This document shows, one piece after another, positions 1 to 64,000 of a stretch of DNA of 64,000 nt. A program made the position numbers and the translations under genes. Location: positions 186,001-250,000 of the forward strand of contig JAEUWI010000001.1 of the NCBI GenBank assembly GCA_016791475.1. Reading direction: 5' to 3'. The DNA comes from Candidatus Hydrogenedentota bacterium (lineage in GTDB: Bacteria > Hydrogenedentota > Hydrogenedentia > Hydrogenedentales > JAEUWI01). The notes beneath the pieces are model-generated. The model had not been told where the DNA came from. It saw only the letters and a list, made by a program, of their open reading frames with translations, and ran no database searches. Each line of letters opens with the position of its first letter. Within the stretch, counting starts at the first letter, position 1.

Positions 1-2
1 TG

Positions 3-1808
3 GTTCGCGCCTTCGGCTCCCCCACCGGAGAGTCGGGGCTCAGTGTTATCATACGCGGACAGGCCGACCGACTTTTCTTCACGGTGGGCGATTCCGAGGG
101 GACCAGCCAACTGTGGTCTACGGACGGTAGCGTGGAAGGTACCCGCGTGCTGAAGGCGATCGAAAATGACTATCCCCTCCTGTTGAATCACTATACCGGC
201 TGCATACTTGGTGGAATACACTATGTGAGCGCCCGACAGTATGCCGAACCCGGGTTGTGGCGAACGGATGGGACTCCGGAGGGGACCTATTGTGTCAGGC
301 AATTCTCGGTTCCACCCGGGGTAATGTTTCCTCTGGATGAGCAGCGCTTTATTTTCGCCGCCGAATATGGAGAAATTGGCCACGAACTCTGGATATCCGG
401 AGGCACGCCAGAAACCACCACCCTGCTAAAGGACATTTATCCGGGGCCCGAGTCCTCTGGAATCAGTGATTGCTCGCGTTTCATGAGTCCCACAGGTCGG
501 CCAAGCGTCGTATTTGCGGCAACCAGTCCCGATGCTGGCCGGGAACTGTGGGTAACGGATGGCACCCCCGAGGGTACGCAGCTTCGCGCCGATTTGATTC
601 CGGGTTCGGGAACCTCCAGTCCGTCGAGTATGTTTGACGTGAGGGGTGCTCAGTATCTTGTGGCCGTCGGGGACGGAATCGGAAAGGAACTCTGGCGCTA
701 CGTCGCGGAGACGGACCTTTTCGAGCCGCCCATGGACATCTACAGCGGCATTTCCGGATCCGAGCCCTACGAGCTTTGTGGATCCGGGGAATCCCTGTTC
801 TTCAGCGCGCTCCACCCCGACACCGGCGAAGAACTCTGGTGCGTTCGAAACTTCCGGTCGGCGCCCGAGATCTTTGCGGATTTCAACCCTGGGCCTGAAA
901 GCTCGTTTCCCTACTACACCGTCGAGTTCAAGGGGCGCGTGGTCACCGTGGCAACCAGCCCGGTTTATGGACGTGAGTTGTGGATCTCAAATCTACTGAA
1001 TAAGGAAATGGTTCTGCTTGCCGATATCAACACGGATTTCAGCGTAAATCCATCCTCCTACCCCGACCACTTCACTTCGGCCGGAAATATACTTTTTTTC
1101 ACTGCCAACGATATCGCACATGGAACGGAACTCTGGCGCACGGACGGGACCAAAGACGGGACGCGGATGGTCAAGGATATTTTTCCCGACATCCCCGGCA
1201 GCAATCCGGAGAACCTCGTCTCCCTCGGCACATTGCTCTATTTCACTGCGGACGACGGGATAAACGGTGTGGAGTTGTGGCGTTCCGACGGAAGCGCGGA
1301 AGGCACCTCTATTGTAAAAGACATCCATCCCGATGGTGACGCGAGACCCGGCAATCTCATCGTTTTCAAGGGCCGACTCCTCTTCAGCGCCTTCGAGCCA
1401 ATTCAGGGCGAGGAACTCTGGACCCTCGAGGCGGGCGGACAACCCAAGCTGCTGAAAGGCATCGCCGAGGGCGAAGCGTCCAGCTCGCCGGACAAGTTCT
1501 TCGTCTGGAAGGACTTTCTCTATTTCCAAGCGGACAACGGCGTCCACGGCAGGGAGTTGTGGCGCACCGATGGCACGGCGGTGGGCACCGTCATGGTAAG
1601 CGATATTGTGGATGCCCCTTTCCAGAGTGGCGGACTCCTGTCTCCGACCGAGCATCAGGGCAAGATTTATTTTGCCGCCGATCTCGATGGTCTGGGCACG
1701 GAGCTCTGGGCCCTCGACGGTACTCCGCCGCGCTTCTCTCTTGTGCGCGACATTGTAAACGGGAATGCGTATGATGTACTCCAATCGCCGGTCGTGGACA
1801 GGCGATAG
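3..1808 (+). CDS. ELWxTDGT-repeat protein, 5' end outside window
   Basis: The frame is open from the first bases of the window, so the true start lies upstream; a GTG at 84 is only an internal possibility. The protein is built from about twelve copies of a unit whose core reads ELWxTDGT followed by G-T and a K/R-D-I step. Good copies include GLWRTDGT, RELWVTDGT, TELWRTDGT and RELWRTDGT; others are degenerate (KELWRYVAE, EELWCVRN). The period is about 45-50 residues, which suggests a beta-propeller or solenoid. Proteins of this repeat class are usually large and extracellular, but the signal peptide is not visible here. No catalytic motif is seen. It ends at TAG 1806-1808, 69 bp before the beta-helix gene on the same strand. 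The repeat class is clear; the function is unknown. Confidence 0.85.
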   Translation, partial: VRAFGSPTGESGLSVIIRGQADRLFFTVGDSEGTSQLWSTDGSVEGTRVLKAIENDYPLLLNHYTGCILGGIHYVSARQYAEPGLWRTDGTPEGTYCVRQFSVPPGVMFPLDEQRFIFAAEYGEIGHELWISGGTPETTTLLKDIYPGPESSGISDCSRFMSPTGRPSVVFAATSPDAGRELWVTDGTPEGTQLRADLIPGSGTSSPSSMFDVRGAQYLVAVGDGIGKELWRYVAETDLFEPPMDIYSGISGSEPYELCGSGESLFFSALHPDTGEELWCVRNFRSAPEIFADFNPGPESSFPYYTVEFKGRVVTVATSPVYGRELWISNLLNKEMVLLADINTDFSVNPSSYPDHFTSAGNILFFTANDIAHGTELWRTDGTKDGTRMVKDIFPDIPGSNPENLVSLGTLLYFTADDGINGVELWRSDGSAEGTSIVKDIHPDGDARPGNLIVFKGRLLFSAFEPIQGEELWTLEAGGQPKLLKGIAEGEASSSPDKFFVWKDFLYFQADNGVHGRELWRTDGTAVGTVMVSDIVDAPFQSGGLLSPTEHQGKIYFAADLDGLGTELWALDGTPPRFSLVRDIVNGNAYDVLQSPVVDRR

Positions 1809-1877
1809 CGCCCCGCGTCTGTCCACCTTGGCCGTGGACGCACAGCACGGTATCGGCAGGATCACAAGGAATTGCAC

Positions 1878-3230
1878 ATGAATCTCTCCAACGTTTATAA
1901 GCTCAATCGAAGGCAGATGCTGCAGGCCGCCGCTGGTCTGGCGGTCGGTGTAACCGTCACGGCCCGTTCCGGCCAGGCCGCCCCCATGCCCCAGGTCCGC
2001 CTGCCTCGTGCCACCTCGGGCGATGCCGTTTCCGAGCCGAACTGGGACGAACGCCTGACCATTACCGTCGGGCCGGACAAGGCCGATATCGCCGGGACCA
2101 CGGACCGCGCCATCCAGGCCGCCGTGGACTACGTGGTGCGACTCGGCGGCGGCACCGTGCACGTGCTGCCGGGCACCTACACCCTGCGCAATTCCATCTT
2201 TCTGCGCAAAGGCGTCCGTCTACTCGGCAGCGGGACGGACGCGTTGCTCTTCAAGAAAGAAAGCCAGGAAACCACCCTGGCCGACGACTCGGACTGGTAT
2301 GACCAGGAAATCACGCTTGTCAATCCCGATGGATTTCAGATCGGCGATGGCATCATCCTGGAAACGAAGAATGCCGACACGGGCGGTTTGGATGTACTTC
2401 GGCGCACCCTCGTTGCCCGGAGTGGCAACCGCTTCAAGCTGGACAAGGCCCTCCGCGCCAATTTCTGGACCGCCTCGGCCCCCACGGTGACCGCCCGCTT
2501 CCCTATGATCACGGCGGAAGAGCAGACCCACTTCGCCGTGGAGAATATCGCGCTGGACGGCAATCGGGCCAACAACGCGAACATCAACGGCAACTACGCG
2601 GGCGCCCTCTGGTTTCAGGATTGCAGCAACATTACCCTGACCGGCCTGCATGTGCGTGACTACAACGGCGACGCCATCAGCTTTCAGATCTGTCACGATG
2701 TGGTCGTGGAGAACTGCGAGCTGATCAACAATGCCGACCTGGGCATACACCCGGGGTCCGGCTCGCAGCGGCCGCGCATGGTCAACAATCGCGTGAGCGA
2801 TTCGACCTACGGCATATTCTTCTGCTGGGGGGTGAAATACGGCCTCGCCGAAGCCAACACCATCACGCGATGCAACTATGGCGTCTCCATCGGCCACCAT
2901 GACGACGAAAACCTCGTTATCAACAACGACATTGTCGCCAGTCCCGTGAACGGCCTCCATTTCCGGCCCGAGCGCGGCGAGGGCTTTACCGCCAAGGGCA
3001 ACCGATTCGAAAACAACCGTATCACCGATTCGGGAGGCGATGCGGGCGTGGCTGTGGACGTGCTTGGCGTCACGGCGAATAATAGTCTTATTCGCAATAC
3101 TATCAAAGAGACTCGAGGGCCCGCGCAGCGGATTGGTATCCAATTCGGACCGGACGCGGGCGCCATGGAGCTGGTGGACAATGTCATCGAAGGTTTCGCC
3201 ACGCCCGTGAACGATCTGAGGAAGGCCTGA
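1878..3230 (+). CDS. Exported right-handed beta-helix protein, Tat-type signal
   Basis: About 450 residues. The N-terminus has a twin-arginine-like segment (NRRQMLQ) followed by an alanine-rich hydrophobic stretch, so export by the Tat route is likely. After the signal comes a pectate-lyase-superfamily start, where a long variable-position helix opens with GGTVHVLPGTY, a form typical of single-stranded right-handed beta-helix proteins. Many N-rich turns follow (ENIALDGNRANN, VVENCELINN, NNRVSDSTYGI), as in parallel beta-helix repeats. Such proteins are often polysaccharide lyases, epimerases or glycosidases, but no catalytic residues could be assigned. ATG 1878 is preferred to the upstream in-frame TTG at 1872 because AAGGA at 1866-1870 is properly spaced for it. 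The neighbouring hydrolase and sulfatase fit a role in glycan breakdown. Confidence 0.8.
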   Translation: MNLSNVYKLNRRQMLQAAAGLAVGVTVTARSGQAAPMPQVRLPRATSGDAVSEPNWDERLTITVGPDKADIAGTTDRAIQAAVDYVVRLGGGTVHVLPGTYTLRNSIFLRKGVRLLGSGTDALLFKKESQETTLADDSDWYDQEITLVNPDGFQIGDGIILETKNADTGGLDVLRRTLVARSGNRFKLDKALRANFWTASAPTVTARFPMITAEEQTHFAVENIALDGNRANNANINGNYAGALWFQDCSNITLTGLHVRDYNGDAISFQICHDVVVENCELINNADLGIHPGSGSQRPRMVNNRVSDSTYGIFFCWGVKYGLAEANTITRCNYGVSIGHHDDENLVINNDIVASPVNGLHFRPERGEGFTAKGNRFENNRITDSGGDAGVAVDVLGVTANNSLIRNTIKETRGPAQRIGIQFGPDAGAMELVDNVIEGFATPVNDLRKA

Positions 3231-3239
3231 GGCGGAACA

Positions 3240-3293
3240 ATCGGACCGATCAGGCGGATCGGACCGATCAGATCGGGCGGATCCGGCCGATTT
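3240..3293 (+). repeat. 9-bp-period tandem array (about six units)
   Basis: Starting ten bases after the stop of the beta-helix gene, the sequence runs in 9-bp steps: ATCGGACCG, ATCAGGCGG, ATCGGACCG, ATCAGATCG, then two degraded units. Two of the units (ATCGGACCG and ATCAGATCG) recur exactly in the array at 30036-30116. It lies wholly between genes. Confidence 0.8.
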
Positions 3294-3316
3294 TTCAAAC
3301 CTCGGAGAGAGCTCCC

Positions 3317-4579
3317 ATGCGATTTTCTGTTTTTCTTTTTCTTGCCCTTGGCTTTACGGCGGGCGTTTCCGCCGATCCCGCAGCCGCTCGCGCTGATCTC
3401 CGTGCGGCCCTCGGTGATACCGTACTGACCGCTCCGCCATACTACCCCGCACCCGAAATGGATCAAGGGCCCATCAAAGCCGTCTTTTACGACGCCTTGC
3501 CCTATGGTGGCCATCCCACGCGGGCCTTCGCCTACCTTGCTGTGCCCGAGGCTCCAGCGGGCCAGAAGATTCCTGGCATGGTCCTCGTCCATGGCGGCGG
3601 CGGCACCGCCTTCCACGAGTGGGCGAAGATCTGGTACGACAAAGGCTACGCCGCCATCGCCATGGATCTTGAAGGTCAAATTCCACTGAACGACTTTCCC
3701 AATCGCCCGCGCCATGCCTTCAGCGGCCCCGTCCGCACGGGCATGTTTGACGATGAGGCCAAACCGCGCACAGAACAGTGGATGTATCATGCGGTAGCCG
3801 ACATCATGCTGGCGAACTCATTGCTGCGCACGCTGCCCGAGGTGGACCCGGAGCGCATCGGCCTCACGGGCATCAGTTGGGGCGGTGTGCTCTCAAGTCT
3901 AGTCGGCGGCCTGGACGATCGCTTCGTATTCACGGCTCCGGTCTACGGCTGTGGTTATCTCTACGATTCCAAAGGCTACTTCAATCGGATGGGCGCGGAC
4001 GACGAAGCCTCCCTGGAACTTCGAAAATACTGGGACCCCGCCCGTTACTTCACCGATGCCCCCATGCCCATGCTCTGGGTCAACGGCGACAACGATCCCC
4101 ACTTTTCCGTCGACACCCTGAGCCGTTCCCACGTCAGCGCCGGCCCCGAATCCATCCTCTCCATCCACCCGAAAATGCCCCATGGCCACGGCGTGAGTTG
4201 GGAGCCAGATCGGGTGCCGGAAATATACGCCCTGGCCGATCACCTGCTGAAAGGCACAGGCGCCCCCCTCACGCGGATAACAAAGCAACCCGAAGCGGCG
4301 GAAGGCAGCACCGTAGTTCTCCACTACGAAGGCGAACAGCCTGTCGCCTCCGCAACCCTCTACTACCTCACCGCGGCGCTCGAATACGTGCAAAGTGTCA
4401 AAAAAAAGCACCTCGACCTCGTGCAGCAATTTGAGGCCGCCGAGGCCAGACTCGACCCCGCGACCAAGACGGCCACGGCCAGTTTGCCCGAGGGTTGCAC
4501 GTGGTACTACATCAATCTCATCGATGATCGCGGTTGTATCGTTTCATCGAATCTGATGGCCGTGGCTCAGCCCGGGTAA
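3317..4579 (+). CDS. Secreted alpha/beta hydrolase (acetyl-xylan-esterase/dienelactone-hydrolase type)
   Basis: 420 residues with a Sec-type signal peptide (MRFSVFLFLALGFTAGVSA). The hydrolase fold is shown by an oxyanion-side HGGGG at about residues 92-96, a nucleophile elbow GISWGG with Ser187, a late Asp in NGDNDPHF and a His in the MPHGHG segment. The layout resembles acetyl-xylan esterases and dienelactone-hydrolase-like carbohydrate esterases, with an extra C-terminal beta-sandwich-like domain of about 100 residues. An ester-bond hydrolase acting on polysaccharide side groups outside the cytoplasm is the likeliest role; the substrate cannot be read from sequence. GAGAGAG lies just before the ATG. 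Its last 13 bp overlap the end of the convergent sulfatase gene. Confidence 0.82.
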   Translation: MRFSVFLFLALGFTAGVSADPAAARADLRAALGDTVLTAPPYYPAPEMDQGPIKAVFYDALPYGGHPTRAFAYLAVPEAPAGQKIPGMVLVHGGGGTAFHEWAKIWYDKGYAAIAMDLEGQIPLNDFPNRPRHAFSGPVRTGMFDDEAKPRTEQWMYHAVADIMLANSLLRTLPEVDPERIGLTGISWGGVLSSLVGGLDDRFVFTAPVYGCGYLYDSKGYFNRMGADDEASLELRKYWDPARYFTDAPMPMLWVNGDNDPHFSVDTLSRSHVSAGPESILSIHPKMPHGHGVSWEPDRVPEIYALADHLLKGTGAPLTRITKQPEAAEGSTVVLHYEGEQPVASATLYYLTAALEYVQSVKKKHLDLVQQFEAAEARLDPATKTATASLPEGCTWYYINLIDDRGCIVSSNLMAVAQPG

Positions 4580-6102
4580 TTGGGCGAGTGAACGATTGAA
4601 TCCGGTCGCAGCGCAAGCCGGCCGTCCTTTACCCAGGCTTCGCCCCGCGGTTCCAGGTGGGCGATGAGGCGCCTGCGCCACAGACTGAGTTTTTCCCAGT
4701 GCGCCGGGTCCCGCGCCAGATCCTTGGTCTCGCCTGGATCGGTGTCGAGGTCAAAAAGCTGCTCCTCTCCCGTGCGTGCATGGAATATGTACTTCGTGCT
4801 CCCGTCGGTCAGGGCGCTCCAGTGATTGTCCGGGCTGTAGCAGATGTCGTGCTCCAGATCGATCACCGTCCGCCAGTCATCCGCACCCCGAATCACGTCC
4901 AGCATGCTCCGACCGTCGAGCGGCTGGGGCGCAGTTGTTCCCGCCGCGTCAATGAAGGTGGGGAGGATGTCCCGAATCTCGACGGGGGCGCGATATACCT
5001 GGCCGCGCTCAGTTGCGACCATGCCCTCCGGCCACCGAATCATCATGGGGATGCGCGCCGATGGCTCATAGGCGTAGCCTTTGCGCCAGAGGTGGTGATC
5101 CCCCGTCATGTCGCCGTGGTCGGAGGTATAGAGAATCAGCGTATTTTCGAGCATTCCCCGCCGCTCCAGCGTGTCCAGCATTCGCCCAACCTGCTCGTCC
5201 ACGAAAGAGACGGAGCCATAGTAACCCTGGCGTGACAGGCGAACTGGCTCGGCGCCGAGGTCGCCGCGCCAAAGCGTGTCCTTGTCGGTATCCCGTTCTC
5301 GATTGCCTCTACTCCACTCACCCAGATGGGGCGCGGGCAGCGCTTTGTGGGCGTAGTAATCCATCCAGCGCTTTGGTGGATCATAAGGGGAGTGGGGGCG
5401 GACAAACGATACCTTCATGAAGAAGGGTTCGGGCTGGTCATAGCTTTCCAGGAAGCGATTCGCCACGGAGCCCGTCCAGTGGGTGGGGTGCAGCTCTTCG
5501 GGCAGGGCGTAAGGCGCGGCCCGGTATGAGTTCGGCCCGATACCCGTCGCGCCGGAATCCAGATGGGGTGCGACAGACGCAAACCACGCTTGGTAATCGC
5601 TCAGGAAATCCGGAGTCTCGACCCGGGTGGCCTCGTCGAGCACGAGCCGGTGAAAACCGTGCCCTCCGCGTTGTGGCGACCAGTGCATCTTCCCTACACC
5701 CAGCGTGTAGTAGCCCGCGTCGCGCAAGAGTTGAGGCATTTCCACGGGATAGCGGGCCGGCACTCTTGAGTAGCCCAGCATCCCGTGGTTCCAGGGCGCC
5801 ATCCCCGTGAGCAGTGCGGCCCGCGCCGGTGTGCAGGTGGGTGTAGAGGAATAGGCGCAACGGAACCGGGCCCCCTCCCGGGCCAACCGGTCCAGATTCG
5901 GCGTATGAATGACCGAATTGCCGTCGGCGCCCACGCAGTCCCCCCGGTGCTGGTCCGCCATGATAAACAAGATGTTGGGCCGGCTCGCGGCTCCCGTTGC
6001 GGGGAGGGTAAATGCCGACGCGGACAGGGACAAGGCCGCGCACGCGGTACCCGCCTGCAGGAAGGCCCGTCGGGTTACGCCGGAGTGTGGTCTCAAGGAC
6101 AT
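4567..6102 (-). CDS. Tat-exported type I sulfatase
   Basis: 511 residues. The N-terminus carries a Tat motif (TRRAFLQAG) and a hydrophobic stretch. The mature part starts RPNILFIMADQHRGD, with the metal-binding DQ at residues 50-51. The sulfatase signature CTPAR starts at Cys90, the residue converted to formylglycine in the CxPxR type. A later SDHGDMTGDHHLWRKG segment is the usual second metal/active-site region. Length and layout match family S1 arylsulfatase-like enzymes, which remove sulfate esters from glycans or glycosaminoglycans in the periplasm. Activation would need a formylglycine-generating enzyme encoded elsewhere. GGGAG precedes the ATG by eight bases. The gene converges on and overlaps the esterase by 13 bp, and is divergent from the STAS gene. 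Confidence 0.93.
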   Translation of the reverse strand: MSLRPHSGVTRRAFLQAGTACAALSLSASAFTLPATGAASRPNILFIMADQHRGDCVGADGNSVIHTPNLDRLAREGARFRCAYSSTPTCTPARAALLTGMAPWNHGMLGYSRVPARYPVEMPQLLRDAGYYTLGVGKMHWSPQRGGHGFHRLVLDEATRVETPDFLSDYQAWFASVAPHLDSGATGIGPNSYRAAPYALPEELHPTHWTGSVANRFLESYDQPEPFFMKVSFVRPHSPYDPPKRWMDYYAHKALPAPHLGEWSRGNRERDTDKDTLWRGDLGAEPVRLSRQGYYGSVSFVDEQVGRMLDTLERRGMLENTLILYTSDHGDMTGDHHLWRKGYAYEPSARIPMMIRWPEGMVATERGQVYRAPVEIRDILPTFIDAAGTTAPQPLDGRSMLDVIRGADDWRTVIDLEHDICYSPDNHWSALTDGSTKYIFHARTGEEQLFDLDTDPGETKDLARDPAHWEKLSLWRRRLIAHLEPRGEAWVKDGRLALRPDSIVHSPNYPG

Positions 6103-6252
6103 GGATTCTCTCCCGATTGGCTGCGGTTCTCCTGCCGTCCATGGTGCGGTATGGCCTGCGGGACATTCAAGCCGTCGAAACTGGCCCGCGCGACGTGGAA
6201 TCCGCTACACTGTCCAGCGAGATGCAGCAATTCCACGGGACGACGACACGCC

Positions 6253-6597
6253 ATGCAGATTTCCCAACAGAGTACCGCCGGGGCCACAATTCTCTCGCTG
6301 CTCGGGCGGCTGGACGAGTTGGCCACGGCCGAGGTGGAGCGGGCCTTCACCGGTATCCTCAACAACGAGAGCCAGGGGCTTATCGTGGATATGGACGGTG
6401 TGGAGTATGTCAGCAGCAGCGGCCTGCGCGTCCTGCTCATGCTCATGAAGGCCATGAAAAACCAGCAACGCGTCCTCAAGCTCTGCAATCTGAGCCCTTT
6501 CGTGGCCGAAGTATTCGAAGTCAGCAATTTTTCCGTCATGTTTGACGTGCACGACAGTCTCGATTCCGCACGCCGTGAATTTGAAGGCGGCAACTAG
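6253..6597 (+). CDS. STAS-domain protein, anti-sigma-factor-antagonist type
   Basis: 114 residues, essentially one STAS domain. The core VDMDGVEYVSSSGLRVLL matches the conserved D-x-S-S-x-G-L loop of SpoIIAA/RsbV-like proteins, where the first Ser after the loop is the usual phosphorylation site. Such proteins bind anti-sigma-factor kinases and are switched by phosphorylation. The gene sits eleven bases before a Ser/Thr kinase on the same strand, so the kinase may phosphorylate it directly or both may act in one partner-switch. An upstream in-frame extension reads through from the antisense of the sulfatase and looks spurious; ATG 6253 gives a domain-length protein. No strong ribosome-binding site is visible. 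Confidence 0.88.
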   Translation: MQISQQSTAGATILSLLGRLDELATAEVERAFTGILNNESQGLIVDMDGVEYVSSSGLRVLLMLMKAMKNQQRVLKLCNLSPFVAEVFEVSNFSVMFDVHDSLDSARREFEGGN

Positions 6598-6608
6598 CCG
6601 GGCGCATC

Positions 6609-8621
6609 ATGGACGAAGACGAAAACTTCAGCAAGGGTCCGCCGCCCCATTCCCGGCCCGACCTGCTCGATTCTGTCGTGGCGCACGATCAGAAGACCCA
6701 GGTGCTGAAGGGGGCCATGGCCCAGGCCTCGACCTTGATCGCGGGCGGACCGCCCCTGGAAGAGATAAGCGAGGCCTGGTACATCGGCTACCGGCTGGAT
6801 GACCGCTACGAGATCAAGGAGATCCGCGGCGGGAAAGGGGCCAGCGGCATGGGCATCGTTTTCATCGTCGAAGACGATCATGGCAACCGCAGTGCGGTCA
6901 AGACGCTGCAGCGTCGTTTTCGCACCGAGCTTCACCTGCTCCAGCGCTTCGTGCGCGAAGCGCGCACCTGGATGCTCGTGGGTTCCCATCCGAATATCGT
7001 ATGCGCGCGCAAACTGGAAATTATCGAGGCGGCGCCCTGCCTCTTCATGGAGTGGGTGCCCTCCGATGAAAAGGGCATCCATTCCCTCTCCCAGCGATTG
7101 AACCACGGGCCGCTCACGATTGTGGAGACCCTGGATGTCGCCTACCAGTTCTGCCTTGGCATGCTCCACGCCACCCGCGCCGTGCCCGGCCTGGTTCATC
7201 GCGACGTCAAGCCGGAGAATCTTCTCCTCACTCCCGACGGCACCATCAAGATAACGGACTTCGGGCTGGTGCGCACCCGGGGCATGGAGGAGGACAGCCT
7301 GGAACAATGGGCCCGGTCGGAGGTTTTTGAAGATTTCTCCGGAAACATAACCCGAGTGGGCTCCATCTTCGGTACTCCGGCCTACATGGCGCCCGAGCAG
7401 TTTGCCCGGACCAACGAAGTCGATTTTCGCGCGGATATCTATGCCCTTGGCTGCTGTCTGTTCGAGTGTCTCACCGGGCTTCCACCCTTTATCGTCCAGA
7501 GCGACGGGTCCGCCGGCCGCCTTCTCGAAATGAAGCGGATGCACCTCAACGAAACGCCCGAATCCCTGCGCGAGCTCCTGGGACCCACCTTCCCGACCGC
7601 CGTCGACGCCCTCGTCCGCCGTTGCCTCGCCAAACACCCGCGCGATCGCTGGGAGAGCTACGAAGACCTTTGCGTGGCCGTGCTCAGCATCATGGACGCT
7701 CTCGACATCATGCCCCGGTCGTCCGAATTCAACCGGCCCTCGCCGGCCGAGATCGCGGCGCAACTTCGCTCCATCACGCTCCTTGAAGGCTACGACCAGG
7801 CCATCCACATGCGCAAACTGCGCGAAGGTCAGGAGCAGAGCCCCTACGCCTTTCACCTGGCCCTGGCCTCCTACTTCCATTGCGTTGACGATCCCCAGGA
7901 AGAAGAGCATCAGCTAAGCAAGGCCTTCGCCCTCAAGGATCATGCCGCGGGCTACGAGGCGGTTCGCCGACTTACCGAGCTCTGGATCAAGCAGGGGCAC
8001 CATGCCCGCGCCGATGTGGTTCTCCAGGCCTACCTCCGCCAGGCGCCCGGATCGCTCGATCAGGTGCTCGAACCCGTCATCCGTGTCGCCATCGGAAATG
8101 AGCGATTTGACGAGGCCCTCGCCATCCTGCAGGAGTTTCCCGACTCGTTCCGCACGCGCCTCTTGCGCGCCGAAGTGCTCCGCGCCAGTGACCGGCGCGA
8201 AGAATTGCGGGTATTGCTGCACACCATGCAGGACGCGATCCTGCAAGAGATCGGCCGGAAAATTGAGAGTATCGGCTACGATGATGTGGTGGGCTGGAGC
8301 CGACCGGACGATCACCTGACCCTCGAAATGGTGCTCGACGCACTCGTGCCCGAGATGGACACGCTCCCGCTCGAAGTCGCCCGAAACGCCATCTGGCCCG
8401 ACATCAGCGGCTATCCGGATTTTGCGCCCGACATGGCCTGGCTATCCTTCACGCTGGGCGAGCTCGCCACCCTGGACCAGGAAATCGAACCTGAAACGGC
8501 CGCCGCCTACGCCCGATTCGCCACCTTCCTCGGATATCCCAGCCGCTTGGAAAAGCACCTGGAGCGGGACGATTACTGGTTCTGGATGCGGGAAACACAG
8601 CACGGGAAGCGAGGCGCCTGA
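6609..8621 (+). CDS. Ser/Thr protein kinase with repeat-like C-terminal tail
   Basis: 670 residues. The N-terminal 60 or so residues are unassigned. A Hanks-type kinase domain follows (about 65-370): a glycine loop GGKGASGMG, a catalytic Lys in AVKTL near residue 97, the catalytic loop VHRDVKPEN near residue 199, DFG near residue 217, and the GTPAYMAPEQ activation/P+1 segment. All key residues are present, so an active kinase is expected. The C-terminal 280 residues are helical with TPR-like spacing (EALAILQEF, AFALKDHAAGYE) and probably bind a partner. No transmembrane helix is seen, so it is cytoplasmic. It lies between a STAS protein and a small unknown protein, with spacings of 11 and 2 bp, which suggests one operon. 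Confidence 0.93.
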   Translation: MDEDENFSKGPPPHSRPDLLDSVVAHDQKTQVLKGAMAQASTLIAGGPPLEEISEAWYIGYRLDDRYEIKEIRGGKGASGMGIVFIVEDDHGNRSAVKTLQRRFRTELHLLQRFVREARTWMLVGSHPNIVCARKLEIIEAAPCLFMEWVPSDEKGIHSLSQRLNHGPLTIVETLDVAYQFCLGMLHATRAVPGLVHRDVKPENLLLTPDGTIKITDFGLVRTRGMEEDSLEQWARSEVFEDFSGNITRVGSIFGTPAYMAPEQFARTNEVDFRADIYALGCCLFECLTGLPPFIVQSDGSAGRLLEMKRMHLNETPESLRELLGPTFPTAVDALVRRCLAKHPRDRWESYEDLCVAVLSIMDALDIMPRSSEFNRPSPAEIAAQLRSITLLEGYDQAIHMRKLREGQEQSPYAFHLALASYFHCVDDPQEEEHQLSKAFALKDHAAGYEAVRRLTELWIKQGHHARADVVLQAYLRQAPGSLDQVLEPVIRVAIGNERFDEALAILQEFPDSFRTRLLRAEVLRASDRREELRVLLHTMQDAILQEIGRKIESIGYDDVVGWSRPDDHLTLEMVLDALVPEMDTLPLEVARNAIWPDISGYPDFAPDMAWLSFTLGELATLDQEIEPETAAAYARFATFLGYPSRLEKHLERDDYWFWMRETQHGKRGA

Positions 8622-8623
8622 GC

Positions 8624-8959
8624 ATGGACACATCGCTTATACAATCCGCTTGCAGCGCGCTGCGGGAAAACTGGCAGGTCGAGCTGGGCGGCATTTCGCC
8701 TTTCGACGCCAACCGTCAACTGCTCCTTGAGGCGCTTTCCGAGCGGATCCTGGACCTGCTGCGCAACAAGCCGGAGAAGCTGCTCTCCGCGCTCTACATC
8801 CTGGATATTGGCGAAATGGCCTACCAGCAGGCCATGGAGCAGGATACCATGCAGGACCGCGCCTGGGCCCTGGCCGTGGCCGTGTACGACCGGGAGACCG
8901 AGAAAATTCGAATGCGCGAGAAGTATGCCAGCGAGTATCGGCGAAAGCTGGAAGACTGA
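8624..8959 (+). CDS. Small unknown helical protein in the kinase operon
   Basis: 111 residues, starting two bases after the kinase stop. It is predicted to be mostly helical and acidic, with a hydrophobic central segment (LLSALYILDIGEMAYQQAM) and a charged C-terminus (REKYASEYRRKLED). No known domain was recognised. Close spacing to the kinase and STAS genes suggests a shared transcript and perhaps an accessory or substrate role, but this is inference from position only. Confidence 0.75.
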   Translation: MDTSLIQSACSALRENWQVELGGISPFDANRQLLLEALSERILDLLRNKPEKLLSALYILDIGEMAYQQAMEQDTMQDRAWALAVAVYDRETEKIRMREKYASEYRRKLED

Positions 8960-9069
8960 TCCGCTCAATTTGGAACTTCTTGCTCTCCAACATGCACCAG
9001 CAACATCCACAATCAACTGGCCCCGTCTTGCCTCACCCCCCTGCGACAGGGTACTGTAAGGCTTCGGCG

Positions 9070-9105
9070 TGCCTCATATCGGGAGTGAATGGGTGAAATG
9101 AGGCA
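9070..9105. promoter_or_regulatory. 8-bp inverted repeat, possible activator site or terminator
   Basis: TGCCTCAT at 9070-9077 and its exact complement ATGAGGCA at 9098-9105 are separated by 20 bases. The repeat lies about 65-100 bp before the -24 element, where sigma-54 enhancer-binding proteins often bind. The second arm is followed by a short T run, so it could instead terminate the kinase operon. Sequence alone does not decide. Confidence 0.4.
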
Positions 9106-9167
9106 TTTTGTGGTCGCTCAAAGCCCCTAACCTGCTTTGAAACAAGCCGTTTACGCCGGATGCCAAC

Positions 9168-9183
9168 TGGCACGTATATTGCT
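9168..9183 (+). promoter_or_regulatory. Sigma-54 (-24/-12) promoter of the MoxR/Bat operon
   Basis: TGGCACGTATATTGCT matches the -24/-12 consensus TGGCAC-N5-TTGCW, with exactly ten bases between the invariant GG (9169-9170) and GC (9181-9182). Transcription would start near 9194, about 78 bases before the MoxR ATG. It is the closest match seen in the window. A dedicated sigma-54 activator is not encoded here. Confidence 0.75.
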
Positions 9184-9271
9184 TTTCCTGCCCAGGTGAG
9201 CCCCGTGCCACTGCGGAAATTTACCAAATCAGCTTGAATTCCCCCTGTTTGAACCAAGGAGAACCGATATA

Positions 9272-10261
9272 ATGGCGGTGGATGTCAATCAGATCAGCGC
9301 GCGCGTCGGCCAGGAAGCGGCCCTCCTCCAGCAGGTGCGGTCCGAAATCAAAAAGGTCATTGTAGGCCAGGACTACCTCATCGACCGCCTGCTTCTGGCG
9401 CTGCTGTGCAACAACCACGTGCTGATCGAGGGCGTCCCCGGACTTGCCAAGACGCTTTCCGTCACCACCCTGGCCCAGGTTGTCCAGTGCAGCTTCAACC
9501 GCATTCAGTTCACCCCCGATCTTCTGCCGGCGGACCTTATCGGCACGCTCATCTACAATCCCAAAGATGGCGGTTTCGTGACGCGTAAAGGACCCATCTT
9601 TGCCAATGTGATTCTGGCGGATGAGATCAACCGCGCCCCCGCCAAGGTGCAGAGCGCCCTGCTGGAAGCCATGCAGGAACAGCAGGTCACCATCGGCGAT
9701 GCGAGCTACAAACTGGCGGACCCCTTCTTCGTGCTGGCCACCCAGAACCCCGTGGAGCAGGAAGGCACCTACCCACTGCCCGAAGCCCAGGTGGACCGCT
9801 TCATGCTCAAGCTGAAGATCAACTACCCCACCAAAGCCGAAGAGCTTCAGATCCTCCGTTCCCAGTCCAGGGCATCGACCAAGATCTCGGCGAATGGCGT
9901 GCTCACGCCCGATGACATCGCGCGCCTCCGCCTGCTGGCCGAAGAAATTTACATGGACGAGAAGCTCGAAGAGTACATCGTAAATCTCGTGGAGTGCACC
10001 CGCAACCCCGACGCCTACCAGCTCAATATTGGCGAATACATTCGCTACGGCGCTTCGCCCCGCGCCACGATTTTCCTCGCCATGGCCTCCCGCGCCCACG
10101 CGCTGCTGCAGGGCCGGGGCTACGTGACACCCCAGGACGTGAAGAGCATCGCGCTGGACGTGTTGCGTCATCGCGTGATTCCCACGTACGAGGCCGAGGC
10201 CGACGAAAAGACCTCTGAAGATCTCGTCGGACAGATCCTCGACACGGTTGAAGTGCCCTGA
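9272..10261 (+). CDS. MoxR-family AAA ATPase
   Basis: 329 residues. Walker A is a MoxR-type loop (EGVPGLAKT), Walker B is ILADEINRAP, and sensor 1 lies in VLATQNPVEQEG; arginine-rich sensor 2 follows. These match the MRP subfamily of MoxR ATPases, which act as chaperones for proteins with von Willebrand A domains. Two such VWA proteins and a DUF58 protein are encoded directly downstream, the classic gene order. AAGGAG nine bases before the ATG supports the start. Likely cytoplasmic. Its promoter appears to be the sigma-54 site upstream, so the whole cluster is probably induced by an activator rather than constitutive. Confidence 0.95.
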   Translation: MAVDVNQISARVGQEAALLQQVRSEIKKVIVGQDYLIDRLLLALLCNNHVLIEGVPGLAKTLSVTTLAQVVQCSFNRIQFTPDLLPADLIGTLIYNPKDGGFVTRKGPIFANVILADEINRAPAKVQSALLEAMQEQQVTIGDASYKLADPFFVLATQNPVEQEGTYPLPEAQVDRFMLKLKINYPTKAEELQILRSQSRASTKISANGVLTPDDIARLRLLAEEIYMDEKLEEYIVNLVECTRNPDAYQLNIGEYIRYGASPRATIFLAMASRAHALLQGRGYVTPQDVKSIALDVLRHRVIPTYEAEADEKTSEDLVGQILDTVEVP

Positions 10262-10289
10262 ACGGCCCCGAGCTACCCGGTATCGCACG

Positions 10290-11168
10290 ATGATCTCCAA
10301 AGAACTCGCAAAAAAAGTTCGCTACATCCAGATCATGACCAACAAGGCGGTCAATGATGTGCTGGCGGGCGAATACCATAGCGTGTTCAAGGGTCAGGGC
10401 ATGGAATTCGACGAAGTCCGCGAATACCAGCCCGGCGACGAGATCCGCACCATCGACTGGAACGTGACCGCCCGGACGGGCCACCCCTACGTGAAGCGTT
10501 TTCGCGAAGAACGCGAGTTGACGCTGCTCTTCCTGGTGGACCTCTCCGCTTCGGGGCGTTTCGGCAGTGTGAAGAATATGAAAAACGAAGTGGCCACGGA
10601 GCTCTGCGCGCTGCTGGCCTTCTCCGCCATCAAGAACAACGACAAGGTCGGGCTCGTGGTGTTTACGGAAGAGGTGGAAATGTTCATTCCACCCGCCAAA
10701 GGCACCACCCACGTGCTGCGCCTTATCAGCGAACTCCTTTCCTTCGAGCCGAAGAAGAAAGGCACCAATATCCGCGCCGGACTCGATTTCGCCGCGCGCA
10801 TCCTCAACCGCCGCAGCATCGTCTTTCTCATCAGCGACTTTTTCGACCGGGACTATGACCGCACCCTGCGCATCCTGAGCCGTCGCCACGACCTCATCGC
10901 CCTATCGGTGAGCGACCCCCGCGAATACGAATTGCCCAATGTGGGCCTCCTCGACCTCCAGGATGCGGAGACCGGCACAACCGTGACGATTGATACGGGC
11001 AGCGCCGCCATTCGCAGCGCGTATGCGGCGGCGGGGCGCGCGCGGGCCGAGGGCCTCCGCGAGAACCTGCGTTCCATGGACATCGACCTGATCGAGGTCG
11101 GTACCTCTCACGATTATCTGCTGGACCTGATCCGTTTCTTCAAGCGACGGGAGCGCCAGAAGCGATGA
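10290..11168 (+). CDS. DUF58 protein with VWA-like fold
   Basis: 292 residues from ATG 10290. The DUF58 signature region reads EFDEVREYQPGDEIRTIDW followed by NVTARTG and a VKRFREERE segment. A VWA-like fold follows with LLFLVDLSASG, where the DxSxS metal-binding motif is retained. DUF58 proteins accompany MoxR ATPases in nearly all bacteria and are thought to be substrates or partners of them. No membrane segment is seen. An in-frame start at 10248 would overlap the MoxR gene; the ATG 29 bp downstream of the MoxR stop is preferred because it begins at the conserved family N-terminus. It overlaps the next gene by ATGA. Confidence 0.93.
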   Translation: MISKELAKKVRYIQIMTNKAVNDVLAGEYHSVFKGQGMEFDEVREYQPGDEIRTIDWNVTARTGHPYVKRFREERELTLLFLVDLSASGRFGSVKNMKNEVATELCALLAFSAIKNNDKVGLVVFTEEVEMFIPPAKGTTHVLRLISELLSFEPKKKGTNIRAGLDFAARILNRRSIVFLISDFFDRDYDRTLRILSRRHDLIALSVSDPREYELPNVGLLDLQDAETGTTVTIDTGSAAIRSAYAAAGRARAEGLRENLRSMDIDLIEVGTSHDYLLDLIRFFKRRERQKR

Positions 11169-12328
11169 GGGGGACGTCTGCACATAAGCTTCAGGCTGGC
11201 CCGGGAATGCGGATCGCGATGACGTGGGTCGCAAGCATTTGGACGGGCGGGAAGGCGTCGGGTTTGAGTGCGACCTTCGCCCTTGCCTTGTCTTTCACGG
11301 TCCTTGCGGGCTGTGGTGGTGGGACGGAAGTTAAACCCGAAACACCCAGGGGCGTTGAACGGACCATCGAACGCGGTCCCATGACCCTTACGCTCCAGAC
11401 CTCCGCCGAATCCATTTCCACGGCGGAATCGCTCGCCCTCACCCTTTCCGCAACCACGGATGACGGGTATTCGGTGGAATTTCCAATCTACCCCGAGCAG
11501 GAAAAGGCAGAAGCGGCCAGTCCGGAGATACCAGCGCCCGACCTTCCCTCCGAGTTCGCTTCGGCGAGTTATGAAGACGCCCCGCCGGTTCTCGGTGACG
11601 ACGGCAAGGTCCACCGGAGCCGCACGTATCGTCTGGAGCCATTCCTCGACGGCACCTACACCATCCCTTCCCTGTCCGTGTCCTTCTGGAAGGAAGTGGA
11701 GGGCGACGACGAGAAGTCCACAGCGGAAACGGAACCGGTGAGCATCACCGTTACTTCCGTGATCGCCCCGAGTGCGCAACCCGGTATTATGGATATCGTC
11801 GGCCCCGTGGCGGTGCGGAGTCCCAGGCCCTGGGCACTATACATCGCGCTGGTGCTGCTGATCGCGGCGGCCCTTGGCGCGCTCTATTGGTACAGGTGCG
11901 TCCGGGTGGTGCCGGGCCCGCCTCCACCGGCCCCGATTCCGCCACACCTGCGCGCCCTCGAGGCGCTGGATGCGATTGAACGGGAAAAGCTCGTGGAGAA
12001 AGGCCTGTACAAGGAGTATTACATCCGCGTTTCGGACGCCCTGCGACGCTACATGGAAGACCAGTTCCAACTGCGTGCTCCCGAGCGTACCACGGAAGAG
12101 TTTCTGTCCGAACTCCAGCACAACGCCGTCCTCGGGCTTCAGGAGCAGCTACTGCTGCGCGCCTTCCTGCGCCACTGTGACCTGGTTAAGTTTGCCAAGG
12201 CGGAGCCCACTTCCGAAGAGATTCGCGATACCTTCCAGTCCTGCCGGAAGTTCATTATTGATTCCGAGGCGGCCCACCGCGCGGCGATGAAAGCGGTGGC
12301 CCAGGCGGCCGCCGCCGCGGAGGCTTGA
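11165..12328 (+). CDS. Bat-operon lipoprotein with DUF4381-like tail
   Basis: 387 residues. A lipobox LAGC ends a long hydrophobic signal, so the N-terminus is probably lipid-anchored in the periplasm. A beta-sandwich-like region of about 170 residues follows, then one transmembrane helix (WALYIALVLLIAAALGALYWY) and a cytoplasmic helical tail with LRALEALDAIERE and RRYMEDQF, which resembles DUF4381 proteins of MoxR/Bat operons. The start overlaps the DUF58 stop (ATGA), giving a long n-region; ATG 11207 is an alternative. Probably a membrane component of the Bat complex. No enzymatic motif. Confidence 0.8.
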   Translation: MRGTSAHKLQAGPGMRIAMTWVASIWTGGKASGLSATFALALSFTVLAGCGGGTEVKPETPRGVERTIERGPMTLTLQTSAESISTAESLALTLSATTDDGYSVEFPIYPEQEKAEAASPEIPAPDLPSEFASASYEDAPPVLGDDGKVHRSRTYRLEPFLDGTYTIPSLSVSFWKEVEGDDEKSTAETEPVSITVTSVIAPSAQPGIMDIVGPVAVRSPRPWALYIALVLLIAAALGALYWYRCVRVVPGPPPPAPIPPHLRALEALDAIEREKLVEKGLYKEYYIRVSDALRRYMEDQFQLRAPERTTEEFLSELQHNAVLGLQEQLLLRAFLRHCDLVKFAKAEPTSEEIRDTFQSCRKFIIDSEAAHRAAMKAVAQAAAAAEA

Positions 12329-12332
12329 GCCC

Positions 12333-13391
12333 GTGCGATTCGAGTCTCCCCTGGCCTTATTGCTCCTCCTGGCCCTGCCCGCTCTCTACTACTACAGCCG
12401 ACACCGCGGGAGCCAGGCGGCCCTGCGCTTTTCCAGCACCGAGACGGCGGCCAGGTTCGGCGCATCGCTACGCGTACGCTGTCAGAAGCTGCTGCCCGCC
12501 CTCCGATATCTCGCGCTCTTTCTGCTCATCATCGCCCTGGCGCGCCCGCAGAAAGGGCAGGAGCGGGTGCGCGACGTGGGGCAGGGCATCGCCATCGAAA
12601 TGGTGCTCGACCGCTCCCGAAGCATGAGTGAGGAGATGGCCTTCGACGGCCAGATCATGAACCGCCTCGAAGTTGTGAAGCGCGTGTTCAACGAATTCGT
12701 AACCGGCAGCGGCGGCAAACTCGACGGCCGACCGAACGACTTGATCGGCCTGGTTGTATTCGCCGGTTTTGCCGACACCATCGCACCCCTCACCCTGGGA
12801 CACGACGCCCTCGTTTCGCTGGTGGAAAAGGTGGAAATGCCGGAAGTGAAAAGCGAGGACGGCACGGCAATCGGCGACGCACTGGCCCTGGCCGCCGCGC
12901 GGTTGAAGACGGCGGAAGAGGAGCAGCTCAAGGTCAACGCCCGCCTCGGGAAATCCTACGAGATAAAGAGCAAGATCATCATCCTGCTGACCGACGGGAT
13001 CAACAATCGCGGCACCCAGACCCCGGAAGATGCGGCGAAACTGGCGAAGGAGTGGGGGATCAAGATTTACTGCATCGGCATCGGCAGCGATCCCGCGCTG
13101 GAACAGGGCCAGAGCCCTTTTGGGGCCTTTATATTGCCCGGTGATCGTAATTTGAATGACGAGACACTCAAGAAAATCGCCGGCATGACCGGTGGCATCT
13201 ACCAGCGCGCGGACTCGGCGGAGTCCCTTCGCGCGGTCTACGACGAAATAGGTCGCCTGGAAACCAGCGAAGTAGAGTCGCTTCGCTATCTGGATTACAA
13301 CGAGCGCTTTCTGCCCTTCGCGCTCTCGGCCCTGTTTCTGCTGGTCGCCGAGCTTGTCCTGCGCAATACCTGGCTGCGGAGGCACCCATGA
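12333..13391 (+). CDS. batA: BatA-like membrane protein with VWA domain
   Basis: 352 residues from a GTG start five bases after the previous stop. Two transmembrane helices at the N-terminus (LALLLLLALPALYYYS, LRYLALFLLIIALA), a VWA domain with the MIDAS motif DRSRS (EMVLDRSRSMSEEM) and IILLTDGINNRG, and a C-terminal helix. This is the layout of BatA aerotolerance proteins, in which the VWA domain faces the periplasm. It is followed by a second VWA protein with an ATGA overlap. The Bat system is linked to envelope stress and oxygen tolerance in Bacteroides and Leptospira, though its exact biochemistry is unsettled. batA versus batB naming follows gene order. Confidence 0.92.
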   Translation: MRFESPLALLLLLALPALYYYSRHRGSQAALRFSSTETAARFGASLRVRCQKLLPALRYLALFLLIIALARPQKGQERVRDVGQGIAIEMVLDRSRSMSEEMAFDGQIMNRLEVVKRVFNEFVTGSGGKLDGRPNDLIGLVVFAGFADTIAPLTLGHDALVSLVEKVEMPEVKSEDGTAIGDALALAAARLKTAEEEQLKVNARLGKSYEIKSKIIILLTDGINNRGTQTPEDAAKLAKEWGIKIYCIGIGSDPALEQGQSPFGAFILPGDRNLNDETLKKIAGMTGGIYQRADSAESLRAVYDEIGRLETSEVESLRYLDYNERFLPFALSALFLLVAELVLRNTWLRRHP

Positions 13392-14401
13392 AGCTCTACC
13401 ACGTGGAAATGCTTCACCTGTTGTGGCTGCTGCCCGCCCTGATCTCGCTGCTGGCCTATGGCGCCTGGCGACGCCGCACGGCCCTCGAAAAATTCGCGGC
13501 CAATCCGCTGCTGCTACAACTCAACAACCAGCTCCATTCCGGTAAGCGGCTGGGGAAACACGCCCTGCTCCTCGCCGCCGTCGCCTTCATTGTGATTGGA
13601 CTCGCCCGGCCCGCGTGGAACCCACAGCCCCAGATCGTCAACCGCGAAGGGCGCGACGTGGTCTTCATCGTGGACGTTTCCCGCAGCATGCTGGCCGAAG
13701 ACCTCGCACCCAACCGCCTGGAACGGGCCAAGCTCGCCATTCGCGACTGTCTGGAAGGCCTCAGCGGCGATCGGGTCGGCCTCATCGCCTTCGCCGGCAC
13801 CTCCGTGGTCAAGTGCCCGCTCACACTGGACTATGGTTTCTTTCGCATGATGCTGGAAGATATCGGACCCGACGAAATATCGCGCGGTGGAACCCTCATC
13901 GGCGACGCCCTGCGCAAAGCGTTGACGGAGGTATTCGACGAGCAGGAGAAGGAATTCCGGGATATCATCCTCATTACCGACGGGGACGATCAGGAGAGCT
14001 TTCCCATGGAGGCCGCAAAGCAGGCGGGAGAAGCGGGTATCCGTATCATCGCCATCGGCCTGGGAAACGAGAATCAGGGCGAGCGTATTCCCGTCGTTGA
14101 TTCCAATGGTCGAAAGTCTTTCCTGACCTATCAGGGCGAAGAAGTATGGACTCGCCTGGACGCGGCCACGCTCCGGGAAGTTGCGGCCGCGACGCCCGAC
14201 GGAAAATACCTGAACGTGGCCACGGGCGCATTTGACCTCAATGCCATCTACCAGGAATTCATCGCGAGCGCCCGAAAGAAGGCGCTGGATGAATCCCGAA
14301 TCACATTGTACGACGAGAAGTTCCAGATCTTCCTGGCGGCGGGCTTCCTCCTGCTCTGTGCGGAGACCCTGTTGACTGAGCGGAGGCGGCAATCAACATG
14401 A
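13388..14401 (+). CDS. batB: BatB-like membrane protein with VWA domain
   Basis: 337 residues. It has the BatA/BatB architecture: N-terminal helices (LLWLLPALISLLAYGAW, ALLLAAVAFIVIGLARPAW), a VWA domain with the MIDAS motif DVSRS (VVFIVDVSRSMLAED) and IILITDGDDQES, and a C-terminal membrane helix. The start overlaps the stop of batA and its own stop overlaps batC (both ATGA), so translation is probably coupled and complex subunits made together. Same presumed role as batA. Confidence 0.92.
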   Translation: MKLYHVEMLHLLWLLPALISLLAYGAWRRRTALEKFAANPLLLQLNNQLHSGKRLGKHALLLAAVAFIVIGLARPAWNPQPQIVNREGRDVVFIVDVSRSMLAEDLAPNRLERAKLAIRDCLEGLSGDRVGLIAFAGTSVVKCPLTLDYGFFRMMLEDIGPDEISRGGTLIGDALRKALTEVFDEQEKEFRDIILITDGDDQESFPMEAAKQAGEAGIRIIAIGLGNENQGERIPVVDSNGRKSFLTYQGEEVWTRLDAATLREVAAATPDGKYLNVATGAFDLNAIYQEFIASARKKALDESRITLYDEKFQIFLAAGFLLLCAETLLTERRRQST

Positions 14402-15609
14402 TATACGCGGCTGGAAACTTGACGCGCCATGCAACCCGGATGATGGTTGTGGGCGCACTGTTGCTTTCGGGGCACGTCTGGGCCGGGTCCAATCCCGAAG
14501 TGGACAGGGCCAATGCCCTCTACGGCGCAGGCAACTATCAGGAAGCCCTGGACGTCTATGATCGACTTGCGAAAGAGCAACCGGACAATCCCGCGCTCCA
14601 GTTCAACCGAGGGGCGGCCCTTTACCAGTTGGGGGACCTCCCCAAAGCGCGGGAAGCCTTCGAGCAGGCCGGTGTCCTTTCGGAGGACGCGCAATTGCAG
14701 GCGCGGAGCGCCTATAATCTTGGAAATTGCGCATTCAAGGAGGGGCAGGAGAAAGTTGCCCAGGACCCCGACGCCGCCATGGCCTCGCTGAACCGGAGCA
14801 TGGGTTACTACAAGGACGCCCTCGCCCGCGACAAGTCGATCGATGCCGCGGCTCACAATCTTGAAATGGTGAAGAGAACCATTCAGGAACTCCGCCGGCA
14901 ACAGCGGCAACAGGAACAAGAGCGGCAACAAAAAGAACAACAACAGAAGCAGCAGGAACAGCAGAAGAAGGAGGAGACGAAGGAGAAGCTGGACGAGCTC
15001 ATCGAAGAGCAACAACAGCAGAACCAGCAGTCGGAGCAGGCCGCGCAACAACAGCGGACGCAGCAGTCGGACCCCTCGCAACCCGCGCCGACGCCGGAGC
15101 AGATGGAGGCGATGAAGCAGCAGCAGGAACAGACCCGGGATAAGACCGAAGACCTGGCCGAGCAGATGACGTCGCCGGGCGATCCGGCGCCCGAACCGGA
15201 ATCGAAATCCAGCGCGAAAGACGCGGCGGAAAAGCAGAAGGAAGCGGAAGAGCATCTGAAGAACCAGAACGCCGAAGCGGCGAACAAGGCCCAGGAAGAG
15301 GCGCTGGAGAAACTGAAAGAGGCCCGCAAGGCCCTCGATGCGGAGGAGAAGGAGGAACAACAGTCCGAGGAACAACCGTCCGCCGAGGACAACAAGAACA
15401 AGAATCAGCAAGAACAGCCCGAAAAGCCCGAAGAAAAGTCCGGGGAGAACAACAAGCCCGAAGAAACCGGGAAGATGGATACACCGGACGACGGAACACC
15501 GCCGCCGGACGCCAACGCCAGAGACATTCTCAACCAGGAAAAGCGGAACAAAGAACAACGCGACCTGAGGCGGATGATCGGTGTTGCGCCCGTTGAGAAG
15601 GATTGGTGA
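14398..15609 (+). CDS. batC: BatC-like TPR protein with highly charged Q/E/K tail
   Basis: 403 residues. A signal-like hydrophobic segment (MMVVGALLLSGHVWA) is followed by three TPR-like units (ALYGAGNYQEALDVYDRL, LQFNRGAALYQLGDLPKA, SAYNLGNCAFKEGQ). From about residue 160 the protein is low-complexity, rich in Gln, Glu, Lys and Pro (for instance RRQQRQQEQERQQ), probably a disordered coiled-coil region. This pattern of TPRs plus charged tail is typical of BatC. ATGA overlap with batB; 3 bp before batD. Confidence 0.85.
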   Translation: MIYAAGNLTRHATRMMVVGALLLSGHVWAGSNPEVDRANALYGAGNYQEALDVYDRLAKEQPDNPALQFNRGAALYQLGDLPKAREAFEQAGVLSEDAQLQARSAYNLGNCAFKEGQEKVAQDPDAAMASLNRSMGYYKDALARDKSIDAAAHNLEMVKRTIQELRRQQRQQEQERQQKEQQQKQQEQQKKEETKEKLDELIEEQQQQNQQSEQAAQQQRTQQSDPSQPAPTPEQMEAMKQQQEQTRDKTEDLAEQMTSPGDPAPEPESKSSAKDAAEKQKEAEEHLKNQNAEAANKAQEEALEKLKEARKALDAEEKEEQQSEEQPSAEDNKNKNQQEQPEKPEEKSGENNKPEETGKMDTPDDGTPPPDANARDILNQEKRNKEQRDLRRMIGVAPVEKDW

Positions 15610-15612
15610 CCC

Positions 15613-17436
15613 ATGAGATTCTGCCACGCATCTATAGCTCAGGTAACGTTGTGTGTCCTGACGCTGGTCACGGCCTGGGCAACCTCCGCGCAGGAATCCC
15701 CCACCATCACCGCGGTGGTGGAAAAGGAGGCGGTTTCCGTCGGCGAGCCCTTTGTCCTCCAGCTCCAGGTCAGCAACGTAGACAACGCGGATACGCCGGA
15801 TCTCAGTTTCCTGTCCAATGATTTTACCGTGGAGTTTGGCGGAAACCGCCGCAACGAGAGCGCGTCAATCACCCGGATCAACGGTCGCACGACCCGCGTC
15901 GTGTCGCGCCAGTACCTCATTAATTTCCGACTCACCGCGAAGCGGACCGGACGCATCGAGATACCGGCGATCACCGTCACCGCCGAGGGGCGGCCCCTCA
16001 CAACCGAGCCCCTCGTCGTGGTGGCGAGCCCCCCGGAAGCGGTCGAGAACTTCAAACTGACCACGCAACTCTCCAAGGCGACCTGCTACGTCGGCGAACC
16101 CATCGCCATGACCACGACCTATTACATAGGCGATCCCGTGCGGGATGTAACCTTTAATCTGCCCGTGCTGAACGCGCCCGACTTCGATTCGGAAGTGATG
16201 CAGATCGAGCAACGCCGGGATCGCGAATACGTCGGCATCATGATCGACAATCAGGAAGTCGTGGCGGAAAAGGGCGAGGCCCGCTCCAATGGTACAAGCT
16301 TTGTCACCCTGACTTTCGTGCATGTACTGGTGCCGAAAGCCGCCGGCGAGATCGAAGTACCCCAATCAACCGCCGCGGCGCAGGCGGTGGTGGAAGATCA
16401 GCGCCGAAGCCGTTCACCATTTGAATTCGGGTCGCGCGATCAGACCAAGAGTGTGGTGGTCCAGGCCGATCCGTTGACACTTTCGGTGAAGGCCGTGCCT
16501 GAAGAGGGAAAACCCGCAAACTTCTCGGGACTGATCGGAGAATTCTCGATCGCCACGACCGCGACACCGACCGAAGTCAACGTGGGCGATCCGATTACAC
16601 TCACGATCATGCTGCAGGGCCCCACCTACCTACGCCACTTTGAATTGCCCTCGCTCCAGCAACAGCCCGCGCTCGCGGAAAAATTCCGCATCCCGGACGA
16701 AATGGCCCCCGGTCGCGCCGAGGAAAATCGGAAGATCTTTACTCAGACCATCCGCGCCCAGTCACCCGAAGTGACGGAGGTGCCCCCCATCGAGCTGGCC
16801 TATTTCGACACGGTGAGCGGCCGCTATGAAATGGCCCGGTCGAACCCCATCCCCCTTAAGGTGCGGGCAACCCAGGTGGTGACCGCTTCCGATGCGGAGG
16901 GCTTCCGCCCGCGGGAAGAGACTATCGAGCATGTGGCCGTGAACGAAGGCATCGCCCACAATTTCACCGAGGCGGACGCGCTCAATCCCCAGCGTTTCGG
17001 GCCGGATGTGTGGATGCGCTCCGCTTCGAGTTGGCTGCTCCTCTTGCTGCCGCCTGTGGCGTGGGGGGCCCTCGCCGGCACCCTGATGGTACGCCGGCTG
17101 GGCGGGCTGCGCCCGAAGGCCCGGGCCCGAAAACTGGCCCGCGCCCAGCTCACTCTGGCGCTGGCGGACACGGAGCAGAATCACGGCAAGGCCCTTCAGG
17201 CGCTCCGCGCCTATCTCGCCGCCAAACTGGATGCCCGGGCCAGTGCCCTGATATTCAGCGATGTAGAGCGCCCCCTCCGGGCTCAGGGCGCAAGCGATGC
17301 CACGCTGGGCGCGCTGCGGAAGGTCTTCGAAGAATGCGAAGCGCACCACTATGCGGGTGCGGGTGGAAGCCCCCTCGCCGAAGTCACCCGACGCATGCTG
17401 GAATGCGCGGACGCGCTGGAAAAGGAGATCGGCTGA
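15613..17436 (+). CDS. batD: BatD-like protein
   Basis: 607 residues. A signal peptide is followed by a BatD domain: TITAVVEKEAVSVGEPFVLQLQVSN and then repeated Ig-like beta-sandwich modules with characteristic 'G(E/D)P(I/F)' turns (VGEPFVLQL, VGEPIAMTT, VGDPITLTI). One transmembrane helix near the C-terminus (WLLLLLPPVAWGALAGTLMV) leads to a short cytoplasmic helical tail. This is the BatD aerotolerance family and would lie mainly in the periplasm. Its stop overlaps the start of batE by one base. Confidence 0.9.
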   Translation: MRFCHASIAQVTLCVLTLVTAWATSAQESPTITAVVEKEAVSVGEPFVLQLQVSNVDNADTPDLSFLSNDFTVEFGGNRRNESASITRINGRTTRVVSRQYLINFRLTAKRTGRIEIPAITVTAEGRPLTTEPLVVVASPPEAVENFKLTTQLSKATCYVGEPIAMTTTYYIGDPVRDVTFNLPVLNAPDFDSEVMQIEQRRDREYVGIMIDNQEVVAEKGEARSNGTSFVTLTFVHVLVPKAAGEIEVPQSTAAAQAVVEDQRRSRSPFEFGSRDQTKSVVVQADPLTLSVKAVPEEGKPANFSGLIGEFSIATTATPTEVNVGDPITLTIMLQGPTYLRHFELPSLQQQPALAEKFRIPDEMAPGRAEENRKIFTQTIRAQSPEVTEVPPIELAYFDTVSGRYEMARSNPIPLKVRATQVVTASDAEGFRPREETIEHVAVNEGIAHNFTEADALNPQRFGPDVWMRSASSWLLLLLPPVAWGALAGTLMVRRLGGLRPKARARKLARAQLTLALADTEQNHGKALQALRAYLAAKLDARASALIFSDVERPLRAQGASDATLGALRKVFEECEAHHYAGAGGSPLAEVTRRMLECADALEKEIG

Positions 17437-18278
17437 TGCGCGCGATGATGTCTTTGCTGCATTTGGCCCTGCTCTGTATCGCGGCCGTGTTGCTCGCCGC
17501 CCCTCCGGCTGGTGCGGCCTCCATGGGGCGGGCCGAAATTGAGACCGCATTCACCGAGGCCACCAAGGCCTTCGAAGCGGGCAACGGACTCGTTGCCACG
17601 GATCCCGCGGCGGCCCAGGCGGAGTATGAGAAGGCCACGCTGCGGTTGGAGCAGATTATTCGCGAGGGCGGCGTTGAAAACGGCAAGCTCTACTACAATC
17701 TGGGAAACGTATGGTTCCAGCGGGGGGATATCGGGCGCGCCATCCTCAACTATCTCCGCGCGGAGCAATACATGCCGAACAACATAAACCTCCAGCAGAA
17801 TCTGGCCTACGTGCGCCAGCAGCGCATGGATTCCTTCAAGCCGACGGAAAAGCGCAAAGTTCTGAACACGCTCTTCTTCTGGCACTACGATATACCATCG
17901 GGCATACGCCTGCGCGTTTTTACGGGCGCCTTTCTCGCCTTCTGGGGGCTGGCGGCGGCCCGACTCTTCTGGAAGCGCGGCGTGCTCAATGGCGCGCTTG
18001 TGCTCACGGGACTCCTCGCGGGGCTCCTGTTCATCTCTCTGACGGTCGAGGCCCGGGGCCACCGCGCCCATCCGGCGGGTGTCGTCGTGGCGAAGGAGAG
18101 TGTCGCGCGAAAGGGAGACGGCGAGACCTATCAGCCCAGTTTTGGCGAACCCCTCCACGCGGGCACCGAATTTTCCGTGCTCGAAGATCGGGGCGACTGG
18201 GTCCAGGTGACCCTCCCCGACGAACGGACGTGCTGGCTGGACAAGCGGGACGTGGCCCTGGTGGCCGTTGACAATTGA
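17436..18278 (+). CDS. batE: BatE-like protein: TPR, membrane helices and SH3-like domain
   Basis: 280 residues from ATG 17436, one base overlapping the batD stop. It has a signal-like N-terminus (LLHLALLCIAAVLLAAPPAGA), TPR units (LYYNLGNVWFQRGDIGRAILNYL), two transmembrane helices (VFTGAFLAFWGLAAARLF and GALVLTGLLAGLLFISL) and a C-terminal SH3b-like domain (GDWVQVTLPDERTCWLDKRD). This is the BatE architecture and closes the operon. A frame extension far upstream through batD is a shadow. Confidence 0.85.
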   Translation: MRAMMSLLHLALLCIAAVLLAAPPAGAASMGRAEIETAFTEATKAFEAGNGLVATDPAAAQAEYEKATLRLEQIIREGGVENGKLYYNLGNVWFQRGDIGRAILNYLRAEQYMPNNINLQQNLAYVRQQRMDSFKPTEKRKVLNTLFFWHYDIPSGIRLRVFTGAFLAFWGLAAARLFWKRGVLNGALVLTGLLAGLLFISLTVEARGHRAHPAGVVVAKESVARKGDGETYQPSFGEPLHAGTEFSVLEDRGDWVQVTLPDERTCWLDKRDVALVAVDN

Positions 18279-18280
18279 GG

Positions 18281-18308
18281 TTGATTTAATGCGCGGTATC
18301 ACTATAAT
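18281..18308 (+). promoter_or_regulatory. Sigma-70-type promoter before the glycosyltransferase
   Basis: TTGATT at 18281-18286 and a perfect TATAAT at 18303-18308 are separated by 16 bases, 54 bases before the glycosyltransferase ATG. Four of six -35 positions and all six -10 positions match. It implies that the two downstream genes can be transcribed separately from the sigma-54-driven Bat operon. Confidence 0.6.
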
Positions 18309-18362
18309 AACCGCGGAGATACCTGTACATTCTCAGTCGCCAACCGTAATCGCGGGAACGCC

Positions 18363-19277
18363 ATGGCCGCCATCACCATCGTTATTCCGGTCTTCAATGA
18401 GGCCGGATCGATCGAAGACACGGTTTCGAAGCTGAATGTGGCCTTCAAGGACACAGGGCATGACTTCGAAATCATCGTGGTGGACGACGGTTCCACGGAC
18501 GACACCGGGGAGCGGGCGCGCCGGACTTCGGCGCGGGTTATTGTTCACCCCACCAACAAAGGTTATGGCAACGCGCTGCTTACGGGTGTTCGCAACGCGA
18601 CCCATCCCTGGATTGGCATTACCGACGCCGACGGCACCTATCCCGTCGATGAGATGGCGCCGATGCTCGATGAGGCGGTCGCACGGGATCTCGATATGCT
18701 CGTCGGCGCACGGCAGGGCGCGCACTTCGCGGCGGGTGTCGTGAAGCGGTGGGCCAGGGTGCTCTTCAAATGCTTCACCGAATTTGTCGTGGGTCAGCCC
18801 ATTCCCGACGTGAACAGTGGCCTGCGAATCATTCGGCGCGACTTGATCGCCCAGTGCGCCCCCGCCCTGTCGGGGGGATTTTCCTTCACCACAAGTATTA
18901 CCATTATTGCCTTTCAGACGGGGCATCACGTGGCGTATCGGCCCATCGAATACTTTGCGCGCAACGGAAAGAGCCACGTGCGTTACCGGCGCGACACGCT
19001 TCGGGCCCTGCAGATCATTGTCATGACGATTGTGTTGTTCAATCCGATCAAGCTCTTTCTCGCGCAGGTGATGGCGGTCGCTGGTTTCACAGTCGGCACA
19101 CTGATCGCGGCCCTGCTCGTCCCGGGGCGGTTTCCAGCACTGCTCCTGTTCTCGCTGGGCTTCTATTGCGCCAATATCGTCATGGCCCTCGGATTTCTCG
19201 CGGTGCGCTTTCAGTGCAACCTCTCCGAAATTCGTATACCGGAGCGGGGCTACAAGGCATCAACGCCCGATGGCTGA
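18363..19277 (+). CDS. Family 2 glycosyltransferase, polyprenyl-phosphate-sugar synthase type
   Basis: 304 residues. The GT-A fold is seen from ITIVIPVFNEAGSIEDT, IIVVDDGSTDD, NKGYGNAL and ITDADGTYP, where the DAD motif binds the metal-nucleotide. Two or three C-terminal hydrophobic segments (LRALQIIVMTIVLFNPI, VAGFTVGTLIAALLV, LFSLGFYCANIVMALGFL) resemble GtrB/DPM1-like enzymes that transfer a sugar to a polyprenyl phosphate at the inner membrane. Product and acceptor unknown. Followed 70 bp later by an AsnB-like amidotransferase, a pair often found in surface-polysaccharide or glycan-modification clusters. Confidence 0.88.
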   Translation: MAAITIVIPVFNEAGSIEDTVSKLNVAFKDTGHDFEIIVVDDGSTDDTGERARRTSARVIVHPTNKGYGNALLTGVRNATHPWIGITDADGTYPVDEMAPMLDEAVARDLDMLVGARQGAHFAAGVVKRWARVLFKCFTEFVVGQPIPDVNSGLRIIRRDLIAQCAPALSGGFSFTTSITIIAFQTGHHVAYRPIEYFARNGKSHVRYRRDTLRALQIIVMTIVLFNPIKLFLAQVMAVAGFTVGTLIAALLVPGRFPALLLFSLGFYCANIVMALGFLAVRFQCNLSEIRIPERGYKASTPDG

Positions 19278-19347
19278 GCGGAGAACAGGCGGCATCGATC
19301 CCATCCGTATGGGCCGAAAGCTTCGTTTGCAGACCGGCGTCTGAACC

Positions 19348-21234
19348 ATGTGTGGTATCTGCGGCATTGCCTATCCCGATCCCCAGCGAACACCGCCGCC
19401 CGGCGTGCTGGAAGCCATGACCACGGCGCTTGCCCATCGAGGGCCAGACGACGATGGATATTGCAGCGCGAGTGGCGTATCGCTGGGCCACCGGCGCCTT
19501 TCGGTCATCGATCTGGAGGGCGGGCGTCAGCCCATGCAGCTCCCGCAACGTGGCCTCCATGTGATCTTCAACGGCGAGATATACAATTATCCGGATCTTC
19601 GCGATGAACTCATCGCCGGCGGAGCCCACTTCAAGTCCCGTTCGGACACCGAAGTGCTGCTTCATGGCTATGAAGCGTGGGGGATGGAAAAACTGATGGA
19701 ACGACTCGCGGGGATGTTCGCCTTCGCCCTGTGGGATGAACACCACCGCAGCCTCTACCTGGTGCGTGACCGCCTGGGCGTCAAACCACTCTACTGGACG
19801 ACCGACGGGCGCGGGGTACTTTACTTCGCGTCGGAAATGAGGGCGTTTCGAGAGATTCCGGGACTTCCTTCAGTCTTGAATCGACGCGCGGCGCTTCAAT
19901 ACTTCTCCACCGGCTACGTCATGGGTGAGGAGGCCACCCACCGCGGTGTGAAGCGACTGAATCCGGGAACGTGGTTATGCTGGAGACCCGGCGAGCGTAT
20001 CGTGGAGTACACCTACTGGAACCTCGCTCGGGTGTGGACGGATCGCCAACGGGAGCAGATGAGCCCGGACGCGGCGCAAGTCGAGACTTTTTCGGGAATG
20101 TTGGATAAGAGCGTTTCTGAGCGCCTCTTGAGCGATGTGCCTCTCGGAGCCTTTCTCAGCGGTGGTCTCGACTCCAGCATGATCTGCGCGCGTATTCGAG
20201 CGCAACAAGCCTGGCTGAAGACCTTCAGCATTGGCTTTCAGGAGGAAAGTTACAGCGAATTGCCCTGGGCCTCCCTCGTGGCAAAGGAGCTTGGAACCGA
20301 ACATACCGAAGCAATAGTGCAATGCGAAAGCCCGGATCTGCTGCTCGAAGTTACGCGCCACATTGACGAACCATTCGCGGACACGTCTATCCTCCCCACG
20401 TGGGTGCTATGCCGCGAAGCGCGCAAGCACCTGACCGTGGCCCTGTCGGGCGATGGCGGTGATGAACTGCTTGCAGGCTACACGACCCACGCGGCGGATC
20501 GCCTGCGGCGACTGGCGTCGATTGTGCCCGGCCCACTGCTGGCGTCCGCTTCGCTCGCCGCAGACCTCTTGCCCGATAACCGGCGCAAGGTGGGGGCGAC
20601 CTACAAGCTGAAGCAGTTTCTGTCGGGTGCCCGTTTGAACCCCTGTGACGCCCACGCCTGGTGGCGCATGCTGTTGCGCCGCGATGCCCTGAAGGCATTG
20701 ATAGCCGCCGATGCCTGGGAAGAAACCTTCAATCCCTTTGCGCCTTTCCAGCGCGCCTGGGACGAAGTGCCGAAGCTGAACCCGCTGGATCGTATGCTCT
20801 ACGTGGACTACAAGACCTGGCTGGCCGACGATATCCTCGTAAAAGTTGATCGCGCCAGCATGGCCCACGGGCTGGAAGTGCGCAGCCCCTTCCTCGATCA
20901 TCGCCTGGTGGAGTTCTGCGCCGGGTTGCCGCCGCACCTGAAGCTGTCGGGGCTTCGTGGCAAAAAGATTCTGCGCGATGCGGCCCGGGGCCAAGTGCCC
21001 AGGGCCGTTCTTGCCCGAAAAAAAGCGGGCTTCAACGCTCCCGTCTCCCACTGGATCGCGGGGCCCTGGCGGGAGCTGGTACAGGATACGTTGCGGGCCA
21101 AAGACGCGGGCATGGGGATGTATAACAGCGACACGGTGGCAGGCTTACTCGACGCCCACAACAAGGGCAAGCGCGATCACGGCTATCTCATTTTTACCCT
21201 GCTGATGTTTGCGCTGTGGGCGCGCAGGGACTGA
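19348..21234 (+). CDS. AsnB-like glutamine-dependent amidotransferase
   Basis: 628 residues. The N-terminus MCGICGIA exposes Cys2, the Ntn glutaminase nucleophile, followed by glutaminase motifs (HRGPDDDG, HRRLSVIDL, FNGEIYNY). The synthetase half has the PP-loop SGGLDSSM and downstream ALSGDGGDELLAGY. Length and layout match asparagine synthetase B; similar proteins also amidate non-asparagine acceptors in surface-polysaccharide and exosortase-type clusters. Location next to a polyprenyl-sugar glycosyltransferase makes the second role plausible, so the gene is not named asnB. Promoter upstream of the glycosyltransferase gene. Confidence 0.88.
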   Translation: MCGICGIAYPDPQRTPPPGVLEAMTTALAHRGPDDDGYCSASGVSLGHRRLSVIDLEGGRQPMQLPQRGLHVIFNGEIYNYPDLRDELIAGGAHFKSRSDTEVLLHGYEAWGMEKLMERLAGMFAFALWDEHHRSLYLVRDRLGVKPLYWTTDGRGVLYFASEMRAFREIPGLPSVLNRRAALQYFSTGYVMGEEATHRGVKRLNPGTWLCWRPGERIVEYTYWNLARVWTDRQREQMSPDAAQVETFSGMLDKSVSERLLSDVPLGAFLSGGLDSSMICARIRAQQAWLKTFSIGFQEESYSELPWASLVAKELGTEHTEAIVQCESPDLLLEVTRHIDEPFADTSILPTWVLCREARKHLTVALSGDGGDELLAGYTTHAADRLRRLASIVPGPLLASASLAADLLPDNRRKVGATYKLKQFLSGARLNPCDAHAWWRMLLRRDALKALIAADAWEETFNPFAPFQRAWDEVPKLNPLDRMLYVDYKTWLADDILVKVDRASMAHGLEVRSPFLDHRLVEFCAGLPPHLKLSGLRGKKILRDAARGQVPRAVLARKKAGFNAPVSHWIAGPWRELVQDTLRAKDAGMGMYNSDTVAGLLDAHNKGKRDHGYLIFTLLMFALWARRD

Positions 21235-21311
21235 CGCACCCGCGATATCGGTGAAGATCTTCGTGATACACAACCCGTCAATCGCTCCGATTGCGAGTCC
21301 GTGATGCCGCC

Positions 21312-21443
21312 GGGTGTGGCTGTCCCGTCGCTCGCGGAGATAACACCGGTCTACAGTCCCACATCGACCAGACTACATGTTGCCTGTTGACTTGTCCATA
21401 GAGACGTCCAATCCACTTCCCGCACGACGGGACAGCCACACCC
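21312..21443. repeat. Perfect 19-bp inverted repeat with 94-bp interior
   Basis: GGGTGTGGCTGTCCCGTCG at 21312-21330 is followed after 94 bp by its exact reverse complement at 21425-21443. Neither arm lies in a gene; the element occupies most of the space between the amidotransferase and ispH, whose coding directions converge here. It has no long T run on either side, so it is unlikely to be a simple terminator. It could be a miniature inverted-repeat element. Confidence 0.75.
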
Positions 21444-21527
21444 AGAGACAACACTCCACTTTGTCGCCGTTGGTCTTGGGCCGAAGGGCAAGACGTTACG
21501 GCCAATACACGGTGGGTGCGTCAGTCC

Positions 21528-22448
21528 CTACGCAATCGCGGCCGGCAGTCGGAAAAACACATTCTCTTCAACGAGTTCCCGCTCCTCCACCGTGCAGGGT
21601 TCGCGATCCTGCAGATAGCGTATGACGCCCTGCACGTGCTTGTCGTGCACGGACGCGCCCGAGGTGAGCAGCACGCGCTCCACGCCGTTGAGCCAGGCTT
21701 CATCTATCCGGGTGGCGTCCAGAATCAGGTGGGCCGGCTTGCCCTTGTCTCGGGCGATCTCCGCGAGGCGCGCGGAATTGGCGCTTTCCTGGTCACCCAC
21801 GACCAACACCAGGTCCACATCGGGCGTGAGGGCGTTTACGGCCGCCTGCCGGTTCGTCGTGGCATAGCAGATATCTTCCTTGGGCGGCTGCATGATATTG
21901 GGAAACTTCTTCTTCAACGCGTCGATGATAATCTGGCAATCGTTCACACTGAGGGTTGTCTGGGTAATGTAGGAAAGGTTGTCCGGGTCCTCGACCTCCA
22001 GTTGATCCACATCCTCCTTCGTGGTCACGAGGATGATGTGCTCCGGGGCCTGGCCCATGGTGCCGATGGTTTCGTCGTGACCCTCTTCGCCGATGAGGAT
22101 AATCGTGTAGCCTTTCTTCGCGAAGCGGCGCGCTTCGAAGTGCACCTTTTCCACCAGAGGGCAGGTGGCGTCGATCACTTCCAGATTGAGGCGCCTGGCG
22201 TGCTCCCAGCGCTCGGGGCTGACCCCATGGGCGCTGAAAAGGAGGTGCGCGCCTTCGGGCACTTCGTCCATGTCCTTCACAAACACGGCGCCTTGCTCCT
22301 TGAGCTCGTTCACGACGTGGGCGTTGTGCACGATGTTGTTGAGCACGTACACCGGCGCGCCGTAGCGTTCCAGCGCCTGCTCCACGCATTTGATGGCCCG
22401 CTCGACGCCCGCGCAGAAGCCGCGGGGCTTGGCGACGATGATTTCCAT
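21528..22448 (-). CDS. ispH: 4-hydroxy-3-methylbut-2-enyl diphosphate reductase IspH
   Basis: 306 residues. IspH makes IPP and DMAPP in the last step of the MEP isoprenoid pathway, using a 4Fe-4S cluster. The three cluster cysteines appear in KPRGFCAGVERA (Cys12), DATCPLVEKVH and EDICYATTNRQ; the substrate-contact histidines are in HNAHVVNEL and FSAHGVSPE. C-terminal SGASVHDKHVQG fits the family. ATG at 22448 is preferred to the upstream TTG at 22457 because AGGAG lies ten bases before it. It is downstream of fba, but a strong hairpin separates them. Confidence 0.96.
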   Translation of the reverse strand: MEIIVAKPRGFCAGVERAIKCVEQALERYGAPVYVLNNIVHNAHVVNELKEQGAVFVKDMDEVPEGAHLLFSAHGVSPERWEHARRLNLEVIDATCPLVEKVHFEARRFAKKGYTIILIGEEGHDETIGTMGQAPEHIILVTTKEDVDQLEVEDPDNLSYITQTTLSVNDCQIIIDALKKKFPNIMQPPKEDICYATTNRQAAVNALTPDVDLVLVVGDQESANSARLAEIARDKGKPAHLILDATRIDEAWLNGVERVLLTSGASVHDKHVQGVIRYLQDREPCTVEERELVEENVFFRLPAAIA

Positions 22449-22469
22449 AGTGATCAAACTCCTGAAGGA

Positions 22470-22503
22470 AATGAAACGCGACCGCCTGTATCAGGCGGTC
22501 GCG
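22470..22503 (-). terminator. Rho-independent terminator after fba
   Basis: A 12-bp perfect stem (22477-22488 with 22492-22503) with a 3-base loop; on the minus strand it is followed by GTTTCATTT. It lies after the aldolase stop and just before the ispH ribosome-binding site, so ispH needs its own promoter or partial read-through. Confidence 0.65.
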
Positions 22504-22576
22504 CGAAATGCTTCGATAGACTCGCGCGTCTACTTATTATACTACGAACGCGCGAAAGGATGCTTCGGGGCGAGAA

Positions 22577-23605
22577 TCAGACGCCCATGGTCTTTCCGGT
22601 GCTGCGAAGGTCGTCGCAGGCCTGGGAGATGCGGGCGGCCATGTTGGCGCGGGCCTTCTTCAGCCACGCGCGCGGGTCGTACATCTTCTTGTTGCCCACT
22701 TCGCCCTCGACCTTGAGCACCTGGTCGTAGTTGTGGAACATGTGCTCCACCACGGGGCGCGTGAAGGCGTACTGCGTGTCCGTGTCGATGTTCATCTTGA
22801 TCACGCCATAGTCCAGGGTTTCGCGGATCTCATCCACGCTGGAGCCGGAACCGCCGTGGAACACCAACCAGAAGCGCGCGTCTTCGCCATACTTTGCGAC
22901 AACCGCATCCTGGCCGTTCTTCAGGATGATCGGGGTCAGCTTCACGTTGCCGGGCTTGTACACGCCGTGCACGTTGCCGAAGGTCGCGGCGAACATGTAC
23001 TTTGCGCCTTCCACCGTGCTCAGGGCTTCGTACACCGCGACCATGTCGGCCGGCGTCGTGTACAGTTTTTCGGCCGGGGCGCCTTCGTGGTTTACGCCGT
23101 CTTCTTCACCGCCGACCACACCGGCTTCCACTTCCAGGATGATCTCGTTCTCTTTGCAGAGCTTCAGAATATCCACGGAGAGCGCCATGTTCTCCTTCAG
23201 CGGCAGTTCGCTGGCGTCGAGCATGTGGCTGTTGAACAGGTTCGGCAGGCCCGCGGCGCGGCGACGGGCGGTCTCGGCAATCAGGGGCTTCAGGAAGCTG
23301 TCCACCTTGCCGGGCTGGCAGTGGTCGGTGTGCAGGGCGATATTGATGTCGTACTTTGCGGCGACACGGTGGGTGTGTTCGGCCAGAGAGATGGCGCCGA
23401 GCACCATGTCCTTCAGGTTGCCGGAGGCATGCTCGCCGCCGCCGGTGGACACCTGGATGATGCCGTCGCTCTTGGACGCGGCAAAGCCTTCAATGGCGGC
23501 GTTCACCGTGTCGGTGGTGGTGATATTTACAGCGGGATAGGCGTACTTCTCTTTCTGAGCCTTCTCCAGCATCGCACAATATTTCTTGAAGTCTACGACT
23601 GGCAT
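22577..23605 (-). CDS. fba: Class II fructose-bisphosphate aldolase
   Basis: 342 residues. This glycolytic and gluconeogenic enzyme splits fructose 1,6-bisphosphate to DHAP and G3P. The zinc and substrate motifs are HTDHCQ, EAGVVGGEEDGVN, TFGNVHGVYKPGNVKL and FHGGSGSS, close to class IIA (FbaA-type) enzymes. The length agrees with the family. A good GGAG precedes the ATG. Cytoplasmic. Downstream is a hairpin terminator and then ispH; upstream is a repeat-containing gap of 571 bp. Confidence 0.95.
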   Translation of the reverse strand: MPVVDFKKYCAMLEKAQKEKYAYPAVNITTTDTVNAAIEGFAASKSDGIIQVSTGGGEHASGNLKDMVLGAISLAEHTHRVAAKYDINIALHTDHCQPGKVDSFLKPLIAETARRRAAGLPNLFNSHMLDASELPLKENMALSVDILKLCKENEIILEVEAGVVGGEEDGVNHEGAPAEKLYTTPADMVAVYEALSTVEGAKYMFAATFGNVHGVYKPGNVKLTPIILKNGQDAVVAKYGEDARFWLVFHGGSGSSVDEIRETLDYGVIKMNIDTDTQYAFTRPVVEHMFHNYDQVLKVEGEVGNKKMYDPRAWLKKARANMAARISQACDDLRSTGKTMGV

Positions 23606-23930
23606 GGTTCCATCTCCTTGGGCTGCTTGATACGGATTCTGAACAACTGGGCACGAGTATTTCGGTTGCCGGGCCCCATTTCAGGCCGCTCTGTCCGGTG
23701 GCTGGCCTGGGCCAGTTGGGGAGGTTTTCGGCGCGACAGCGGGGTGGCAGGGATAAATGCTTCGGTGGAACCCCGCAGCCGACAGTGTGCGGTGCGGCCC
23801 CATCCGGCGAGCCTCCCAGCCGCCGACGGTTCCAGAATTCGGGGCGGTCTCCACGCGGGCAGGACCCGTACGAAAACCACGGAAAGCATACTATAGGGGC
23901 TCGAAGGATTGCAAAAGTATGGGGCGGAAG
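23606..23930. other. Gap upstream of fba
   Basis: 325 bp with no coding signal that I trust. It holds the aldolase leader on the minus strand, including a ribosome-binding site next to the ATG and a TATAGT-like element around 23890, without a matching -35. The repeats at 23931-24170 begin right after it. Confidence 0.5.
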
Positions 23931-24000
23931 GCTGTAGACTGTAGGCTGTAGACTGTAGACTGTAGACTGTAGGCTGTAGGCTGTAGGCTGTAGGCTGTAG
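23931..24000. repeat. 7-bp tandem array, ten units
   Basis: Ten contiguous heptamers with the form RCTGTAG (GCTGTAG or ACTGTAG), without a spacer. Six units carry G and four carry A at the first position. The array lies between fba and a TPR protein, 35 bp from a separate 9-bp array. Confidence 0.95.
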
Positions 24001-24035
24001 GACGAAGGGGGAAGAATTGGTTCCTAAGGGCGAGC

Positions 24036-24170
24036 AAGTCCCGTACGACCCATACGACCCATACGACCCATACGACCCATACGACCCATACGAACCATAC
24101 GACCCATACGACCCATACGACCCATACGACCCATACGACCCATAAGTCCCATAAGTCCCATAAGTCCCAC
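24036..24170 (-). repeat. 9-bp tandem array, fifteen units
   Basis: Fifteen contiguous 9-mers. Read on the minus strand, the sense of the adjacent gene, eleven are ATGGGTCGT-type (one with a single change) and the outer ones are ATGGGACTT-type. The array ends six bases past the stop codon of the phospholipase-like TPR gene. No spacers separate the units, so it is not a CRISPR. Confidence 0.95.
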
Positions 24171-24176
24171 CCGGCC

Positions 24177-25613
24177 TTACTTCACCTGGGCGGATTCTTC
24201 CAGTCGCTTCGCCACCGCATCAAACTCAGCGTCATACGCGCGCCGGAGCAGCGCCTTCAGACCCGCCTCGTCCAGCCCGGTGCCGTGGGCCTGGACCAGA
24301 CGGGGAACGTCCTGAACATAGCCTGTGCCGCTGAAATCCGCGGCGTTCACGATAATCTGCTTCTTGAGCTCCTGAATTCGTGTCTGAACCGCAGCGAGAC
24401 CCCGCTCGCGCAATGAATACTCGAGGGGGAATTCGTCGGTCACTTCCATGTAGTTGCCTTCCGCTTCCCGAAGCAGATCGATCGCTTCGGCGGCGCGATT
24501 GCGCAGCGCTTCGTCATCGGCCAGCCGCTCCAGTTCCGCGGCCCGATCAAGCAGCGTTTGATTCGCGGCCAGGCGCGCGTCGCGATCCTCGATCATACGG
24601 GTCACCTCTAGGCGGCTCCCCTCGGCGCTCTCATGCAGCGGATTCGACGCCAGGGCGGCGGCGAAGGAGTCTTGTGCCGACTCAAGCTGGCCGTTCTCCA
24701 GATCCTGGTTGCCCTTGGCCACGTAGTAGTCCGAAATCTTCCCCGCCACATCGCGGCGGTCGGGGGCGAGACTCAGGGCCGCCTTATACTTGATGATCGC
24801 CTGCTCGTTGAATCCGGCCCCGAAATAGGAATCGCCCAACGCCACGAGGTAGTTCGCGTCCGGCGCGACCAGTTGTTCGTAGCGGATTTCAGCCGCTTCC
24901 ATCGCCTGCGTATTCTTGCGGTCGATGTAGAACTTCATCCCGTACAGGCAGTACTCCCGCATGCGTTCCGGCGACACATTCCCGGCGACTTCGGCCCCGG
25001 TGAGTATGGTTCCCCACACGTCGGCCACGGCCCGGGCCGAGCGGCTGGTGTCATCGGCCAGCAGGGACTTGGCGATCCCGCCGATGCCGATACCCGCCTC
25101 ATATTCCTTCTCGATTACTTCGTTGTTGGCATTGGCCTCGGCCATGCGGCGCGAAAAGTAATCCCCGGAGTCCACCGTCTGTTTGGGCAGGTTGGTCACC
25201 GTCGTATTCTCGATCGCGCGCTCCACGTCCGTGTAATAGAGATTGCGATACGTCGGGTTTGCTTCCAGCATGGGCGCCGTTACCTGCGCCACGAGCTTCC
25301 CCAGCAGCCCCATGCGATAGGCGAAGTAGTTGTCCAGTTTCTCGCCGCGCATGGACTTCAGCAGCACCATCTCGGTCTCGATGGCCTGGATCGGGCCGGA
25401 TTGCATATCGGGGTACATGGCCGTCACCGTGGCCTGAGATTCCATTGCGCCGCGGCGCACGGAATCGCTCATCTTGCTCAGCGGCTGGTTGCCCTCCTTG
25501 GAGATGAGGTGCAGGGCCGCGGTGCTTATGGCGAGCTGCGTCTTGGGACCCCAGGCGCCCGCGGGAAAGGCCAGCGCGGTGGCGGAAACGAGGGCTATCA
25601 ATATCTTGGTCAT
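24177..25613 (-). CDS. Exported phospholipase-C-like domain with TPR region
   Basis: 478 residues from ATG 25613, preceded by GGAGAG. A signal peptide (TKILIALVSATALAFPAGA) leads to AWGPKTQLAIS, which resembles the N-terminus of zinc-dependent phospholipase C, where a Trp is the first zinc ligand and a His follows in the WG-TH-IA segment. Here the His position is Gln. A later FAYRMGLLGKLVAQVTAPM matches the helix that normally carries a zinc His, which is Lys here. TPR-like helices fill the second half (YLVALGDSYFGAGFNEQAIIKY, YYVAKGNQDLENGQL). Probably a non-catalytic relative, with the helical region mediating contacts. Tail is a DUF-like helical segment. Function unknown. Confidence 0.7.
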   Translation of the reverse strand: MTKILIALVSATALAFPAGAWGPKTQLAISTAALHLISKEGNQPLSKMSDSVRRGAMESQATVTAMYPDMQSGPIQAIETEMVLLKSMRGEKLDNYFAYRMGLLGKLVAQVTAPMLEANPTYRNLYYTDVERAIENTTVTNLPKQTVDSGDYFSRRMAEANANNEVIEKEYEAGIGIGGIAKSLLADDTSRSARAVADVWGTILTGAEVAGNVSPERMREYCLYGMKFYIDRKNTQAMEAAEIRYEQLVAPDANYLVALGDSYFGAGFNEQAIIKYKAALSLAPDRRDVAGKISDYYVAKGNQDLENGQLESAQDSFAAALASNPLHESAEGSRLEVTRMIEDRDARLAANQTLLDRAAELERLADDEALRNRAAEAIDLLREAEGNYMEVTDEFPLEYSLRERGLAAVQTRIQELKKQIIVNAADFSGTGYVQDVPRLVQAHGTGLDEAGLKALLRRAYDAEFDAVAKRLEESAQVK

Positions 25614-25668
25614 CGGGTGCTCTCCGTAAAATCTCATCATCGGGAAGTGCGTGAAGTGCCTGGCTGAC

Positions 25669-27411
25669 TCAGGAGGTCGGGGCGACCGCCGGAGTCTCCA
25701 CCGCCACGGGCGTCTCAACCACCACGGGCGTCTCCACCAGCGGCGTGTCGGATTCGGTTGCGGCCTCGGCCTCGGACTTCGGGGCGGGCGCGGACTCGAC
25801 CGCGGGCTCGACTGCGGGCGCCGCCTCGGGTAACGCGCGCCGCGCGGCGGATGCCGCCGCCGGGGCCTCGGGCGCCATTCCGCCTTCCGTTTGCTTCAAC
25901 TGCTTGATGAGCAGGTCGACTTCGTTGATTCTACCGCCCGGTATGGCCGGGTCGGCCAGGGTCATGTAGAGCTCCAACTCCCGAATGCCCTCGTCCAGAA
26001 CACCACGCCGCACATACATGAGCCCCTGCTCCAGGTGCGCGGCGGGATACTCCGCGTCGGCCTGGATGGCGGTGCGGAATTGATCCTGGGCATCCGATTC
26101 CGCGCCCTGGAGCGCGGCGATACTGCCCTCCAGTGTGTGGAGCCGAGCCGAACTGCCGAATTTTCGCGCCTTGCGCGTCGCCTCGGCGGCCTGATCGATC
26201 TGGCCGCGTTGCAGGTACACCATCGCCATCTGCACGGCGGCGTCCTCCGCAAACTTTCCGCCGCCGGCAACGAGCTTCTCAAAATCCTGCAAGGCTTCGT
26301 CGGCCATTCCGGAGGTCTGGAGGCAGAGCGCATAGAAGAAGCGCGCACTGTCCGAGGGGCCCCCGCCGGTCGCCGGGCGAAGGAGGGGCAGGGCCTGGGC
26401 AAACTGTCCCTGGGCCATATAGAGCAGCCCGAGACGCGTCTTCGCTTCAGGGTCCGCATCCTGCCCTCCGGTGACCACCGCGCTCAGGGCATCCGCCGCG
26501 GCGAACGCGTCGCCTTCCAGACTGGATACATAGCCCAGTGCCGCCCGCACGTCGGGGTCACCGTCACCCGCACCCGCGAGGGTGCTGCGGGCCGATGGCA
26601 GATCGCCGCCGAGCGCATCGACGATACCTTGATACTTGGCCACTTCCGCCGGAGACTGGCCGATGGCCGCCAGCTTTCCGAGTGTGCCCTTACTGGGCTC
26701 CAGATTGCCCGAGGCCCCCTGTGCCAGGGCAAGCATCTTCACGGCCTGGGCATTGTCCGGGTGGTGCTGCACAAGCGCCTCAAGGGCCGCGATCTGGCGT
26801 TGCATCCCGCCTTGACCTTCAAGCTTGCCCGCCGCGATCACCGCGAGGAAGGCCAGATCTTCGTCTTCCGGGACAAGGCGCACCGCCGTCTCCAGCGCCG
26901 AGGCGGCATCCGGGTACTGCTGGGTGTCAAGGTAGAGCTTGCCAAGGGTGGCGAACGCATCCCCGTCGTTCGGTGCGGAATCGGCATACTTCTTCAACAC
27001 GCTCACGGCGCCCAGCTTGTCGCCCGCGCGGGCCATCTTGCGCGCCTGGCTGACCGGATCGCGCATCAGAAAGAAAGCCGCCACACCACCCGCCGCCGCG
27101 AGCAACACCAGCACCCCCGCCACAAGCCCCAGCGGTATCTGGCGGCGCACCGCGCCCGGGGAGGATTCGGCTTTATCGTTGATGACTTTGTGTCCCGTAA
27201 GGAGGCTCACGCCGCAGCGCACGCAAACAATGTCTCCATCCTGAACAACGGCGCCGCAAGACGGACAATGATCCGTTCGGCCTCCCCCCACTATCGGCGT
27301 GGGGGGCGCGGGAGGGCGACCCACCGTCACCGGAGATCCACAGTGAGGACAATTGTCCAGGCTGGCGTCGGTGAGTTTTCCGCAAATTGAACAGTTTATC
27401 TTCGCACCCAC
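25669..27411 (-). CDS. Membrane TPR protein with two N-terminal zinc ribbons
   Basis: 580 residues from GTG 27411. It begins with zinc ribbons CSICGK-x-CPHCGS and CPSCGA-x-CVRCGV, followed by one transmembrane helix (LGLVAGVLVLLAAAGGVAAFFLM), then at least eight TPR-like repeats (DAFATLGKLYLDTQQYPDAASAL and others), and a Pro/Ala/Glu-rich tail. GGAGA six bases before the GTG supports this start, which gives MGAKINCSICG; an upstream ATG at 27504 would add 31 arginine-rich residues and overlap another gene. Topology would put the ribbons in the cytoplasm and the TPRs outside. It sits 55 bp before the phospholipase-like gene. Role unknown; TPRs suggest protein assembly. Confidence 0.82.
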   Translation of the reverse strand: MGAKINCSICGKLTDASLDNCPHCGSPVTVGRPPAPPTPIVGGGRTDHCPSCGAVVQDGDIVCVRCGVSLLTGHKVINDKAESSPGAVRRQIPLGLVAGVLVLLAAAGGVAAFFLMRDPVSQARKMARAGDKLGAVSVLKKYADSAPNDGDAFATLGKLYLDTQQYPDAASALETAVRLVPEDEDLAFLAVIAAGKLEGQGGMQRQIAALEALVQHHPDNAQAVKMLALAQGASGNLEPSKGTLGKLAAIGQSPAEVAKYQGIVDALGGDLPSARSTLAGAGDGDPDVRAALGYVSSLEGDAFAAADALSAVVTGGQDADPEAKTRLGLLYMAQGQFAQALPLLRPATGGGPSDSARFFYALCLQTSGMADEALQDFEKLVAGGGKFAEDAAVQMAMVYLQRGQIDQAAEATRKARKFGSSARLHTLEGSIAALQGAESDAQDQFRTAIQADAEYPAAHLEQGLMYVRRGVLDEGIRELELYMTLADPAIPGGRINEVDLLIKQLKQTEGGMAPEAPAAASAARRALPEAAPAVEPAVESAPAPKSEAEAATESDTPLVETPVVVETPVAVETPAVAPTS

Positions 27412-27470
27412 AGCACTTCTCCAATCGGTTTCCCGTTTCTCTCCCCTTACTAACGACAGAAGTTCCCGCT

Positions 27471-27641
27471 TCAGGGACCGTCCTCGGGAAAAACATGGGG
27501 ACACTTGCTACAGTTTCTTGCTTCCAATGGACTCCAGGCGCGGCACTCGGGGCACCGCTTCCGGAAAAGTCCCGGCACGCTCACCAGCGCAACCACGGTG
27601 ATGATGCTTACCATAATCACCAGATAGGCAGTTTCCGACAC
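27471..27641 (-). CDS. 56-residue membrane zinc-ribbon protein
   Basis: A short gene found by reading the third minus-strand frame, too small for ordinary ORF length limits. From GTG 27641 it encodes one transmembrane helix (AYLVIMVSIITVVALVSVP) followed by a zinc ribbon with CPEC and CSKCP pairs (RKRCPECRAWSPLEARNCSKC) and a short acidic end. GGAG lies ten bases before the GTG. It precedes the larger zinc-ribbon TPR protein by 59 bp and shares its paired-cysteine design, so the two may be partners. A competing longer frame on the same strand has no domain-like sequence. Confidence 0.6.
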   Translation of the reverse strand: MSETAYLVIMVSIITVVALVSVPGLFRKRCPECRAWSPLEARNCSKCPHVFPEDGP

Positions 27642-27693
27642 GCCGGGCCAACTCCACGTTCATCAGGTGGCAACCCACCCGCAGCCTGACTTT

Positions 27694-27721
27694 ATTATAC
27701 ACCGCCACCGGAAAATGTGGA
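27694..27721 (-). promoter_or_regulatory. Possible promoter of the zinc-ribbon operon
   Basis: On the minus strand TCCACA (27721-27716) is followed after 16 bases by TATAAT (27699-27694), a perfect -10 with four of six -35 bases. It is about 50 bp before the 56-residue gene and would drive that gene and the two downstream ones. Confidence 0.35.
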
Positions 27722-27856
27722 AGGGCCTTTGTCAACTGATTCCCCGATTGGGCACGGGGCAAGCGCGAAGCAAGCCGTTGGAGGAAAAGCGCATAGCGCG
27801 GGCATGCGATTACCACGAATAGCCGGAATACTGCGTTCGCCGGACCGCAGCGCCGT

Positions 27857-28363
27857 TCAGCGCCCGTAACGGCCCTTGGACGAGCCAAAGCCGCCGGGCT
27901 TGCCCTTTACGCCCGGCTTGGCCGGGGTGCCGGCTCGTGCGCTGCTCTTGCCGAACTCCTGGGTGGCCCGCTTGGGCTTCCGCTGAATCTTCATGGGGCG
28001 ATAGCGCCACATGAGGAGCAAGATGATCACGAGGAAGACCACTTCGACAATCCAGATCCAGCTTGGGTTGTAGTCCTCCTTCTTCCAGAACTCCAGAAGC
28101 GGGGTTGCCCATTCCGGCGCATCTTCCGGCTTGCCGTCTTCGCGAAGGGCCCGCATGGAAGACTGTTCTTTGAACCACTTGGTGACTACGACAAGGAGCC
28201 AGAACACCACGTGCATGGCCGTGGCATAAATGGAGAACTCAAGGATGTACAGGATAAAGGGAACGGAGTACTTGCGGGTCACATAGATGATCGGCGCGGC
28301 GCAGACCGCTCCGATGCCATACCCCATGGCATTTTCCTGAAAGTGGGCAATGAGTTCTTCCAT
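27857..28363 (-). CDS. Small membrane protein of unknown function
   Basis: 168 residues from ATG 28363, which has AAGGAG ten bases upstream. It has two or three hydrophobic helices in the first half (VPFILYILEFSIYATAMHVVFWLLVVVT), one near the middle (SWIWIVEVVFLVIILLLMW), and a basic Gly/Lys/Arg-rich tail (KGKPGGFGSSKGRYGR) that could bind nucleic acid or membranes. No recognised family. It is minus-strand, divergent from the Gfo/Idh/MocA gene starting at 28547. Confidence 0.75.
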   Translation of the reverse strand: MEELIAHFQENAMGYGIGAVCAAPIIYVTRKYSVPFILYILEFSIYATAMHVVFWLLVVVTKWFKEQSSMRALREDGKPEDAPEWATPLLEFWKKEDYNPSWIWIVEVVFLVIILLLMWRYRPMKIQRKPKRATQEFGKSSARAGTPAKPGVKGKPGGFGSSKGRYGR

Positions 28364-28546
28364 GGGCCTTCGGCTCCTTTCTCCCGGTTTACGGTGCGAG
28401 TGTACCACAGCCTTCGCAGAACTGCCAATAGATTACCCGGCCCGCTTTTTCCTTTTGAAATGGACTTTGTGAGCGGAGTATCATGCCTTGTTTTGTTCAC
28501 CAACTGTATGGCCTTCGTTTCCGAATGGCTGGAGGAAGTCAACGTT

Positions 28547-29980
28547 ATGTCAGACACACCCAAGAAGCCCGTCTCCGCGGATAGCCGCCGCAGCTTCATC
28601 AAGACCGCGGCCGTCGGCACCGCGGCCGCCGTCACCGCCCAATCCGCGGGAGCTGGAGTGTACAAGTCCATTCTCCCCTCCACCATTCTGGGCGCCAACG
28701 AGATGATCCGCACTGGCCACATCGGTCTCGGCGGCATGGGCACCGCCGACATGGTTTTCGTACTCAAGCGCAGTGACATGCAGCCCATCGCCTTCTGCGA
28801 TCTCTATGCGAAAAACCTTGATCGCGCCCACGGCATGGCGAGCCGCAAGCCCGGGGTCAACCCCTCCAAGCACCATGACTTCCGCGAAGTGATCGACAAC
28901 AAAGATGTCGACGCGGTCGTTATCGCGACCCCGGATCACTGGCATTGCCTGTGCACCCTGCACGCCGCCGACGCCGGCAAGGCCATCTATTGCGAGAAGC
29001 CGGCCGCCACGACCATCGCCGAAGGCGCCGCCATGGTGGAGGCGGTGCGCCGCAACAACGTGGTCTTCCAGGCGGGCAACATGCAGCGCAGCGGCGCCCA
29101 CTTCCAGGAAGCGGTGCAGCTCGTCCGCAGCGGCTACATCGGTTCGGTGCACCGTGTGGAGACGTGGATCCACGACAAGGATCCGGTCGGAGGCATCGGC
29201 ATGGGCGAGGATGACATCGAGAAATACAAAGCTCAGGGCCTCGACTGGGATTTCCACCAGGGCTGGACGGAACACAAGCCCTTTAACACGAACCGCTGGA
29301 TCTACAATTTCCGCTGGTTCCTGGATTACTCCGGCGGCAAAGTAACCGACTGGGGTGCGCACCTTCTCGACATCGCCCTCTGGGCCATGGAAAACGAGGA
29401 CAAGAAGCCGACGCTCCAGCCCAAGAGCGTGGTGGCCACGGGCGGCAAGTGGGTCCTTCAGGACAACCGCACCACGCCCGACACCCTTGATGTGCTGTAT
29501 GAGTTCGACAATTTCACCATCAGCTTTACCAACCGCGTCTGGAACGGCGACGACAGCCACGGCATCAAGTTCTATGGCACGCTCGGTACGCTGGAAGTTT
29601 CCCGCGGCGGCTACAAAGTTTTCCCCGTCATGAACAATGTTGGCAAGGATGCCAGCGGCGCACCCCTGCTGCGTGAGCAACCCATCGAAGCGAAGGAAGC
29701 GGGCGAGAGCCAGTTGAACGAGCCCCACTGGGAAAATTTCGCCAATTGCGTCCGCAGCAAAGAAGACCCCATCTCCACCGTGGAAGTCATTCACAACACG
29801 ACCCGTCTCTGCCACCTGGGCACCTGCTCCTACGTGGCGGGCGGCGCGAAACTCGGCTGGGACAAGGAAGCGCAGAAGTTCACCGGAAACGACAAGCAGG
29901 CCGTCAAGACGGCCAACGAGTGGGCCTACCGCGAATACCAGAACGGCTGGAGCCTCAAGGCCCCCTACTTCCGCGGGTAA
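28547..29980 (+). CDS. Tat-exported Gfo/Idh/MocA oxidoreductase
   Basis: 477 residues from ATG 28547, preceded by GGAGGA. A Tat signal (DSRRSFIKTAAVG) precedes a Rossmann fold with GHIGLGGMGTADM, a VVIATPDHWH strand and the catalytic YCEKPAA motif. The C-terminal domain has the YSGGKVTDWGAHLLDIALWAM segment found in exported Gfo/Idh/MocA proteins of Planctomycetes-like bacteria, which act on sugars or sugar acids with NAD(P). Substrate unknown. The gene ends 17 bp before a strong terminator. Confidence 0.9.
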   Translation: MSDTPKKPVSADSRRSFIKTAAVGTAAAVTAQSAGAGVYKSILPSTILGANEMIRTGHIGLGGMGTADMVFVLKRSDMQPIAFCDLYAKNLDRAHGMASRKPGVNPSKHHDFREVIDNKDVDAVVIATPDHWHCLCTLHAADAGKAIYCEKPAATTIAEGAAMVEAVRRNNVVFQAGNMQRSGAHFQEAVQLVRSGYIGSVHRVETWIHDKDPVGGIGMGEDDIEKYKAQGLDWDFHQGWTEHKPFNTNRWIYNFRWFLDYSGGKVTDWGAHLLDIALWAMENEDKKPTLQPKSVVATGGKWVLQDNRTTPDTLDVLYEFDNFTISFTNRVWNGDDSHGIKFYGTLGTLEVSRGGYKVFPVMNNVGKDASGAPLLREQPIEAKEAGESQLNEPHWENFANCVRSKEDPISTVEVIHNTTRLCHLGTCSYVAGGAKLGWDKEAQKFTGNDKQAVKTANEWAYREYQNGWSLKAPYFRG

Positions 29981-29996
29981 TTTGAAGTAAATCGGA

Positions 29997-30024
29997 AGCG
30001 CCCTCCAGCGGGAGGGCGCTTTTT
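29997..30024 (+). terminator. Rho-independent terminator
   Basis: AGCGCCCTCC (29997-30006), loop AGCG, GGAGGGCGCT (30011-30020), followed by TTTT. A perfect 10-bp GC-rich stem with a T tail just after the oxidoreductase stop. Confidence 0.9.
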
Positions 30025-30035
30025 CTGTGCCGAAA

Positions 30036-30116
30036 ATCAGGCGAATCGGACCGATCAGACCGATCAGACCGATCAGACCGATCAGATCGGTCAGATCGGT
30101 CCGATCCGTCCGATGT
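30036..30116 (+). repeat. 9-bp-period tandem array, about nine units
   Basis: Nine 9-mers starting 12 bases after the terminator: ATCAGGCGA, ATCGGACCG, three ATCAGACCG, ATCAGATCG and three GTCNGATCS-type. Shares exact units with 3240-3293. It precedes the second Gfo/Idh/MocA gene by 63 bp. Confidence 0.9.
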
Positions 30117-30178
30117 TGCCTTGCATTTCGATGACGCTATCGCCATGCTGGGGGTGTAACACAACCTGGAGATCGCTC

Positions 30179-31150
30179 ATGGCACAGCACGACCCAACCT
30201 GCTTTTCCCGCCGCGCTTTCATCGCCACCAGCGCCCTGGCCACACTGGTCTCGACGCAATCCGGGAGCCACGCCGCACCGCCGCTGCGCGCAGGCCTGAT
30301 CGGCGGTGGCACGGGCGGACGGCTTGTGATGGAGGCCATCGCCGCCCGTACCATTGGGCCGCCGCCCCTCGTGGCCACGGCGCGCGACTGGCCCGCGCTA
30401 GTACAACGGGACGATCTTGACGCCATATTCATTGCGACGCCGGACCACCTCCATGCCGAGATGGCCGCTGCGGCGCTGCATGCGGGCAAGCATGTCTATG
30501 TCTTGCCGCCCTTTACCCGGACCGGCGAAGAAGCCCGGCGTCTCGCCGCGTTGGCGTGCGAACGGGAGCGTGTGCTCCACGTGGGTATGGCGCCCGGAGA
30601 AGTACTCCGCTGGACCTTGGCGAAAGACGCCCGGGCGCGGACAGGCGCGCCCCTTTGGATTCAGGCGAACGCCATCCGGGTTGAATCGCACGAGGATAAA
30701 CCGTGGCAACGTGATCGGACCCGCACCCACGGGCCCGCCGCGCGGCGGATCTTCAACATGCTCTATCCGCTCCACCATCACCTGGCCTGGGAGGCGCCGG
30801 AGCGGGCCACCGCGCTCGGTGGTGTATTCCACGGCGATCCGGAATCCACACCGGATCGGGTATTGATGACGCTGCGCTATGGCAACGGCGCAACCGTCGT
30901 GCTGGAGTGTGGGGACAGGCCAAAGGGTCCCTCGCTTATGCGCGGACTGCTGGATCAAATCGAGTTGCCCCCCGCCACGGACGAGGCCAATCTCGCCGAG
31001 GACTTGACTCGCTTCGCCGCCGCGATAGCGGGTGAACGGGAAGAATCCAGCGCGCGACTCCGCGCGGCCTGTATCGCCCAGGAGGCCGTGAGCGGCGCGA
31101 TGGACTATTGGGCGCGCTGGTCATCGGGCGAAACGGGACAACCGGTCTGA
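30179..31150 (+). CDS. Gfo/Idh/MocA-like protein lacking the EKP lysine
   Basis: 323 residues from ATG 30179, with CTGGAG seven bases upstream. A Tat-like signal (FSRRAFIATSALATL) and a Rossmann fold (AGLIGGGTGGRLV, IFIATPDHLHAE) are evident. Where family members have an EKP-type motif, it reads VYVLPPFTRT, so the catalytic Lys is absent. The C-terminal region is shorter than that of the neighbouring 28547 gene. It may be a non-catalytic relative binding sugar or cofactor, or a protein with altered chemistry. It follows an array and the terminator, so it probably has its own promoter. Confidence 0.8.
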   Translation: MAQHDPTCFSRRAFIATSALATLVSTQSGSHAAPPLRAGLIGGGTGGRLVMEAIAARTIGPPPLVATARDWPALVQRDDLDAIFIATPDHLHAEMAAAALHAGKHVYVLPPFTRTGEEARRLAALACERERVLHVGMAPGEVLRWTLAKDARARTGAPLWIQANAIRVESHEDKPWQRDRTRTHGPAARRIFNMLYPLHHHLAWEAPERATALGGVFHGDPESTPDRVLMTLRYGNGATVVLECGDRPKGPSLMRGLLDQIELPPATDEANLAEDLTRFAAAIAGEREESSARLRAACIAQEAVSGAMDYWARWSSGETGQPV

Positions 31151-31315
31151 CTGGCCGGCCGAGTACTTCAAGGCCAATACTCGGCTTGACATGCGCCGTT
31201 ACCCAGCGCGAATATACTGGACGCAACCCTGGGGGCCCGCCAGGCAAAGCGCGTGGCGCCCGATTTCACCCCAACGCACTCTTCCCGCCTTTGGCGGTCA
31301 AGCACTGGAACCGAT

Positions 31316-33043
31316 ATGCCCAAGAACCACTGGACTTTCCGAATTTTTCCAATGATGGCCATGGTGGTCACAGCGCTTGTGGCCTCCGCCCAGGGCCCTG
31401 AAGTTACCTACACCGCCACGGTCGAGAATTCGGCCCCGGCGGGTAGCGCGGTGCGCGCCGTGCTCACTTTCAATCTGGGCGATACCTGGCATGTCAACGC
31501 CCACAAGCCTCTCGACCAGTTTCTCATTCCGACCGAACTCACCGTCGCCCCGGCGAACGGCATCACACTCGCGAATACGGTCTACCCCGAGCATATCCTC
31601 TTCGATCTCGCGGGGGACAAGCTCGCGGTCTATGAGCACACTTTCCATATCGGCGTGGTTCTCCAGATCGCCGCCGACACCGCACCGGGCGAACACAAGC
31701 TGGCGGGGGAATTGAAGTATCAAGCCTGCAACAATGAAATGTGCTTCCCGCCCGCGAAACTACCGGTGGAAATTACCGTTCAGGTTGGCGAGGCGGGAGC
31801 ACCGGCGAACCCGGAGCTCTTTTCAAAGGTGAAGTGGCCCGAAGGCGCGGAGGCCGCTCCGGCCCCCGAAGCCGCACCGGCGAAAACAATCCCCGAAACC
31901 ATTCCCGCGCCGGAAGCGACGCCGGCTCCCGCAGCGGGGGATTGGAAGTCCCTGGCGGATCAATTCAACGTGGTGGGCAAGGCAGGCTATGAGAACACGG
32001 ATGGCTTTCTGAGCTTTCTCGACGCGTCTCTTTCCGGTAAGGCCGCATCGGAAAACGGCGCTTTCGCGGGCAAGAGTTGGGGCCTGATCATCCTGCTCAT
32101 CATCGGCGGCGGACTCGCGCTCAACCTTACGCCCTGCGTTCTGCCGCTGATTCCCATCAATGTGGCCATTATCGGCGCAGGCGCCAAAGCGGGCTCGCGC
32201 GGCCGAGGCTTTGCGCTCGGCGGAGCCTACGGCGCGGGGATGTCCCTGGTCTATGGCCTGCTGGGCCTCGCCGTCATGCTGAGTTTCGCCTCGGCCTTTG
32301 GCACCATCAATGCCACGCCGTGGTTCAACGGTCTCATTGCCGCGCTCTTCATCGTGCTCGGCCTCGCCATGTTTGACCTCATCCAGATCGACTTCACCAA
32401 GTTCCAGGCGAAGCTCGGCATTCGCAAGAACGAGAAGGGCAGCTTCGGTATCGCCTTCGCCATGGGCAGCATCTCCGCGCTCCTCGCGGGCGCCTGCGTG
32501 GCCCCCGTAGTCATCTCCACCATCCTCTTCGCGCAGGACAGCTACAGCCAGGGCAATACGCTCGCCCTGGCCCTTCCCTTCCTTCTCGGCGTGGGCATGG
32601 CCCTGCCCTGGCCCTTCGTCGGCGCGGGACTTTCGGTCATGCCCAAGCCCGGCATGTGGATGGTGCGGGTGAAGCAGGCCTTCGGCGTGTTCATCATCGG
32701 CTTTGCCATCTACTACGGCTACCAGGCCTGGACCCTCATGCGCGTCGATACGACGGCCTCCGAAGGTGTAAAGGAAGGCTGGTACACCAGCCTCGAAGAG
32801 GGGCTCGCCGAAGCCAAAGCCACCGGCAAGCCGGTTGTCATCGACTTCTGGGCGACCTGGTGCAAGAATTGTCTTAAGATGGACGCCACCACGTTGAAAG
32901 ATCCCGCCGTTATCGAGAAGCTGGAAGGCTTCGTGAAGATCAAATACCAGGCTGAGCGTCCCGACCTCTCGCCCACCAAAGAGATCATGGAATACTACGG
33001 CGTCATCGGCATGCCCGCCTATCGGGTGCTCAAGTTGAAGTAA
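31316..33043 (+). CDS. dsbD: DsbD-type thiol:disulfide interchange protein
   Basis: 575 residues, near E. coli DsbD length. N-terminal periplasmic alpha domain after a signal peptide, with the cysteine pair in YQACNNEMCFPP; a Pro/Ala-rich linker; a membrane domain of about eight helices carrying the redox Cys residues in NLTPCVLPLIP and AGACVAPVVIS; and a C-terminal thioredoxin domain with WATWCKNCLKMD. All three cysteine pairs are intact, so electron transfer from cytoplasmic thioredoxin to periplasmic partners is expected. ATG 31316 is used because it begins a good signal peptide. A candidate -35 TTGACA at 31186-31191 lacks a well-spaced -10. Confidence 0.93.
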   Translation: MPKNHWTFRIFPMMAMVVTALVASAQGPEVTYTATVENSAPAGSAVRAVLTFNLGDTWHVNAHKPLDQFLIPTELTVAPANGITLANTVYPEHILFDLAGDKLAVYEHTFHIGVVLQIAADTAPGEHKLAGELKYQACNNEMCFPPAKLPVEITVQVGEAGAPANPELFSKVKWPEGAEAAPAPEAAPAKTIPETIPAPEATPAPAAGDWKSLADQFNVVGKAGYENTDGFLSFLDASLSGKAASENGAFAGKSWGLIILLIIGGGLALNLTPCVLPLIPINVAIIGAGAKAGSRGRGFALGGAYGAGMSLVYGLLGLAVMLSFASAFGTINATPWFNGLIAALFIVLGLAMFDLIQIDFTKFQAKLGIRKNEKGSFGIAFAMGSISALLAGACVAPVVISTILFAQDSYSQGNTLALALPFLLGVGMALPWPFVGAGLSVMPKPGMWMVRVKQAFGVFIIGFAIYYGYQAWTLMRVDTTASEGVKEGWYTSLEEGLAEAKATGKPVVIDFWATWCKNCLKMDATTLKDPAVIEKLEGFVKIKYQAERPDLSPTKEIMEYYGVIGMPAYRVLKLK

Positions 33044-33052
33044 CGCGGCTCC

Positions 33053-33151
33053 CCGGGCGCGCCGCAGTCGCCGTCGAATGGTCCATAGCAATTGGAGACC
33101 AGGGTAGTGTCGCGACGATCCACAGTTCGGCGACGACTGCGGGACGCCCGG
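33053..33151. repeat. Imperfect inverted repeat after dsbD
   Basis: Arms at 33053-33070 and 33134-33151 pair CCGGGCG with CGCCCGG and CGCAGTCG with CGACTGCG, with one mismatched step between. The loop is 63 bp. It occupies the first half of the dsbD/propeller-hydrolase gap. Confidence 0.65.
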
Positions 33152-33162
33152 ATTATTTGTAT

Positions 33163-33278
33163 GCTCCCAAAAAATCGGGAGCACGGGTTTTCCTACCCGT
33201 GTAAGCGCCGACGGCGCATCCGATTCCCTCTATTTATGCAACGTCGTTGCATGCGCGGGTAGGAAAACCCGCGCTCCC
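33163..33278. repeat. Complex palindromic element (REP/MITE-like)
   Basis: The long arms 33177-33201 and 33254-33278 are 25-mers with 23 of 25 paired bases. Between them are two smaller palindromes, GCGCCGACGGCGC (33205-33217) and ATGCAAC-GTC-GTTGCAT (33236-33252). An extra GCTCCC at 33163-33168 can pair with the first arm, forming an alternative hairpin. No coding sequence. The structure is like dispersed bacterial intergenic palindromes, but only one copy is in the window. Confidence 0.85.
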
Positions 33279-33338
33279 GGGTGGCACCCCGTGGTAACCG
33301 TCGTGTATAACGAGACTTCCCATTTACGGAGTCTTGCA

Positions 33339-35510
33339 ATGTATCTACATCTGATCCCGACTTCTCTTCTTCTCGCGATATGCACGCTCTCCCATGCGGC
33401 CGATCTCAACAACCAGACTTGGATCCGCGATACAGACGCGCCAGTGATTTCCCTCGGTGAACCCGGCGCCTTCGACGACACCCATCTCTTCGCGCCTTGT
33501 GTGATGGAAGAGCGCGGCGTGTTCTCCATGTATTACTGCGGCTCCCAGAAGGACGTGGCCAATCGGGTTTTCCAGATGGGCCTGGCCATGAGCACGGACG
33601 GTATCCACTTCGAGAAGCGGCCCGAGCCGGTTTTCGATTTTGGGGACGGTAAGCACTCCATTCTCACCCCGACGCTGCTCCGCAGCACCAACGGCGCCGT
33701 CATGCGTGAGGAGGGCAAACTACGGCTCTGGTTCGCCTCCACCGATTTCGCGGCGAACGATGGTGTGCACACCCTTCATGAAAGCACGAGTGCGGACGGC
33801 GTTCATTGGTCCGCGCCGTCGCCCGCGCAATTCGACGGTATCTACGCGCCGACAATTCTCAAAGAGGGTGGCGTCTATCGCATGTGGTACAGCGACGTCT
33901 CCGCAGATCCCTGGATCGTGCGACATGCGAAAAGCCTCGACGGCAAGACCTGGGAGCGCACGGAAACACCCTGCCTTGTTATCGACCAGCCGTGGGAAAA
34001 GGGTCGACTGTTTTATCCCGCCGTCATCAAGCACGATAACCAGTTTATACTATGGTATGGGTCTTATTGGACCGCCAGAGAGAACACCACCGCGATCGGC
34101 GTGGCCACGAGCGGGGATGGACTCACGTGGACAAAATCGCCGACCAACCCGGTGTTCAAACCCGACGAATCGCGGTCCTGGGAGTCTCACTACACCACGA
34201 GTCAATCCGTGCTGAAGCTGGACGACGGCTCGTGGCGCATGTGGTATGCCTCACGGAAGGCCCCGCCCTTTGTAAACAAGTATTTCGCCATCGGCACCGC
34301 GCGCTGGGACGGCCCCAGGACGTTACCTTCCGCGTGGCCCGCGCGCGCGGTGGAACTGCGCGAAAAGATGGCGCGGGCCCTCACCCTGCCCACCGAGCGG
34401 GTGCCCCTGGCGTCGCAGACGCACCGGATTACCCCCGGTGACGGCTACGCGATCGAATCCGTCACCTTCGCGAGCGAGTCGGGTTCCCGCGTGACCGCGC
34501 TACTCTATCTTCCCGAGTCGGCGAAACCCGCGCCCGCGATAATTGTGGCGTGCGGCCATGGCGGATCGAAGTCCGCGCTCTATGCACAATATGCCGGACA
34601 ACTCTATGCGAAGAACGGATTTGCCGTGCTGGTCATCGACACCATCGGCGAAGAGGAACGCCACCCCGAGCGCAAGATGGGCGTGCGCGGCCACGACCTC
34701 TACCATCTGCCGAAAGAGGAGCGGGCAGCCTTCATGCAGAACACGATGAAGCGATCGGTCCTCGGCAAGATCGTGTGGGACCTCATGCGCGGCGCGGACT
34801 ACCTCGAATCGCGACCGGAAATCGACCCGAGCCGACTGGGCGTCGTGGGCTACTCCCTCGGAGGCTCCAGCGCGGGGCCCTTCACCATGCTCGACCCGCG
34901 GGTGAAAAGCGCCATCATCACCGGCTGGGGTTTCACCCAACTGGCGGTGGAGTGGGGCAAGCCCTGCTCCCAGGTGCCCTATGAAGACTTCTCGGAAGCA
35001 ATGACCTTCGCCGAAATGACCGCACTTGCCGCGCCGCACGCCGCCATGCTGATTTACAACGGCACGCAAGACTCGGTGATCGATCACAGCGAAGGCGGCG
35101 CGGCGCTCCAGCGCTTCACCGAAGAAAACGTGGCGGCGGCCAAAGCACTGCTCGCCACATCCGGCACGCCCCACGTGCTGGAGACCGCCTGGGAGGAGGG
35201 CGCATGCCACCGGCCCTATTTCCTCACGCCCCGTGCGCTGCAATGGATGGAGAAACACCTGGCAGGAACCGAGCCGGCATCCGACATTGCGACCATAAAA
35301 TATGGCGACTGGGTATCGGCACGGGGCCAGAAAATCGAAGAACTCTATAACACCGAACAACGGGAACGGGGCACAGTCGTCGTCGACGTGGATGCGATGT
35401 ACCGTGTTCCGGCCACCCTCGCCTGTCTTCCGTCAGACGCACCGCCGGGACCGGAATACACCTTTGAAGGATGGGTTGAGCAGTGTCTGAAGCAAGCGGA
35501 AGCGGAGTAA
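33339..35510 (+). CDS. Exported fusion of GH32/43-like propeller and alpha/beta hydrolase
   Basis: 723 residues from ATG 33339, with GGAG upstream and a signal peptide (MYLHLIPTSLLLAICTLSHA). Residues about 25-330 show repeated beta-propeller blades typical of GH32/43/68-like proteins: MYYCGSQKDVAN, LRLWFASTDFA, YRMWYSDVS, FILWYGSYW, WRMWYASRK. Residues about 360-700 form an alpha/beta hydrolase: IIVACGHGGSK, LVIDTIGEEE and the nucleophile elbow GYSLGGSSAG with Ser506. A sugar-ester or glycosidic role outside the cytoplasm is likely. Family members with just one of the two domains are common; the fusion makes it unusual. Confidence 0.8.
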   Translation: MYLHLIPTSLLLAICTLSHAADLNNQTWIRDTDAPVISLGEPGAFDDTHLFAPCVMEERGVFSMYYCGSQKDVANRVFQMGLAMSTDGIHFEKRPEPVFDFGDGKHSILTPTLLRSTNGAVMREEGKLRLWFASTDFAANDGVHTLHESTSADGVHWSAPSPAQFDGIYAPTILKEGGVYRMWYSDVSADPWIVRHAKSLDGKTWERTETPCLVIDQPWEKGRLFYPAVIKHDNQFILWYGSYWTARENTTAIGVATSGDGLTWTKSPTNPVFKPDESRSWESHYTTSQSVLKLDDGSWRMWYASRKAPPFVNKYFAIGTARWDGPRTLPSAWPARAVELREKMARALTLPTERVPLASQTHRITPGDGYAIESVTFASESGSRVTALLYLPESAKPAPAIIVACGHGGSKSALYAQYAGQLYAKNGFAVLVIDTIGEEERHPERKMGVRGHDLYHLPKEERAAFMQNTMKRSVLGKIVWDLMRGADYLESRPEIDPSRLGVVGYSLGGSSAGPFTMLDPRVKSAIITGWGFTQLAVEWGKPCSQVPYEDFSEAMTFAEMTALAAPHAAMLIYNGTQDSVIDHSEGGAALQRFTEENVAAAKALLATSGTPHVLETAWEEGACHRPYFLTPRALQWMEKHLAGTEPASDIATIKYGDWVSARGQKIEELYNTEQRERGTVVVDVDAMYRVPATLACLPSDAPPGPEYTFEGWVEQCLKQAEAE

Positions 35511-35579
35511 CAACTCGGCCGAAAAGACGTACCTGAGCGGCTGACTCTCGCATGAAACGCCGGGTGCCACCGCTACTCG

Positions 35580-37163
35580 TCACTCCTCCGCGGGTACGTC
35601 GGGAAAGGCGTCGCGGATGGCGATGAAGTCTTCGATATTGTCCAGAAACACCCCGGTGAGCGCGTCGTCGAATTGCTTTCCCCGCTGCTCGCGGAAGTAG
35701 TCCAGAATGCGGTCGAGCGGCCAGGCTTCCTTGTAGACGCGCTTCACGCCTAGCGCGTCAAAGACGTCCGCGATCGCGGTGATGCGGGCAAATACGTGGA
35801 TCTCCTCGCCCGCGAGGCCGTTCGGATAGCCCGCCCCGTCCGGGCGCTCGTGGTGCTGCAGGGCGATGGTGGCCGCGGCTCCGAGCAGTTCGCGCTTGCT
35901 GTGGCAGAGCATTTCATAGCCCACGGTGGTGTGGGTTTGCATGAGCCGCATCTCCGCGTCGTTAAGCTTGCCCGGCTTCTTCAAGATGGAATCGGGAATC
36001 GCCATCTTGCCGAGATCGTGCATGGGCGAAGCGAAGCGAAGCACGGCGGTCTCGTCGCGCCCGAGGCCCGCTTTCTGCGCAAGGAGTGCGCAGTACTCCG
36101 CCACGCGCTTGACGTGATTTCCCGTTTCGCGCGATCGCGTCTCCACGATTTCACCAAGCTTGAAGATGATCTCCCGCTGCGTTTCGAGTATCTCGCCGTT
36201 CAGACTGATGTTGTCGTAAGCAATGGCCACGTTCTTGCAAAAGATCTGCAAAAGGTACTGGTCCCATTCGTCGAGCCCCTTCCATCCCTTGAGGTAAAGG
36301 AGACTCTCCGATCCGCTTTCGGATCGGAAATAGCCCACATAGCGGTTGTCATCCAGGTGGAGCTCTTTGCGCTGTTTCCGAGCCTCCGCCAGGCAGGTGA
36401 GCACATCCTCGTCGCTGAGATCCTCCACCGCATGGCTCACGAAATCGGAGTAGATCCCTGTGCCCGTGACAATACGCAGGGTGCCGTCGCTGGAGGTGGC
36501 CGCAAAGCCGGAGGTCTTGCAGTAGAGCGCATCTTCCTTGAGGTTGAGCAGGGCGGTGAGCTGGGTGAGCACCCCGGTGGAGAATTGCTCCATGGCGCGG
36601 GTTTCGAAGATGCACGACGACGCATGGAGGATGGTCTCCAGGCCCCGCTTGTTGGCTTCGAGTGTTTGCAGGTGCTGATAAGAGCGGAGGGAAGCCACCA
36701 TCGTGGTGAAGAGCTTGGTGGCGGTCAGCTCCGTCTTCGCCTTGTAATCGTTTATGTCATAGTTGAGGATGACCTGCTCCTCCGGCGCCTGGCCCGGCTG
36801 GCCCGTGCGGAGCACAATCCGGATGTTGAAATTGTGCAGCTCTTCCCGAATGTACTGGGCCAGTTCCAGTCCGGCATTCTCGGTCTCCATCACCACATCA
36901 AGGAGCACCATCGCGGCGTCGGGATGGGCCTGGAGCAAGACCCGCGCCTCGGCGGCGGAGTGGGCGCTGACAAACTCCAGAGGCCGGTTGTCGAATACAA
37001 ATCCGTCCAGCACGAGCCGGGTCACGTTGTGCACTTCCGGCTCGTCGTCGACGATGAGCACCTTCCACGGATGCCCCTGCGGATCCGCAAGCGGCGCCCC
37101 GTCGTCATCGGCGAACATCAAGTCATCATGGTCTTCCTGGAGGATATCTGGGGAATGACTCAT
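35580..37163 (-). CDS. Response regulator with DUF3369 and HD-GYP domains
   Basis: 527 residues. A receiver domain has VLIVDDEPEV (acidic Asp39-Asp40), phospho-acceptor Asp89 in VLLDVVME, and Lys in YKAKTE. The middle region with LQTLEANKRGLETILHASS matches DUF3369 proteins. The C-terminal HD-GYP domain carries HVKRVAEYCALLA, the HD pair at 382-383 (SPMHDLGKMAIP) and HHERPDGAGYP with GYP at 445-447, so active c-di-GMP phosphodiesterase is expected. The start overlaps the kinase stop by ATGA, so it is the cognate regulator of the ammonium-sensor kinase. Output should be a change in c-di-GMP. Confidence 0.95.
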   Translation of the reverse strand: MSHSPDILQEDHDDLMFADDDGAPLADPQGHPWKVLIVDDEPEVHNVTRLVLDGFVFDNRPLEFVSAHSAAEARVLLQAHPDAAMVLLDVVMETENAGLELAQYIREELHNFNIRIVLRTGQPGQAPEEQVILNYDINDYKAKTELTATKLFTTMVASLRSYQHLQTLEANKRGLETILHASSCIFETRAMEQFSTGVLTQLTALLNLKEDALYCKTSGFAATSSDGTLRIVTGTGIYSDFVSHAVEDLSDEDVLTCLAEARKQRKELHLDDNRYVGYFRSESGSESLLYLKGWKGLDEWDQYLLQIFCKNVAIAYDNISLNGEILETQREIIFKLGEIVETRSRETGNHVKRVAEYCALLAQKAGLGRDETAVLRFASPMHDLGKMAIPDSILKKPGKLNDAEMRLMQTHTTVGYEMLCHSKRELLGAAATIALQHHERPDGAGYPNGLAGEEIHVFARITAIADVFDALGVKRVYKEAWPLDRILDYFREQRGKQFDDALTGVFLDNIEDFIAIRDAFPDVPAEE

Positions 37164-40100
37164 ACTTCATGGTCCTCAATCGTGGTTGCCATGCGAATGT
37201 AGAAGGTCGTGCCCGCTCCTGGCGTACTCTCGCAATGGATGCTTCCCTGCAGTTGGCTTGAAACAATGTTGTAAAGGATGTGGAGCCCCAGCCCGCTGCC
37301 GCCCGTGCCGCGGCGCGTGGTGAAGAAGGGGTCGAAGATTCGCCCCAGATACTCCGGTGGAATGCCCTTGCCGTCGTCCCGATAAGTGAACAGCAACTCC
37401 TTGCCTTCCGGGGCGAATCGCATCAGGATCTGCCCCGCGTCTTCCGGTTCGTAAGCGTGGATCATGGAATTTACGATCAAGTTGGTAATCACCTGTGACA
37501 GGGCGCCGGGGTAGGTGTTCAGTTCAAGACCCTCGGGGCACTCCAGCGTGATCTCGTGCTTCGTCTTTTTCAGCTTGGGCTGGAGACTCAACAGCACTTC
37601 GCCCACATATTGCTTGAGATCGAAAACCCGCATGGCCTCGCTGGACTGGTCCACCGCCACCTTCTTGAAACTCTGCACCAGCTCCGACGCCCGGGTGAGA
37701 TTCGTCATGAGCATGGTGGTGGATTCGCCCGCGATCCGGAGGTAATTGTCCAGGTCCGACTTCTTCATGCCGTTGCTCGCGAAGCGGTCGAGCAGCTCCC
37801 GCGTTTTGAGTTGCAGGTGCGATGTGGCGGTCACCGCAACGCCCACGGGCGTATTGATCTCGTGGGCCACACCCGCCACCAGTTCCCCAAGCGCGGCCAT
37901 CTTCTCCGAGGTGATCAGCTTGTTTTGCGTCCGCTCCAGATTCTCCAGCGTCTCGCGGAGCTCACGATTCGACTGCTCCACCGCCCGCGTACGCTCGGAC
38001 ACGCGGACCTCCAGCGACTCGTTAATCTCGCGCAGGGCGTCCTGCGCGTAGCGCCGCTCGGCCTCTTCATAGGCCAGCACCAGGAAATCCGAGGCCGATG
38101 CGGCAAACTGCGCTTCCTCCGGAAACCAGGGGCGCCGGCCACCCACATGCTCGAAGAACATCAACCCCCGCAATTCACCCCCCAGGTTGATCTGGGCGAT
38201 GAGTATGGCGGTCGTGTCATACTCGTTGAGGTAGGCGCTCCAAAGGCTCTCGGTGCGCGGATCGTTCATCGCGTCGTCCGTGCTGATAATGCGCTGGCCA
38301 TGGACCGCGCTTCGCAATGCCTCGGAAAACTCGACCGGCTCGGGGCGCTTCATATCCTGCAGCACGCCCCCGGTCCCCGCCAGCACATAGACATTCGCCA
38401 GGCGCTTGCCGTCCTCCATGATGCGCCAGACCGATACGCGATCCAGTTCAAGAGAGGTGGCGCACTCGTAGGCGATGGTCCGCAGCAGCACGTCGAAATT
38501 GCCGGCGGATTCGCGATGGGTCTGGGCAAGCGAGGTGAGCGCCTGGTTGTGGCGGCGTATCCGATCGCGACTCGCCTCCAGGGCGTCTTCCGCCAGGCGT
38601 TGCTCGGTCACGTCTTTCACCAGCCCGGTGTATTCATAAGCACCCCCGGAGCCGCTTCGGGAAAGGCGAAAGTCCACCGGAAAGCGCTCCTGGTTCCCGC
38701 GGACCCCATAGATCAGCGGTGGACGCCCGTTGCTGTCCTGCGACAGGAAGCGTTCGAGTTGCACCGGCCCACCCCCGGCTTCGGCGGCGAGCAGCAGGCC
38801 GATCGGCCGTCCCACTGCATCCGCCATGGAATAGCCGAAGAGCTTCTCGGCCCCGGGATTGAGGCTGGTGAGCAGTCCGTTGTGCGTAAACGTAACGATA
38901 CCGTCTTGAATATCGCGCACAATATGATCTGAGCGGGCTACGGCCTTCTGGAGATAGTCCAGCACCTGATTGTAGCGTCGCGCTATCTGCCCGACTTCCG
39001 TGAAAGGTTCCACCGGCGCCCGCGCGCTCAGGTTGCCCGTGCGCCCGTGTGATTCCATGACTTGAAGCAGGTCGATCAACTCGGTCGTCGCGCCGTGCTC
39101 GGAAAAATTCAGTCCCTGCTCTTCGGCTTCCGCGGATACGCGGAAGGGAAATATCCGGTTCAGCGGCCAGCAGATGAGAAACGTCACCCCGAAAGCCCAC
39201 ACGGCGGCGGCGGCGATCCCCAGACTCTGGGCGATAAGCTGCCCCTGAAAATCCAGGCCTGTTTTCAGGAGCGCCCCATCGCCAAAGAGGGCGACCGCCA
39301 GGGTTCCCCAGATGCCCGCCCCGAGGTGCACGGGAATCGCGCCCACGGCGTCGTCGATACGACATCGGACCAGAAGCTGTTCCAGCGCGAGCATGATCAT
39401 GCCGCCGACGCTCCCGATCACGAGAGACTCCGACGCCGTGACCGCGTGGCAGTTTGCCGTAATGGCCACCAGGCCCGCCAGTGTTCCGTTGATCACCAGC
39501 TCCGCGTCCGGACGCTTGCGCAGGGTCCAGCCGATGGCCAGCGTCGTGATGCCGCCAAAGGAGGCCGCCAGCGCCGTGTTGGCAACGATGCGCGCCACGC
39601 TCGCGTCCAGGGTCAGGGTGCTGCCCCCGTTAAACCCAAACCAGCCCAAAAAGAGCAGAAGCGCGCCCAGCACGCTCATGGGAAGATCGTGTCCGGTGAT
39701 GCGCTGGGGCGGCCCGCCTTCCGGGAAGCGGCCCTGGCGCGGGCCGATGAGCAGCAGGATCGCCAGGGACACCCAGCCGCCCACGCTGTGAACCACGGTT
39801 GAACCGGCGAAGTCCACGAAGCCCCGATTACCCAGCCAGCCCCCGCCGGAAGCACCGTCCGCGCCATTCCAGACCCAATGCCCCAATACGGGATAGATCA
39901 GCCCCGACACGATTAACGCTACGAGGGAGTAGCTCAAATAGTGCATGCGCTCCGCCGCCGCGCCGGAAAGTATGGTCACGGCGGTGGCGCAGAACATCGC
40001 CTGAAAGAAGAAAAAGGCGGTGCGCCATTCACCGATGGTCTCGAAGGGCAGCAGGAAGGAATCCGTGCCCACCCAGCCGCCCCGGGTCGCGCCAAACATC

Positions 40101-40288
40101 AGACCGAATCCGAGGGCCCAGAACAGGCAAAAGGATATGCCAAAATCGGTAAAGTTCTTGAGGGCGACGTTGATGCTGTTTTTCGAGCGCGTGAACCCGC
40201 TTTCGAGGCACATGAAGCCCCCCTGCATCATAAAAACCAGCGACGCCGTCACCAACATCCAGAGGATATCCGATTGCTCCTGGGACAT
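37160..40288 (-). CDS. Ammonium-transporter/histidine-kinase fusion (Amt sensor)
   Basis: 1042 residues from ATG 40288 (GAGGAG upstream). Residues about 1-410 are an Amt/Mep transporter: FFQAMFCATA-VTILSGAAAERM, GHWVW, DFAGSTVVHSVGG and IPVHLGAGIWGT. The twin pore histidines are His167 and His321, near AmtB His168 and His318; the conserved Asp, Trp and Phe are also kept. Then come a HAMP-like/PAS region (ARRYNQVLDYLQ; IVTFTHNGLLTSLNPGAEKLFGY), a GAF domain, a HisKA domain with VAHEINTP (His809) and a HATPase_c domain (NLIVNSMIHAYEP, DDGKGIPPEYLGRIFDPFFTT). The fused Amt-kinase design is known from the Kuenenia Ks-Amt5 ammonium sensor. Coupled to the HD-GYP regulator by ATGA. Confidence 0.95.
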   Translation of the reverse strand: MSQEQSDILWMLVTASLVFMMQGGFMCLESGFTRSKNSINVALKNFTDFGISFCLFWALGFGLMFGATRGGWVGTDSFLLPFETIGEWRTAFFFFQAMFCATAVTILSGAAAERMHYLSYSLVALIVSGLIYPVLGHWVWNGADGASGGGWLGNRGFVDFAGSTVVHSVGGWVSLAILLLIGPRQGRFPEGGPPQRITGHDLPMSVLGALLLFLGWFGFNGGSTLTLDASVARIVANTALAASFGGITTLAIGWTLRKRPDAELVINGTLAGLVAITANCHAVTASESLVIGSVGGMIMLALEQLLVRCRIDDAVGAIPVHLGAGIWGTLAVALFGDGALLKTGLDFQGQLIAQSLGIAAAAVWAFGVTFLICWPLNRIFPFRVSAEAEEQGLNFSEHGATTELIDLLQVMESHGRTGNLSARAPVEPFTEVGQIARRYNQVLDYLQKAVARSDHIVRDIQDGIVTFTHNGLLTSLNPGAEKLFGYSMADAVGRPIGLLLAAEAGGGPVQLERFLSQDSNGRPPLIYGVRGNQERFPVDFRLSRSGSGGAYEYTGLVKDVTEQRLAEDALEASRDRIRRHNQALTSLAQTHRESAGNFDVLLRTIAYECATSLELDRVSVWRIMEDGKRLANVYVLAGTGGVLQDMKRPEPVEFSEALRSAVHGQRIISTDDAMNDPRTESLWSAYLNEYDTTAILIAQINLGGELRGLMFFEHVGGRRPWFPEEAQFAASASDFLVLAYEEAERRYAQDALREINESLEVRVSERTRAVEQSNRELRETLENLERTQNKLITSEKMAALGELVAGVAHEINTPVGVAVTATSHLQLKTRELLDRFASNGMKKSDLDNYLRIAGESTTMLMTNLTRASELVQSFKKVAVDQSSEAMRVFDLKQYVGEVLLSLQPKLKKTKHEITLECPEGLELNTYPGALSQVITNLIVNSMIHAYEPEDAGQILMRFAPEGKELLFTYRDDGKGIPPEYLGRIFDPFFTTRRGTGGSGLGLHILYNIVSSQLQGSIHCESTPGAGTTFYIRMATTIEDHEV

Positions 40289-40473
40289 GCTTCTCCTCGC
40301 TCTGGACAGGAAAAACCATACCCGAAAGTAGGATTTGCGGGGTAATCCGTACGCGAGGGTAATCTTCCGGTCCACTTCCATTGCCTGACACAACAGGGAG
40401 CAGGAAATGTGCCGAGACGGGAGCGGGGCCTGGAACCGGGAAGGGGCAATCGTCGATCACGCGCCGCAGCGGA

Positions 40474-41874
40474 TCAGTCGTCCAGCTCCACCACCGTATG
40501 CGCCCACTTCTCCGTGCGGAAGACCAGCCAGGTCAAGAAAAGTCGGCTTAGATGGCTGATCAGAATAGCCATCCAGACGCGCTGGGGCGTGAGGGCCTGA
40601 TGCCACTGATACCACCAGCAGATGCCCAGCAGCACCACGATCTGGGTGAGGAACGCGATGTACATGGGCAGCTTGGTCTCGCCCGCGCCCTGGAGCCCGC
40701 CGGTCAGCGCCAGCGCCACCGCAATGACCACGCCCGAGAAGGTCAGGTATTGCAGCAATGAAACGCCGATGGGTACGATCGGGCCATGGCTGGCTCCGAA
40801 GACGGCCAGCAATTCCGTGGGGTAGCACCAGAAGACGGCGCCCACCAGCACGGCCCAGGCGCCACCAAAAGTTGCGGCTACGCGGACGGCGCTTTTTCCG
40901 CGCTCATGCTTCCCCGCGCCGATGTTCTGACCCATTAAGGTCCCCGCGGCGGCCCGAAGCCCGAAACTGGTCCAGGTGATCAGCGAAAACAACTGGGCAT
41001 AACAGATGGTATAGGCCGCCAGAGCGGGTGCGGAAATTCCGGCTTCCATCGCGCCGAGAAACCGCATGACGAGGGTCCCGCCGATATTGAGCAACACCCC
41101 CTGAATGCCCGTGGGAATCCCGATGCGCGCGATGACTTTCATCGTGGCGAAGTCCGGCATCAGGCGATAGTGTTCGGGCGGGAGGATCAGCATCTTCCGC
41201 CGCAGCACCAGCGCGATGGAAATGGATACGGTGAACAGAGGGGCGAGTACCGTGCCCAGAGCGGCACCCACAGCGCCGAGCGCGGGAAAAGGGCCCGCGC
41301 CCGTGATCAACACGGCGCTGATGCCCACATTGAGAAAGGTGGCCAATATTCCGAGCACCAGAGGCGTCTTGGCGTCGCCCGTGGCCTGAAAGGCTCCGGT
41401 GAACATGAAGCTCAGGAAGAGTGGCGCGCCGAATACGAACAGCACGCGCAGATAGGGAAGGGCATGCACCTGCACCTCCGGCGGAGCCTCCACGAGATCG
41501 AGCAGGTGGGGCGCCAGGAAATAGCCCGCCGGTGCCACGATGAACACGAGAATGTAAACGGATGCGAGAAAAGCTTCATAGGCCACGCGGCTCATGTTCT
41601 CCCGATCCTGCCGGCCGGCATAGCGGGATATGAGCACGTTCATTCCGTGGAAGAGGGACGCGATGAATACGACAATGACCAGGAATACTTGCCAGGCCAC
41701 CCCAATCGCCGCGTTGGCCGCATTGGACTCAGAGGCAATGTAGTGTCCCACGAGGATGTGGTCCACCATCCCGTGGAGGCCGTTGACCAGATTGAGCAGC
41801 GTGACGGGCCACGCCAGCTTCCAAACGGACCAGACAATATTGCCGGAAATCAATTCGTCGTCGAATTTTCTCAT
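40474..41874 (-). CDS. MATE-family efflux transporter
   Basis: 466 residues from ATG 41874; an in-frame TTG at 41889 is possible. Twelve hydrophobic helices and two MatE repeats are visible, including LVNGLHGMVDHILVGHYI at the first and GLRAAAGTLMGQNIGAGKHERG near the second. These are signature regions of cation-coupled multidrug/toxin exporters, possibly DinF-like. Substrate unknown. It lies 185 bp upstream of the kinase gene on the same strand; no operon link is assumed. Near-absence of a Shine-Dalgarno makes the start uncertain. Confidence 0.9.
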   Translation of the reverse strand: MRKFDDELISGNIVWSVWKLAWPVTLLNLVNGLHGMVDHILVGHYIASESNAANAAIGVAWQVFLVIVVFIASLFHGMNVLISRYAGRQDRENMSRVAYEAFLASVYILVFIVAPAGYFLAPHLLDLVEAPPEVQVHALPYLRVLFVFGAPLFLSFMFTGAFQATGDAKTPLVLGILATFLNVGISAVLITGAGPFPALGAVGAALGTVLAPLFTVSISIALVLRRKMLILPPEHYRLMPDFATMKVIARIGIPTGIQGVLLNIGGTLVMRFLGAMEAGISAPALAAYTICYAQLFSLITWTSFGLRAAAGTLMGQNIGAGKHERGKSAVRVAATFGGAWAVLVGAVFWCYPTELLAVFGASHGPIVPIGVSLLQYLTFSGVVIAVALALTGGLQGAGETKLPMYIAFLTQIVVLLGICWWYQWHQALTPQRVWMAILISHLSRLFLTWLVFRTEKWAHTVVELDD

Positions 41875-42011
41875 GAAACAGGGCTTCAACTGCCGTCGAG
41901 GGCGGGTGGATTTCCGGGTGATTCAGGGAAGCCGTACTATAGCACGGGGACGCCGGGTGTTGATAGCCGTTTCAGCGTGCGCAACCCGCCCGCCCCCGGT
42001 CACCACCCCAA

Positions 42012-42890
42012 TCAGTCGCGAAACTGCTCGTGGCAGGTATTGCAGGACTGGTTCAGGGCCTTGAAGGCGACCGTGGCGTTGTCCGGCTGGTTGGCGCGCA
42101 GGGCCTCCTCCAGTGCTGCTGCCGCGTCCAAGGCCCGCTTCATCTCCTGCTGGTACGCGGCGGGGCGCTCGGCCTCGGTCTTGAGGCGAAGAATCTCGGT
42201 GAAGCTCTCGCGGAGCTGGAGGGCTTCGTGGGCCGGTGCGATGTCCGGGTGGTCCGCCGGAGTTTTCCAGCCGGCCTTCTCCGCCAAGGCCAGGTTGTCC
42301 TTCTGGCGATCAATGAGCGCCATCGCCTCTTGAAAGGGTGGCGTATCCGCGCTCGCAGGAAAGGTGACGTCCACCGCGGCGATCTCTTCTTTCGTCGGTG
42401 GCGTAAAGGTGTCGATAATCTCATAAAGCCCGGTGTACTTCGCCGCCGTGCCCGCCGCCTTCAGAAAAGCATTCGCCTGGCCGGGTTTCCACTGGCCGGA
42501 GGCTTCCATACCCGCCGCCACGGCCGCCGGACCCCGATGCTTGCCGTGGTGGCAGTGGAAATAGACCGGCCCCTCGGTGTCCGTCAATACGCGGCCAAAC
42601 TGGAGACCCCGCTCGCGGGAAAAGCCGTCATAGCCGATGGGAAGGTGGATGTATCGCAGGCCGTACTTCTTCGCCGTTTCCACATCGGGCTTTGCCCCGT
42701 CCACGCTGACAATGGTCTTGATGCCCAGATCGGCCAGGGCCTTCAGCGCTTCTTCCGTGTGGGGTTCGCCGCCGCTGTAGACGGACTCCGTCACCTGGAA
42801 CACATTCTCGCAGCCGCTGACTTCGAGCTTATTCCAGTCCGCGCCCGGTTCCGCCGCCGCACAAAACAACAGTGCCAGTACAATCCACAT
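42012..42890 (-). CDS. Exported tyrosine-phosphatase-like and cytochrome c'-like fusion
   Basis: 292 residues with ATG preceded by GGAGGG. A signal peptide (IVLALLFCAAAEPGA) precedes a dual-specificity phosphatase-like domain (ESVYSGGEPHTEEAL, IKTIVSVDGAKPD, GPVYFHCHHGKHRGP) with the CX5R signature Cys113-Arg119 and a possible acid Asp88. Residues about 180-292 form four charged helices ending in SCNTCHEQFR; the CxxCH haem site is Cys283-Cys286-His287, the normal C-terminal end of cytochrome c'. Both domains are periplasmic by signal. The pairing suggests a haem-controlled phosphatase or a redox-linked binding role. No family with this fusion is known to me. Confidence 0.8.
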   Translation of the reverse strand: MWIVLALLFCAAAEPGADWNKLEVSGCENVFQVTESVYSGGEPHTEEALKALADLGIKTIVSVDGAKPDVETAKKYGLRYIHLPIGYDGFSRERGLQFGRVLTDTEGPVYFHCHHGKHRGPAAVAAGMEASGQWKPGQANAFLKAAGTAAKYTGLYEIIDTFTPPTKEEIAAVDVTFPASADTPPFQEAMALIDRQKDNLALAEKAGWKTPADHPDIAPAHEALQLRESFTEILRLKTEAERPAAYQQEMKRALDAAAALEEALRANQPDNATVAFKALNQSCNTCHEQFRD

Positions 42891-42986
42891 AACGCCCTCC
42901 GTGATGCGGGCACACCGCCCGCCGTTGCCGCTGAGATAAGCAACTCCCGCGGGCGCACCACGCGCCCGCAGGAGACAAAACGCAGT

Positions 42987-43763
42987 CTACTTCTTGGAAA
43001 GATCGCGGTAGTAAAGCTCTTTCGCTTCCGCCGTCATGCCCGAGTTATGGCACTGGATTGCGAAGAAGCCCTTGGTGTACTCCATGTCCTCGTAGGTCGT
43101 CACGAGTTCGTCGTTAATGAAGATTTCAATCTTCGGTCCCACGGCCTTCACGCGCATGGCGAACCATTCGCCGTCTTTCGTGAGCAGCTTCGAGGCCTTG
43201 CCCACGCCCTTGCCCGGCTTCCAAAGCCAGCCCGTGTGGGCTTCCTGGCTGTTGCAGATCTGGGCCTCGTAGCCCTCCGGGTAGCCGTTCACATTGTCCG
43301 CCGGCGGATTGGCCCGGAAATAAAGACCGCTGTTCGCGTTTTTGCCCTCTTCGGTGACCGCAATCCGGAACATGCCCTTGACCTCAAGATCCGTAAGCTC
43401 CGGTCCGATGTAGATGTGGCCCTGCTTTCCGGGCGAGCGTCCCACCATGACGCCGTCCTTCACTTCCCACACCGCATCGCCGCGCGGCGTCCAGCCTTCC
43501 AGATCCTTGCCGTTAAAAAGGGAGATCCATTCGCCGCCTTCTTCGGCTTCCTTCTCCGCCGATGCGGCGGGTGCCGTCGCCGGGGCTTCCGCCGGCGCCT
43601 CATTTACCGTGCCCGAGCCCTCCGCCGGTGTGGCGGATTCGTCCGCGGGCGTGGATGCGGCCTCGGCAGGGGCCTCCGTGGCGGGGGCCGTCTCGCTCTT
43701 CGGACAACCCGCCAGCATCAGGGCCGGGAACAGGGCAAGCAACATAAGGTACTTTGATTTCAT
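42987..43763 (-). CDS. DUF1080 (3-keto-disaccharide hydrolase-type) lipoprotein
   Basis: 258 residues from ATG 43763 (GGGAGG upstream). A lipobox LMLAGC is followed by an Ala/Pro/Glu-rich linker and a DUF1080 domain: WISLFNGKDLEGWTPRGD, SGLYFRANPP, and EIFINDELVTTYED. DUF1080 proteins have a concanavalin-A-like fold; recent members act as 3-keto-glycoside hydrolases. Probably outer-membrane-anchored facing the periplasm. Gfo/Idh/MocA dehydrogenases, some of which make 3-keto sugars, are also encoded in the window. Confidence 0.9.
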   Translation of the reverse strand: MKSKYLMLLALFPALMLAGCPKSETAPATEAPAEAASTPADESATPAEGSGTVNEAPAEAPATAPAASAEKEAEEGGEWISLFNGKDLEGWTPRGDAVWEVKDGVMVGRSPGKQGHIYIGPELTDLEVKGMFRIAVTEEGKNANSGLYFRANPPADNVNGYPEGYEAQICNSQEAHTGWLWKPGKGVGKASKLLTKDGEWFAMRVKAVGPKIEIFINDELVTTYEDMEYTKGFFAIQCHNSGMTAEAKELYYRDLSKK

Positions 43764-43979
43764 GGTCAAAACCTCCCTTAGTGGGTTTTCGATGGGGAAA
43801 GGCGGGCGGCGAAAAACAACGTCCCGACAACACCCGCCATTCTGTCGGATTGGCGGGAACAATACAACTTTTTGGGCGGGTAAGACGTCGTCGTATTGTA
43901 CACACTCCGCAGTGGGTCCCCGATTCGGCACTTTGCCCCAACACCGAAGTCCACGAGTGCGCGCGGTTCATCCCTTGAG

Positions 43980-45056
43980 TCATTTCGGTCCCACGTCACC
44001 GCCGACCGCTTCACTGCGCAAGCTTTCAATACGGGTACGGAGCGAATCTTCGAATGCGCAAGTGGCAGATGACGGATTTGAGTCCTCGACGAACACTACC
44101 ACCCGATCGGGCGTGGACAGCTCGGAGACGGAGACTTGAATACCCGGTGACTCATAGCGCACCAGGCAAGCCGGCGGGAATGAATCACTTCTGGTGTAAC
44201 CGTGGATGCGAGCCTCTTCTTCCACAGCGCGGAGCACGGTCTCGCGCGGCACCGCACTCTCCCGCACATAAACGCTTCTCGAACGGCTAACCTGGACCGC
44301 CCCCAAGTCGGCAAGCGCCGCTTGCACCTGAGAGGAATATTCGTGCCGTCCCCAATCATTGAGCGTGAGCTGCAGTTCGTTCGGCGATTGGTCGCGGTAA
44401 ATGGCTAGAGAAAAGTCTCGTGTGGAATATCGGGTCTCCAGACCGTGGAAGTGCTCGGGGCCAGGCTTATTTTCGGTCAGATCATACGTTGCGGCAATTG
44501 CCCGTATGCGGTCCAATACTGCGTCCGGCGCTTCCTTGGTCAGCGAAAGTGTCAGCTCTACTACTTGCCGTTTGTCTTCCCGCGCCAACTGGTCTGCAAC
44601 ACGAGAAGTTACCCAATCTGGCGCAGGCATTTCACCGCCGCATTCCTCCATGTCTTCGCCTTTGTACACCAACCCCAGAATCTGCCGAAGATTCGGTACA
44701 CCTGCGACCTCTGGGTCGACGGCGTCGAACTCATAAAAGACGAGATCGAACGTGTCTTCCCCAGTGGCGCGCGACGCCCATTCGAGATCGCCAGCTTCAA
44801 CCGTATACTCTCGCTGCAGTAGCGGTCGCCCCTCGCGGTCCCGAAGCGACACGAATACTCTCTTCTCGGTCTTGTCGACATAGGCATGCCCCGCCGCCCC
44901 GTTTACGTATACGGAAATCCGTCGGTCATGGGTCTCCCAATTGGTGCCTTCGGGCAGATAAGACGTCCCGCCCACATAGGTGTGCATGCAGGAACTCAGC
45001 AGCGGAGTCATGGCGACCAGCCCCGCCGTGATAAGGCCCTTTTTCAGTCGCAGCAT
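43980..45056 (-). CDS. Lipoprotein of unknown function
   Basis: 358 residues from ATG 45056 (GAGGAAAG upstream). A lipobox LLSSC ends the signal. The mature part is mixed alpha/beta with no recognised domain; the internal segment TLNDWGRHEYSSQVQAALAD resembles a secreted repeat. It lies 35 bp downstream of the large LamG/CARDB gene on the same strand and may be its partner. No function assigned. Confidence 0.7.
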   Translation of the reverse strand: MLRLKKGLITAGLVAMTPLLSSCMHTYVGGTSYLPEGTNWETHDRRISVYVNGAAGHAYVDKTEKRVFVSLRDREGRPLLQREYTVEAGDLEWASRATGEDTFDLVFYEFDAVDPEVAGVPNLRQILGLVYKGEDMEECGGEMPAPDWVTSRVADQLAREDKRQVVELTLSLTKEAPDAVLDRIRAIAATYDLTENKPGPEHFHGLETRYSTRDFSLAIYRDQSPNELQLTLNDWGRHEYSSQVQAALADLGAVQVSRSRSVYVRESAVPRETVLRAVEEEARIHGYTRSDSFPPACLVRYESPGIQVSVSELSTPDRVVVFVEDSNPSSATCAFEDSLRTRIESLRSEAVGGDVGPK

Positions 45057-45091
45057 AGCTCTTTCCTCCGCTTCGCCTTGGCGCTTTCGCA

Positions 45092-48000
45092 TTACTGCCG
45101 CGCCAACGTCACCTCGTTGTTCTCTTCAAACACCTCCGCCACGATATCGCCCGGATCCACGAACACGGATTCCACCACCGATTCACCCTTTGTGGTGATC
45201 GTAACCGTCGTGCGTCGGGCCGCCAGATCGCTCCGGGGCGTATCGATGTGGGCGATTCGCTCCTCCGCCAGCACGATTCCCTTCCTGTCGATCAGTGCCA
45301 CTTGAACGTTATACGCCGCCACCCCGCCCAGATTGTGCACCGTGACCGTCACGGTGTTGCCATCGATCTGAATATCCTCGTGCGAAATCGCCAGGTCGGC
45401 GAGCTGCGCCGGATGCTCCACAGCGCCGATCCGATTGATGGATATTATCGTGTTCTGGCCCGCCGGTACATTGAACGGCACGGTGCTGAATCGACTTAGT
45501 TGAACCGTGGCCACTTCCCGCACGGCATCAGCGTCGATAGCTCCGTCGTCGTCCAGATCGGCGCCGACCGCCACCTCGTACGTGCCTGACTCAAGCCGCC
45601 ACACGCGCATCGCGCATTCAACCGGCTCCTCGTCAAAGTTATAGCAATTCACCACCAGCCGCGTATCGTCGGCATACGAAACCAGCCGCGAGAAATCGGG
45701 CGAATCGACATCTTCCCAGCTTACCGCGATGGAGGGGGGGAAGGGCTCGGTGTAGGCCTGCAGGCGTCCGCCGAGTGCCGCGCTGGTGAGCACTTCGCGG
45801 CCGATACCCCGCTGATTATCGGTGTGGACCCGCGCCTCGGTAAGCCCGAAAACTGCGAGGTCGTCCACCTTTTTAACGGCGTCCATCATCTGTCGGGCGA
45901 TGTCGGCGCGATCCGTGATGGCGTGGGGCGGGCGGGTCTCGGTCTCGCCCCACCACCAGCCGAGGTGGGTGCGGGTGTAGTGACCGATCTCCGAGTCCAT
46001 TTGATCGATTAGATTTACGTCGGGCTGATCCCGCATGGCGCGGTCGCCGTTGAGCGGCGCGAGGCCTTTCTGAGCGCGCGCCGCATTGGCCGCCTCCACG
46101 CGCTCGCGGTAGCGCCGGGCGGTTTGCAGTTCGCGCTCGAAGACCCGCGGATTGCCAAGGGCATTGGACAGCATGAGCGGGCGGCTGCAGATGTAATCGG
46201 TGATGTGGAGCGGGTCGATGGGCCAGATATCGCAGTAGCCGTCTTTGTAGATGCCCAGCGCCTCCAGGCCGTCGTAGAAGCGCAGCCACGATTTCCGCGC
46301 GCCTTCGTGGCCCAGGAGCGGCAGGGCGGCCCAACCCAGCGGAATAAAGGAGTCGTCATTCGAGCCGCCCCAGAACATGCCGTCCTTGCGTTGTTGTCCC
46401 ACGATCCAGTCCACCACTTCGTAGTTCGCCGCGAGGAGTTCGCGCTGCGCCGTCGCCCACGCGGGGGCACCCTCCACAGGTTCGAAACGCAGCGGTCGCT
46501 CCGGCTCGTCCTCGTCGATGCTGCCGAACCAGGCGCGGTCGAAAAGAAGTGTCTTGTAGCGCTTCGCCATCTCGTTCTCCGGGTCGATGCGCAACACAGC
46601 CAGCGGGGGATAGGCCATGTCGTAGGGCCCGCCGAAGACTTCCCACTCGTCCACTGAAATCGTGTCTCCCGCGAATAGCCAGGGGCGGTAATTGTACTCT
46701 TTCATGTATTGCATGCGCGCGGGAAGCAACGCGTGTTGGGCGTATTGCGCCAGGGATTCCCCTTGTCCGGATGTGGGGGTGAGCGTCAGGGCGGAAGCGC
46801 CTGCTGCCCCGCCGACCACCAACGTGGCCCCCTTCGCGAAGGTCAGCTCCACGAGTAGCCGGTCGTTGTCCGCAAGCACCAAGTCCGTAATATCGAACAT
46901 CAACTCGACCACCTGCGGTGTGTCGTTGCCTGAGTAGTCTATACGAACGCAGGACTGTGTCCAGAAACGACTGGGGTTTCCAGGATCACGCAGCTTCATC
47001 CAGAGCACGTCCGCTTGAGCCTGGGGGTTGACCACAAGACGCAGGCCAATCGCGTCGACGCCGGTCAGGGTCTTGCTCGGAGCCGCCAGCACGTGAATCG
47101 ACTGAAGCGGTGCCAGGGTAAGCTCCGAAGGAACTCCCGCCTGCGCGCTCGTCGGGAGAACAACGCGATGTTGGCCGCCCTTGAGCTTCTCGAGGGCATC
47201 CCAATAGCGCGAAATGTCCGCCGTTGACGCGATTGGAGTGCCGATGTAGGCTACCTGGCTGCTCTGATTCGTCTCCTTCTTGTCCTGGCGGCCCACTTCC
47301 CAGAGTTGCATCTCATGGATACGTGTAGGTTCGGTCAGCGGCATTTCCGCGCTGCCTTCGAGATCCTCAGGCAGGCCGTGTTCCTTAACGAGCGGAATCT
47401 GAAAAATTTCATCACCCTTCAAATCGATCTTTTCAGAATAAAAGACCGGTGCGTACTTTTCCATTCTCAACAAGGGCACGTCCTCTTTGTTGCGTCGCAC
47501 GTCCAAGCCGGACAGCGTGCCCTCAAAGGAGACGTAGTTTGGCTTTTCGCCCGTCGCAAGCTTCACCTCGATATTCTCGCCATGAAAATCGGCATCGCCG
47601 AGGATGAACGTGAAAAGCCGGTAGGGCGCGGGCCATGCCAGTTCGTAGCGCCCGTCCATGATGAAGGAGACCGGAATCTGTTCGTCCAGGCACGACTCCA
47701 CCAGACTCTGGCGCATGGGCAGCACGCCTTCGCCCGCCTTCACCACGGGAAGCTCCATCGCATCGAGATCGCCATACTCCGCCAGAAGCCGCCGGGCCGC
47801 ATCCCCATCCATGGGTGCATCGCGGAGCGCGGGATTCGCTGGCGCTTCGTTCTTTTCATACAGCGCCGCGATCTCGGCATCGTCCAATGGGTAATCGAAC
47901 ATCCGGATTTCGTCATAGCGCGATTGCTGGAGGAAGGGGCTGAAGAGTCCGGGCAGGGGCGCCTGCCACCACGCGTCCTGCCCCCACGACGACCCGACGA

Positions 48001-48634
48001 GTTTGCCATTGTGATAGAGCTTCATCCCGTATGCACGGTCGTAGCTCATCGCCACATGGTGCCACGCTCCATCTTGCCACGTGGGTTGATCGGCCTTTAC
48101 GCGATGATACTCCGAGCGCACGTCGCGCAGGTGGGCGTGGAGGCGTCCCTCCTGATCCACCTCCACCGTGAAGAGGTCCCGTTCCTTTCGGCCCCACGCG
48201 CTGCTACCCTGCATGAACAGGACTCCCCGATGGGCCGCCTCGCCCTTGACCCAGAAAGCCACCGTGCCGCGATCCCCATAGAAATGCCCCGAGCCCCAGT
48301 AGTGAGGCTTCTTCCGCCACTCGCCCCAGACCACGGCAACGGTCAGATCGCAGTCCAGACCCGACTGGTTCCAGGTGCCGGCGGACTTGGGCGCGCCGTC
48401 CTCAATGTGCAGTCCGTTTCCGAAGCGGCCTTCGCCGATGGAGAGAGCCCGCTCCTTCAGGCTTTCCGCTCCCTGACTCTTGTAGTGCTCATTGCGCGAT
48501 ACGAAGTCGGAAAGGATCTCGGAAGTTTCCTCAAAAGGCAAATACAGCGTTTCACCGGGAGGAGAGGCCGCTGAGTTTGCCTCAGACGGGGTGATCACCG
48601 AAAGCAATAGGACGAGAGATAGAGCACGGGCCAT
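45092..48634 (-). CDS. Large exported LamG/CARDB protein, probable glycan-active
   Basis: 1180 residues from ATG 48634 with GGGAG upstream. A signal peptide is followed by a LamG-like concanavalin domain (YGDRGTVAFWVKGEAAHRG, DGAWHHVAMSYDRAYGMKLY, YDEIRMFDYPLDDAEIAALYE). A central 600-residue region holds Trp/Asp-rich catalytic-looking segments (LRFYDGLEALGIYKDGY, WPIDPLHITDYICSRPLM) but no family was recognised. Residues near the C-terminus have CARDB/Ig features (VTVTVHNLGGVAAYNVQVALID, VFEENNEVTL). The layout is that of a secreted polysaccharide-binding or -cleaving enzyme. The region before its ATG is shared with the divergent propeller gene. Confidence 0.75.
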   Translation of the reverse strand: MARALSLVLLLSVITPSEANSAASPPGETLYLPFEETSEILSDFVSRNEHYKSQGAESLKERALSIGEGRFGNGLHIEDGAPKSAGTWNQSGLDCDLTVAVVWGEWRKKPHYWGSGHFYGDRGTVAFWVKGEAAHRGVLFMQGSSAWGRKERDLFTVEVDQEGRLHAHLRDVRSEYHRVKADQPTWQDGAWHHVAMSYDRAYGMKLYHNGKLVGSSWGQDAWWQAPLPGLFSPFLQQSRYDEIRMFDYPLDDAEIAALYEKNEAPANPALRDAPMDGDAARRLLAEYGDLDAMELPVVKAGEGVLPMRQSLVESCLDEQIPVSFIMDGRYELAWPAPYRLFTFILGDADFHGENIEVKLATGEKPNYVSFEGTLSGLDVRRNKEDVPLLRMEKYAPVFYSEKIDLKGDEIFQIPLVKEHGLPEDLEGSAEMPLTEPTRIHEMQLWEVGRQDKKETNQSSQVAYIGTPIASTADISRYWDALEKLKGGQHRVVLPTSAQAGVPSELTLAPLQSIHVLAAPSKTLTGVDAIGLRLVVNPQAQADVLWMKLRDPGNPSRFWTQSCVRIDYSGNDTPQVVELMFDITDLVLADNDRLLVELTFAKGATLVVGGAAGASALTLTPTSGQGESLAQYAQHALLPARMQYMKEYNYRPWLFAGDTISVDEWEVFGGPYDMAYPPLAVLRIDPENEMAKRYKTLLFDRAWFGSIDEDEPERPLRFEPVEGAPAWATAQRELLAANYEVVDWIVGQQRKDGMFWGGSNDDSFIPLGWAALPLLGHEGARKSWLRFYDGLEALGIYKDGYCDIWPIDPLHITDYICSRPLMLSNALGNPRVFERELQTARRYRERVEAANAARAQKGLAPLNGDRAMRDQPDVNLIDQMDSEIGHYTRTHLGWWWGETETRPPHAITDRADIARQMMDAVKKVDDLAVFGLTEARVHTDNQRGIGREVLTSAALGGRLQAYTEPFPPSIAVSWEDVDSPDFSRLVSYADDTRLVVNCYNFDEEPVECAMRVWRLESGTYEVAVGADLDDDGAIDADAVREVATVQLSRFSTVPFNVPAGQNTIISINRIGAVEHPAQLADLAISHEDIQIDGNTVTVTVHNLGGVAAYNVQVALIDRKGIVLAEERIAHIDTPRSDLAARRTTVTITTKGESVVESVFVDPGDIVAEVFEENNEVTLARQ

Positions 48635-48837
48635 TCGAAAGACTCCCTGGGAATGCGACAGGCGCGGTTCGTGCGGGAAATAGAGAACTCCGTCGGTACC
48701 GGGGCAGTGTAAGTCTATAAAAACTCCCAAATCAATAGACCCTTGATCTCCGACCGTCCTTTCGATAGCATGGTGCGGTCGGGCGCGGTTCGTGCATTCC
48801 TGGGTGTTCCCCCTTACCCCATTGGAGGTCGTGCTTC

Positions 48838-51411
48838 ATGAAATCGTTCGTATGCATCGGGCTGATCGCCATCGCGCTGGCGGCCCACGCCGCGCCCGAA
48901 AAGTTCCTGACCTACAACCAGGCCACCGAAGTGAGTCTGCGCGATGCGGCCGGGATGGAGGCGGATTCCCGGGAAATCAACGCGCTCGCGGTCGAGGGGA
49001 ACTACGTCTACGGCGCCACATCGGGTGATGCGTGTCATATCTTCCGCTTTGATCCCGCCACCGCGAGAGTTGATGTCCTCGCAACCGTCCCCGGCACGAA
49101 CACGGTCATGCGGGGGCTTGCGGTGGATGGGGACACGGTCTATGTCGGCACGATGCTGACCAAGGAGCAGCTCTGGCTTAAGATTCGGAAAGCGCAGCCC
49201 GGTTTTGACCCCGAAGACGCCAACCTGATTCCCATCAAGCCCGAGTATAACACCGGCCACATGTACCGTATCAGCGAGGGCAAACTGGAGGACCTTGGGG
49301 TTCCGGTGCCCAATCAGGGTATCCACACCATGACGCTGGACAAGAAGCGCGGCCTCATCTACGGTGTTACCGCGCCCAACGGCCGCTTTTTCATCTACGA
49401 CACGAAAACCGGTAACGTGGAGCACACCGCATTCGGCGAGACCTATTCCATGGTCTCGAATCACCGCGTGGGGCTGGTCACCGTAGATCGTGAACTCGCC
49501 GGGATTACACCTGGCGAAGCGGAGTGGAACAATCGTCTCATTGCGAAGGCCATGCACGTAGCCTCTGATGGAAAGATGTACACCTCCGGTTGGGATGGGC
49601 AAATCCTCCGCTACGACCCCGAAGTGGCCGATCTCCAGCAGCGTTTCACCGCGGTAGCCTATATCCCCTCCGTGCCTGGACGAAACTATTGGAACCGTAT
49701 CGACGCCATCGTGGAAAAGGATGGCCACCTTTACCTCGGTACTTCCGACGGCTACATCGTCAAGTACAATCTGGCCACCGAGGAGATGGGCGTATTCGGC
49801 AAACCCATTCGCGCCATCGACGTCATGGGCATGGCCTTTTCTCCCCTGGATGGTCGGCTCTACGGCGTGAGCGGCGGCGGCGAGGAAGGCATGAGTCGCT
49901 TGTGGTCGTGCAACGTGACCGACGGCACTTTCGACATCGATTTTCCGGCAAAGCAGGTCTTCCAGAACCGCCGACGGGTGGGGGCTGTGGCCTGCGCCGC
50001 GGACGGCACGCTGGTCGCTGCGGAGGCCTACCGCGTGGGCAATCTTTGGGCCCTGACCGCGGGCGAGCCAAAGGCCTGGGAGAAGAGCGGCGTGTTCCCG
50101 CCCACAACCGCGGGCGAGGGAAGGGTCGCCGTTGTGGATGAAGGTAGATTCGCGCTGCGCAAGCCCCTTGAGGTTGAGGTGTATCCCATTCCCACATCAA
50201 TGCACGGTGGATCGGGCTACACGGCGGTCGAGCAGGATCGAAAGGGCCGCGTCTATATTGGTACCGCCTACTACGGGAAGACGGCCTATCTCGCGCAGCT
50301 TACGCCTCGAACGGCGGACTGGAAATCGGTGTTCAGATCGGATGAATTGACGGGTCAGTACGGGCGTGGCCAGGGCATTCCCGGAAAGATCCACACAAAA
50401 TTGCGGCTCGGCGAGGATGGCAAAATCTACGGCGCGATGAAACAGGGCTATGAACTGCATTATGAGATTCGGGCCGACGTGGGGGAAGCGCCGGAGGGTG
50501 CGCGCGGCAGTCAGTACACGTGCCATCTTTTCTCCTACGACCCAAAGACCGATACCGCGCTGGATCTCGGACCGGGGCTGCTCCAGCAGGGTATTACCAG
50601 TTTCGAAGTGGACACCGCGCGCGGCTACCTCTATGGCGCCACTGTGCCCGGCGTTTCGTTTATTGTCTATGACCTGAAGACCAGGCGCCTCTGGGACGCC
50701 GGTCAAATGTCGCACGGACACCCGAAGCGGTACATGCCGGGCGACCCCGGCACAGGCAAAATCTATCACCCCGGCGAAACCACGCCCTCGGGCAGAAACT
50801 TCATGAGCGTGTGGGATCCGGAAGAATTTCGCCTGCGCGATATCGAGGTGGTGGGGGAGGAGGGGCTGAAGTATGTCCACTCCTATGCCTCCGCGTGCGG
50901 CGCACCGGGGACAAGCACCTACTACGGCCTCGCGGGCGACACGATCTTCGAGATGAGCCTGGACACCAGCAAGGATGGCAAGCTGCACGCCCGCCCCTTG
51001 TGCTACGTGGGCGTCGATGGCGATTCACAGCACTCGGGGGTGCAGGCTTTCGAGCGCGGTCCCGACGGCCGTATTTACTGGGGAAGCACGGGCGGGCGCA
51101 ACGTGCCCCTGGACATTTTCGTGTGGGATCCCAAGACCGAAACGAAGACCTATCTCGGTTCTTGCGCCACGGGCGGCGACTACATCCGGTGGAGTCATCT
51201 CCAGGGCATGTCCTTCGACGAGAAAGGCAACCTCGCCATGCATATTCTGTATGCGGAAATTACACCGGAGCAGCGCAAGCACTGGAAAGTGTCGAAAGAC
51301 TTTGAATACGAGGAGATCGAGGAGCAGCCCCACTTCAAGGGCTATCCCACCCTCGATGAAGGTACCTTCTACAGCGTGTACTACGTGAAAAACGCGACAA
51401 AATTGAAGTAA
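48838..51411 (+). CDS. Exported beta-propeller protein of unknown function
   Basis: 857 residues from ATG 48838 (GGAGG upstream) with a signal peptide (FVCIGLIAIALAAHA). Many WD/YVTN-like propeller blades can be seen (LAVEGNYVYGATSGDACHIF, GLAVDGDTVYVGTM, MAFSPLDGRLYGVSGG, VYIGTAYYGKTAYLAQL). No catalytic motif seen. Secreted or periplasmic; perhaps a substrate-binding or scaffolding part of the glycan degradation set. Divergent from the LamG/CARDB gene, 203 bp away. Confidence 0.75.
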   Translation: MKSFVCIGLIAIALAAHAAPEKFLTYNQATEVSLRDAAGMEADSREINALAVEGNYVYGATSGDACHIFRFDPATARVDVLATVPGTNTVMRGLAVDGDTVYVGTMLTKEQLWLKIRKAQPGFDPEDANLIPIKPEYNTGHMYRISEGKLEDLGVPVPNQGIHTMTLDKKRGLIYGVTAPNGRFFIYDTKTGNVEHTAFGETYSMVSNHRVGLVTVDRELAGITPGEAEWNNRLIAKAMHVASDGKMYTSGWDGQILRYDPEVADLQQRFTAVAYIPSVPGRNYWNRIDAIVEKDGHLYLGTSDGYIVKYNLATEEMGVFGKPIRAIDVMGMAFSPLDGRLYGVSGGGEEGMSRLWSCNVTDGTFDIDFPAKQVFQNRRRVGAVACAADGTLVAAEAYRVGNLWALTAGEPKAWEKSGVFPPTTAGEGRVAVVDEGRFALRKPLEVEVYPIPTSMHGGSGYTAVEQDRKGRVYIGTAYYGKTAYLAQLTPRTADWKSVFRSDELTGQYGRGQGIPGKIHTKLRLGEDGKIYGAMKQGYELHYEIRADVGEAPEGARGSQYTCHLFSYDPKTDTALDLGPGLLQQGITSFEVDTARGYLYGATVPGVSFIVYDLKTRRLWDAGQMSHGHPKRYMPGDPGTGKIYHPGETTPSGRNFMSVWDPEEFRLRDIEVVGEEGLKYVHSYASACGAPGTSTYYGLAGDTIFEMSLDTSKDGKLHARPLCYVGVDGDSQHSGVQAFERGPDGRIYWGSTGGRNVPLDIFVWDPKTETKTYLGSCATGGDYIRWSHLQGMSFDEKGNLAMHILYAEITPEQRKHWKVSKDFEYEEIEEQPHFKGYPTLDEGTFYSVYYVKNATKLK

Positions 51412-51504
51412 GAGGAAGGACACACTCATTGCCACGGTCCTCCGTGGTGACGAGCGCAAGGGAACTCGCGGTTCAGCATAATAGATTTTGAAGTTCGGAG
51501 CAGT

Positions 51505-52569
51505 ATGAACAATTCCATCGGTTTCGGTATTCTCGGTGCGGGGCTCGTGAGCCCTTTTCACGCCAACGCCATCCTTCATTCCAACGGAGGACGCCTGGTC
51601 GCCATAGCCGACGTGGATCAGGCCCGGGCGAACAGTCGCGCGTCGGAGTTTGGCGTCGAAGCGCGCCACAGTCTTGAGGCGCTCCTGGACGATCCCGCGA
51701 TCAGCGTGATCAACATCGCCACCCCAAACCATCTCCACTTCGAGGCCGTCCTCGCCTGCGCGCAGGCGGGCAGGCACGTGCTGTGCGAAAAACCCCCGGC
51801 CATGTCCCTTGCCGAAACAGATCAAATGGTGGCGGCCTGCAAAGATGCCGGCGTGAAGTTCGGCTGTACCGTGCAGTGCCGCGTGCGCGACGCCGTGGCC
51901 GCCATCAAGCGCGCGGTCGACAGCGGGCGCTTTGGTCAACTGCTCCAGGCGGATACCTATATGAAATGGTATCGACCTGCCGATTATTACCATATGGATC
52001 CGTGGCGTTCTTCCCGCCAGTGCGGTGCCGGGGTGACAATCCAGCACGCCTTTCATTACATCGACCTGCTAGTTTACCTGGCGGGGCCCATGAAGCGGGT
52101 TGACGCGCGGATGACGAATCTGCAGCATCCTTCGGTCAACCTCGAAGATACGCTGTCGGCCTTCGTGGAGTATGAAAGCGGTGCCCATGGGGTCGTGCAG
52201 GCGACCACGGCGCTCTGGCCCGGTTCAGACTTGCGCGTCGAAATTCACGGAGAAAACGGCACGGCGATCCTGATTGGCGAGCGGATGGCGGAGTGGAAGT
52301 TCAAAGATGAGCAGTCCGACGACGAGGCCATTCGCCGTCTGGGCAGTGCGGAGCAACACACCGCCGCCGGCGGAGCGGCCGACTTCGGTTTTCGCGATCA
52401 CCTTGTTGTGGTGCAGGACATGATTGACGCTATTCTCGCCGGGCGCGATGTCGTGATTCCGGTGGAAAGTGTCCGTCACACGTTGGAAGTCGCCCTGGCC
52501 ATGTATGCGTCGGCAAAACGCAGCGGTCCGGTGGCGCTTCCGCTGGCGACGGATGTGGAGATCTGGTGA
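51505..52569 (+). CDS. Gfo/Idh/MocA family oxidoreductase, cytoplasmic
   Basis: 354 residues. FGILGAGLVSPFHANA binds the nucleotide, VINIATPNHLHFE and LCEKPPAMS carry the catalytic EKP Lys, and GAGVTIQHAFHYIDLLVYLAG marks the conserved C-terminal active-site helix with its His. There is no signal peptide, in contrast to the gene at 28547. A sugar dehydrogenase role with NAD(P) is expected. It is followed by the pectate-lyase-like gene, with which it may work in galacturonate or related metabolism. Confidence 0.92.
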   Translation: MNNSIGFGILGAGLVSPFHANAILHSNGGRLVAIADVDQARANSRASEFGVEARHSLEALLDDPAISVINIATPNHLHFEAVLACAQAGRHVLCEKPPAMSLAETDQMVAACKDAGVKFGCTVQCRVRDAVAAIKRAVDSGRFGQLLQADTYMKWYRPADYYHMDPWRSSRQCGAGVTIQHAFHYIDLLVYLAGPMKRVDARMTNLQHPSVNLEDTLSAFVEYESGAHGVVQATTALWPGSDLRVEIHGENGTAILIGERMAEWKFKDEQSDDEAIRRLGSAEQHTAAGGAADFGFRDHLVVVQDMIDAILAGRDVVIPVESVRHTLEVALAMYASAKRSGPVALPLATDVEIW

Positions 52570-52718
52570 ACTCATCCCGGGCGCAATTGCGAGCGCCGGG
52601 AAGGTGATGGGGAATGATTGTCTTGGAAGTCCCCGCGTAATCCGGGTGGTAGCAGTCCGTATACAGTTTATGACTCAATGGGCCAATTTCGCTCGTGGCT
52701 GGCGAGAAGGAGATGGTT

Positions 52719-54194
52719 ATGCAGTGTGTGCAGTGGATTTCAAAAATCCTCCCGGCGGGGGTATTGTCCGCCGCCCTCTTGTGTGCGGCGCCATTGCCCG
52801 CCGAAGGGCCCGGCAAAACCGAAGTCGTCGCCGCCATGAAAAAATCAACGGACTACATGATGGACAAAGTCTCCAATCGTGGTGGCTTCGTCAGCATGTA
52901 CACGGAGGATCTCTCTCGGCAGTGGGGGGAGGTGCCCGCGCGACGCTCCATGATCTGGGTGCAGGATCCCGGCACCGTCACCGTGGCCAAAATGCTGCTC
53001 GAAGTCCACGAGGCCACCGGCGAGGAAGTTTTCCTGAACGCCGCGCGCCAATGCGCGGATGCGCTGATCTGGGGCCAGCTTCCCTGCGGTGGCTGGAATT
53101 ACTTTATCGATTTTGAGCCGGAGGGCACCGCGAAATGGTATGAAGAAATCGGCGCCCATGCCTGGGGCTGGGACGAGTTCTACCATTTTCACGGTAACGC
53201 CACCTACGACGATCTCACGACGGCCACCGCGGCGGATTTTCTGCTGGATCTGTACACCCTCACCATGGACCCGGCCTACCGCGATGCGGTGATGAAGGTC
53301 ATCGACGGTATGCTGGCTTCCCAGTATCCGGTGGGCGGCTGGCCCCAGCGATACCCGGTTCACGCCCTGCCCGATGGCGCGGGGCACGTGGAGGACTACT
53401 CCGCCTACCTCACCTTCAATGACGACGTGATCCTGGGCAACATCAAGTTCATGCTGAAGGCCCACCGCCTGCTGGGGCTGCGCGAATGCCGCGTCTCCGC
53501 CGAGCGCGGCATGCAGTTCTATCTCGTTTCCCAATTGGGTACCCCCCAGGCCGGCTGGGCCCAGCAATACACCCTCGACATCCAGCCGGGCGCCGCACGG
53601 GAGTACGAGCCACGATGCGTTGCGCCCAGCCAGACCGTGCAGAATATCTATGACCTGATGCGTTTTTACAAGGTCACGGGCGACCGGCGCTACCTGCGCG
53701 GCATTCCCGACGCCCTCGACTGGCTCGATCGGGAACGGCTGCCGGAGGGTCACGCCACCGCGGGCCAGACCCACGCTCAGTTCGTCGACATTGGCACGGG
53801 CAAGCCCCTCTACGCCCACCGTGAGGGACCGAACCGCGTGGAGGGTCGCTACTGGGTGGACTACACCCCCGGCAACTTCCCCGATCACTACGGCATGCAG
53901 ATTACCATCGACGTCGCCGAGATTCGCAAGGAATACGAACGCGTCTTTGCCCTGAGCCCCGAAGCGGCCATGAAAGAGGAAACCTGGCCGGTCAATCCGT
54001 TACCCGAGACAACCGGAGCCGAGGTCAAGAAGATTCTCGATGCGCAGGACGCGAAGAAAGGCATCTGGCTGGAGAATCTTTCCGCCGCCGATCACATCGA
54101 CTGGAAATACAGACCGCGCTTCGAGTTTCGCGGTATCAGCACCCGCACCTGGTGCAACAACATGCGGGCGCTCGCCGGCTACGTGGCGGAGTAA
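52719..54194 (+). CDS. Secreted pectate lyase, PL10-like
   Basis: 491 residues from ATG 52719, which AAGGAG precedes by six bases; earlier in-frame starts do not fit this site. A signal peptide (LPAGVLSAALLCAAPLPAEG) leads to an alpha/alpha-toroid-like domain. The stretch YPVGGWPQRYP followed by YSAYLTFNDDVILGN is the best indicator of PL10-type pectate lyase (GGWPQ-FP and TFND core). Repeated helices with YLRGIPDALDWLDRE complete the domain. Cleavage of polygalacturonate in the periplasm or outside the cell is predicted; catalytic residues were not assigned. Confidence 0.75.
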   Translation: MQCVQWISKILPAGVLSAALLCAAPLPAEGPGKTEVVAAMKKSTDYMMDKVSNRGGFVSMYTEDLSRQWGEVPARRSMIWVQDPGTVTVAKMLLEVHEATGEEVFLNAARQCADALIWGQLPCGGWNYFIDFEPEGTAKWYEEIGAHAWGWDEFYHFHGNATYDDLTTATAADFLLDLYTLTMDPAYRDAVMKVIDGMLASQYPVGGWPQRYPVHALPDGAGHVEDYSAYLTFNDDVILGNIKFMLKAHRLLGLRECRVSAERGMQFYLVSQLGTPQAGWAQQYTLDIQPGAAREYEPRCVAPSQTVQNIYDLMRFYKVTGDRRYLRGIPDALDWLDRERLPEGHATAGQTHAQFVDIGTGKPLYAHREGPNRVEGRYWVDYTPGNFPDHYGMQITIDVAEIRKEYERVFALSPEAAMKEETWPVNPLPETTGAEVKKILDAQDAKKGIWLENLSAADHIDWKYRPRFEFRGISTRTWCNNMRALAGYVAE

Positions 54195-54228
54195 AGTCAA
54201 CGGGGCCGGTGCCGGCCTGAAGCTCCCG

Positions 54229-55590
54229 TCAGCCGCCGCTGATGGCCTTCTGAATCTGTGTCCAGTAATCCGGCAGCTTCGCCGAGGCCAGCCAGAGCGA
54301 CAACAGCAGGCTCGCGGCGAGGAACGCGTTGCGCCCCGCGTTGGCCTTATAGGCTCCCATGACCGAGCGCTTGTTGACCAGGTAAATGATGATAACAATG
54401 GCAATGGGGACAATGACGATATTCACGCCCATCAGCAGGATGATTTTGAGCAGCGCGGGGAACTCCCAAAAGGGCGAAAGTACCGAAGGCACCGCGATCC
54501 AGAAGATGAGCAGCCCGCGGAAACGCGTATTCTCTTTTGTATAGTGCCAGTCCAGCTTGAGCGTGTCCAGGCAGAAATAGCACATCAACTGCGCCACAAC
54601 AATCAGCGTGGTGAAGCCGCATAAAAACAGGCCCAGCCCGAATATTTTCGGAGACAGGGTGCTCAGCGCGGCCGGCAGCGCGCGGGTCAAGACGCGTCCC
54701 GCCTCGCCTACGGTCTGAATGGAGGCATGGTTTTCGAGGGGATACAGGGCATAGCCGCCCGCCACAAGGACCATCACCGAGTAGAGGCCGAAGAGTACAC
54801 CGAGATTAAGAACCGACTTCCAGAAGTAGCGGGGGAGATCTTCGGGCTTCGCATTATCGTCGGCGTGAAAATAGGAGAAGCTCAACAGCGGTGCGGCGGC
54901 CAGCGCGCCGCCCGCGATGGCCATGATCGAACCGAAGGAATCGCGGGTGCGCTCCGTGCCCGGAATCTGCAGGTCCGTCGGGATCGTCGGCACCAGCCCG
55001 CCCAGAATCGCGCCGAATTCCTCCAGCCCGCGCACGGCCACGATCAGGAAGCAGCCGAACATGAGAAACAGCAGGCCGGTCATGGCTTTCTGTGCGCGTG
55101 CATAGCCCCCGGAAAGAAGCAGATACAAGATGCCGGTGGCCAGAAGAATCGAGGCGCTGATGGTGGCCAGGTGGTAGGCGCCTGTCGCCTCCGCTGTGGC
55201 GTCCGCACCCGGCTTGTACCAGTTAAAAATGGAAAGAAGCGACTCCGTCATGACGGACATCTGTCCCATATTCACAAAGAGATTGAACAGCACCATCACC
55301 ACGATGACAAACCAGGTGATCGCGGGGTGTATCTCGTCGCGAATGACCGAGAGCATGCCCTTGCCCCCCGCCATGATACCGATGCGCGCGCCGGAATCGA
55401 GGCAGATGATCAGTGCGGGTAATATGAGCAGCGTCAGCCAGAGCAGATCATAGCGAAACCACGCCCCGGCCAGCACCAGCGCGCTCGTGGAACCCGCGCC
55501 CATGATCCCCGCCGTCATCACGGCGGCCGGGCCAACGAAGGCCGCCACCAGGCGAAACCAGGCCGACAGTCCGGACTTATCTTCCGTCAT
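54229..55590 (-). CDS. Nramp-like transporter with altered metal site
   Basis: 453 residues with eleven or so membrane helices. The fold is LeuT/Nramp-like: first helix AAVMTAGIMGAGSTSALVLAG in place of a DPGN segment, and the sixth helix GGALAAAPLLSFSYFHADDN where metal-selective members have a Met-Pro-His. The residues usually liganding Mn or Fe are therefore absent. Other helices (LAGAWFRYDLLWLTLLILPA) retain family spacing. Substrate may be a different ion or a small molecule. Lies between the pectate lyase and another exported protein gene. Confidence 0.7.
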   Translation of the reverse strand: MTEDKSGLSAWFRLVAAFVGPAAVMTAGIMGAGSTSALVLAGAWFRYDLLWLTLLILPALIICLDSGARIGIMAGGKGMLSVIRDEIHPAITWFVIVVMVLFNLFVNMGQMSVMTESLLSIFNWYKPGADATAEATGAYHLATISASILLATGILYLLLSGGYARAQKAMTGLLFLMFGCFLIVAVRGLEEFGAILGGLVPTIPTDLQIPGTERTRDSFGSIMAIAGGALAAAPLLSFSYFHADDNAKPEDLPRYFWKSVLNLGVLFGLYSVMVLVAGGYALYPLENHASIQTVGEAGRVLTRALPAALSTLSPKIFGLGLFLCGFTTLIVVAQLMCYFCLDTLKLDWHYTKENTRFRGLLIFWIAVPSVLSPFWEFPALLKIILLMGVNIVIVPIAIVIIIYLVNKRSVMGAYKANAGRNAFLAASLLLSLWLASAKLPDYWTQIQKAISGG

Positions 55591-55670
55591 TCGGGTCGTT
55601 CCTTTCGTTCAAGTTGAAGCGCCTGCCGGGACGGTACACGGGAGTATGTCCATCTCCACGTCCCTGCGGA

Positions 55671-57125
55671 TTACCACGGTCCAGTACCCTTGAATTCGAA
55701 GCGAAGGGGTGTCACAAACCGCGCATACGCGCCCGCCACCTGGCCCAGGTCCTCCGTCGGTTCAAAAAGCAGCAAGGCCTCCTCCGTGCCGAATATCGTG
55801 CCCGCGCTCACCGCCGTGTTCAGGTCCAGCGGTGACCCGGACGTGCCCAGAGGGTAGACCATCGGTCGCGACCAGTAGACGAAGCCCCAGCCATACTGGC
55901 CGAGATAGGTGCACGGCGCCGCCTGTGGTGTAACACCGCCAAGGTAGTTTCCGGCAAACTGGTGCTTGCGCAGCGTGGCCAGGCCAAAGCCCTTGTCCTG
56001 ATTGAAGGCCGCGATCCACCACTGGTCGCGATCAAGCACGCCCAGCCCGCCGGGCACATGCCCTTCCACCGTCGCCTGGCCCAATTCGTTTCGGTGCTCA
56101 TTGATCTTCCGCACCAGCGTGCCGCCATCGGATACGGGCCACCCATAATGGGTGAAGATCTCGGGGCTTTCCTCTTTAGTCGGATCCGGATTTTCCGGAG
56201 GGCGCCTGGAGTGGCTGACCACCACTTCTCCCATGCGGATGGCATGGGCGGAGCGGTCCTGCGTGAGCCGCATGGTTGACGAAACATGCACATGGGGATT
56301 GTGGGCGTAAAACGTGTAGGTAATCGACACTTCCACATCCGTGTAATTGTGCATCGAGCCCCAGCGGTGGTAGCGAAGCGCCAGCGGGCCCCCCTCCAGC
56401 TTCTGGTTCGGCGGCGCGGGCCAGTCATAGTCATGATCCCAGCTCTGGGGCGGGCTCCAGATATCTACGCCGAAATGGATCGGAATGTTCTGGTAGAAAA
56501 GTTCCGAGCTTTCTTCCTGCTTCGCCGGCAGGATCCGCCGGATCGCACCCGACTTCGGATCCAGCGTCATCCGATAGAACTCGTTCGAGATGGTGAGGGC
56601 GGGCGCCTCTCCCGATATCTCAAGCCCCCCCGACAGCGTCGCCGATGGCAAGTCCGTGCCTGCGGTCGCGCCATCCGGGTGTCCCCAGAAAAGCCGATAG
56701 GTAGCCGTTTGATTCGCACCGCAGTCCGCCAGAAACACGATATTAATGCTGGCCGCCGGATGGGGGGTATTGCCGTCCCGTTGTTCCACGCCCCCCGCCG
56801 TGACTTCTCCAATGACCTGATGGGGCGTCAGCGCGCCCTGGCCCGCCTCGGTCAGCCGAACTACGCGGATATGTTCCCGCCATGACGCGGTGTCATCGCC
56901 TTGCACCGTCAGCGTAAGCTCCACCGGCTCCTGGATTCGCTCCAGACCCTTGGTCTCGCGCAGCACATAGTCGTATTCGTGGGCAAAGCGCCCGGCCCAG
57001 CCGTCCAGCGCGATCAGCGTCAGTTCGGTTGGCGTTGCCGCGGCCGCCAGTGAAGCGATGCCGGTCAGGGCCAGCACAACACCGCGGGTGAACACGATTC
57101 GATACCGAAATCCTCGTACTTCCAT
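55671..57125 (-). CDS. Exported protein of unknown function
   Basis: 484 residues from ATG 57125; AAGGACGGAA precedes it. Signal-anchor-like N-terminus (IVFTRGVVLALTGIASLAAAA). The mature part looks beta-rich (FYRMTLDPKSGAIRRILPAK, LALRYHRWGSMHNYTDVEV) and resembles galactose-mutarotase-like or lyase-supersandwich folds, but this is only a fold-level impression. Several conserved His/Trp-rich segments (HYGWPVSDGG, GFVYWSRPMVYP). Adjacent Nramp-like and pectate lyase genes suggest a role in glycan use. Confidence 0.65.
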   Translation of the reverse strand: MEVRGFRYRIVFTRGVVLALTGIASLAAAATPTELTLIALDGWAGRFAHEYDYVLRETKGLERIQEPVELTLTVQGDDTASWREHIRVVRLTEAGQGALTPHQVIGEVTAGGVEQRDGNTPHPAASINIVFLADCGANQTATYRLFWGHPDGATAGTDLPSATLSGGLEISGEAPALTISNEFYRMTLDPKSGAIRRILPAKQEESSELFYQNIPIHFGVDIWSPPQSWDHDYDWPAPPNQKLEGGPLALRYHRWGSMHNYTDVEVSITYTFYAHNPHVHVSSTMRLTQDRSAHAIRMGEVVVSHSRRPPENPDPTKEESPEIFTHYGWPVSDGGTLVRKINEHRNELGQATVEGHVPGGLGVLDRDQWWIAAFNQDKGFGLATLRKHQFAGNYLGGVTPQAAPCTYLGQYGWGFVYWSRPMVYPLGTSGSPLDLNTAVSAGTIFGTEEALLLFEPTEDLGQVAGAYARFVTPLRFEFKGTGPW

Positions 57126-57461
57126 GGTTTCCGTCCTTAAGTTGCGGAGACGCTTCGCGCGTGGCGGGCTGCGGCGTGGAGCCGATGCGCTGGCCTGTTC
57201 TAACACGGCATTGCAACCTCAGTCAACGACTTTTTCGTACATAATCTGGAATTTCACCGGTTACTCATATTGGCCGCCGCGTCTCGACGTAACACTATTT
57301 TCCGACCGGGACGTCCTTTGATTGCGCATTCGCTCATGTTGTGGTTAAATATGCCGGGATTGGTGGTCGAGGGGGAATGCAGAACGCCCGCGGTCGTGCC
57401 CGCAATCGGCGTTTGTTCGGGGTAACCTGCAGGGATGATTCGACCGCCCGGAGATTGGGAA
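57126..57461. other. 336-bp gap before the NRPS gene
   Basis: Divergent control region for the exported protein (minus) and the NRPS (plus). I see no credible small gene. TTGACT on the minus strand near 57222 lacks a good -10, and TTGATT near 57317 on the plus strand lacks one too. GGAG at 57450-57453 is the NRPS ribosome-binding site. Confidence 0.5.
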
Positions 57462-60400
57462 ATGGACGTGTTTACTGGGAGCGAGGGTGTGGCCTATCAA
57501 GTGACAGGGGGGACCCCGCACCGTCTCAGGAACCCGGGCGAGGAACACGATCCCCTGACACCGGCGCAGGAGGGAATGTTCTTCCAGACCCTTGCCCACC
57601 CCCATTCCGGATGCTATGTCGAGCAGGTCGTGGGGCGCCTTCGCGAGTCGCTCGATGTGCCGAGATTCGTGGAGTGCTGGCAATCCACACTCGGACGTCA
57701 CAGCATTCTGCGAACCTGCTTTCAGCGGGACGACGCTCCCGAGCCGGGCCAGTTCGTCGAGCCCCAGGTCACGCTGCCGGTCCTGGAGGAAGATTGGCGT
57801 GCGAAATCGTCCGCGGAACAGGATTCGATCCTTTCCGACTTTCTGACCACCGATAGAGCCCGGGGCTTTGACCTTCGCGAAGCGCCGCTCATGCGCGTCG
57901 CTCTGTTCCGCGCGGGCGATGCCGACTTCTATTTCGTGTGGACGGTCCACCACCTCATCGTGGATGGACGTTCCATGAACCTGTTGCTCCAGGAGGTCTT
58001 CGGGCGCTACGGCGAGGGAGCCGCCTGGCCCGATGCGGTCGGGGCAAGCGCCGCCAACTTCGGGGCCTATGCCGCCTGGCTGAAGGAAGCGCCCACGGAC
58101 GGAGCCAGGTCCTATTGGCATCATCGTCTGGAAGGACTCTGTGAAGCCACGAGTTTGCCCCTCTCCCCGCCCGATGTGCGGGAAGCCGACCAGCGTGGCG
58201 CGGGACATCTGCGCCACGCCCTCGATCCGGAATTCACCGCGCGCCTGTCGAACTTCGCGGAGAGCAACGGCCTGACCCTCAACATCGTCCTGCTCGGCGC
58301 GTGGATGCTCCTGGCCCACCGCTACGGCGACACCGCCGACGTCGTTGTCGGCGCGACCAAGGCCATACGCCACGGCGCCGCCGCGCCCGCCGATGGAATC
58401 GGTCCCTATATCAATACCTTGCCCGTCCGTACCCGCCTGGACGAATCCACGACCGCCCTCGAATGGCTGCGCGCCCTGCGCGAGCAGTGGATTGCCCTGC
58501 GCGCCGTCGAGCACTCGCCCACGGACCTGATCCGCGCGTGCGGCGAAATTCCGGGCGATGCCCCGCTGTACAACCTGTGCTATGTTTTCGAACGGGAGAC
58601 GCTGGGGGATTCTCTGCGCGGCCTCGGCGGTGCCTGGGTGAAGCGTGACTTCACCCTGCACGAATATACGCCGGTCCCCCTCATGTTGGCGGGCTACGGC
58701 GGTCCTTCACTTCTTCTTTCCCTGGAGTACGATGTCCACCGCTTTGCCGCAACCGACATGAAGCGCATGGTGGGCCATTTAATCCAGCTTCTGAGCGCCT
58801 TCCTGGAACATCCCGAAGTTCCCGCTGTGCGCCTGGACCTGCTCCCGCCCGATGAACTGGAATTGCTGTTGAAGCGCGCCGCGCCCGAAGCCGTGCCACC
58901 GGCCGTGTGCATGACGCCCGAGCGGTTTGAGGCGGCCGTTTCCCGAAATCCCGAAGCGATTGCCCTGCGCTACAAGCACATCGCCGTCACCTACCGCGAA
59001 TTGAACACACGCGCGAACCAGCTCGCGCGCCACCTGCGGGGGTTGGGAGTCCGGGCGGAATCGCGCGTGGGGATGTGTCTGCCCCACACGCCACAGGCGA
59101 TGGTGGCGCTCCTGGGCATCCTCAAAGCGGGCGGGGCCTATGTCCCCATGGATCCGGCCTATCCCGCCGAGCGCCTCGTCTACACCCTCGAAGATTCGGG
59201 CGCCACCGTCATGATCACCGACGGAGCTACCCGGCCCTGCTTTGGCGGTGCGGATGTGAAATTTGTGATCATGGAGGGACAGCCCAGCACGCTGGACCGA
59301 TACTCGGGCGAGAATCTCGCCGTGCCCGTAGCCCCTGAAGACCTGGCTTATATCATCTACACCTCGGGCTCCACCGGGCACCCGAAGGGCGTTTGTGTGA
59401 ATCATGGCGAAGCCGCCCTTCACTTCGAGTTGATGCGCGAGGTCTACCGGATTGTCCCGGAAGACCGCACGCTCCAGTTCGCCTCCCTCAGCTTCGATGT
59501 GTCGCTGGAGCAAATATTTGCGCCCCTCTTCGCCGGGTCCATCCTCCACATCGCCGACGAAAGCATGTACATCGCATCGGACTTTTCCGCCGTGCTGCGG
59601 GAAGCGGGGAGCACCGTGCTGAACCTGCCCCCCGCCTTCTGGCAGCAGTGGACCGATGAGGGCATGGCCCAGGGCCTGGCCGATTTCGGGGCGCAGTTTC
59701 GGCTTCTAATCGTCGGGGGCGACGTCGTACTGCCCCGGACCGTGCGACAATGGCAGACCTTTCCCGAAACCGCCCACGTGGCGCTCATGAATGCCTACGG
59801 GCCCACGGAGACCGTCATCACCGCCCTGTACTACGAAGTGCCGGATCACTTTGACCCCGCCGGCGTTCGGGTTCATCTGCCCATCGGAAAACCGATCCGT
59901 GGCACGGAAACCATCGTGCTGGATCGATTCCAGAACCCGCTTCCAACCGGAGTGCCGGGGGAACTGTACATCGGCGGAAATCGGGTCGCCCGGGGCTACC
60001 ACAATCGCCCCGATCTGACCGCCCGGGTCTTCGTGGATCACCCCCTTCGTCCCGGCACGGGCGCGCGACTCTACCGGACCGGCGACCGGGTCCGCGAGCT
60101 AACCGACGGGAACTTCGAATTCCTCGGGCGCCTGGATGATCAGGTCAAGATCCGGGGCTTCCGCATTGAGCTTCGAGAAGTCGAAGCCACGTTGCTGCGC
60201 TGTCCCGGCGTGCGCGACGCCGCCGTACGCTGCCGCAACGACAGGCACGGCGAGGCCCAACTGGTCGCCTACGTCGTGCCGGAACAGGGGGCCGATCTCA
60301 ATGCGGCGGAGCTGTGCGACACGCTGCGTGTTTCTCTGCCCGAATACATGGTGCCCGCGGGTTTCGCCGTGCTTGATGCCTTTCCGGTGACCGTCAACGG

Positions 60401-63400
60401 CAAAGTGGATTACAAGGCGCTGCCCCCACTCGAGGAAAGCGCCCTCGTACCGCGCCGGGACTTCGTTCCGCCGGCGACACGCACCCAGCGCATACTGGCC
60501 GGAATCTGGCGTGAGATCCTCGACTGCCGCGACGTGGGGATCGAGGACAGCTTCTTTCACCTCGGTGGGCACTCGCTGCTCTTCACCCGGCTCCTGGTCC
60601 GCATCCGGAAGCTCTTCGGGGTGGACCTGCCGCTGCGAATGGCGATGGCGGGCCCCACCATCCAGGCCCACGCCCTGGCCATTGCGGAGGCGCAGGCCTC
60701 GGGAATGGTCACCTGGAGCGGCGGCTCCCTTCCCATCGCGGGACGCGACGCGCCCCTGCCCCTGTCCTTTGCCCAGGAGCGTCTCTGGATCGTTGACCGA
60801 ATGGATCCGGGCAATTCCACCTACAACATCCCGATCCTTTTCGAGATATGCGGTGTTGTGGAAGTGGACCGGCTGCGGCGGGCCATCGATACCGTGGTGG
60901 AACGGCACGAAGTCCTGAGAACCGTATTCGTGGAGACGGGGGGTGAACCGCAACAGGTCATTCTCCCGGAACTCCGGGTCCCTTTTCTGGTTGTGCCTTT
61001 GCCCACCGTCGACGGGGATGCGGCCTTCCTGGATGCGGCCAGGGAGCATATGGGCGCAATCGCCACGGAATCCTTTTCCCTTGAGACCGGACCGTTGCTG
61101 CGATTCACGTATTTTCCCCATCGGGAAGGGCACGCCTGCCTCGTCCTGGTCATACACCACACCATTTTTGACGGATGGTCCGTCAGCGTGTTTCTGGACG
61201 AATTGGCGGCCTGCTACTGCGCCGGGCCTTCTCAAGCGCCAACGCCCCCGCCGATACAATACGCGGACTACAGCCAATGGCAGCGGGACTCCGTGGCAAC
61301 GCCCGAGTTTAAGCAACAGTTGGCCTATTGGAAGGAGCAGCTTGCGGGTCCCCTTCCCGTGCTGGAGTTTCCCACCGATTTCACCCGCCCTCCGCGTCAA
61401 ACCTGGTGCGGCGCATCCGCACTGCGCCCCCTGGGCGAGGAGCTGACCCGGGAACTGAAGCAACTGGCCCGGGAGCGGGGAAAGATGCTCTTCACCGTTC
61501 TGGCCGCCGCGTGGAATGTTCTACTGCACCGTTATTCGGGCCAGGAAGACATCCTCATCGGTTCTGTGACCGCCGGCCGGACCCACCACGATCTGGAAGG
61601 GTTGATCGGATGTTTTGTGAACACCGTCGTGCTCCGCTCCCGGCTCACACCCGCCATGGGCTTCGACGCGTACCTGGAAGAGCTCGAGTCGGTGATTATT
61701 GCCGCGCAGGAAAATCAGGCGGTCCCCTTCGAGCAGATCGTGGCCGAGGTCCGGCACGAGCGGGATCCGAGCCGTTCCCCTCTGTTTCAGATCATGTTCG
61801 TACTGCAAAACACCCCGCGCTGCGAGGCGGAGTTCGCCGGGCTTCGCATCACGGAAGAGGCCCTGCCGAACTCGGGTGCCAAATTCGATCTCACCCTCGC
61901 CATTCAACCTGTGGACGGCGATCTGGTCCTGAATCTGGAATACAACACGGCCCTGTTCCGCGAAACAACGGCACGCCGTATACTGAATAATTTTGTGACC
62001 CTGCTGCGAGCGGTGTCCCGCCAGCCCGAGGTTGCCATCGGCCGGATCGACATGCTGGAACCTGCGGAGCGCGCCTGTGTGCTCGGCCTGTCCGGCCCTT
62101 CCGCGCCCCTCGACATGGGCGCATCGCTCGTCGGTATCTTTGAGGCCCATGCCCTTCAGAACCCGCAGGCGCCCGCCGTCGCGGACGATACGACCTCGCT
62201 GGCCTACGGCGAGCTCAACGCACGGGCGAACCAGTTGGCCCGATTATTGATCGAGCGGGGCGTGAAGCCTGGAGATCCGGTTCCTTTCTTTATCTCCCGA
62301 TGCATCCACACCGTGGTGGCCATGCTGGGCATTCTCAAAGCGGGCGGCGCCTATGTTCCCCTGGATTTGCAGGATCCGGCGGCCCGCCGAAATCGGGTTC
62401 TAAAGGTGCTGGAGCCCCGCCTGATTCTCAGTGAAACCGCCATGACCAGCCAACTGAAATCGGCGGGCCTTGAGTGTGTTGCGCTGGACGAACCCGCCGT
62501 GCTGGCTCCTTTCGATGCCGGTAACCTGGGGCTGGCGCTGCACGGTGAAGACGCCGCCTACATCATTTTCACCTCGGGCTCCACGGGCGAGCCCAAAGGG
62601 GTATGCTGCAACCACAGCGGGGTGATCAATCTCTTCAACGATCTCCAGGCCAGGCAACCCGTCGGACCAGGCGAGGCCTGTTCGGTCTGGGCCGCCTTCA
62701 GTTTCGACGCCACTGTTTACGAGACGTGGACCGGTCTCCTCGGCGGCGCGGCGCTGCACATCGTGCCCGAGCGCGTCCGCCTTGATGCATTGCAATGCCT
62801 GGACTGGATGAAAGCGCGCGAAGTCGCCTCCGCTTATTTGCCCGGCTACATGCTGCCCGCATTACGGTCGCGCCAGGGCAAGGACCCCATCCCTTTGCGC
62901 AGGCTGATGGTTGGGGTGGAGCCCCTGCCCGAGTCGCTGCTCGGCGATATCGTGGATGCGACGCCGGGCCTCGTGATGGTAAATGCCTACGGCCCCACCG
63001 AGGCCACGGTATACGTCACGCTCTATCCGATTCTCGCCGGGGCGCCACACCCCCAGAGCAATGCGCCCATCGGCGCCGCCATCCAGAACACGCACCTGTA
63101 CGTGCTCGACGCGAACATGAATCCGGTGCCCATCGGCGTGCCGGGCGAACTTTACGCCGGTGGGGCCGGGCTCGCCCGGGGATACTACCGCGATCCCGAG
63201 TTGACGGCCGCCCAGTTTGTCTCGAATCCCTTCGGAGCCGCCGATGCCGACCGGCTGTATCGCACCGGTGATCTGGTTTACCTTCGAGACGACCTACAGC
63301 TCCAATTCGTGCGCCGCATGGGCCGCTACATCAAGCTGCGGGGACTCCGGATCGAGCCCGGTGAAATCGAGAGCATTCTCCGCACCCACCCGATGGTGGA

Positions 63401-64000
63401 GGATGCCGCCGTGGTGCTGGTGGGAGACTCGCCCGAGGAACAACGACTGGTGGCCTATCTCATGACGGGAGAGCACGCGCCTCCGGCAGAAGAGGTCATC
63501 GACGCCTTCCTGAAAGATCAGTTGCCCGCCCACATGCGCCCCGCCCAATCGGTCTGCCTGCCGGCCTTTCCGAGGACGGTCCAAGGCAAGCTGGATCGCG
63601 CCGCCTTTCCCGCGCCGCCCGCACTGGTTTCCGCAGGGGATGGCTTAGCGCCGCAAAACCCCACCGAGGAAGCCGTGTTTGCCATTTGGAATCAATGCCT
63701 GAACCGTGCCGCGGGCGGGATTCACACCGATTTCTTTGCCCTCGGGGGGCACTCGCTCCTCGCCATTCAGGTGCTCAGCCGGATCAATGACCAGTTTGGA
63801 AGCGCGCTGACCCTCACCGACTTTTTCGAGAGCCCCACCGTCGCGGGCCTCGCGAAACGGCTCGCGCCCGGCGGGGAGGAGGCTACCCATGGCGCGCCGC
63901 CCCCCGGCGAAATGGAAGCTGACCAGTGGGATCCTTGCGCCGTCCCGCTCCAGACCGGCGGGAGCCTCCCGCCGCTCTTTTGTGTGCTCGGTGCGGGTGG
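57462..64000 (+). CDS. Two-module non-ribosomal peptide synthetase, 3' end outside window
   Basis: About 2180 residues of open frame with no stop. Domains in order: C (about 57540-58870; HHLIVDG at residues 163-169), A (58890-60405; YTSGSTGHPKG), PCP (Ser1038 in LGGHSLLF), C (60760-62080; HHTIFDG at 1232), A (62130-63600; FTSGSTGEPKG), PCP (Ser2098 in LGGHSLLA), then LFCVLGAGG, which looks like the start of a thioesterase. All core motifs are intact. The first C domain starts LTPAQEGMFF, a form seen in some C domains that follow an epimerised donor. Specificity residues by eye: first A D-V-E-N-I-G-A-I-T-K, second D-A-Y-Y-M-G-A-V-Y-K; neither matched a code I know. ATG 57435 is an in-frame alternative. 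Confidence 0.95.
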   Translation, partial: MDVFTGSEGVAYQVTGGTPHRLRNPGEEHDPLTPAQEGMFFQTLAHPHSGCYVEQVVGRLRESLDVPRFVECWQSTLGRHSILRTCFQRDDAPEPGQFVEPQVTLPVLEEDWRAKSSAEQDSILSDFLTTDRARGFDLREAPLMRVALFRAGDADFYFVWTVHHLIVDGRSMNLLLQEVFGRYGEGAAWPDAVGASAANFGAYAAWLKEAPTDGARSYWHHRLEGLCEATSLPLSPPDVREADQRGAGHLRHALDPEFTARLSNFAESNGLTLNIVLLGAWMLLAHRYGDTADVVVGATKAIRHGAAAPADGIGPYINTLPVRTRLDESTTALEWLRALREQWIALRAVEHSPTDLIRACGEIPGDAPLYNLCYVFERETLGDSLRGLGGAWVKRDFTLHEYTPVPLMLAGYGGPSLLLSLEYDVHRFAATDMKRMVGHLIQLLSAFLEHPEVPAVRLDLLPPDELELLLKRAAPEAVPPAVCMTPERFEAAVSRNPEAIALRYKHIAVTYRELNTRANQLARHLRGLGVRAESRVGMCLPHTPQAMVALLGILKAGGAYVPMDPAYPAERLVYTLEDSGATVMITDGATRPCFGGADVKFVIMEGQPSTLDRYSGENLAVPVAPEDLAYIIYTSGSTGHPKGVCVNHGEAALHFELMREVYRIVPEDRTLQFASLSFDVSLEQIFAPLFAGSILHIADESMYIASDFSAVLREAGSTVLNLPPAFWQQWTDEGMAQGLADFGAQFRLLIVGGDVVLPRTVRQWQTFPETAHVALMNAYGPTETVITALYYEVPDHFDPAGVRVHLPIGKPIRGTETIVLDRFQNPLPTGVPGELYIGGNRVARGYHNRPDLTARVFVDHPLRPGTGARLYRTGDRVRELTDGNFEFLGRLDDQVKIRGFRIELREVEATLLRCPGVRDAAVRCRNDRHGEAQLVAYVVPEQGADLNAAELCDTLRVSLPEYMVPAGFAVLDAFPVTVNGKVDYKALPPLEESALVPRRDFVPPATRTQRILAGIWREILDCRDVGIEDSFFHLGGHSLLFTRLLVRIRKLFGVDLPLRMAMAGPTIQAHALAIAEAQASGMVTWSGGSLPIAGRDAPLPLSFAQERLWIVDRMDPGNSTYNIPILFEICGVVEVDRLRRAIDTVVERHEVLRTVFVETGGEPQQVILPELRVPFLVVPLPTVDGDAAFLDAAREHMGAIATESFSLETGPLLRFTYFPHREGHACLVLVIHHTIFDGWSVSVFLDELAACYCAGPSQAPTPPPIQYADYSQWQRDSVATPEFKQQLAYWKEQLAGPLPVLEFPTDFTRPPRQTWCGASALRPLGEELTRELKQLARERGKMLFTVLAAAWNVLLHRYSGQEDILIGSVTAGRTHHDLEGLIGCFVNTVVLRSRLTPAMGFDAYLEELESVIIAAQENQAVPFEQIVAEVRHERDPSRSPLFQIMFVLQNTPRCEAEFAGLRITEEALPNSGAKFDLTLAIQPVDGDLVLNLEYNTALFRETTARRILNNFVTLLRAVSRQPEVAIGRIDMLEPAERACVLGLSGPSAPLDMGASLVGIFEAHALQNPQAPAVADDTTSLAYGELNARANQLARLLIERGVKPGDPVPFFISRCIHTVVAMLGILKAGGAYVPLDLQDPAARRNRVLKVLEPRLILSETAMTSQLKSAGLECVALDEPAVLAPFDAGNLGLALHGEDAAYIIFTSGSTGEPKGVCCNHSGVINLFNDLQARQPVGPGEACSVWAAFSFDATVYETWTGLLGGAALHIVPERVRLDALQCLDWMKAREVASAYLPGYMLPALRSRQGKDPIPLRRLMVGVEPLPESLLGDIVDATPGLVMVNAYGPTEATVYVTLYPILAGAPHPQSNAPIGAAIQNTHLYVLDANMNPVPIGVPGELYAGGAGLARGYYRDPELTAAQFVSNPFGAADADRLYRTGDLVYLRDDLQLQFVRRMGRYIKLRGLRIEPGEIESILRTHPMVEDAAVVLVGDSPEEQRLVAYLMTGEHAPPAEEVIDAFLKDQLPAHMRPAQSVCLPAFPRTVQGKLDRAAFPAPPALVSAGDGLAPQNPTEEAVFAIWNQCLNRAAGGIHTDFFALGGHSLLAIQVLSRINDQFGSALTLTDFFESPTVAGLAKRLAPGGEEATHGAPPPGEMEADQWDPCAVPLQTGGSLPPLFCVLGAG

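Follow-up and report, generated by a model that had tools for sequence, protein, structure and literature searches.

Closest described systems

PTP-type enzymes are best known for their regulation by thiol oxidation, and in most of them a Ser or Thr after the P-loop Arg speeds turnover. The protein described here is encoded by an open reading frame (ORF) in a 64,000-nucleotide stretch of a Candidatus Hydrogenedentota genome; this whole stretch is referred to below as the window. It resembles TpbA, a periplasmic tyrosine/dual-specificity phosphatase of Pseudomonas aeruginosa, in being exported and in having the dual-specificity-phosphatase (DSP) fold, and D105, C132 and R138 of TpbA align to D88, C113 and R119 of the ORF. 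However, TpbA has no haem domain, and its P-loop is HCKHGNNRT, compared to HCHHGKHRG in the ORF. The marks of the DSP superfamily found in the ORF are the HCX5R P-loop, the fold and the general-acid Asp (D88); it lacks the usual, but not universal, Ser/Thr after the P-loop Arg, which is Gly120.

The PFA-DSP inositol pyrophosphatases (AtPFA-DSP1, Siw14) have Lys-His-Arg at the matching positions of the P-loop, and their CxxGKHR signature occurs in the ORF as CHHGKHR; this likeness covers the P-loop residues and the overall fold. The P-loop of AtPFA-DSP1 includes C150, K154, H155 and R156. The last three bind the pyrophosphorylated substrate; the catalytic cycle lacks a general acid, and its general base is proposed to be H155 (PMC9038691). 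Helper residues outside the P-loop of PFA-DSPs are K186, R188 and D191, in the α5–α6 loop. Siw14 from fission yeast cleaves pyrophosphate, polyphosphate and inositol pyrophosphates (PMC10653929). The PFA-DSPs differ from the ORF in that they are eukaryotic and haemless, have a Thr (Thr157) after the Arg in place of Gly120, and lack a general acid, while most members of the ORF family have Asp88. The DUF442 domain of Blh, which has a PTP fold, is a sulfurtransferase (PMC5823870).

The C-terminal part of the ORF shares with class II cytochrome c (PF01322) and cytochrome c′ a four-helix bundle with a C-terminal CxxCH. It differs from these in being fused to a phosphatase fold, in its invariant helix-A Met and in its shorter A–B region. 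Cytochrome b562 has the same positions for the helix-A Met and helix-D His, but its haem is non-covalent and it has no fused enzyme. NaxLS (Kusta0087/Kusta0088) of the planctomycete Kuenenia is a heterodimer of two cytochromes, has no phosphatase, and has C32 at the place of Met190. Both halves of the ORF come from known families, and their joining occurs as a fusion and as neighboring genes.

Sequence features and export

The features of the gene are as follows, with positions in the window.

42012–42890, minus strand: whole gene, 292 amino acids, with export signal, DSP-fold domain and class II c-type cytochrome domain (ORF, Pfam, AlphaFold2 model)
42895–42900, minus strand: GGAGGG, likely ribosome-binding site, with the ATG 4 bases downstream (sequence)
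42852–42890, minus strand: signal peptide, residues about 1–13, cleavage site approximate (sequence; low pLDDT at 8–15; signals of relatives)
42375–42833, minus strand: DSP fold, residues 20–172 (Pfam, AlphaFold2 model, structure matches)
42627–42629, minus strand: Asp88, counterpart of the TpbA general acid Asp105 (alignment; Asp in 53/64 relatives)
42534–42557, minus strand: P-loop H112-C113-H114-H115-G116-K117-H118-R119 (CX5R), followed by Gly120 and not Ser/Thr (conservation, PFA-DSP comparison)
42339–42374, minus strand: linker, residues 173–184, of almost constant length in the family (R119–M190 spacing; pLDDT 88–93)
42015–42338, minus strand: four-helix class II cytochrome domain, residues 185–292 (Pfam, predicted structure, structure matches)
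42321–42323, minus strand: Met190, invariant, predicted distal haem ligand (structural range match and conservation)
42030–42044, minus strand: CNTCH, residues 283–287, covalent haem attachment, with proximal ligand His287 (sequence and conservation)
42018–42020, minus strand: Arg291, invariant, after the CxxCH (conservation)

The N-terminal sequence, MWIVLALLFCAAA, is a short hydrophobic signal without a basic n-region. A hydrophobic N-terminal stretch is present in 64 of the 66 upstream stretches of relatives, where the signals are Sec-like or lipoprotein-like, and a loose pattern finds a lipobox-like motif in 28 of the 66. The signal peptide suggested in an earlier, sequence-only reading of the window is borne out by the hydrophobic N-terminus and by these similar signals. 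The same reading located the CX5R at 113–119 and the CxxCH at 283–287, and both are exact: they are C113–R119 within HCHHGKHR, and CNTCH.

Pfam identifies the DSP-PTPase family PF22785 at residues 45–128 (27.7 bits, cut-off 27) and Cytochrom_C_2 (PF01322) at residues 242–291 (30.0 bits, cut-off 26.5), with several related phosphatase families matching below threshold. A search of the 292-residue protein against NCBIfam gave no model above its cut-off. The source genome contains genes for c-type cytochrome assembly, making covalent attachment of haem feasible.

Elsewhere in the window, positions 37160–40393 (minus strand), when read by eye, appear to encode a protein with an ammonium transporter domain joined to PAS, GAF and histidine kinase domains, adjoining an HD-GYP response regulator at 35580–37163 (minus strand).

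Predicted structures

The full-length structure was predicted using AlphaFold2 with 18 aligned relatives, giving a pLDDT of 91.7 and a pTM of 0.84. The model consists of a mixed α/β domain (residues 20–172) followed by four helices at 185–205, 219–235, 244–265 and 269–291. The best solved match of the phosphatase domain is TpbA (Z 17.5, rmsd 2.8 over 156 residues, 21% identity), in a match that spans residues 14–173 and has a Foldseek E of 7e-7. PFA-DSP structures match at Z of about 15.7, and a DUF442 protein is also among the fold matches. A 28-residue P-loop peptide gave no matches when compared to the PDB.

Modelled alone, the haem domain is also a four-helix bundle, with pLDDT 92.1. Its best structural match is NaxLS (Z 14.0, rmsd 2.5, 103 residues), followed by cytochrome c′ (3vrc, Z 13.1) and cytochrome cb562 (Z about 12.2–12.7), where values of Z below about 13 may be generic for helix bundles. 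True homology to class II cytochromes is indicated by the CxxCH motif together with the Pfam match, and Cytochrom_C_2 is matched by 16 of 19 family members at E ≤ 0.01. The domain had earlier been described as cytochrome c′-like; a class II bundle with CxxCH is what we find, but the description needs to be widened, as the domain matches b562 and NaxLS too.

The ORF joins a domain with the phosphatase fold to a bundle of the class II cytochrome c type, and this assignment is well supported. The fusion proposed from the sequence is genuine and conserved: four helices are predicted for the C-terminal part, and relatives keep both the CX5R and the CxxCH, so that the proposal stands on both points.

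Conservation and distribution of the family

Conservation was counted over 64 distinct relatives, or fewer at positions where sequences end short. C113 and R119 are unchanged in all 64, M190 in all 63 that cover the position, and the CxxCH and R291 in each of the 62 long enough to include them. H118 is kept in 62 of 64. The position of D88, which aligns to the TpbA general acid D105, is Asp in 53 of 64 relatives and another residue in 11, and the residue after R119 is Gly in 48, Ser in 14 and Ala in 2 (n = 64), being Gly120 in the window copy. Given that the Ser/Thr is lost in most members and the general-acid Asp in 11 of 64, catalysis may be slow or may follow a different chemistry. The spacing between R119 and M190 is 68–72 residues in 62 of 63 relatives. 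This near-constant spacing suggests that the domains are held in a fixed placement, and the high confidence of the linker agrees.

Matches to the family profile at E ≤ 1e-25 were found in 99 of 294 sampled Planctomycetota genomes, in 5 of 68 genomes of Hydrogenedentota (the phylum of the window) and in 2 of 240 genomes of Verrucomicrobiota. The copies are nearly always single in a genome and full length, and they occur also in the cultured organisms Blastopirellula marina and K23_9. The recurrence of the fusion across many genomes, including cultured ones, rules out an assembly artefact, and the 64 distinct relatives rule out chance juxtaposition of two domains. The architecture is an established conserved family, mainly planctomycete, that has no curated family in the libraries searched. 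The sequence-only reading knew of no described family with this order of domains, and we likewise found no curated family joining both halves in Pfam or NCBIfam, and no paper on such a fusion in the open-licence literature.

In a tree of 63 sequences, the window copy groups with two Verrucomicrobiota (96/93) and apart from the copy from its own genus, and the five copies from its own phylum do not form one group. This placement makes a transfer of the gene between phyla probable.

Recurrent gene neighbors gave no functional partner, operon partner or substrate hint among the loci compared. Neighbors that we named topoisomerase-like, amidohydrolase-like and redoxin-like by reading their sequences occur at fixed offsets in up to 11 loci, and look like within-clade synteny.

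We note two further types of sequence. The phylum of the window also has conventional exported DSPs that lack a haem domain, mostly with the P-loop HCxHGADRTG (loci L006–L010). A divergent copy with the P-loop TCETGRDRA (L111 in genome G375, minus strand, reverse-complement coordinates 4798–6789) shares one open frame with an upstream CaCA-type cation exchanger; this may be a genuine fusion, or the two may be separate genes read in a common frame.

Split genes and relatives lacking a cytochrome

In three planctomycete genomes, the phosphatase-fold and cytochrome parts are separate neighboring genes on the same strand. Their coordinates, given as stop-to-stop frames, are:

G108 (L169), 4910–6078: DSP 4910–5563; cytochrome in frame 4987–6078
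G239 (L170), 6975–8071: DSP 7418–8071; cytochrome 6975–7442
G250 (L168), 1773–3435: DSP 2482–3435, near the contig end and with its 5′ part unclear; cytochrome 1773–2606

In each pair the cytochrome gene encodes a CxxCH and a Met in helix A, and it carries a separate export or lipoprotein signal. The P-loops of the three DSPs are HCHAGRHR, HCKNGKHR and HCHHGKHR. By comparison, 11 other DSP homologues from Planctomycetota had no ORF of at least 60 amino acids containing CxxCH within the flanks examined, and of the 10 whose P-loops were readable, nine have GxDRT and one has GNHRA, these numbers being counts among related sequences and not a significance test. The comparison indicates that the haem partner travels with one type of P-loop; the pairing of haem and phosphatase is common in Planctomycetota, and has a P-loop signature of its own. 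No cytochrome was found near the relative with GNHRA (L161, 2755–3525), whose P-loop, HCHGGNHRAG, is of an intermediate type.

The encoding of the two parts as neighboring genes in three genomes is strong evidence that they work together. It also strengthens the proposal, made below, that the haem controls the phosphatase.

Proposed function

We tentatively propose that the protein is an extracytoplasmic cysteine phosphohydrolase, whose activity is set or preserved by the redox state of the haem; we infer the catalysis, the substrate and the control by haem. The N-terminal domain would be a cysteine-based phosphohydrolase, with C113 as nucleophile, R119 binding phosphate, and K117 and H118 lying in a P-loop similar to that of the PFA-DSP/Siw14 pyrophosphatases. 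Its site of action would be the periplasm or the outward-facing side of a membrane. The C-terminal bundle would hold one covalent haem c via H287 and probably M190, as a closed haem for electron transfer or redox sensing, and the short, near-fixed linker would keep the two domains in a set arrangement. Most likely, the redox state of the haem would determine how active the catalytic cysteine is, or else the haem would keep this cysteine reduced. The likeness of the P-loop to those of AtPFA-DSP1 and Siw14 makes a phosphoanhydride or polyphosphorylated substrate plausible. The more specific idea, that a PTP-type enzyme with pyrophosphate- or polyphosphate-like specificity is switched directly, outside the cytoplasm, by the redox state of a haem with His/Met ligation, is doubtful.

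The protein might instead be a redox enzyme with a CX5R loop that accommodates sulfane sulfur or an oxyanion other than phosphate, and with a haem that serves as electron donor or acceptor. The DUF442 protein among the fold matches is consistent with this, as sulfurtransferase activity is proven for the DUF442 domain of Blh (PMC5823870), and so are the adjoining electron-transfer haem, which suits a redox reaction, and the loss of the Ser/Thr after the Arg and sometimes of Asp88. We nevertheless regard it as unlikely, because the loop is a CX5R with a PFA-DSP-like GKHR, most members keep Asp88, the closest fold is that of TpbA, a true phosphatase, and no recurring sulfur genes were seen among the neighbors. 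In addition, the DUF442 models fall below their cut-offs on the ORF: PF04273 gives 15 bits (cut-off 26.1), and the Blh/DUF442 models of NCBIfam give 20.5 (NF040641, cut-off 625) and 15 (TIGR01244, cut-off 85.85).

It is still less probable that the protein is a tethered electron carrier, whose phosphatase fold binds a partner that is phosphorylated or polyanionic but carries out no catalysis. The haem ligands are indeed invariant, most members lack the Ser/Thr and some lack the general acid; but C113 and R119 are invariant in 64 of 64 relatives, which pure binding does not require.

A phosphohydrolase governed by its haem, as we propose, would offer a directly testable example of a PTP-type enzyme with an attached haem cofactor. 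The sequences suggest a putative enzyme tied to redox state outside the cell membrane, and so a candidate link between redox and phosphate in Planctomycetota, a phylum in which little is known of the enzymes outside the cytoplasm. If true, haem gating would be a planctomycete link between electron flow and extracytoplasmic phosphate chemistry.

Predicted haem ligands

Residues 7–114 of the haem-domain model cover residues 1–106 of cytochrome b562, which places M190 on Met7 and H287 on His102, both of them ligands in b562. Similarly, model residues 6–115 cover residues 25–129 of NaxL, which places M190 on Cys32. These placements are read from the ends of the ranges, and assume that the first and last helices are gapless. 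We take C32 to be the distal ligand in NaxL, on the basis of the titles of mutant entries in the PDB. Sequence alignment was tried for placing Met190 and rejected: the HMMER alignment shifts helix A by three residues (about one turn), and the hhalign alignment was confined to the final helix. The assignment of Met190 therefore rests on the structural ranges and on its invariance.

The haem is likely to be closed and six-coordinate, with His/Met ligation by H287 and M190, given that M190 is invariant and falls on the positions of b562 Met7 and NaxL C32 in the predicted structure. A true cytochrome c′, that of Rhodospirillum molischianum, has a Met near the haem that is unbound, and for this reason we infer, rather than assert, ligation by M190. 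A genuine cytochrome c′ with a free site, at which binding of NO or CO would switch the phosphatase, is very unlikely: Cytochrom_C_2 does score above its Pfam cut-off and cytochrome c′ structures are among the top matches of the bundle, but the distal residue of cytochrome c′ is variable and does not bind, whereas Met190 is invariant (63/63) at a ligand position. This Met speaks against the open NO/CO site of cytochrome c′, the protein to which the earlier reading likened the domain, and a closed redox haem is more probable than gas sensing of the cytochrome c′ type.

Follow-up and report, generated by a model that had tools for sequence, protein, structure and literature searches.

Which donor does a condensation (C) domain akin to those acting after epimerised donors accept in a genome without any detectable epimerase? 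This question is posed by a non-ribosomal peptide synthetase (NRPS) gene at the end of the window, the 64,000-nucleotide stretch of DNA analysed, which equals G000:C1:186001-250000 in the parent genome G000, a draft of 529 contigs (96.2% complete, 3.66% contamination). The whole is best explained, with a probability of about 0.6, by a self-contained type I NRPS of mosaic origin with an arginine-like first adenylation (A) domain and a first C domain that most likely caps the arginine. Comparisons covered a phylum sample of 68 genomes, all in one order, with chosen genes annotated using codon scoring.

An ORF scan of the window found the frame unbroken from 57435 to 63998 on the plus strand, where 57435 is the first in-frame ATG and 57462, the start previously assumed, the second. 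The original prediction described C-A-PCP-C-A-PCP with intact motifs and the start of a thioesterase (TE) at the window edge and expected a terminal two-residue segment, an idea that a frame break just past 64000 would have undone. The frame stays open to its stop at 2472 aa and the parent contig holds the complete TE; a two-module enzyme ending in a thioesterase, C1-A1-PCP1-C2-A2-PCP2-TE, is confirmed. Its features are, in window coordinates:

57435 to 64000, plus strand (G000:C1:243435-250853): NRPS gene, 2472 aa complete with the stop in frame, 2188 aa inside the window
57540 to 58829, plus strand: C1 condensation domain, epimerised-donor class (DCL-like), HHLIVDG intact
58920 to 60434, plus strand: A1 adenylation domain, code DVENIGAITK, arginine-like
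60462 to 60689, plus strand: PCP1, GGHS intact, opens the inserted cassette
60747 to 62069, plus strand: C2 condensation domain, ordinary L-L type, HHTIFDG intact, sister to the C domain of C2a
62142 to 63599, plus strand: A2 adenylation domain, with the code DAYYMGAVYK, which C2a_A2 and L028_A3 also carry
63657 to 63884, plus strand: PCP2, GGHS intact, closes the inserted cassette
60477 to 63884, plus strand: PCP-C-A-PCP cassette, roughly aa 1015-2150, its edges placed to within about 20 aa
63930 to 64000, plus strand: start of the TE, which continues to G000:C1:250850 and groups with the TE of single-module arginine enzymes

Pfam recovers Condensation, AMP-binding, AMP-binding_C and PP-binding domains, two of each, the condensation domains with an E-value of 2.5e-178, far beyond chance, and a Thioesterase domain in the portion past the window (90.3 bits, and 99 bits in a second search). 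Intact are the C motifs HHLIVDG (C1) and HHTIFDG (C2), the A-domain motifs YTSGSTGHPKG and FTSGSTGEPKG, NAYGPTE and YRTGD (twice each), NGKVD and QGKLD, and the carrier motif GGHS in PCP1 and PCP2, while the TE shows the GxSxG motif as GWSFG followed by the histidine of a late GNH. With C/A/PCP modules, intact motifs and a terminal TE the protein is a type I modular NRPS, a genuine if rather unremarkable representative of a familiar class of enzymes.

The adenylation codes DVENIGAITK (A1) and DAYYMGAVYK (A2) had been correctly read and were reproduced by alignment, apart from the last K, for which the A10 lysine was seen in its motif. The accompanying statement that neither matches a known code stands for A2, but not for A1, which agrees at nine of ten positions with the published arginine consensus D-A/V-E-D-I/V/L-G-A-V/I-T/D-K (PMC12283262), Asn replacing Asp at 278, and at eight of ten with the arginine code DVEDIGAIEK (PMC5311044). 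The first A domain of the anabaenopeptin synthetase ApnA (PDB 4d4g family) is, among the matches listed, the best single solved A domain with a known substrate for A1 (403 bits), compared with just 259 bits (rank 20) for A2; the solved chain 8xjz, the substrate and domain count of which are not established, scores above it against A1 with 432 bits. Glu239, a feature of ApnA's arginine-type codes, occurs in the codes of five of the seven C1-type modules. ApnA works in a cyanobacterial hexapeptide line, whereas A1 here belongs to an enzyme of two modules and comes after a C domain of the epimerised-donor class. The likenesses suggest arginine, or a C5 basic analogue close to it, as the residue that A1 loads.

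A substrate of A1 other than arginine is possible, although rather unlikely. The fourth A domain of the cyanopeptolin synthetase OciB, which stands at the Ahp position, has the code DVENAGVVTK and shares with A1 the residues D-V-E-N, including the E239-N278 pair, and seven of ten positions overall; furthermore, the relatives' codes DAEDIGTVTK and DAEDIGTVVK reach eight of ten to the printed ornithine (DGEDHGTVTK) and lysine (DGEDHGTVVK) codes. On the other hand, the OciB domain differs from A1 at residues 299, 322 and 330, nothing points to Ahp chemistry here, and the arginine consensus together with ApnA-A1 provides the best fit. A hydroxyornithine siderophore, prompted by the code DMENLGLINK (six of ten to A1), was also considered and dropped. 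Matches to PF13434 for an ornithine N5-monooxygenase are, in all seven family genomes, stretches of about 88-139 residues inside larger frames, and as none of these genomes holds a convincing N5-hydroxylase, a siderophore with N-hydroxyornithine is unlikely.

The A2 code recurs in two other NRPSs of the genus (C2a_A2 and L028_A3), and a literature search for like codes gave no printed match; the A2 substrate is likely a non-polar residue.

With respect to C1, its proposed likeness to domains after epimerised donors is borne out by solved structures and by the tree. The best matches among solved chains are the domains after epimerised donors of McyB, PvdL, BacC, SrfA-C and TycB (121-213 bits), as compared with about 56-69 bits for L-L type condensation domains. 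In a C-domain tree that left out own and order stretches of <=330 aa (both halves of L077, L034c, L038, L079_C1 and L093_C1) as well as stretches of <=380 aa from named loci, C1 groups with the C domains of L026 and L027 (support 99). By sequence, C1 thus falls in the DCL clade, whose members come after E domains. L026 (G002) and L027 (G003), from the same phylum, are 51% and 46% identical to the window NRPS over C1-A1-PCP1, and L026 has a code identical to that of A1; both consist of one module only, compared with two in the window NRPS, so that in relatives a C domain like C1 is found leading a lone module.

Substrates, C1 donor, release mode and product are inferred. A1 would charge PCP1 with arginine or its close C5 basic analogue, A2 would charge PCP2 with the second, probably non-polar residue, and C2 would join the two. 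The most likely role of C1 is to cap the nitrogen of arginine, using a small donor such as an acyl-CoA, an acyl-ACP or a free-standing aminoacyl carrier, and the TE would free the product via hydrolysis or cyclisation. The predicted product is Arg-X, N-capped or free, the capped form being donor-Arg-X. A D-configured donor to C1 from a non-NRPS source is possible. An operon at G000:C7 with a free-standing A domain and carrier was rejected as the donor, with nothing linking it to the NRPS; it resembles a PigA/RedW-like set for prolyl-carrier dehydrogenation, together with an ornithine-lipid-type carrier. A counterpart of this operon is present in G002.

It is unlikely that C1 is instead a relic or gatekeeper, leaving plain Arg-X as the product, either linear or closed into a diketopiperazine. 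C1 is N-terminal, a donor gene was not identified in the genome, and the G000 paralogues begin directly with A, all of which would suit such a role. However, the retention of HHLIVDG and GPYINT in C1, and of HHLLVDG in L026 and L027, points to constraint, and the single-module C-A-PCP-TE enzymes would, without a donor, have nothing to condense.

Still less probable is a longer assembly line that ends in this enzyme, with a preceding synthetase, as the original prediction had considered, passing on a D-configured peptide in trans for C1 to accept. Such a line would agree with the position of C1 among C domains following E domains and with the related domain L034b of G005, which sits directly after an E-like stretch. 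Yet, whereas the C domains of McyB, PvdL, BacC, SrfA-C and TycB follow epimerised donors, C1 is N-terminal in a genome with only four PF00668 domains, two in this NRPS and two in tandemly placed A-PCP-C-A-PCP-TE enzymes that have their own thioesterases. None of the four is an epimerase, although a control showed that PF00668 does detect E domains, and an E-domain query at 1e-5 matched in none of the five genomes bearing C1-type domains (G000, G002, G003, G031 and G039). An epimerase may nevertheless have been missed in G000, as the genome is an incomplete draft. In addition, the relatives are single-module, no synthetase gene adjoins L026, and the L026 N-terminus is fused to a reductase where an upstream partner would dock. 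The notion of a preceding synthetase is thereby weakened, and the lack of a detectable epimerase and the single-module relatives make a self-contained two-residue enzyme likelier than one that finishes a longer line.

The origin of the second module is seen in the domain relationships. While C1-A1 and the TE descend with the single-module C-A(Arg-like)-PCP-TE enzymes L026 and L027, PCP1-C2-A2-PCP2 descends with G000's own A-PCP-C-A-PCP-TE enzyme C2a (G000:C2:210340-216339). In a windowed comparison, identity to C2a climbs from 25-36% to 56-76% over aa 991-1060 and drops from 72% to 12% over aa 2101-2170, and identity to L027 shows the mirror pattern at both junctions, as does, less sharply, that to L026. 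C2 is sister to C2a_C1 (support 99 in the C-domain tree), and the TE clades with those of L026 and L027 (support 100/100) in a tree of 26 rows, without L030, L031, L032 and others lacking a carrier motif in the last 420 residues; the alternative TE clade with C2a/C2b is rejected (AU p 2.65e-52). C2a shares the A2 code and is 45-90% identical to the cassette by 60-residue window, but begins with A (code DFSNLGVVFK) without a C1 and has a TE of another clade. An explanation of the A2 core by recent gene conversion was rejected; although the core is 82-87% identical to C2a at the amino acid level, third positions of shared residues are only about 50% identical, as diverged as elsewhere, and the likeness is therefore better read as selection on the protein.

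On sequence grounds, the NRPS is a mosaic, apparently a one-module C-A(Arg)-PCP-TE enzyme with its PCP swapped for a C2a-related PCP-C-A-PCP cassette. That two different genomes or genes were joined in assembly is highly improbable despite the fragmented and slightly contaminated draft, as both junctions lie at domain linkers in a single 2472-aa open frame on a 296-kb contig and reads of C2a and the cassette, with their window-wise identity of only 45-90%, are hardly confusable. The cassette joints fall at the A/PCP and PCP/TE linkers, the kind of site synthetase engineers try to use, and the gene is a natural example of a one-residue synthetase turned into a two-residue one by replacement of PCP with PCP-C-A-PCP.

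L026 differs further by an N-terminal Fer2-FAD-NAD reductase, which is that of a conserved Rrf2/truncated-globin operon and the only copy detected in G002. As the module is fused to the globin's partner reductase, the G002 locus would bring together arginine loading, a heme globin and a source of electrons. A literature search found no paper combining an NRPS, a truncated hemoglobin and a ferredoxin reductase. A lineage-specific family of arginine-loading synthetases, with a stand-alone capping C domain of the epimerised-donor class without an epimerase, growth by cassette capture and possibly redox/nitric-oxide-sensing wiring, is a speculative and doubtful extension; if true, the G002 locus perhaps oxidises carrier-bound arginine.

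Of the accessory functions, a phosphopantetheinyl transferase, which the original prediction suggested looking for, is encoded elsewhere in the genome at G000:C19 (254 aa, Sfp/HetI-like), with PF01648 above its cut-off and 173 bits to the HetI model, under that model's cut-off of 370. An MbtH helper, needed by only some NRPSs and not a defining feature, gave no match in a PF03621 search of G000. Tailoring genes, for which the original prediction also suggested looking, do not adjoin the NRPS gene. A sigma-54 promoter ahead of the gene was rejected, as some 770 bases upstream hold no near match; in L005, 15 promoter matches were observed versus 20.1 expected by chance. Adjoining the NRPS gene is an FHA-GAF-sigma54 regulator.

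The NRPS frame, which is still open at the edge of the window, extends in the parent contig (the window is G000:C1:186001-250000; G000, the source assembly, comprises 7.7 Mb in 529 contigs and is 96.2% complete) to a total of 2472 aa with the domain order C1-A1-PCP1-C2-A2-PCP2-TE, and all core motifs searched for are present. The original prediction of a two-module NRPS was right, and the thioesterase, whose apparent start it had noted at the window edge, follows in frame. The gene and its neighbours are as follows.

57435 to 63998 and beyond, plus strand: NRPS open reading frame, open at the window edge
Upstream of the NRPS, opposite strand: 511-aa protein without Pfam match
Beyond the 511-aa protein, upstream of the NRPS: Nramp-type transporter
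Downstream of the NRPS, opposite strand: FHA-GAF-sigma54 regulator

The NRPS gene is solitary, with no tailoring genes among the neighbour genes on both sides. The phosphopantetheinyl transferase to be looked for is encoded in the genome as one enzyme of the Sfp/HetI kind, the sole PF01648 protein of G000, in which MbtH was not found. Near the NRPS, at window 52695-54191 and 55674-57206, a pectic acid lyase and a large protein that Pfam does not match are encoded, both consistent with the proposed glycan-degrading lineage.

As an NRPS the window enzyme, whose domain content and ancestry are established, is of an ordinary type, and its mosaic history is informative. In 60-residue windows, aa 61-1020 show 32-65% identity to the L026 protein (genome G002 of the same phylum) and 22-53% to C2a, one of two tandem paralogues on another contig of G000, while aa 1021-2160 are 45-90% identical to C2a and 23-48% to L026, and from aa 2161 onward identity is 17-47% to C2a and 27-68% to L026 and its counterpart L027 (genome G003). 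Windows of 25 residues place the first switch in the A1/PCP1 linker and at the beginning of PCP1 (about aa 1006-1045) and the second in the PCP2/TE linker (about aa 2140-2165), where the edge is sharper against L027 than against L026. The trees agree with this mosaic, as C2 pairs with the C2a condensation domain C2a_C1 (support 99) and the TE groups with L026/L027 (support 100/100). A TE clade of the window enzyme with C2a and its tandem partner C2b, chosen for testing after the sliding identity comparison, was rejected (p-AU 2.65e-52). Third-position identity at shared residues of the PCP1-C2-A2-PCP2 cassette is 31-64%, which suggests that the event is old and that A2 has been retained by selection. 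Among the loci with mapped domains, the seven-domain form occurs in no other genome of the 68.

With respect to the substrates, the adenylation codes had been read correctly (A1 DVENIGAITK, A2 DAYYMGAVYK), but that they match no known code does not hold for A1, which fits in 9/10 positions, with 278 as the sole misfit, the arginine clustering D, A/V, E, D, I/V/L, G, A, V/I, T/D, K of PMC12283262. The A1 code agrees in 8/10 positions each with the arginine codes DVEDIGAIEK and DVESIGAIEK (table in PMC5311044) and in 7/10 with DVENAGVVTK of the Ahp position of cyanopeptolin (PMC2533009). Of the solved chains that are listed with a single A domain and a known substrate, ApnA-A1 is the top scorer against A1 (403 bits; GrsA, 312 bits); chain 8xjz, not counted in this set, reaches 432 bits, and the full LgrA entries, with two A domains per entry, about 332 and 313 bits each. 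Against A2, ApnA-A1 is at rank 20 (259 bits). The A2 code and look-alike prefixes are absent from the literature searched; the code is also carried by C2a_A2 of G000 and by L028_A3 of a congener. A non-polar residue as the A2 substrate is suggested by Y239/Y278 together with agreement in 6/10 positions with DAEGMGAIIK, a homotyrosine/Ile/Leu position of cyanopeptolin (PMC2533009).

C1 had been noted to resemble domains following epimerised donors, on which solved-chain scores and the C-domain tree agree. Its nearest solved chains are McyB (213 bits), PvdL (192), BacC (191), SrfA-C (128-133) and TycB (121), which we take to be domains following D-configured donors, the PvdL chain itself containing a visible E-type domain; domains of the L-L type (LgrA, TycC, 5u89) score 56-69 bits. 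C2 shows the opposite pattern (5u89, 260 bits; TycC, 257 bits). Within the set of named loci, in L039, L040, L042 and L048, C domains scoring clearly higher with C1 than with C2 sit behind E-like stretches, the preceding stretch being at one place each in L040 and L042 an unmatched gap of E-domain length; L044, L046 and L049 are equivocal and in L051 no E-like stretch was recognised before such a domain. In the tree of 69 C domains (SH-aLRT support only), the window C1 groups with L026_C1 and L027_C1 (support 99), and this group, with L076, is nested in a 20-row set (support 99) that includes E-following domains and two long-branch rows.

An epimerising synthetase acting before C1, as had been considered, is nevertheless unlikely unless the draft assembly has a gap there, because neither PF00668, motif nor E-domain searches found an epimerase in G000. 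All four PF00668 domains of G000 are placed, two in the window NRPS and two in the tandem pair, and the C-type GxxxNT motif is present in 4/4 and the E-type GWFT motif in 0/4; as a control, PF00668 gives four stretches in L039 for three C and one E. An E-domain query at 1e-5 matched 6/68 phylum genomes, both strong matches being G046 and G047, and had no match in G000, G002, G003, G031 and G039. One weak match, in G005, lies directly before L034b, a C1-type domain, in the expected E-then-C order.

Most likely, A1 would load Arg onto PCP1 and A2 a residue X, either aliphatic or aromatic, onto PCP2, C2 would form the Arg-X peptide bond, C1 would add a cap to Arg and the TE would release a linear or cyclic product, a scheme in which we infer substrates, cap and release.

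C-A-PCP relatives occur at 1e-100 in 23/68 genomes, and a full single-module C-A-PCP-TE enzyme in 7 of 20 loci with mapped domains, indicating that stand-alone modules are common in the phylum. C1-type domains were found in seven proteins (window, L026, L027, L029, L034b, L076 and L077). Of the A domains that follow these seven, five have Glu239 (DVENIGAITK twice, DTEDLGAMTK, DAEDIGTVVK, DAEDIGTVTK) and two lack it (DILQLGMVWK, DSALIAEVWK). The C1-type arginine-like module of L077:7287-11512 (G039:C40) is split across two overlapping frames, either by an assembly frameshift or in a broken gene. In the NRPS of L029:8503-16071 (G002:C24), A-PCP-C-C-A-PCP-TE, two condensation-type domains stand in tandem, the first in the usual place of an epimerase yet with a C-type motif, the second with a degenerate HHALVDA.

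A more surprising object than the window enzyme is the L026 protein, a Fer2-FAD-NAD-C-A-PCP-TE fusion.

L026:8122-14174 (G002:C95): in-frame fusion of a Fer2-FAD-NAD reductase with an NRPS module of the arginine type

Its gene follows that of a truncated globin, with an Rrf2 regulator in divergent orientation, and G002 has no second reductase copy at 1e-55. A free-standing set, with the Rrf2 regulator divergent from truncated globin and Fer2-FAD-NAD reductase, was present in 6/6 loci examined (L103-L108, including G000:C30:62001-78000), while the reductase has matches in more genomes than these, and resembles an operon for nitric-oxide or oxygen stress.

Another operon is present in both G000 and G002 (L109:6865-12789, G000:C7; L110:5049-10803, G002:C11) and encodes a free-standing A domain, an ornithine-lipid-type carrier, a prolyl-carrier-dehydrogenase-like enzyme and an 890-aa protein without NCBIfam match. 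The tandem pair of G000 (L007:12322-18279 and the L007/L008 border; G000:C2:204319-216339) consists of two A-PCP-C-A-PCP-TE dipeptide-type synthetases, whose first A domains have the codes DFSNLGVVFK and DFWNIGMIHK; the second of these codes matches the threonine code DFWNIGMVHK in 9/10 positions.
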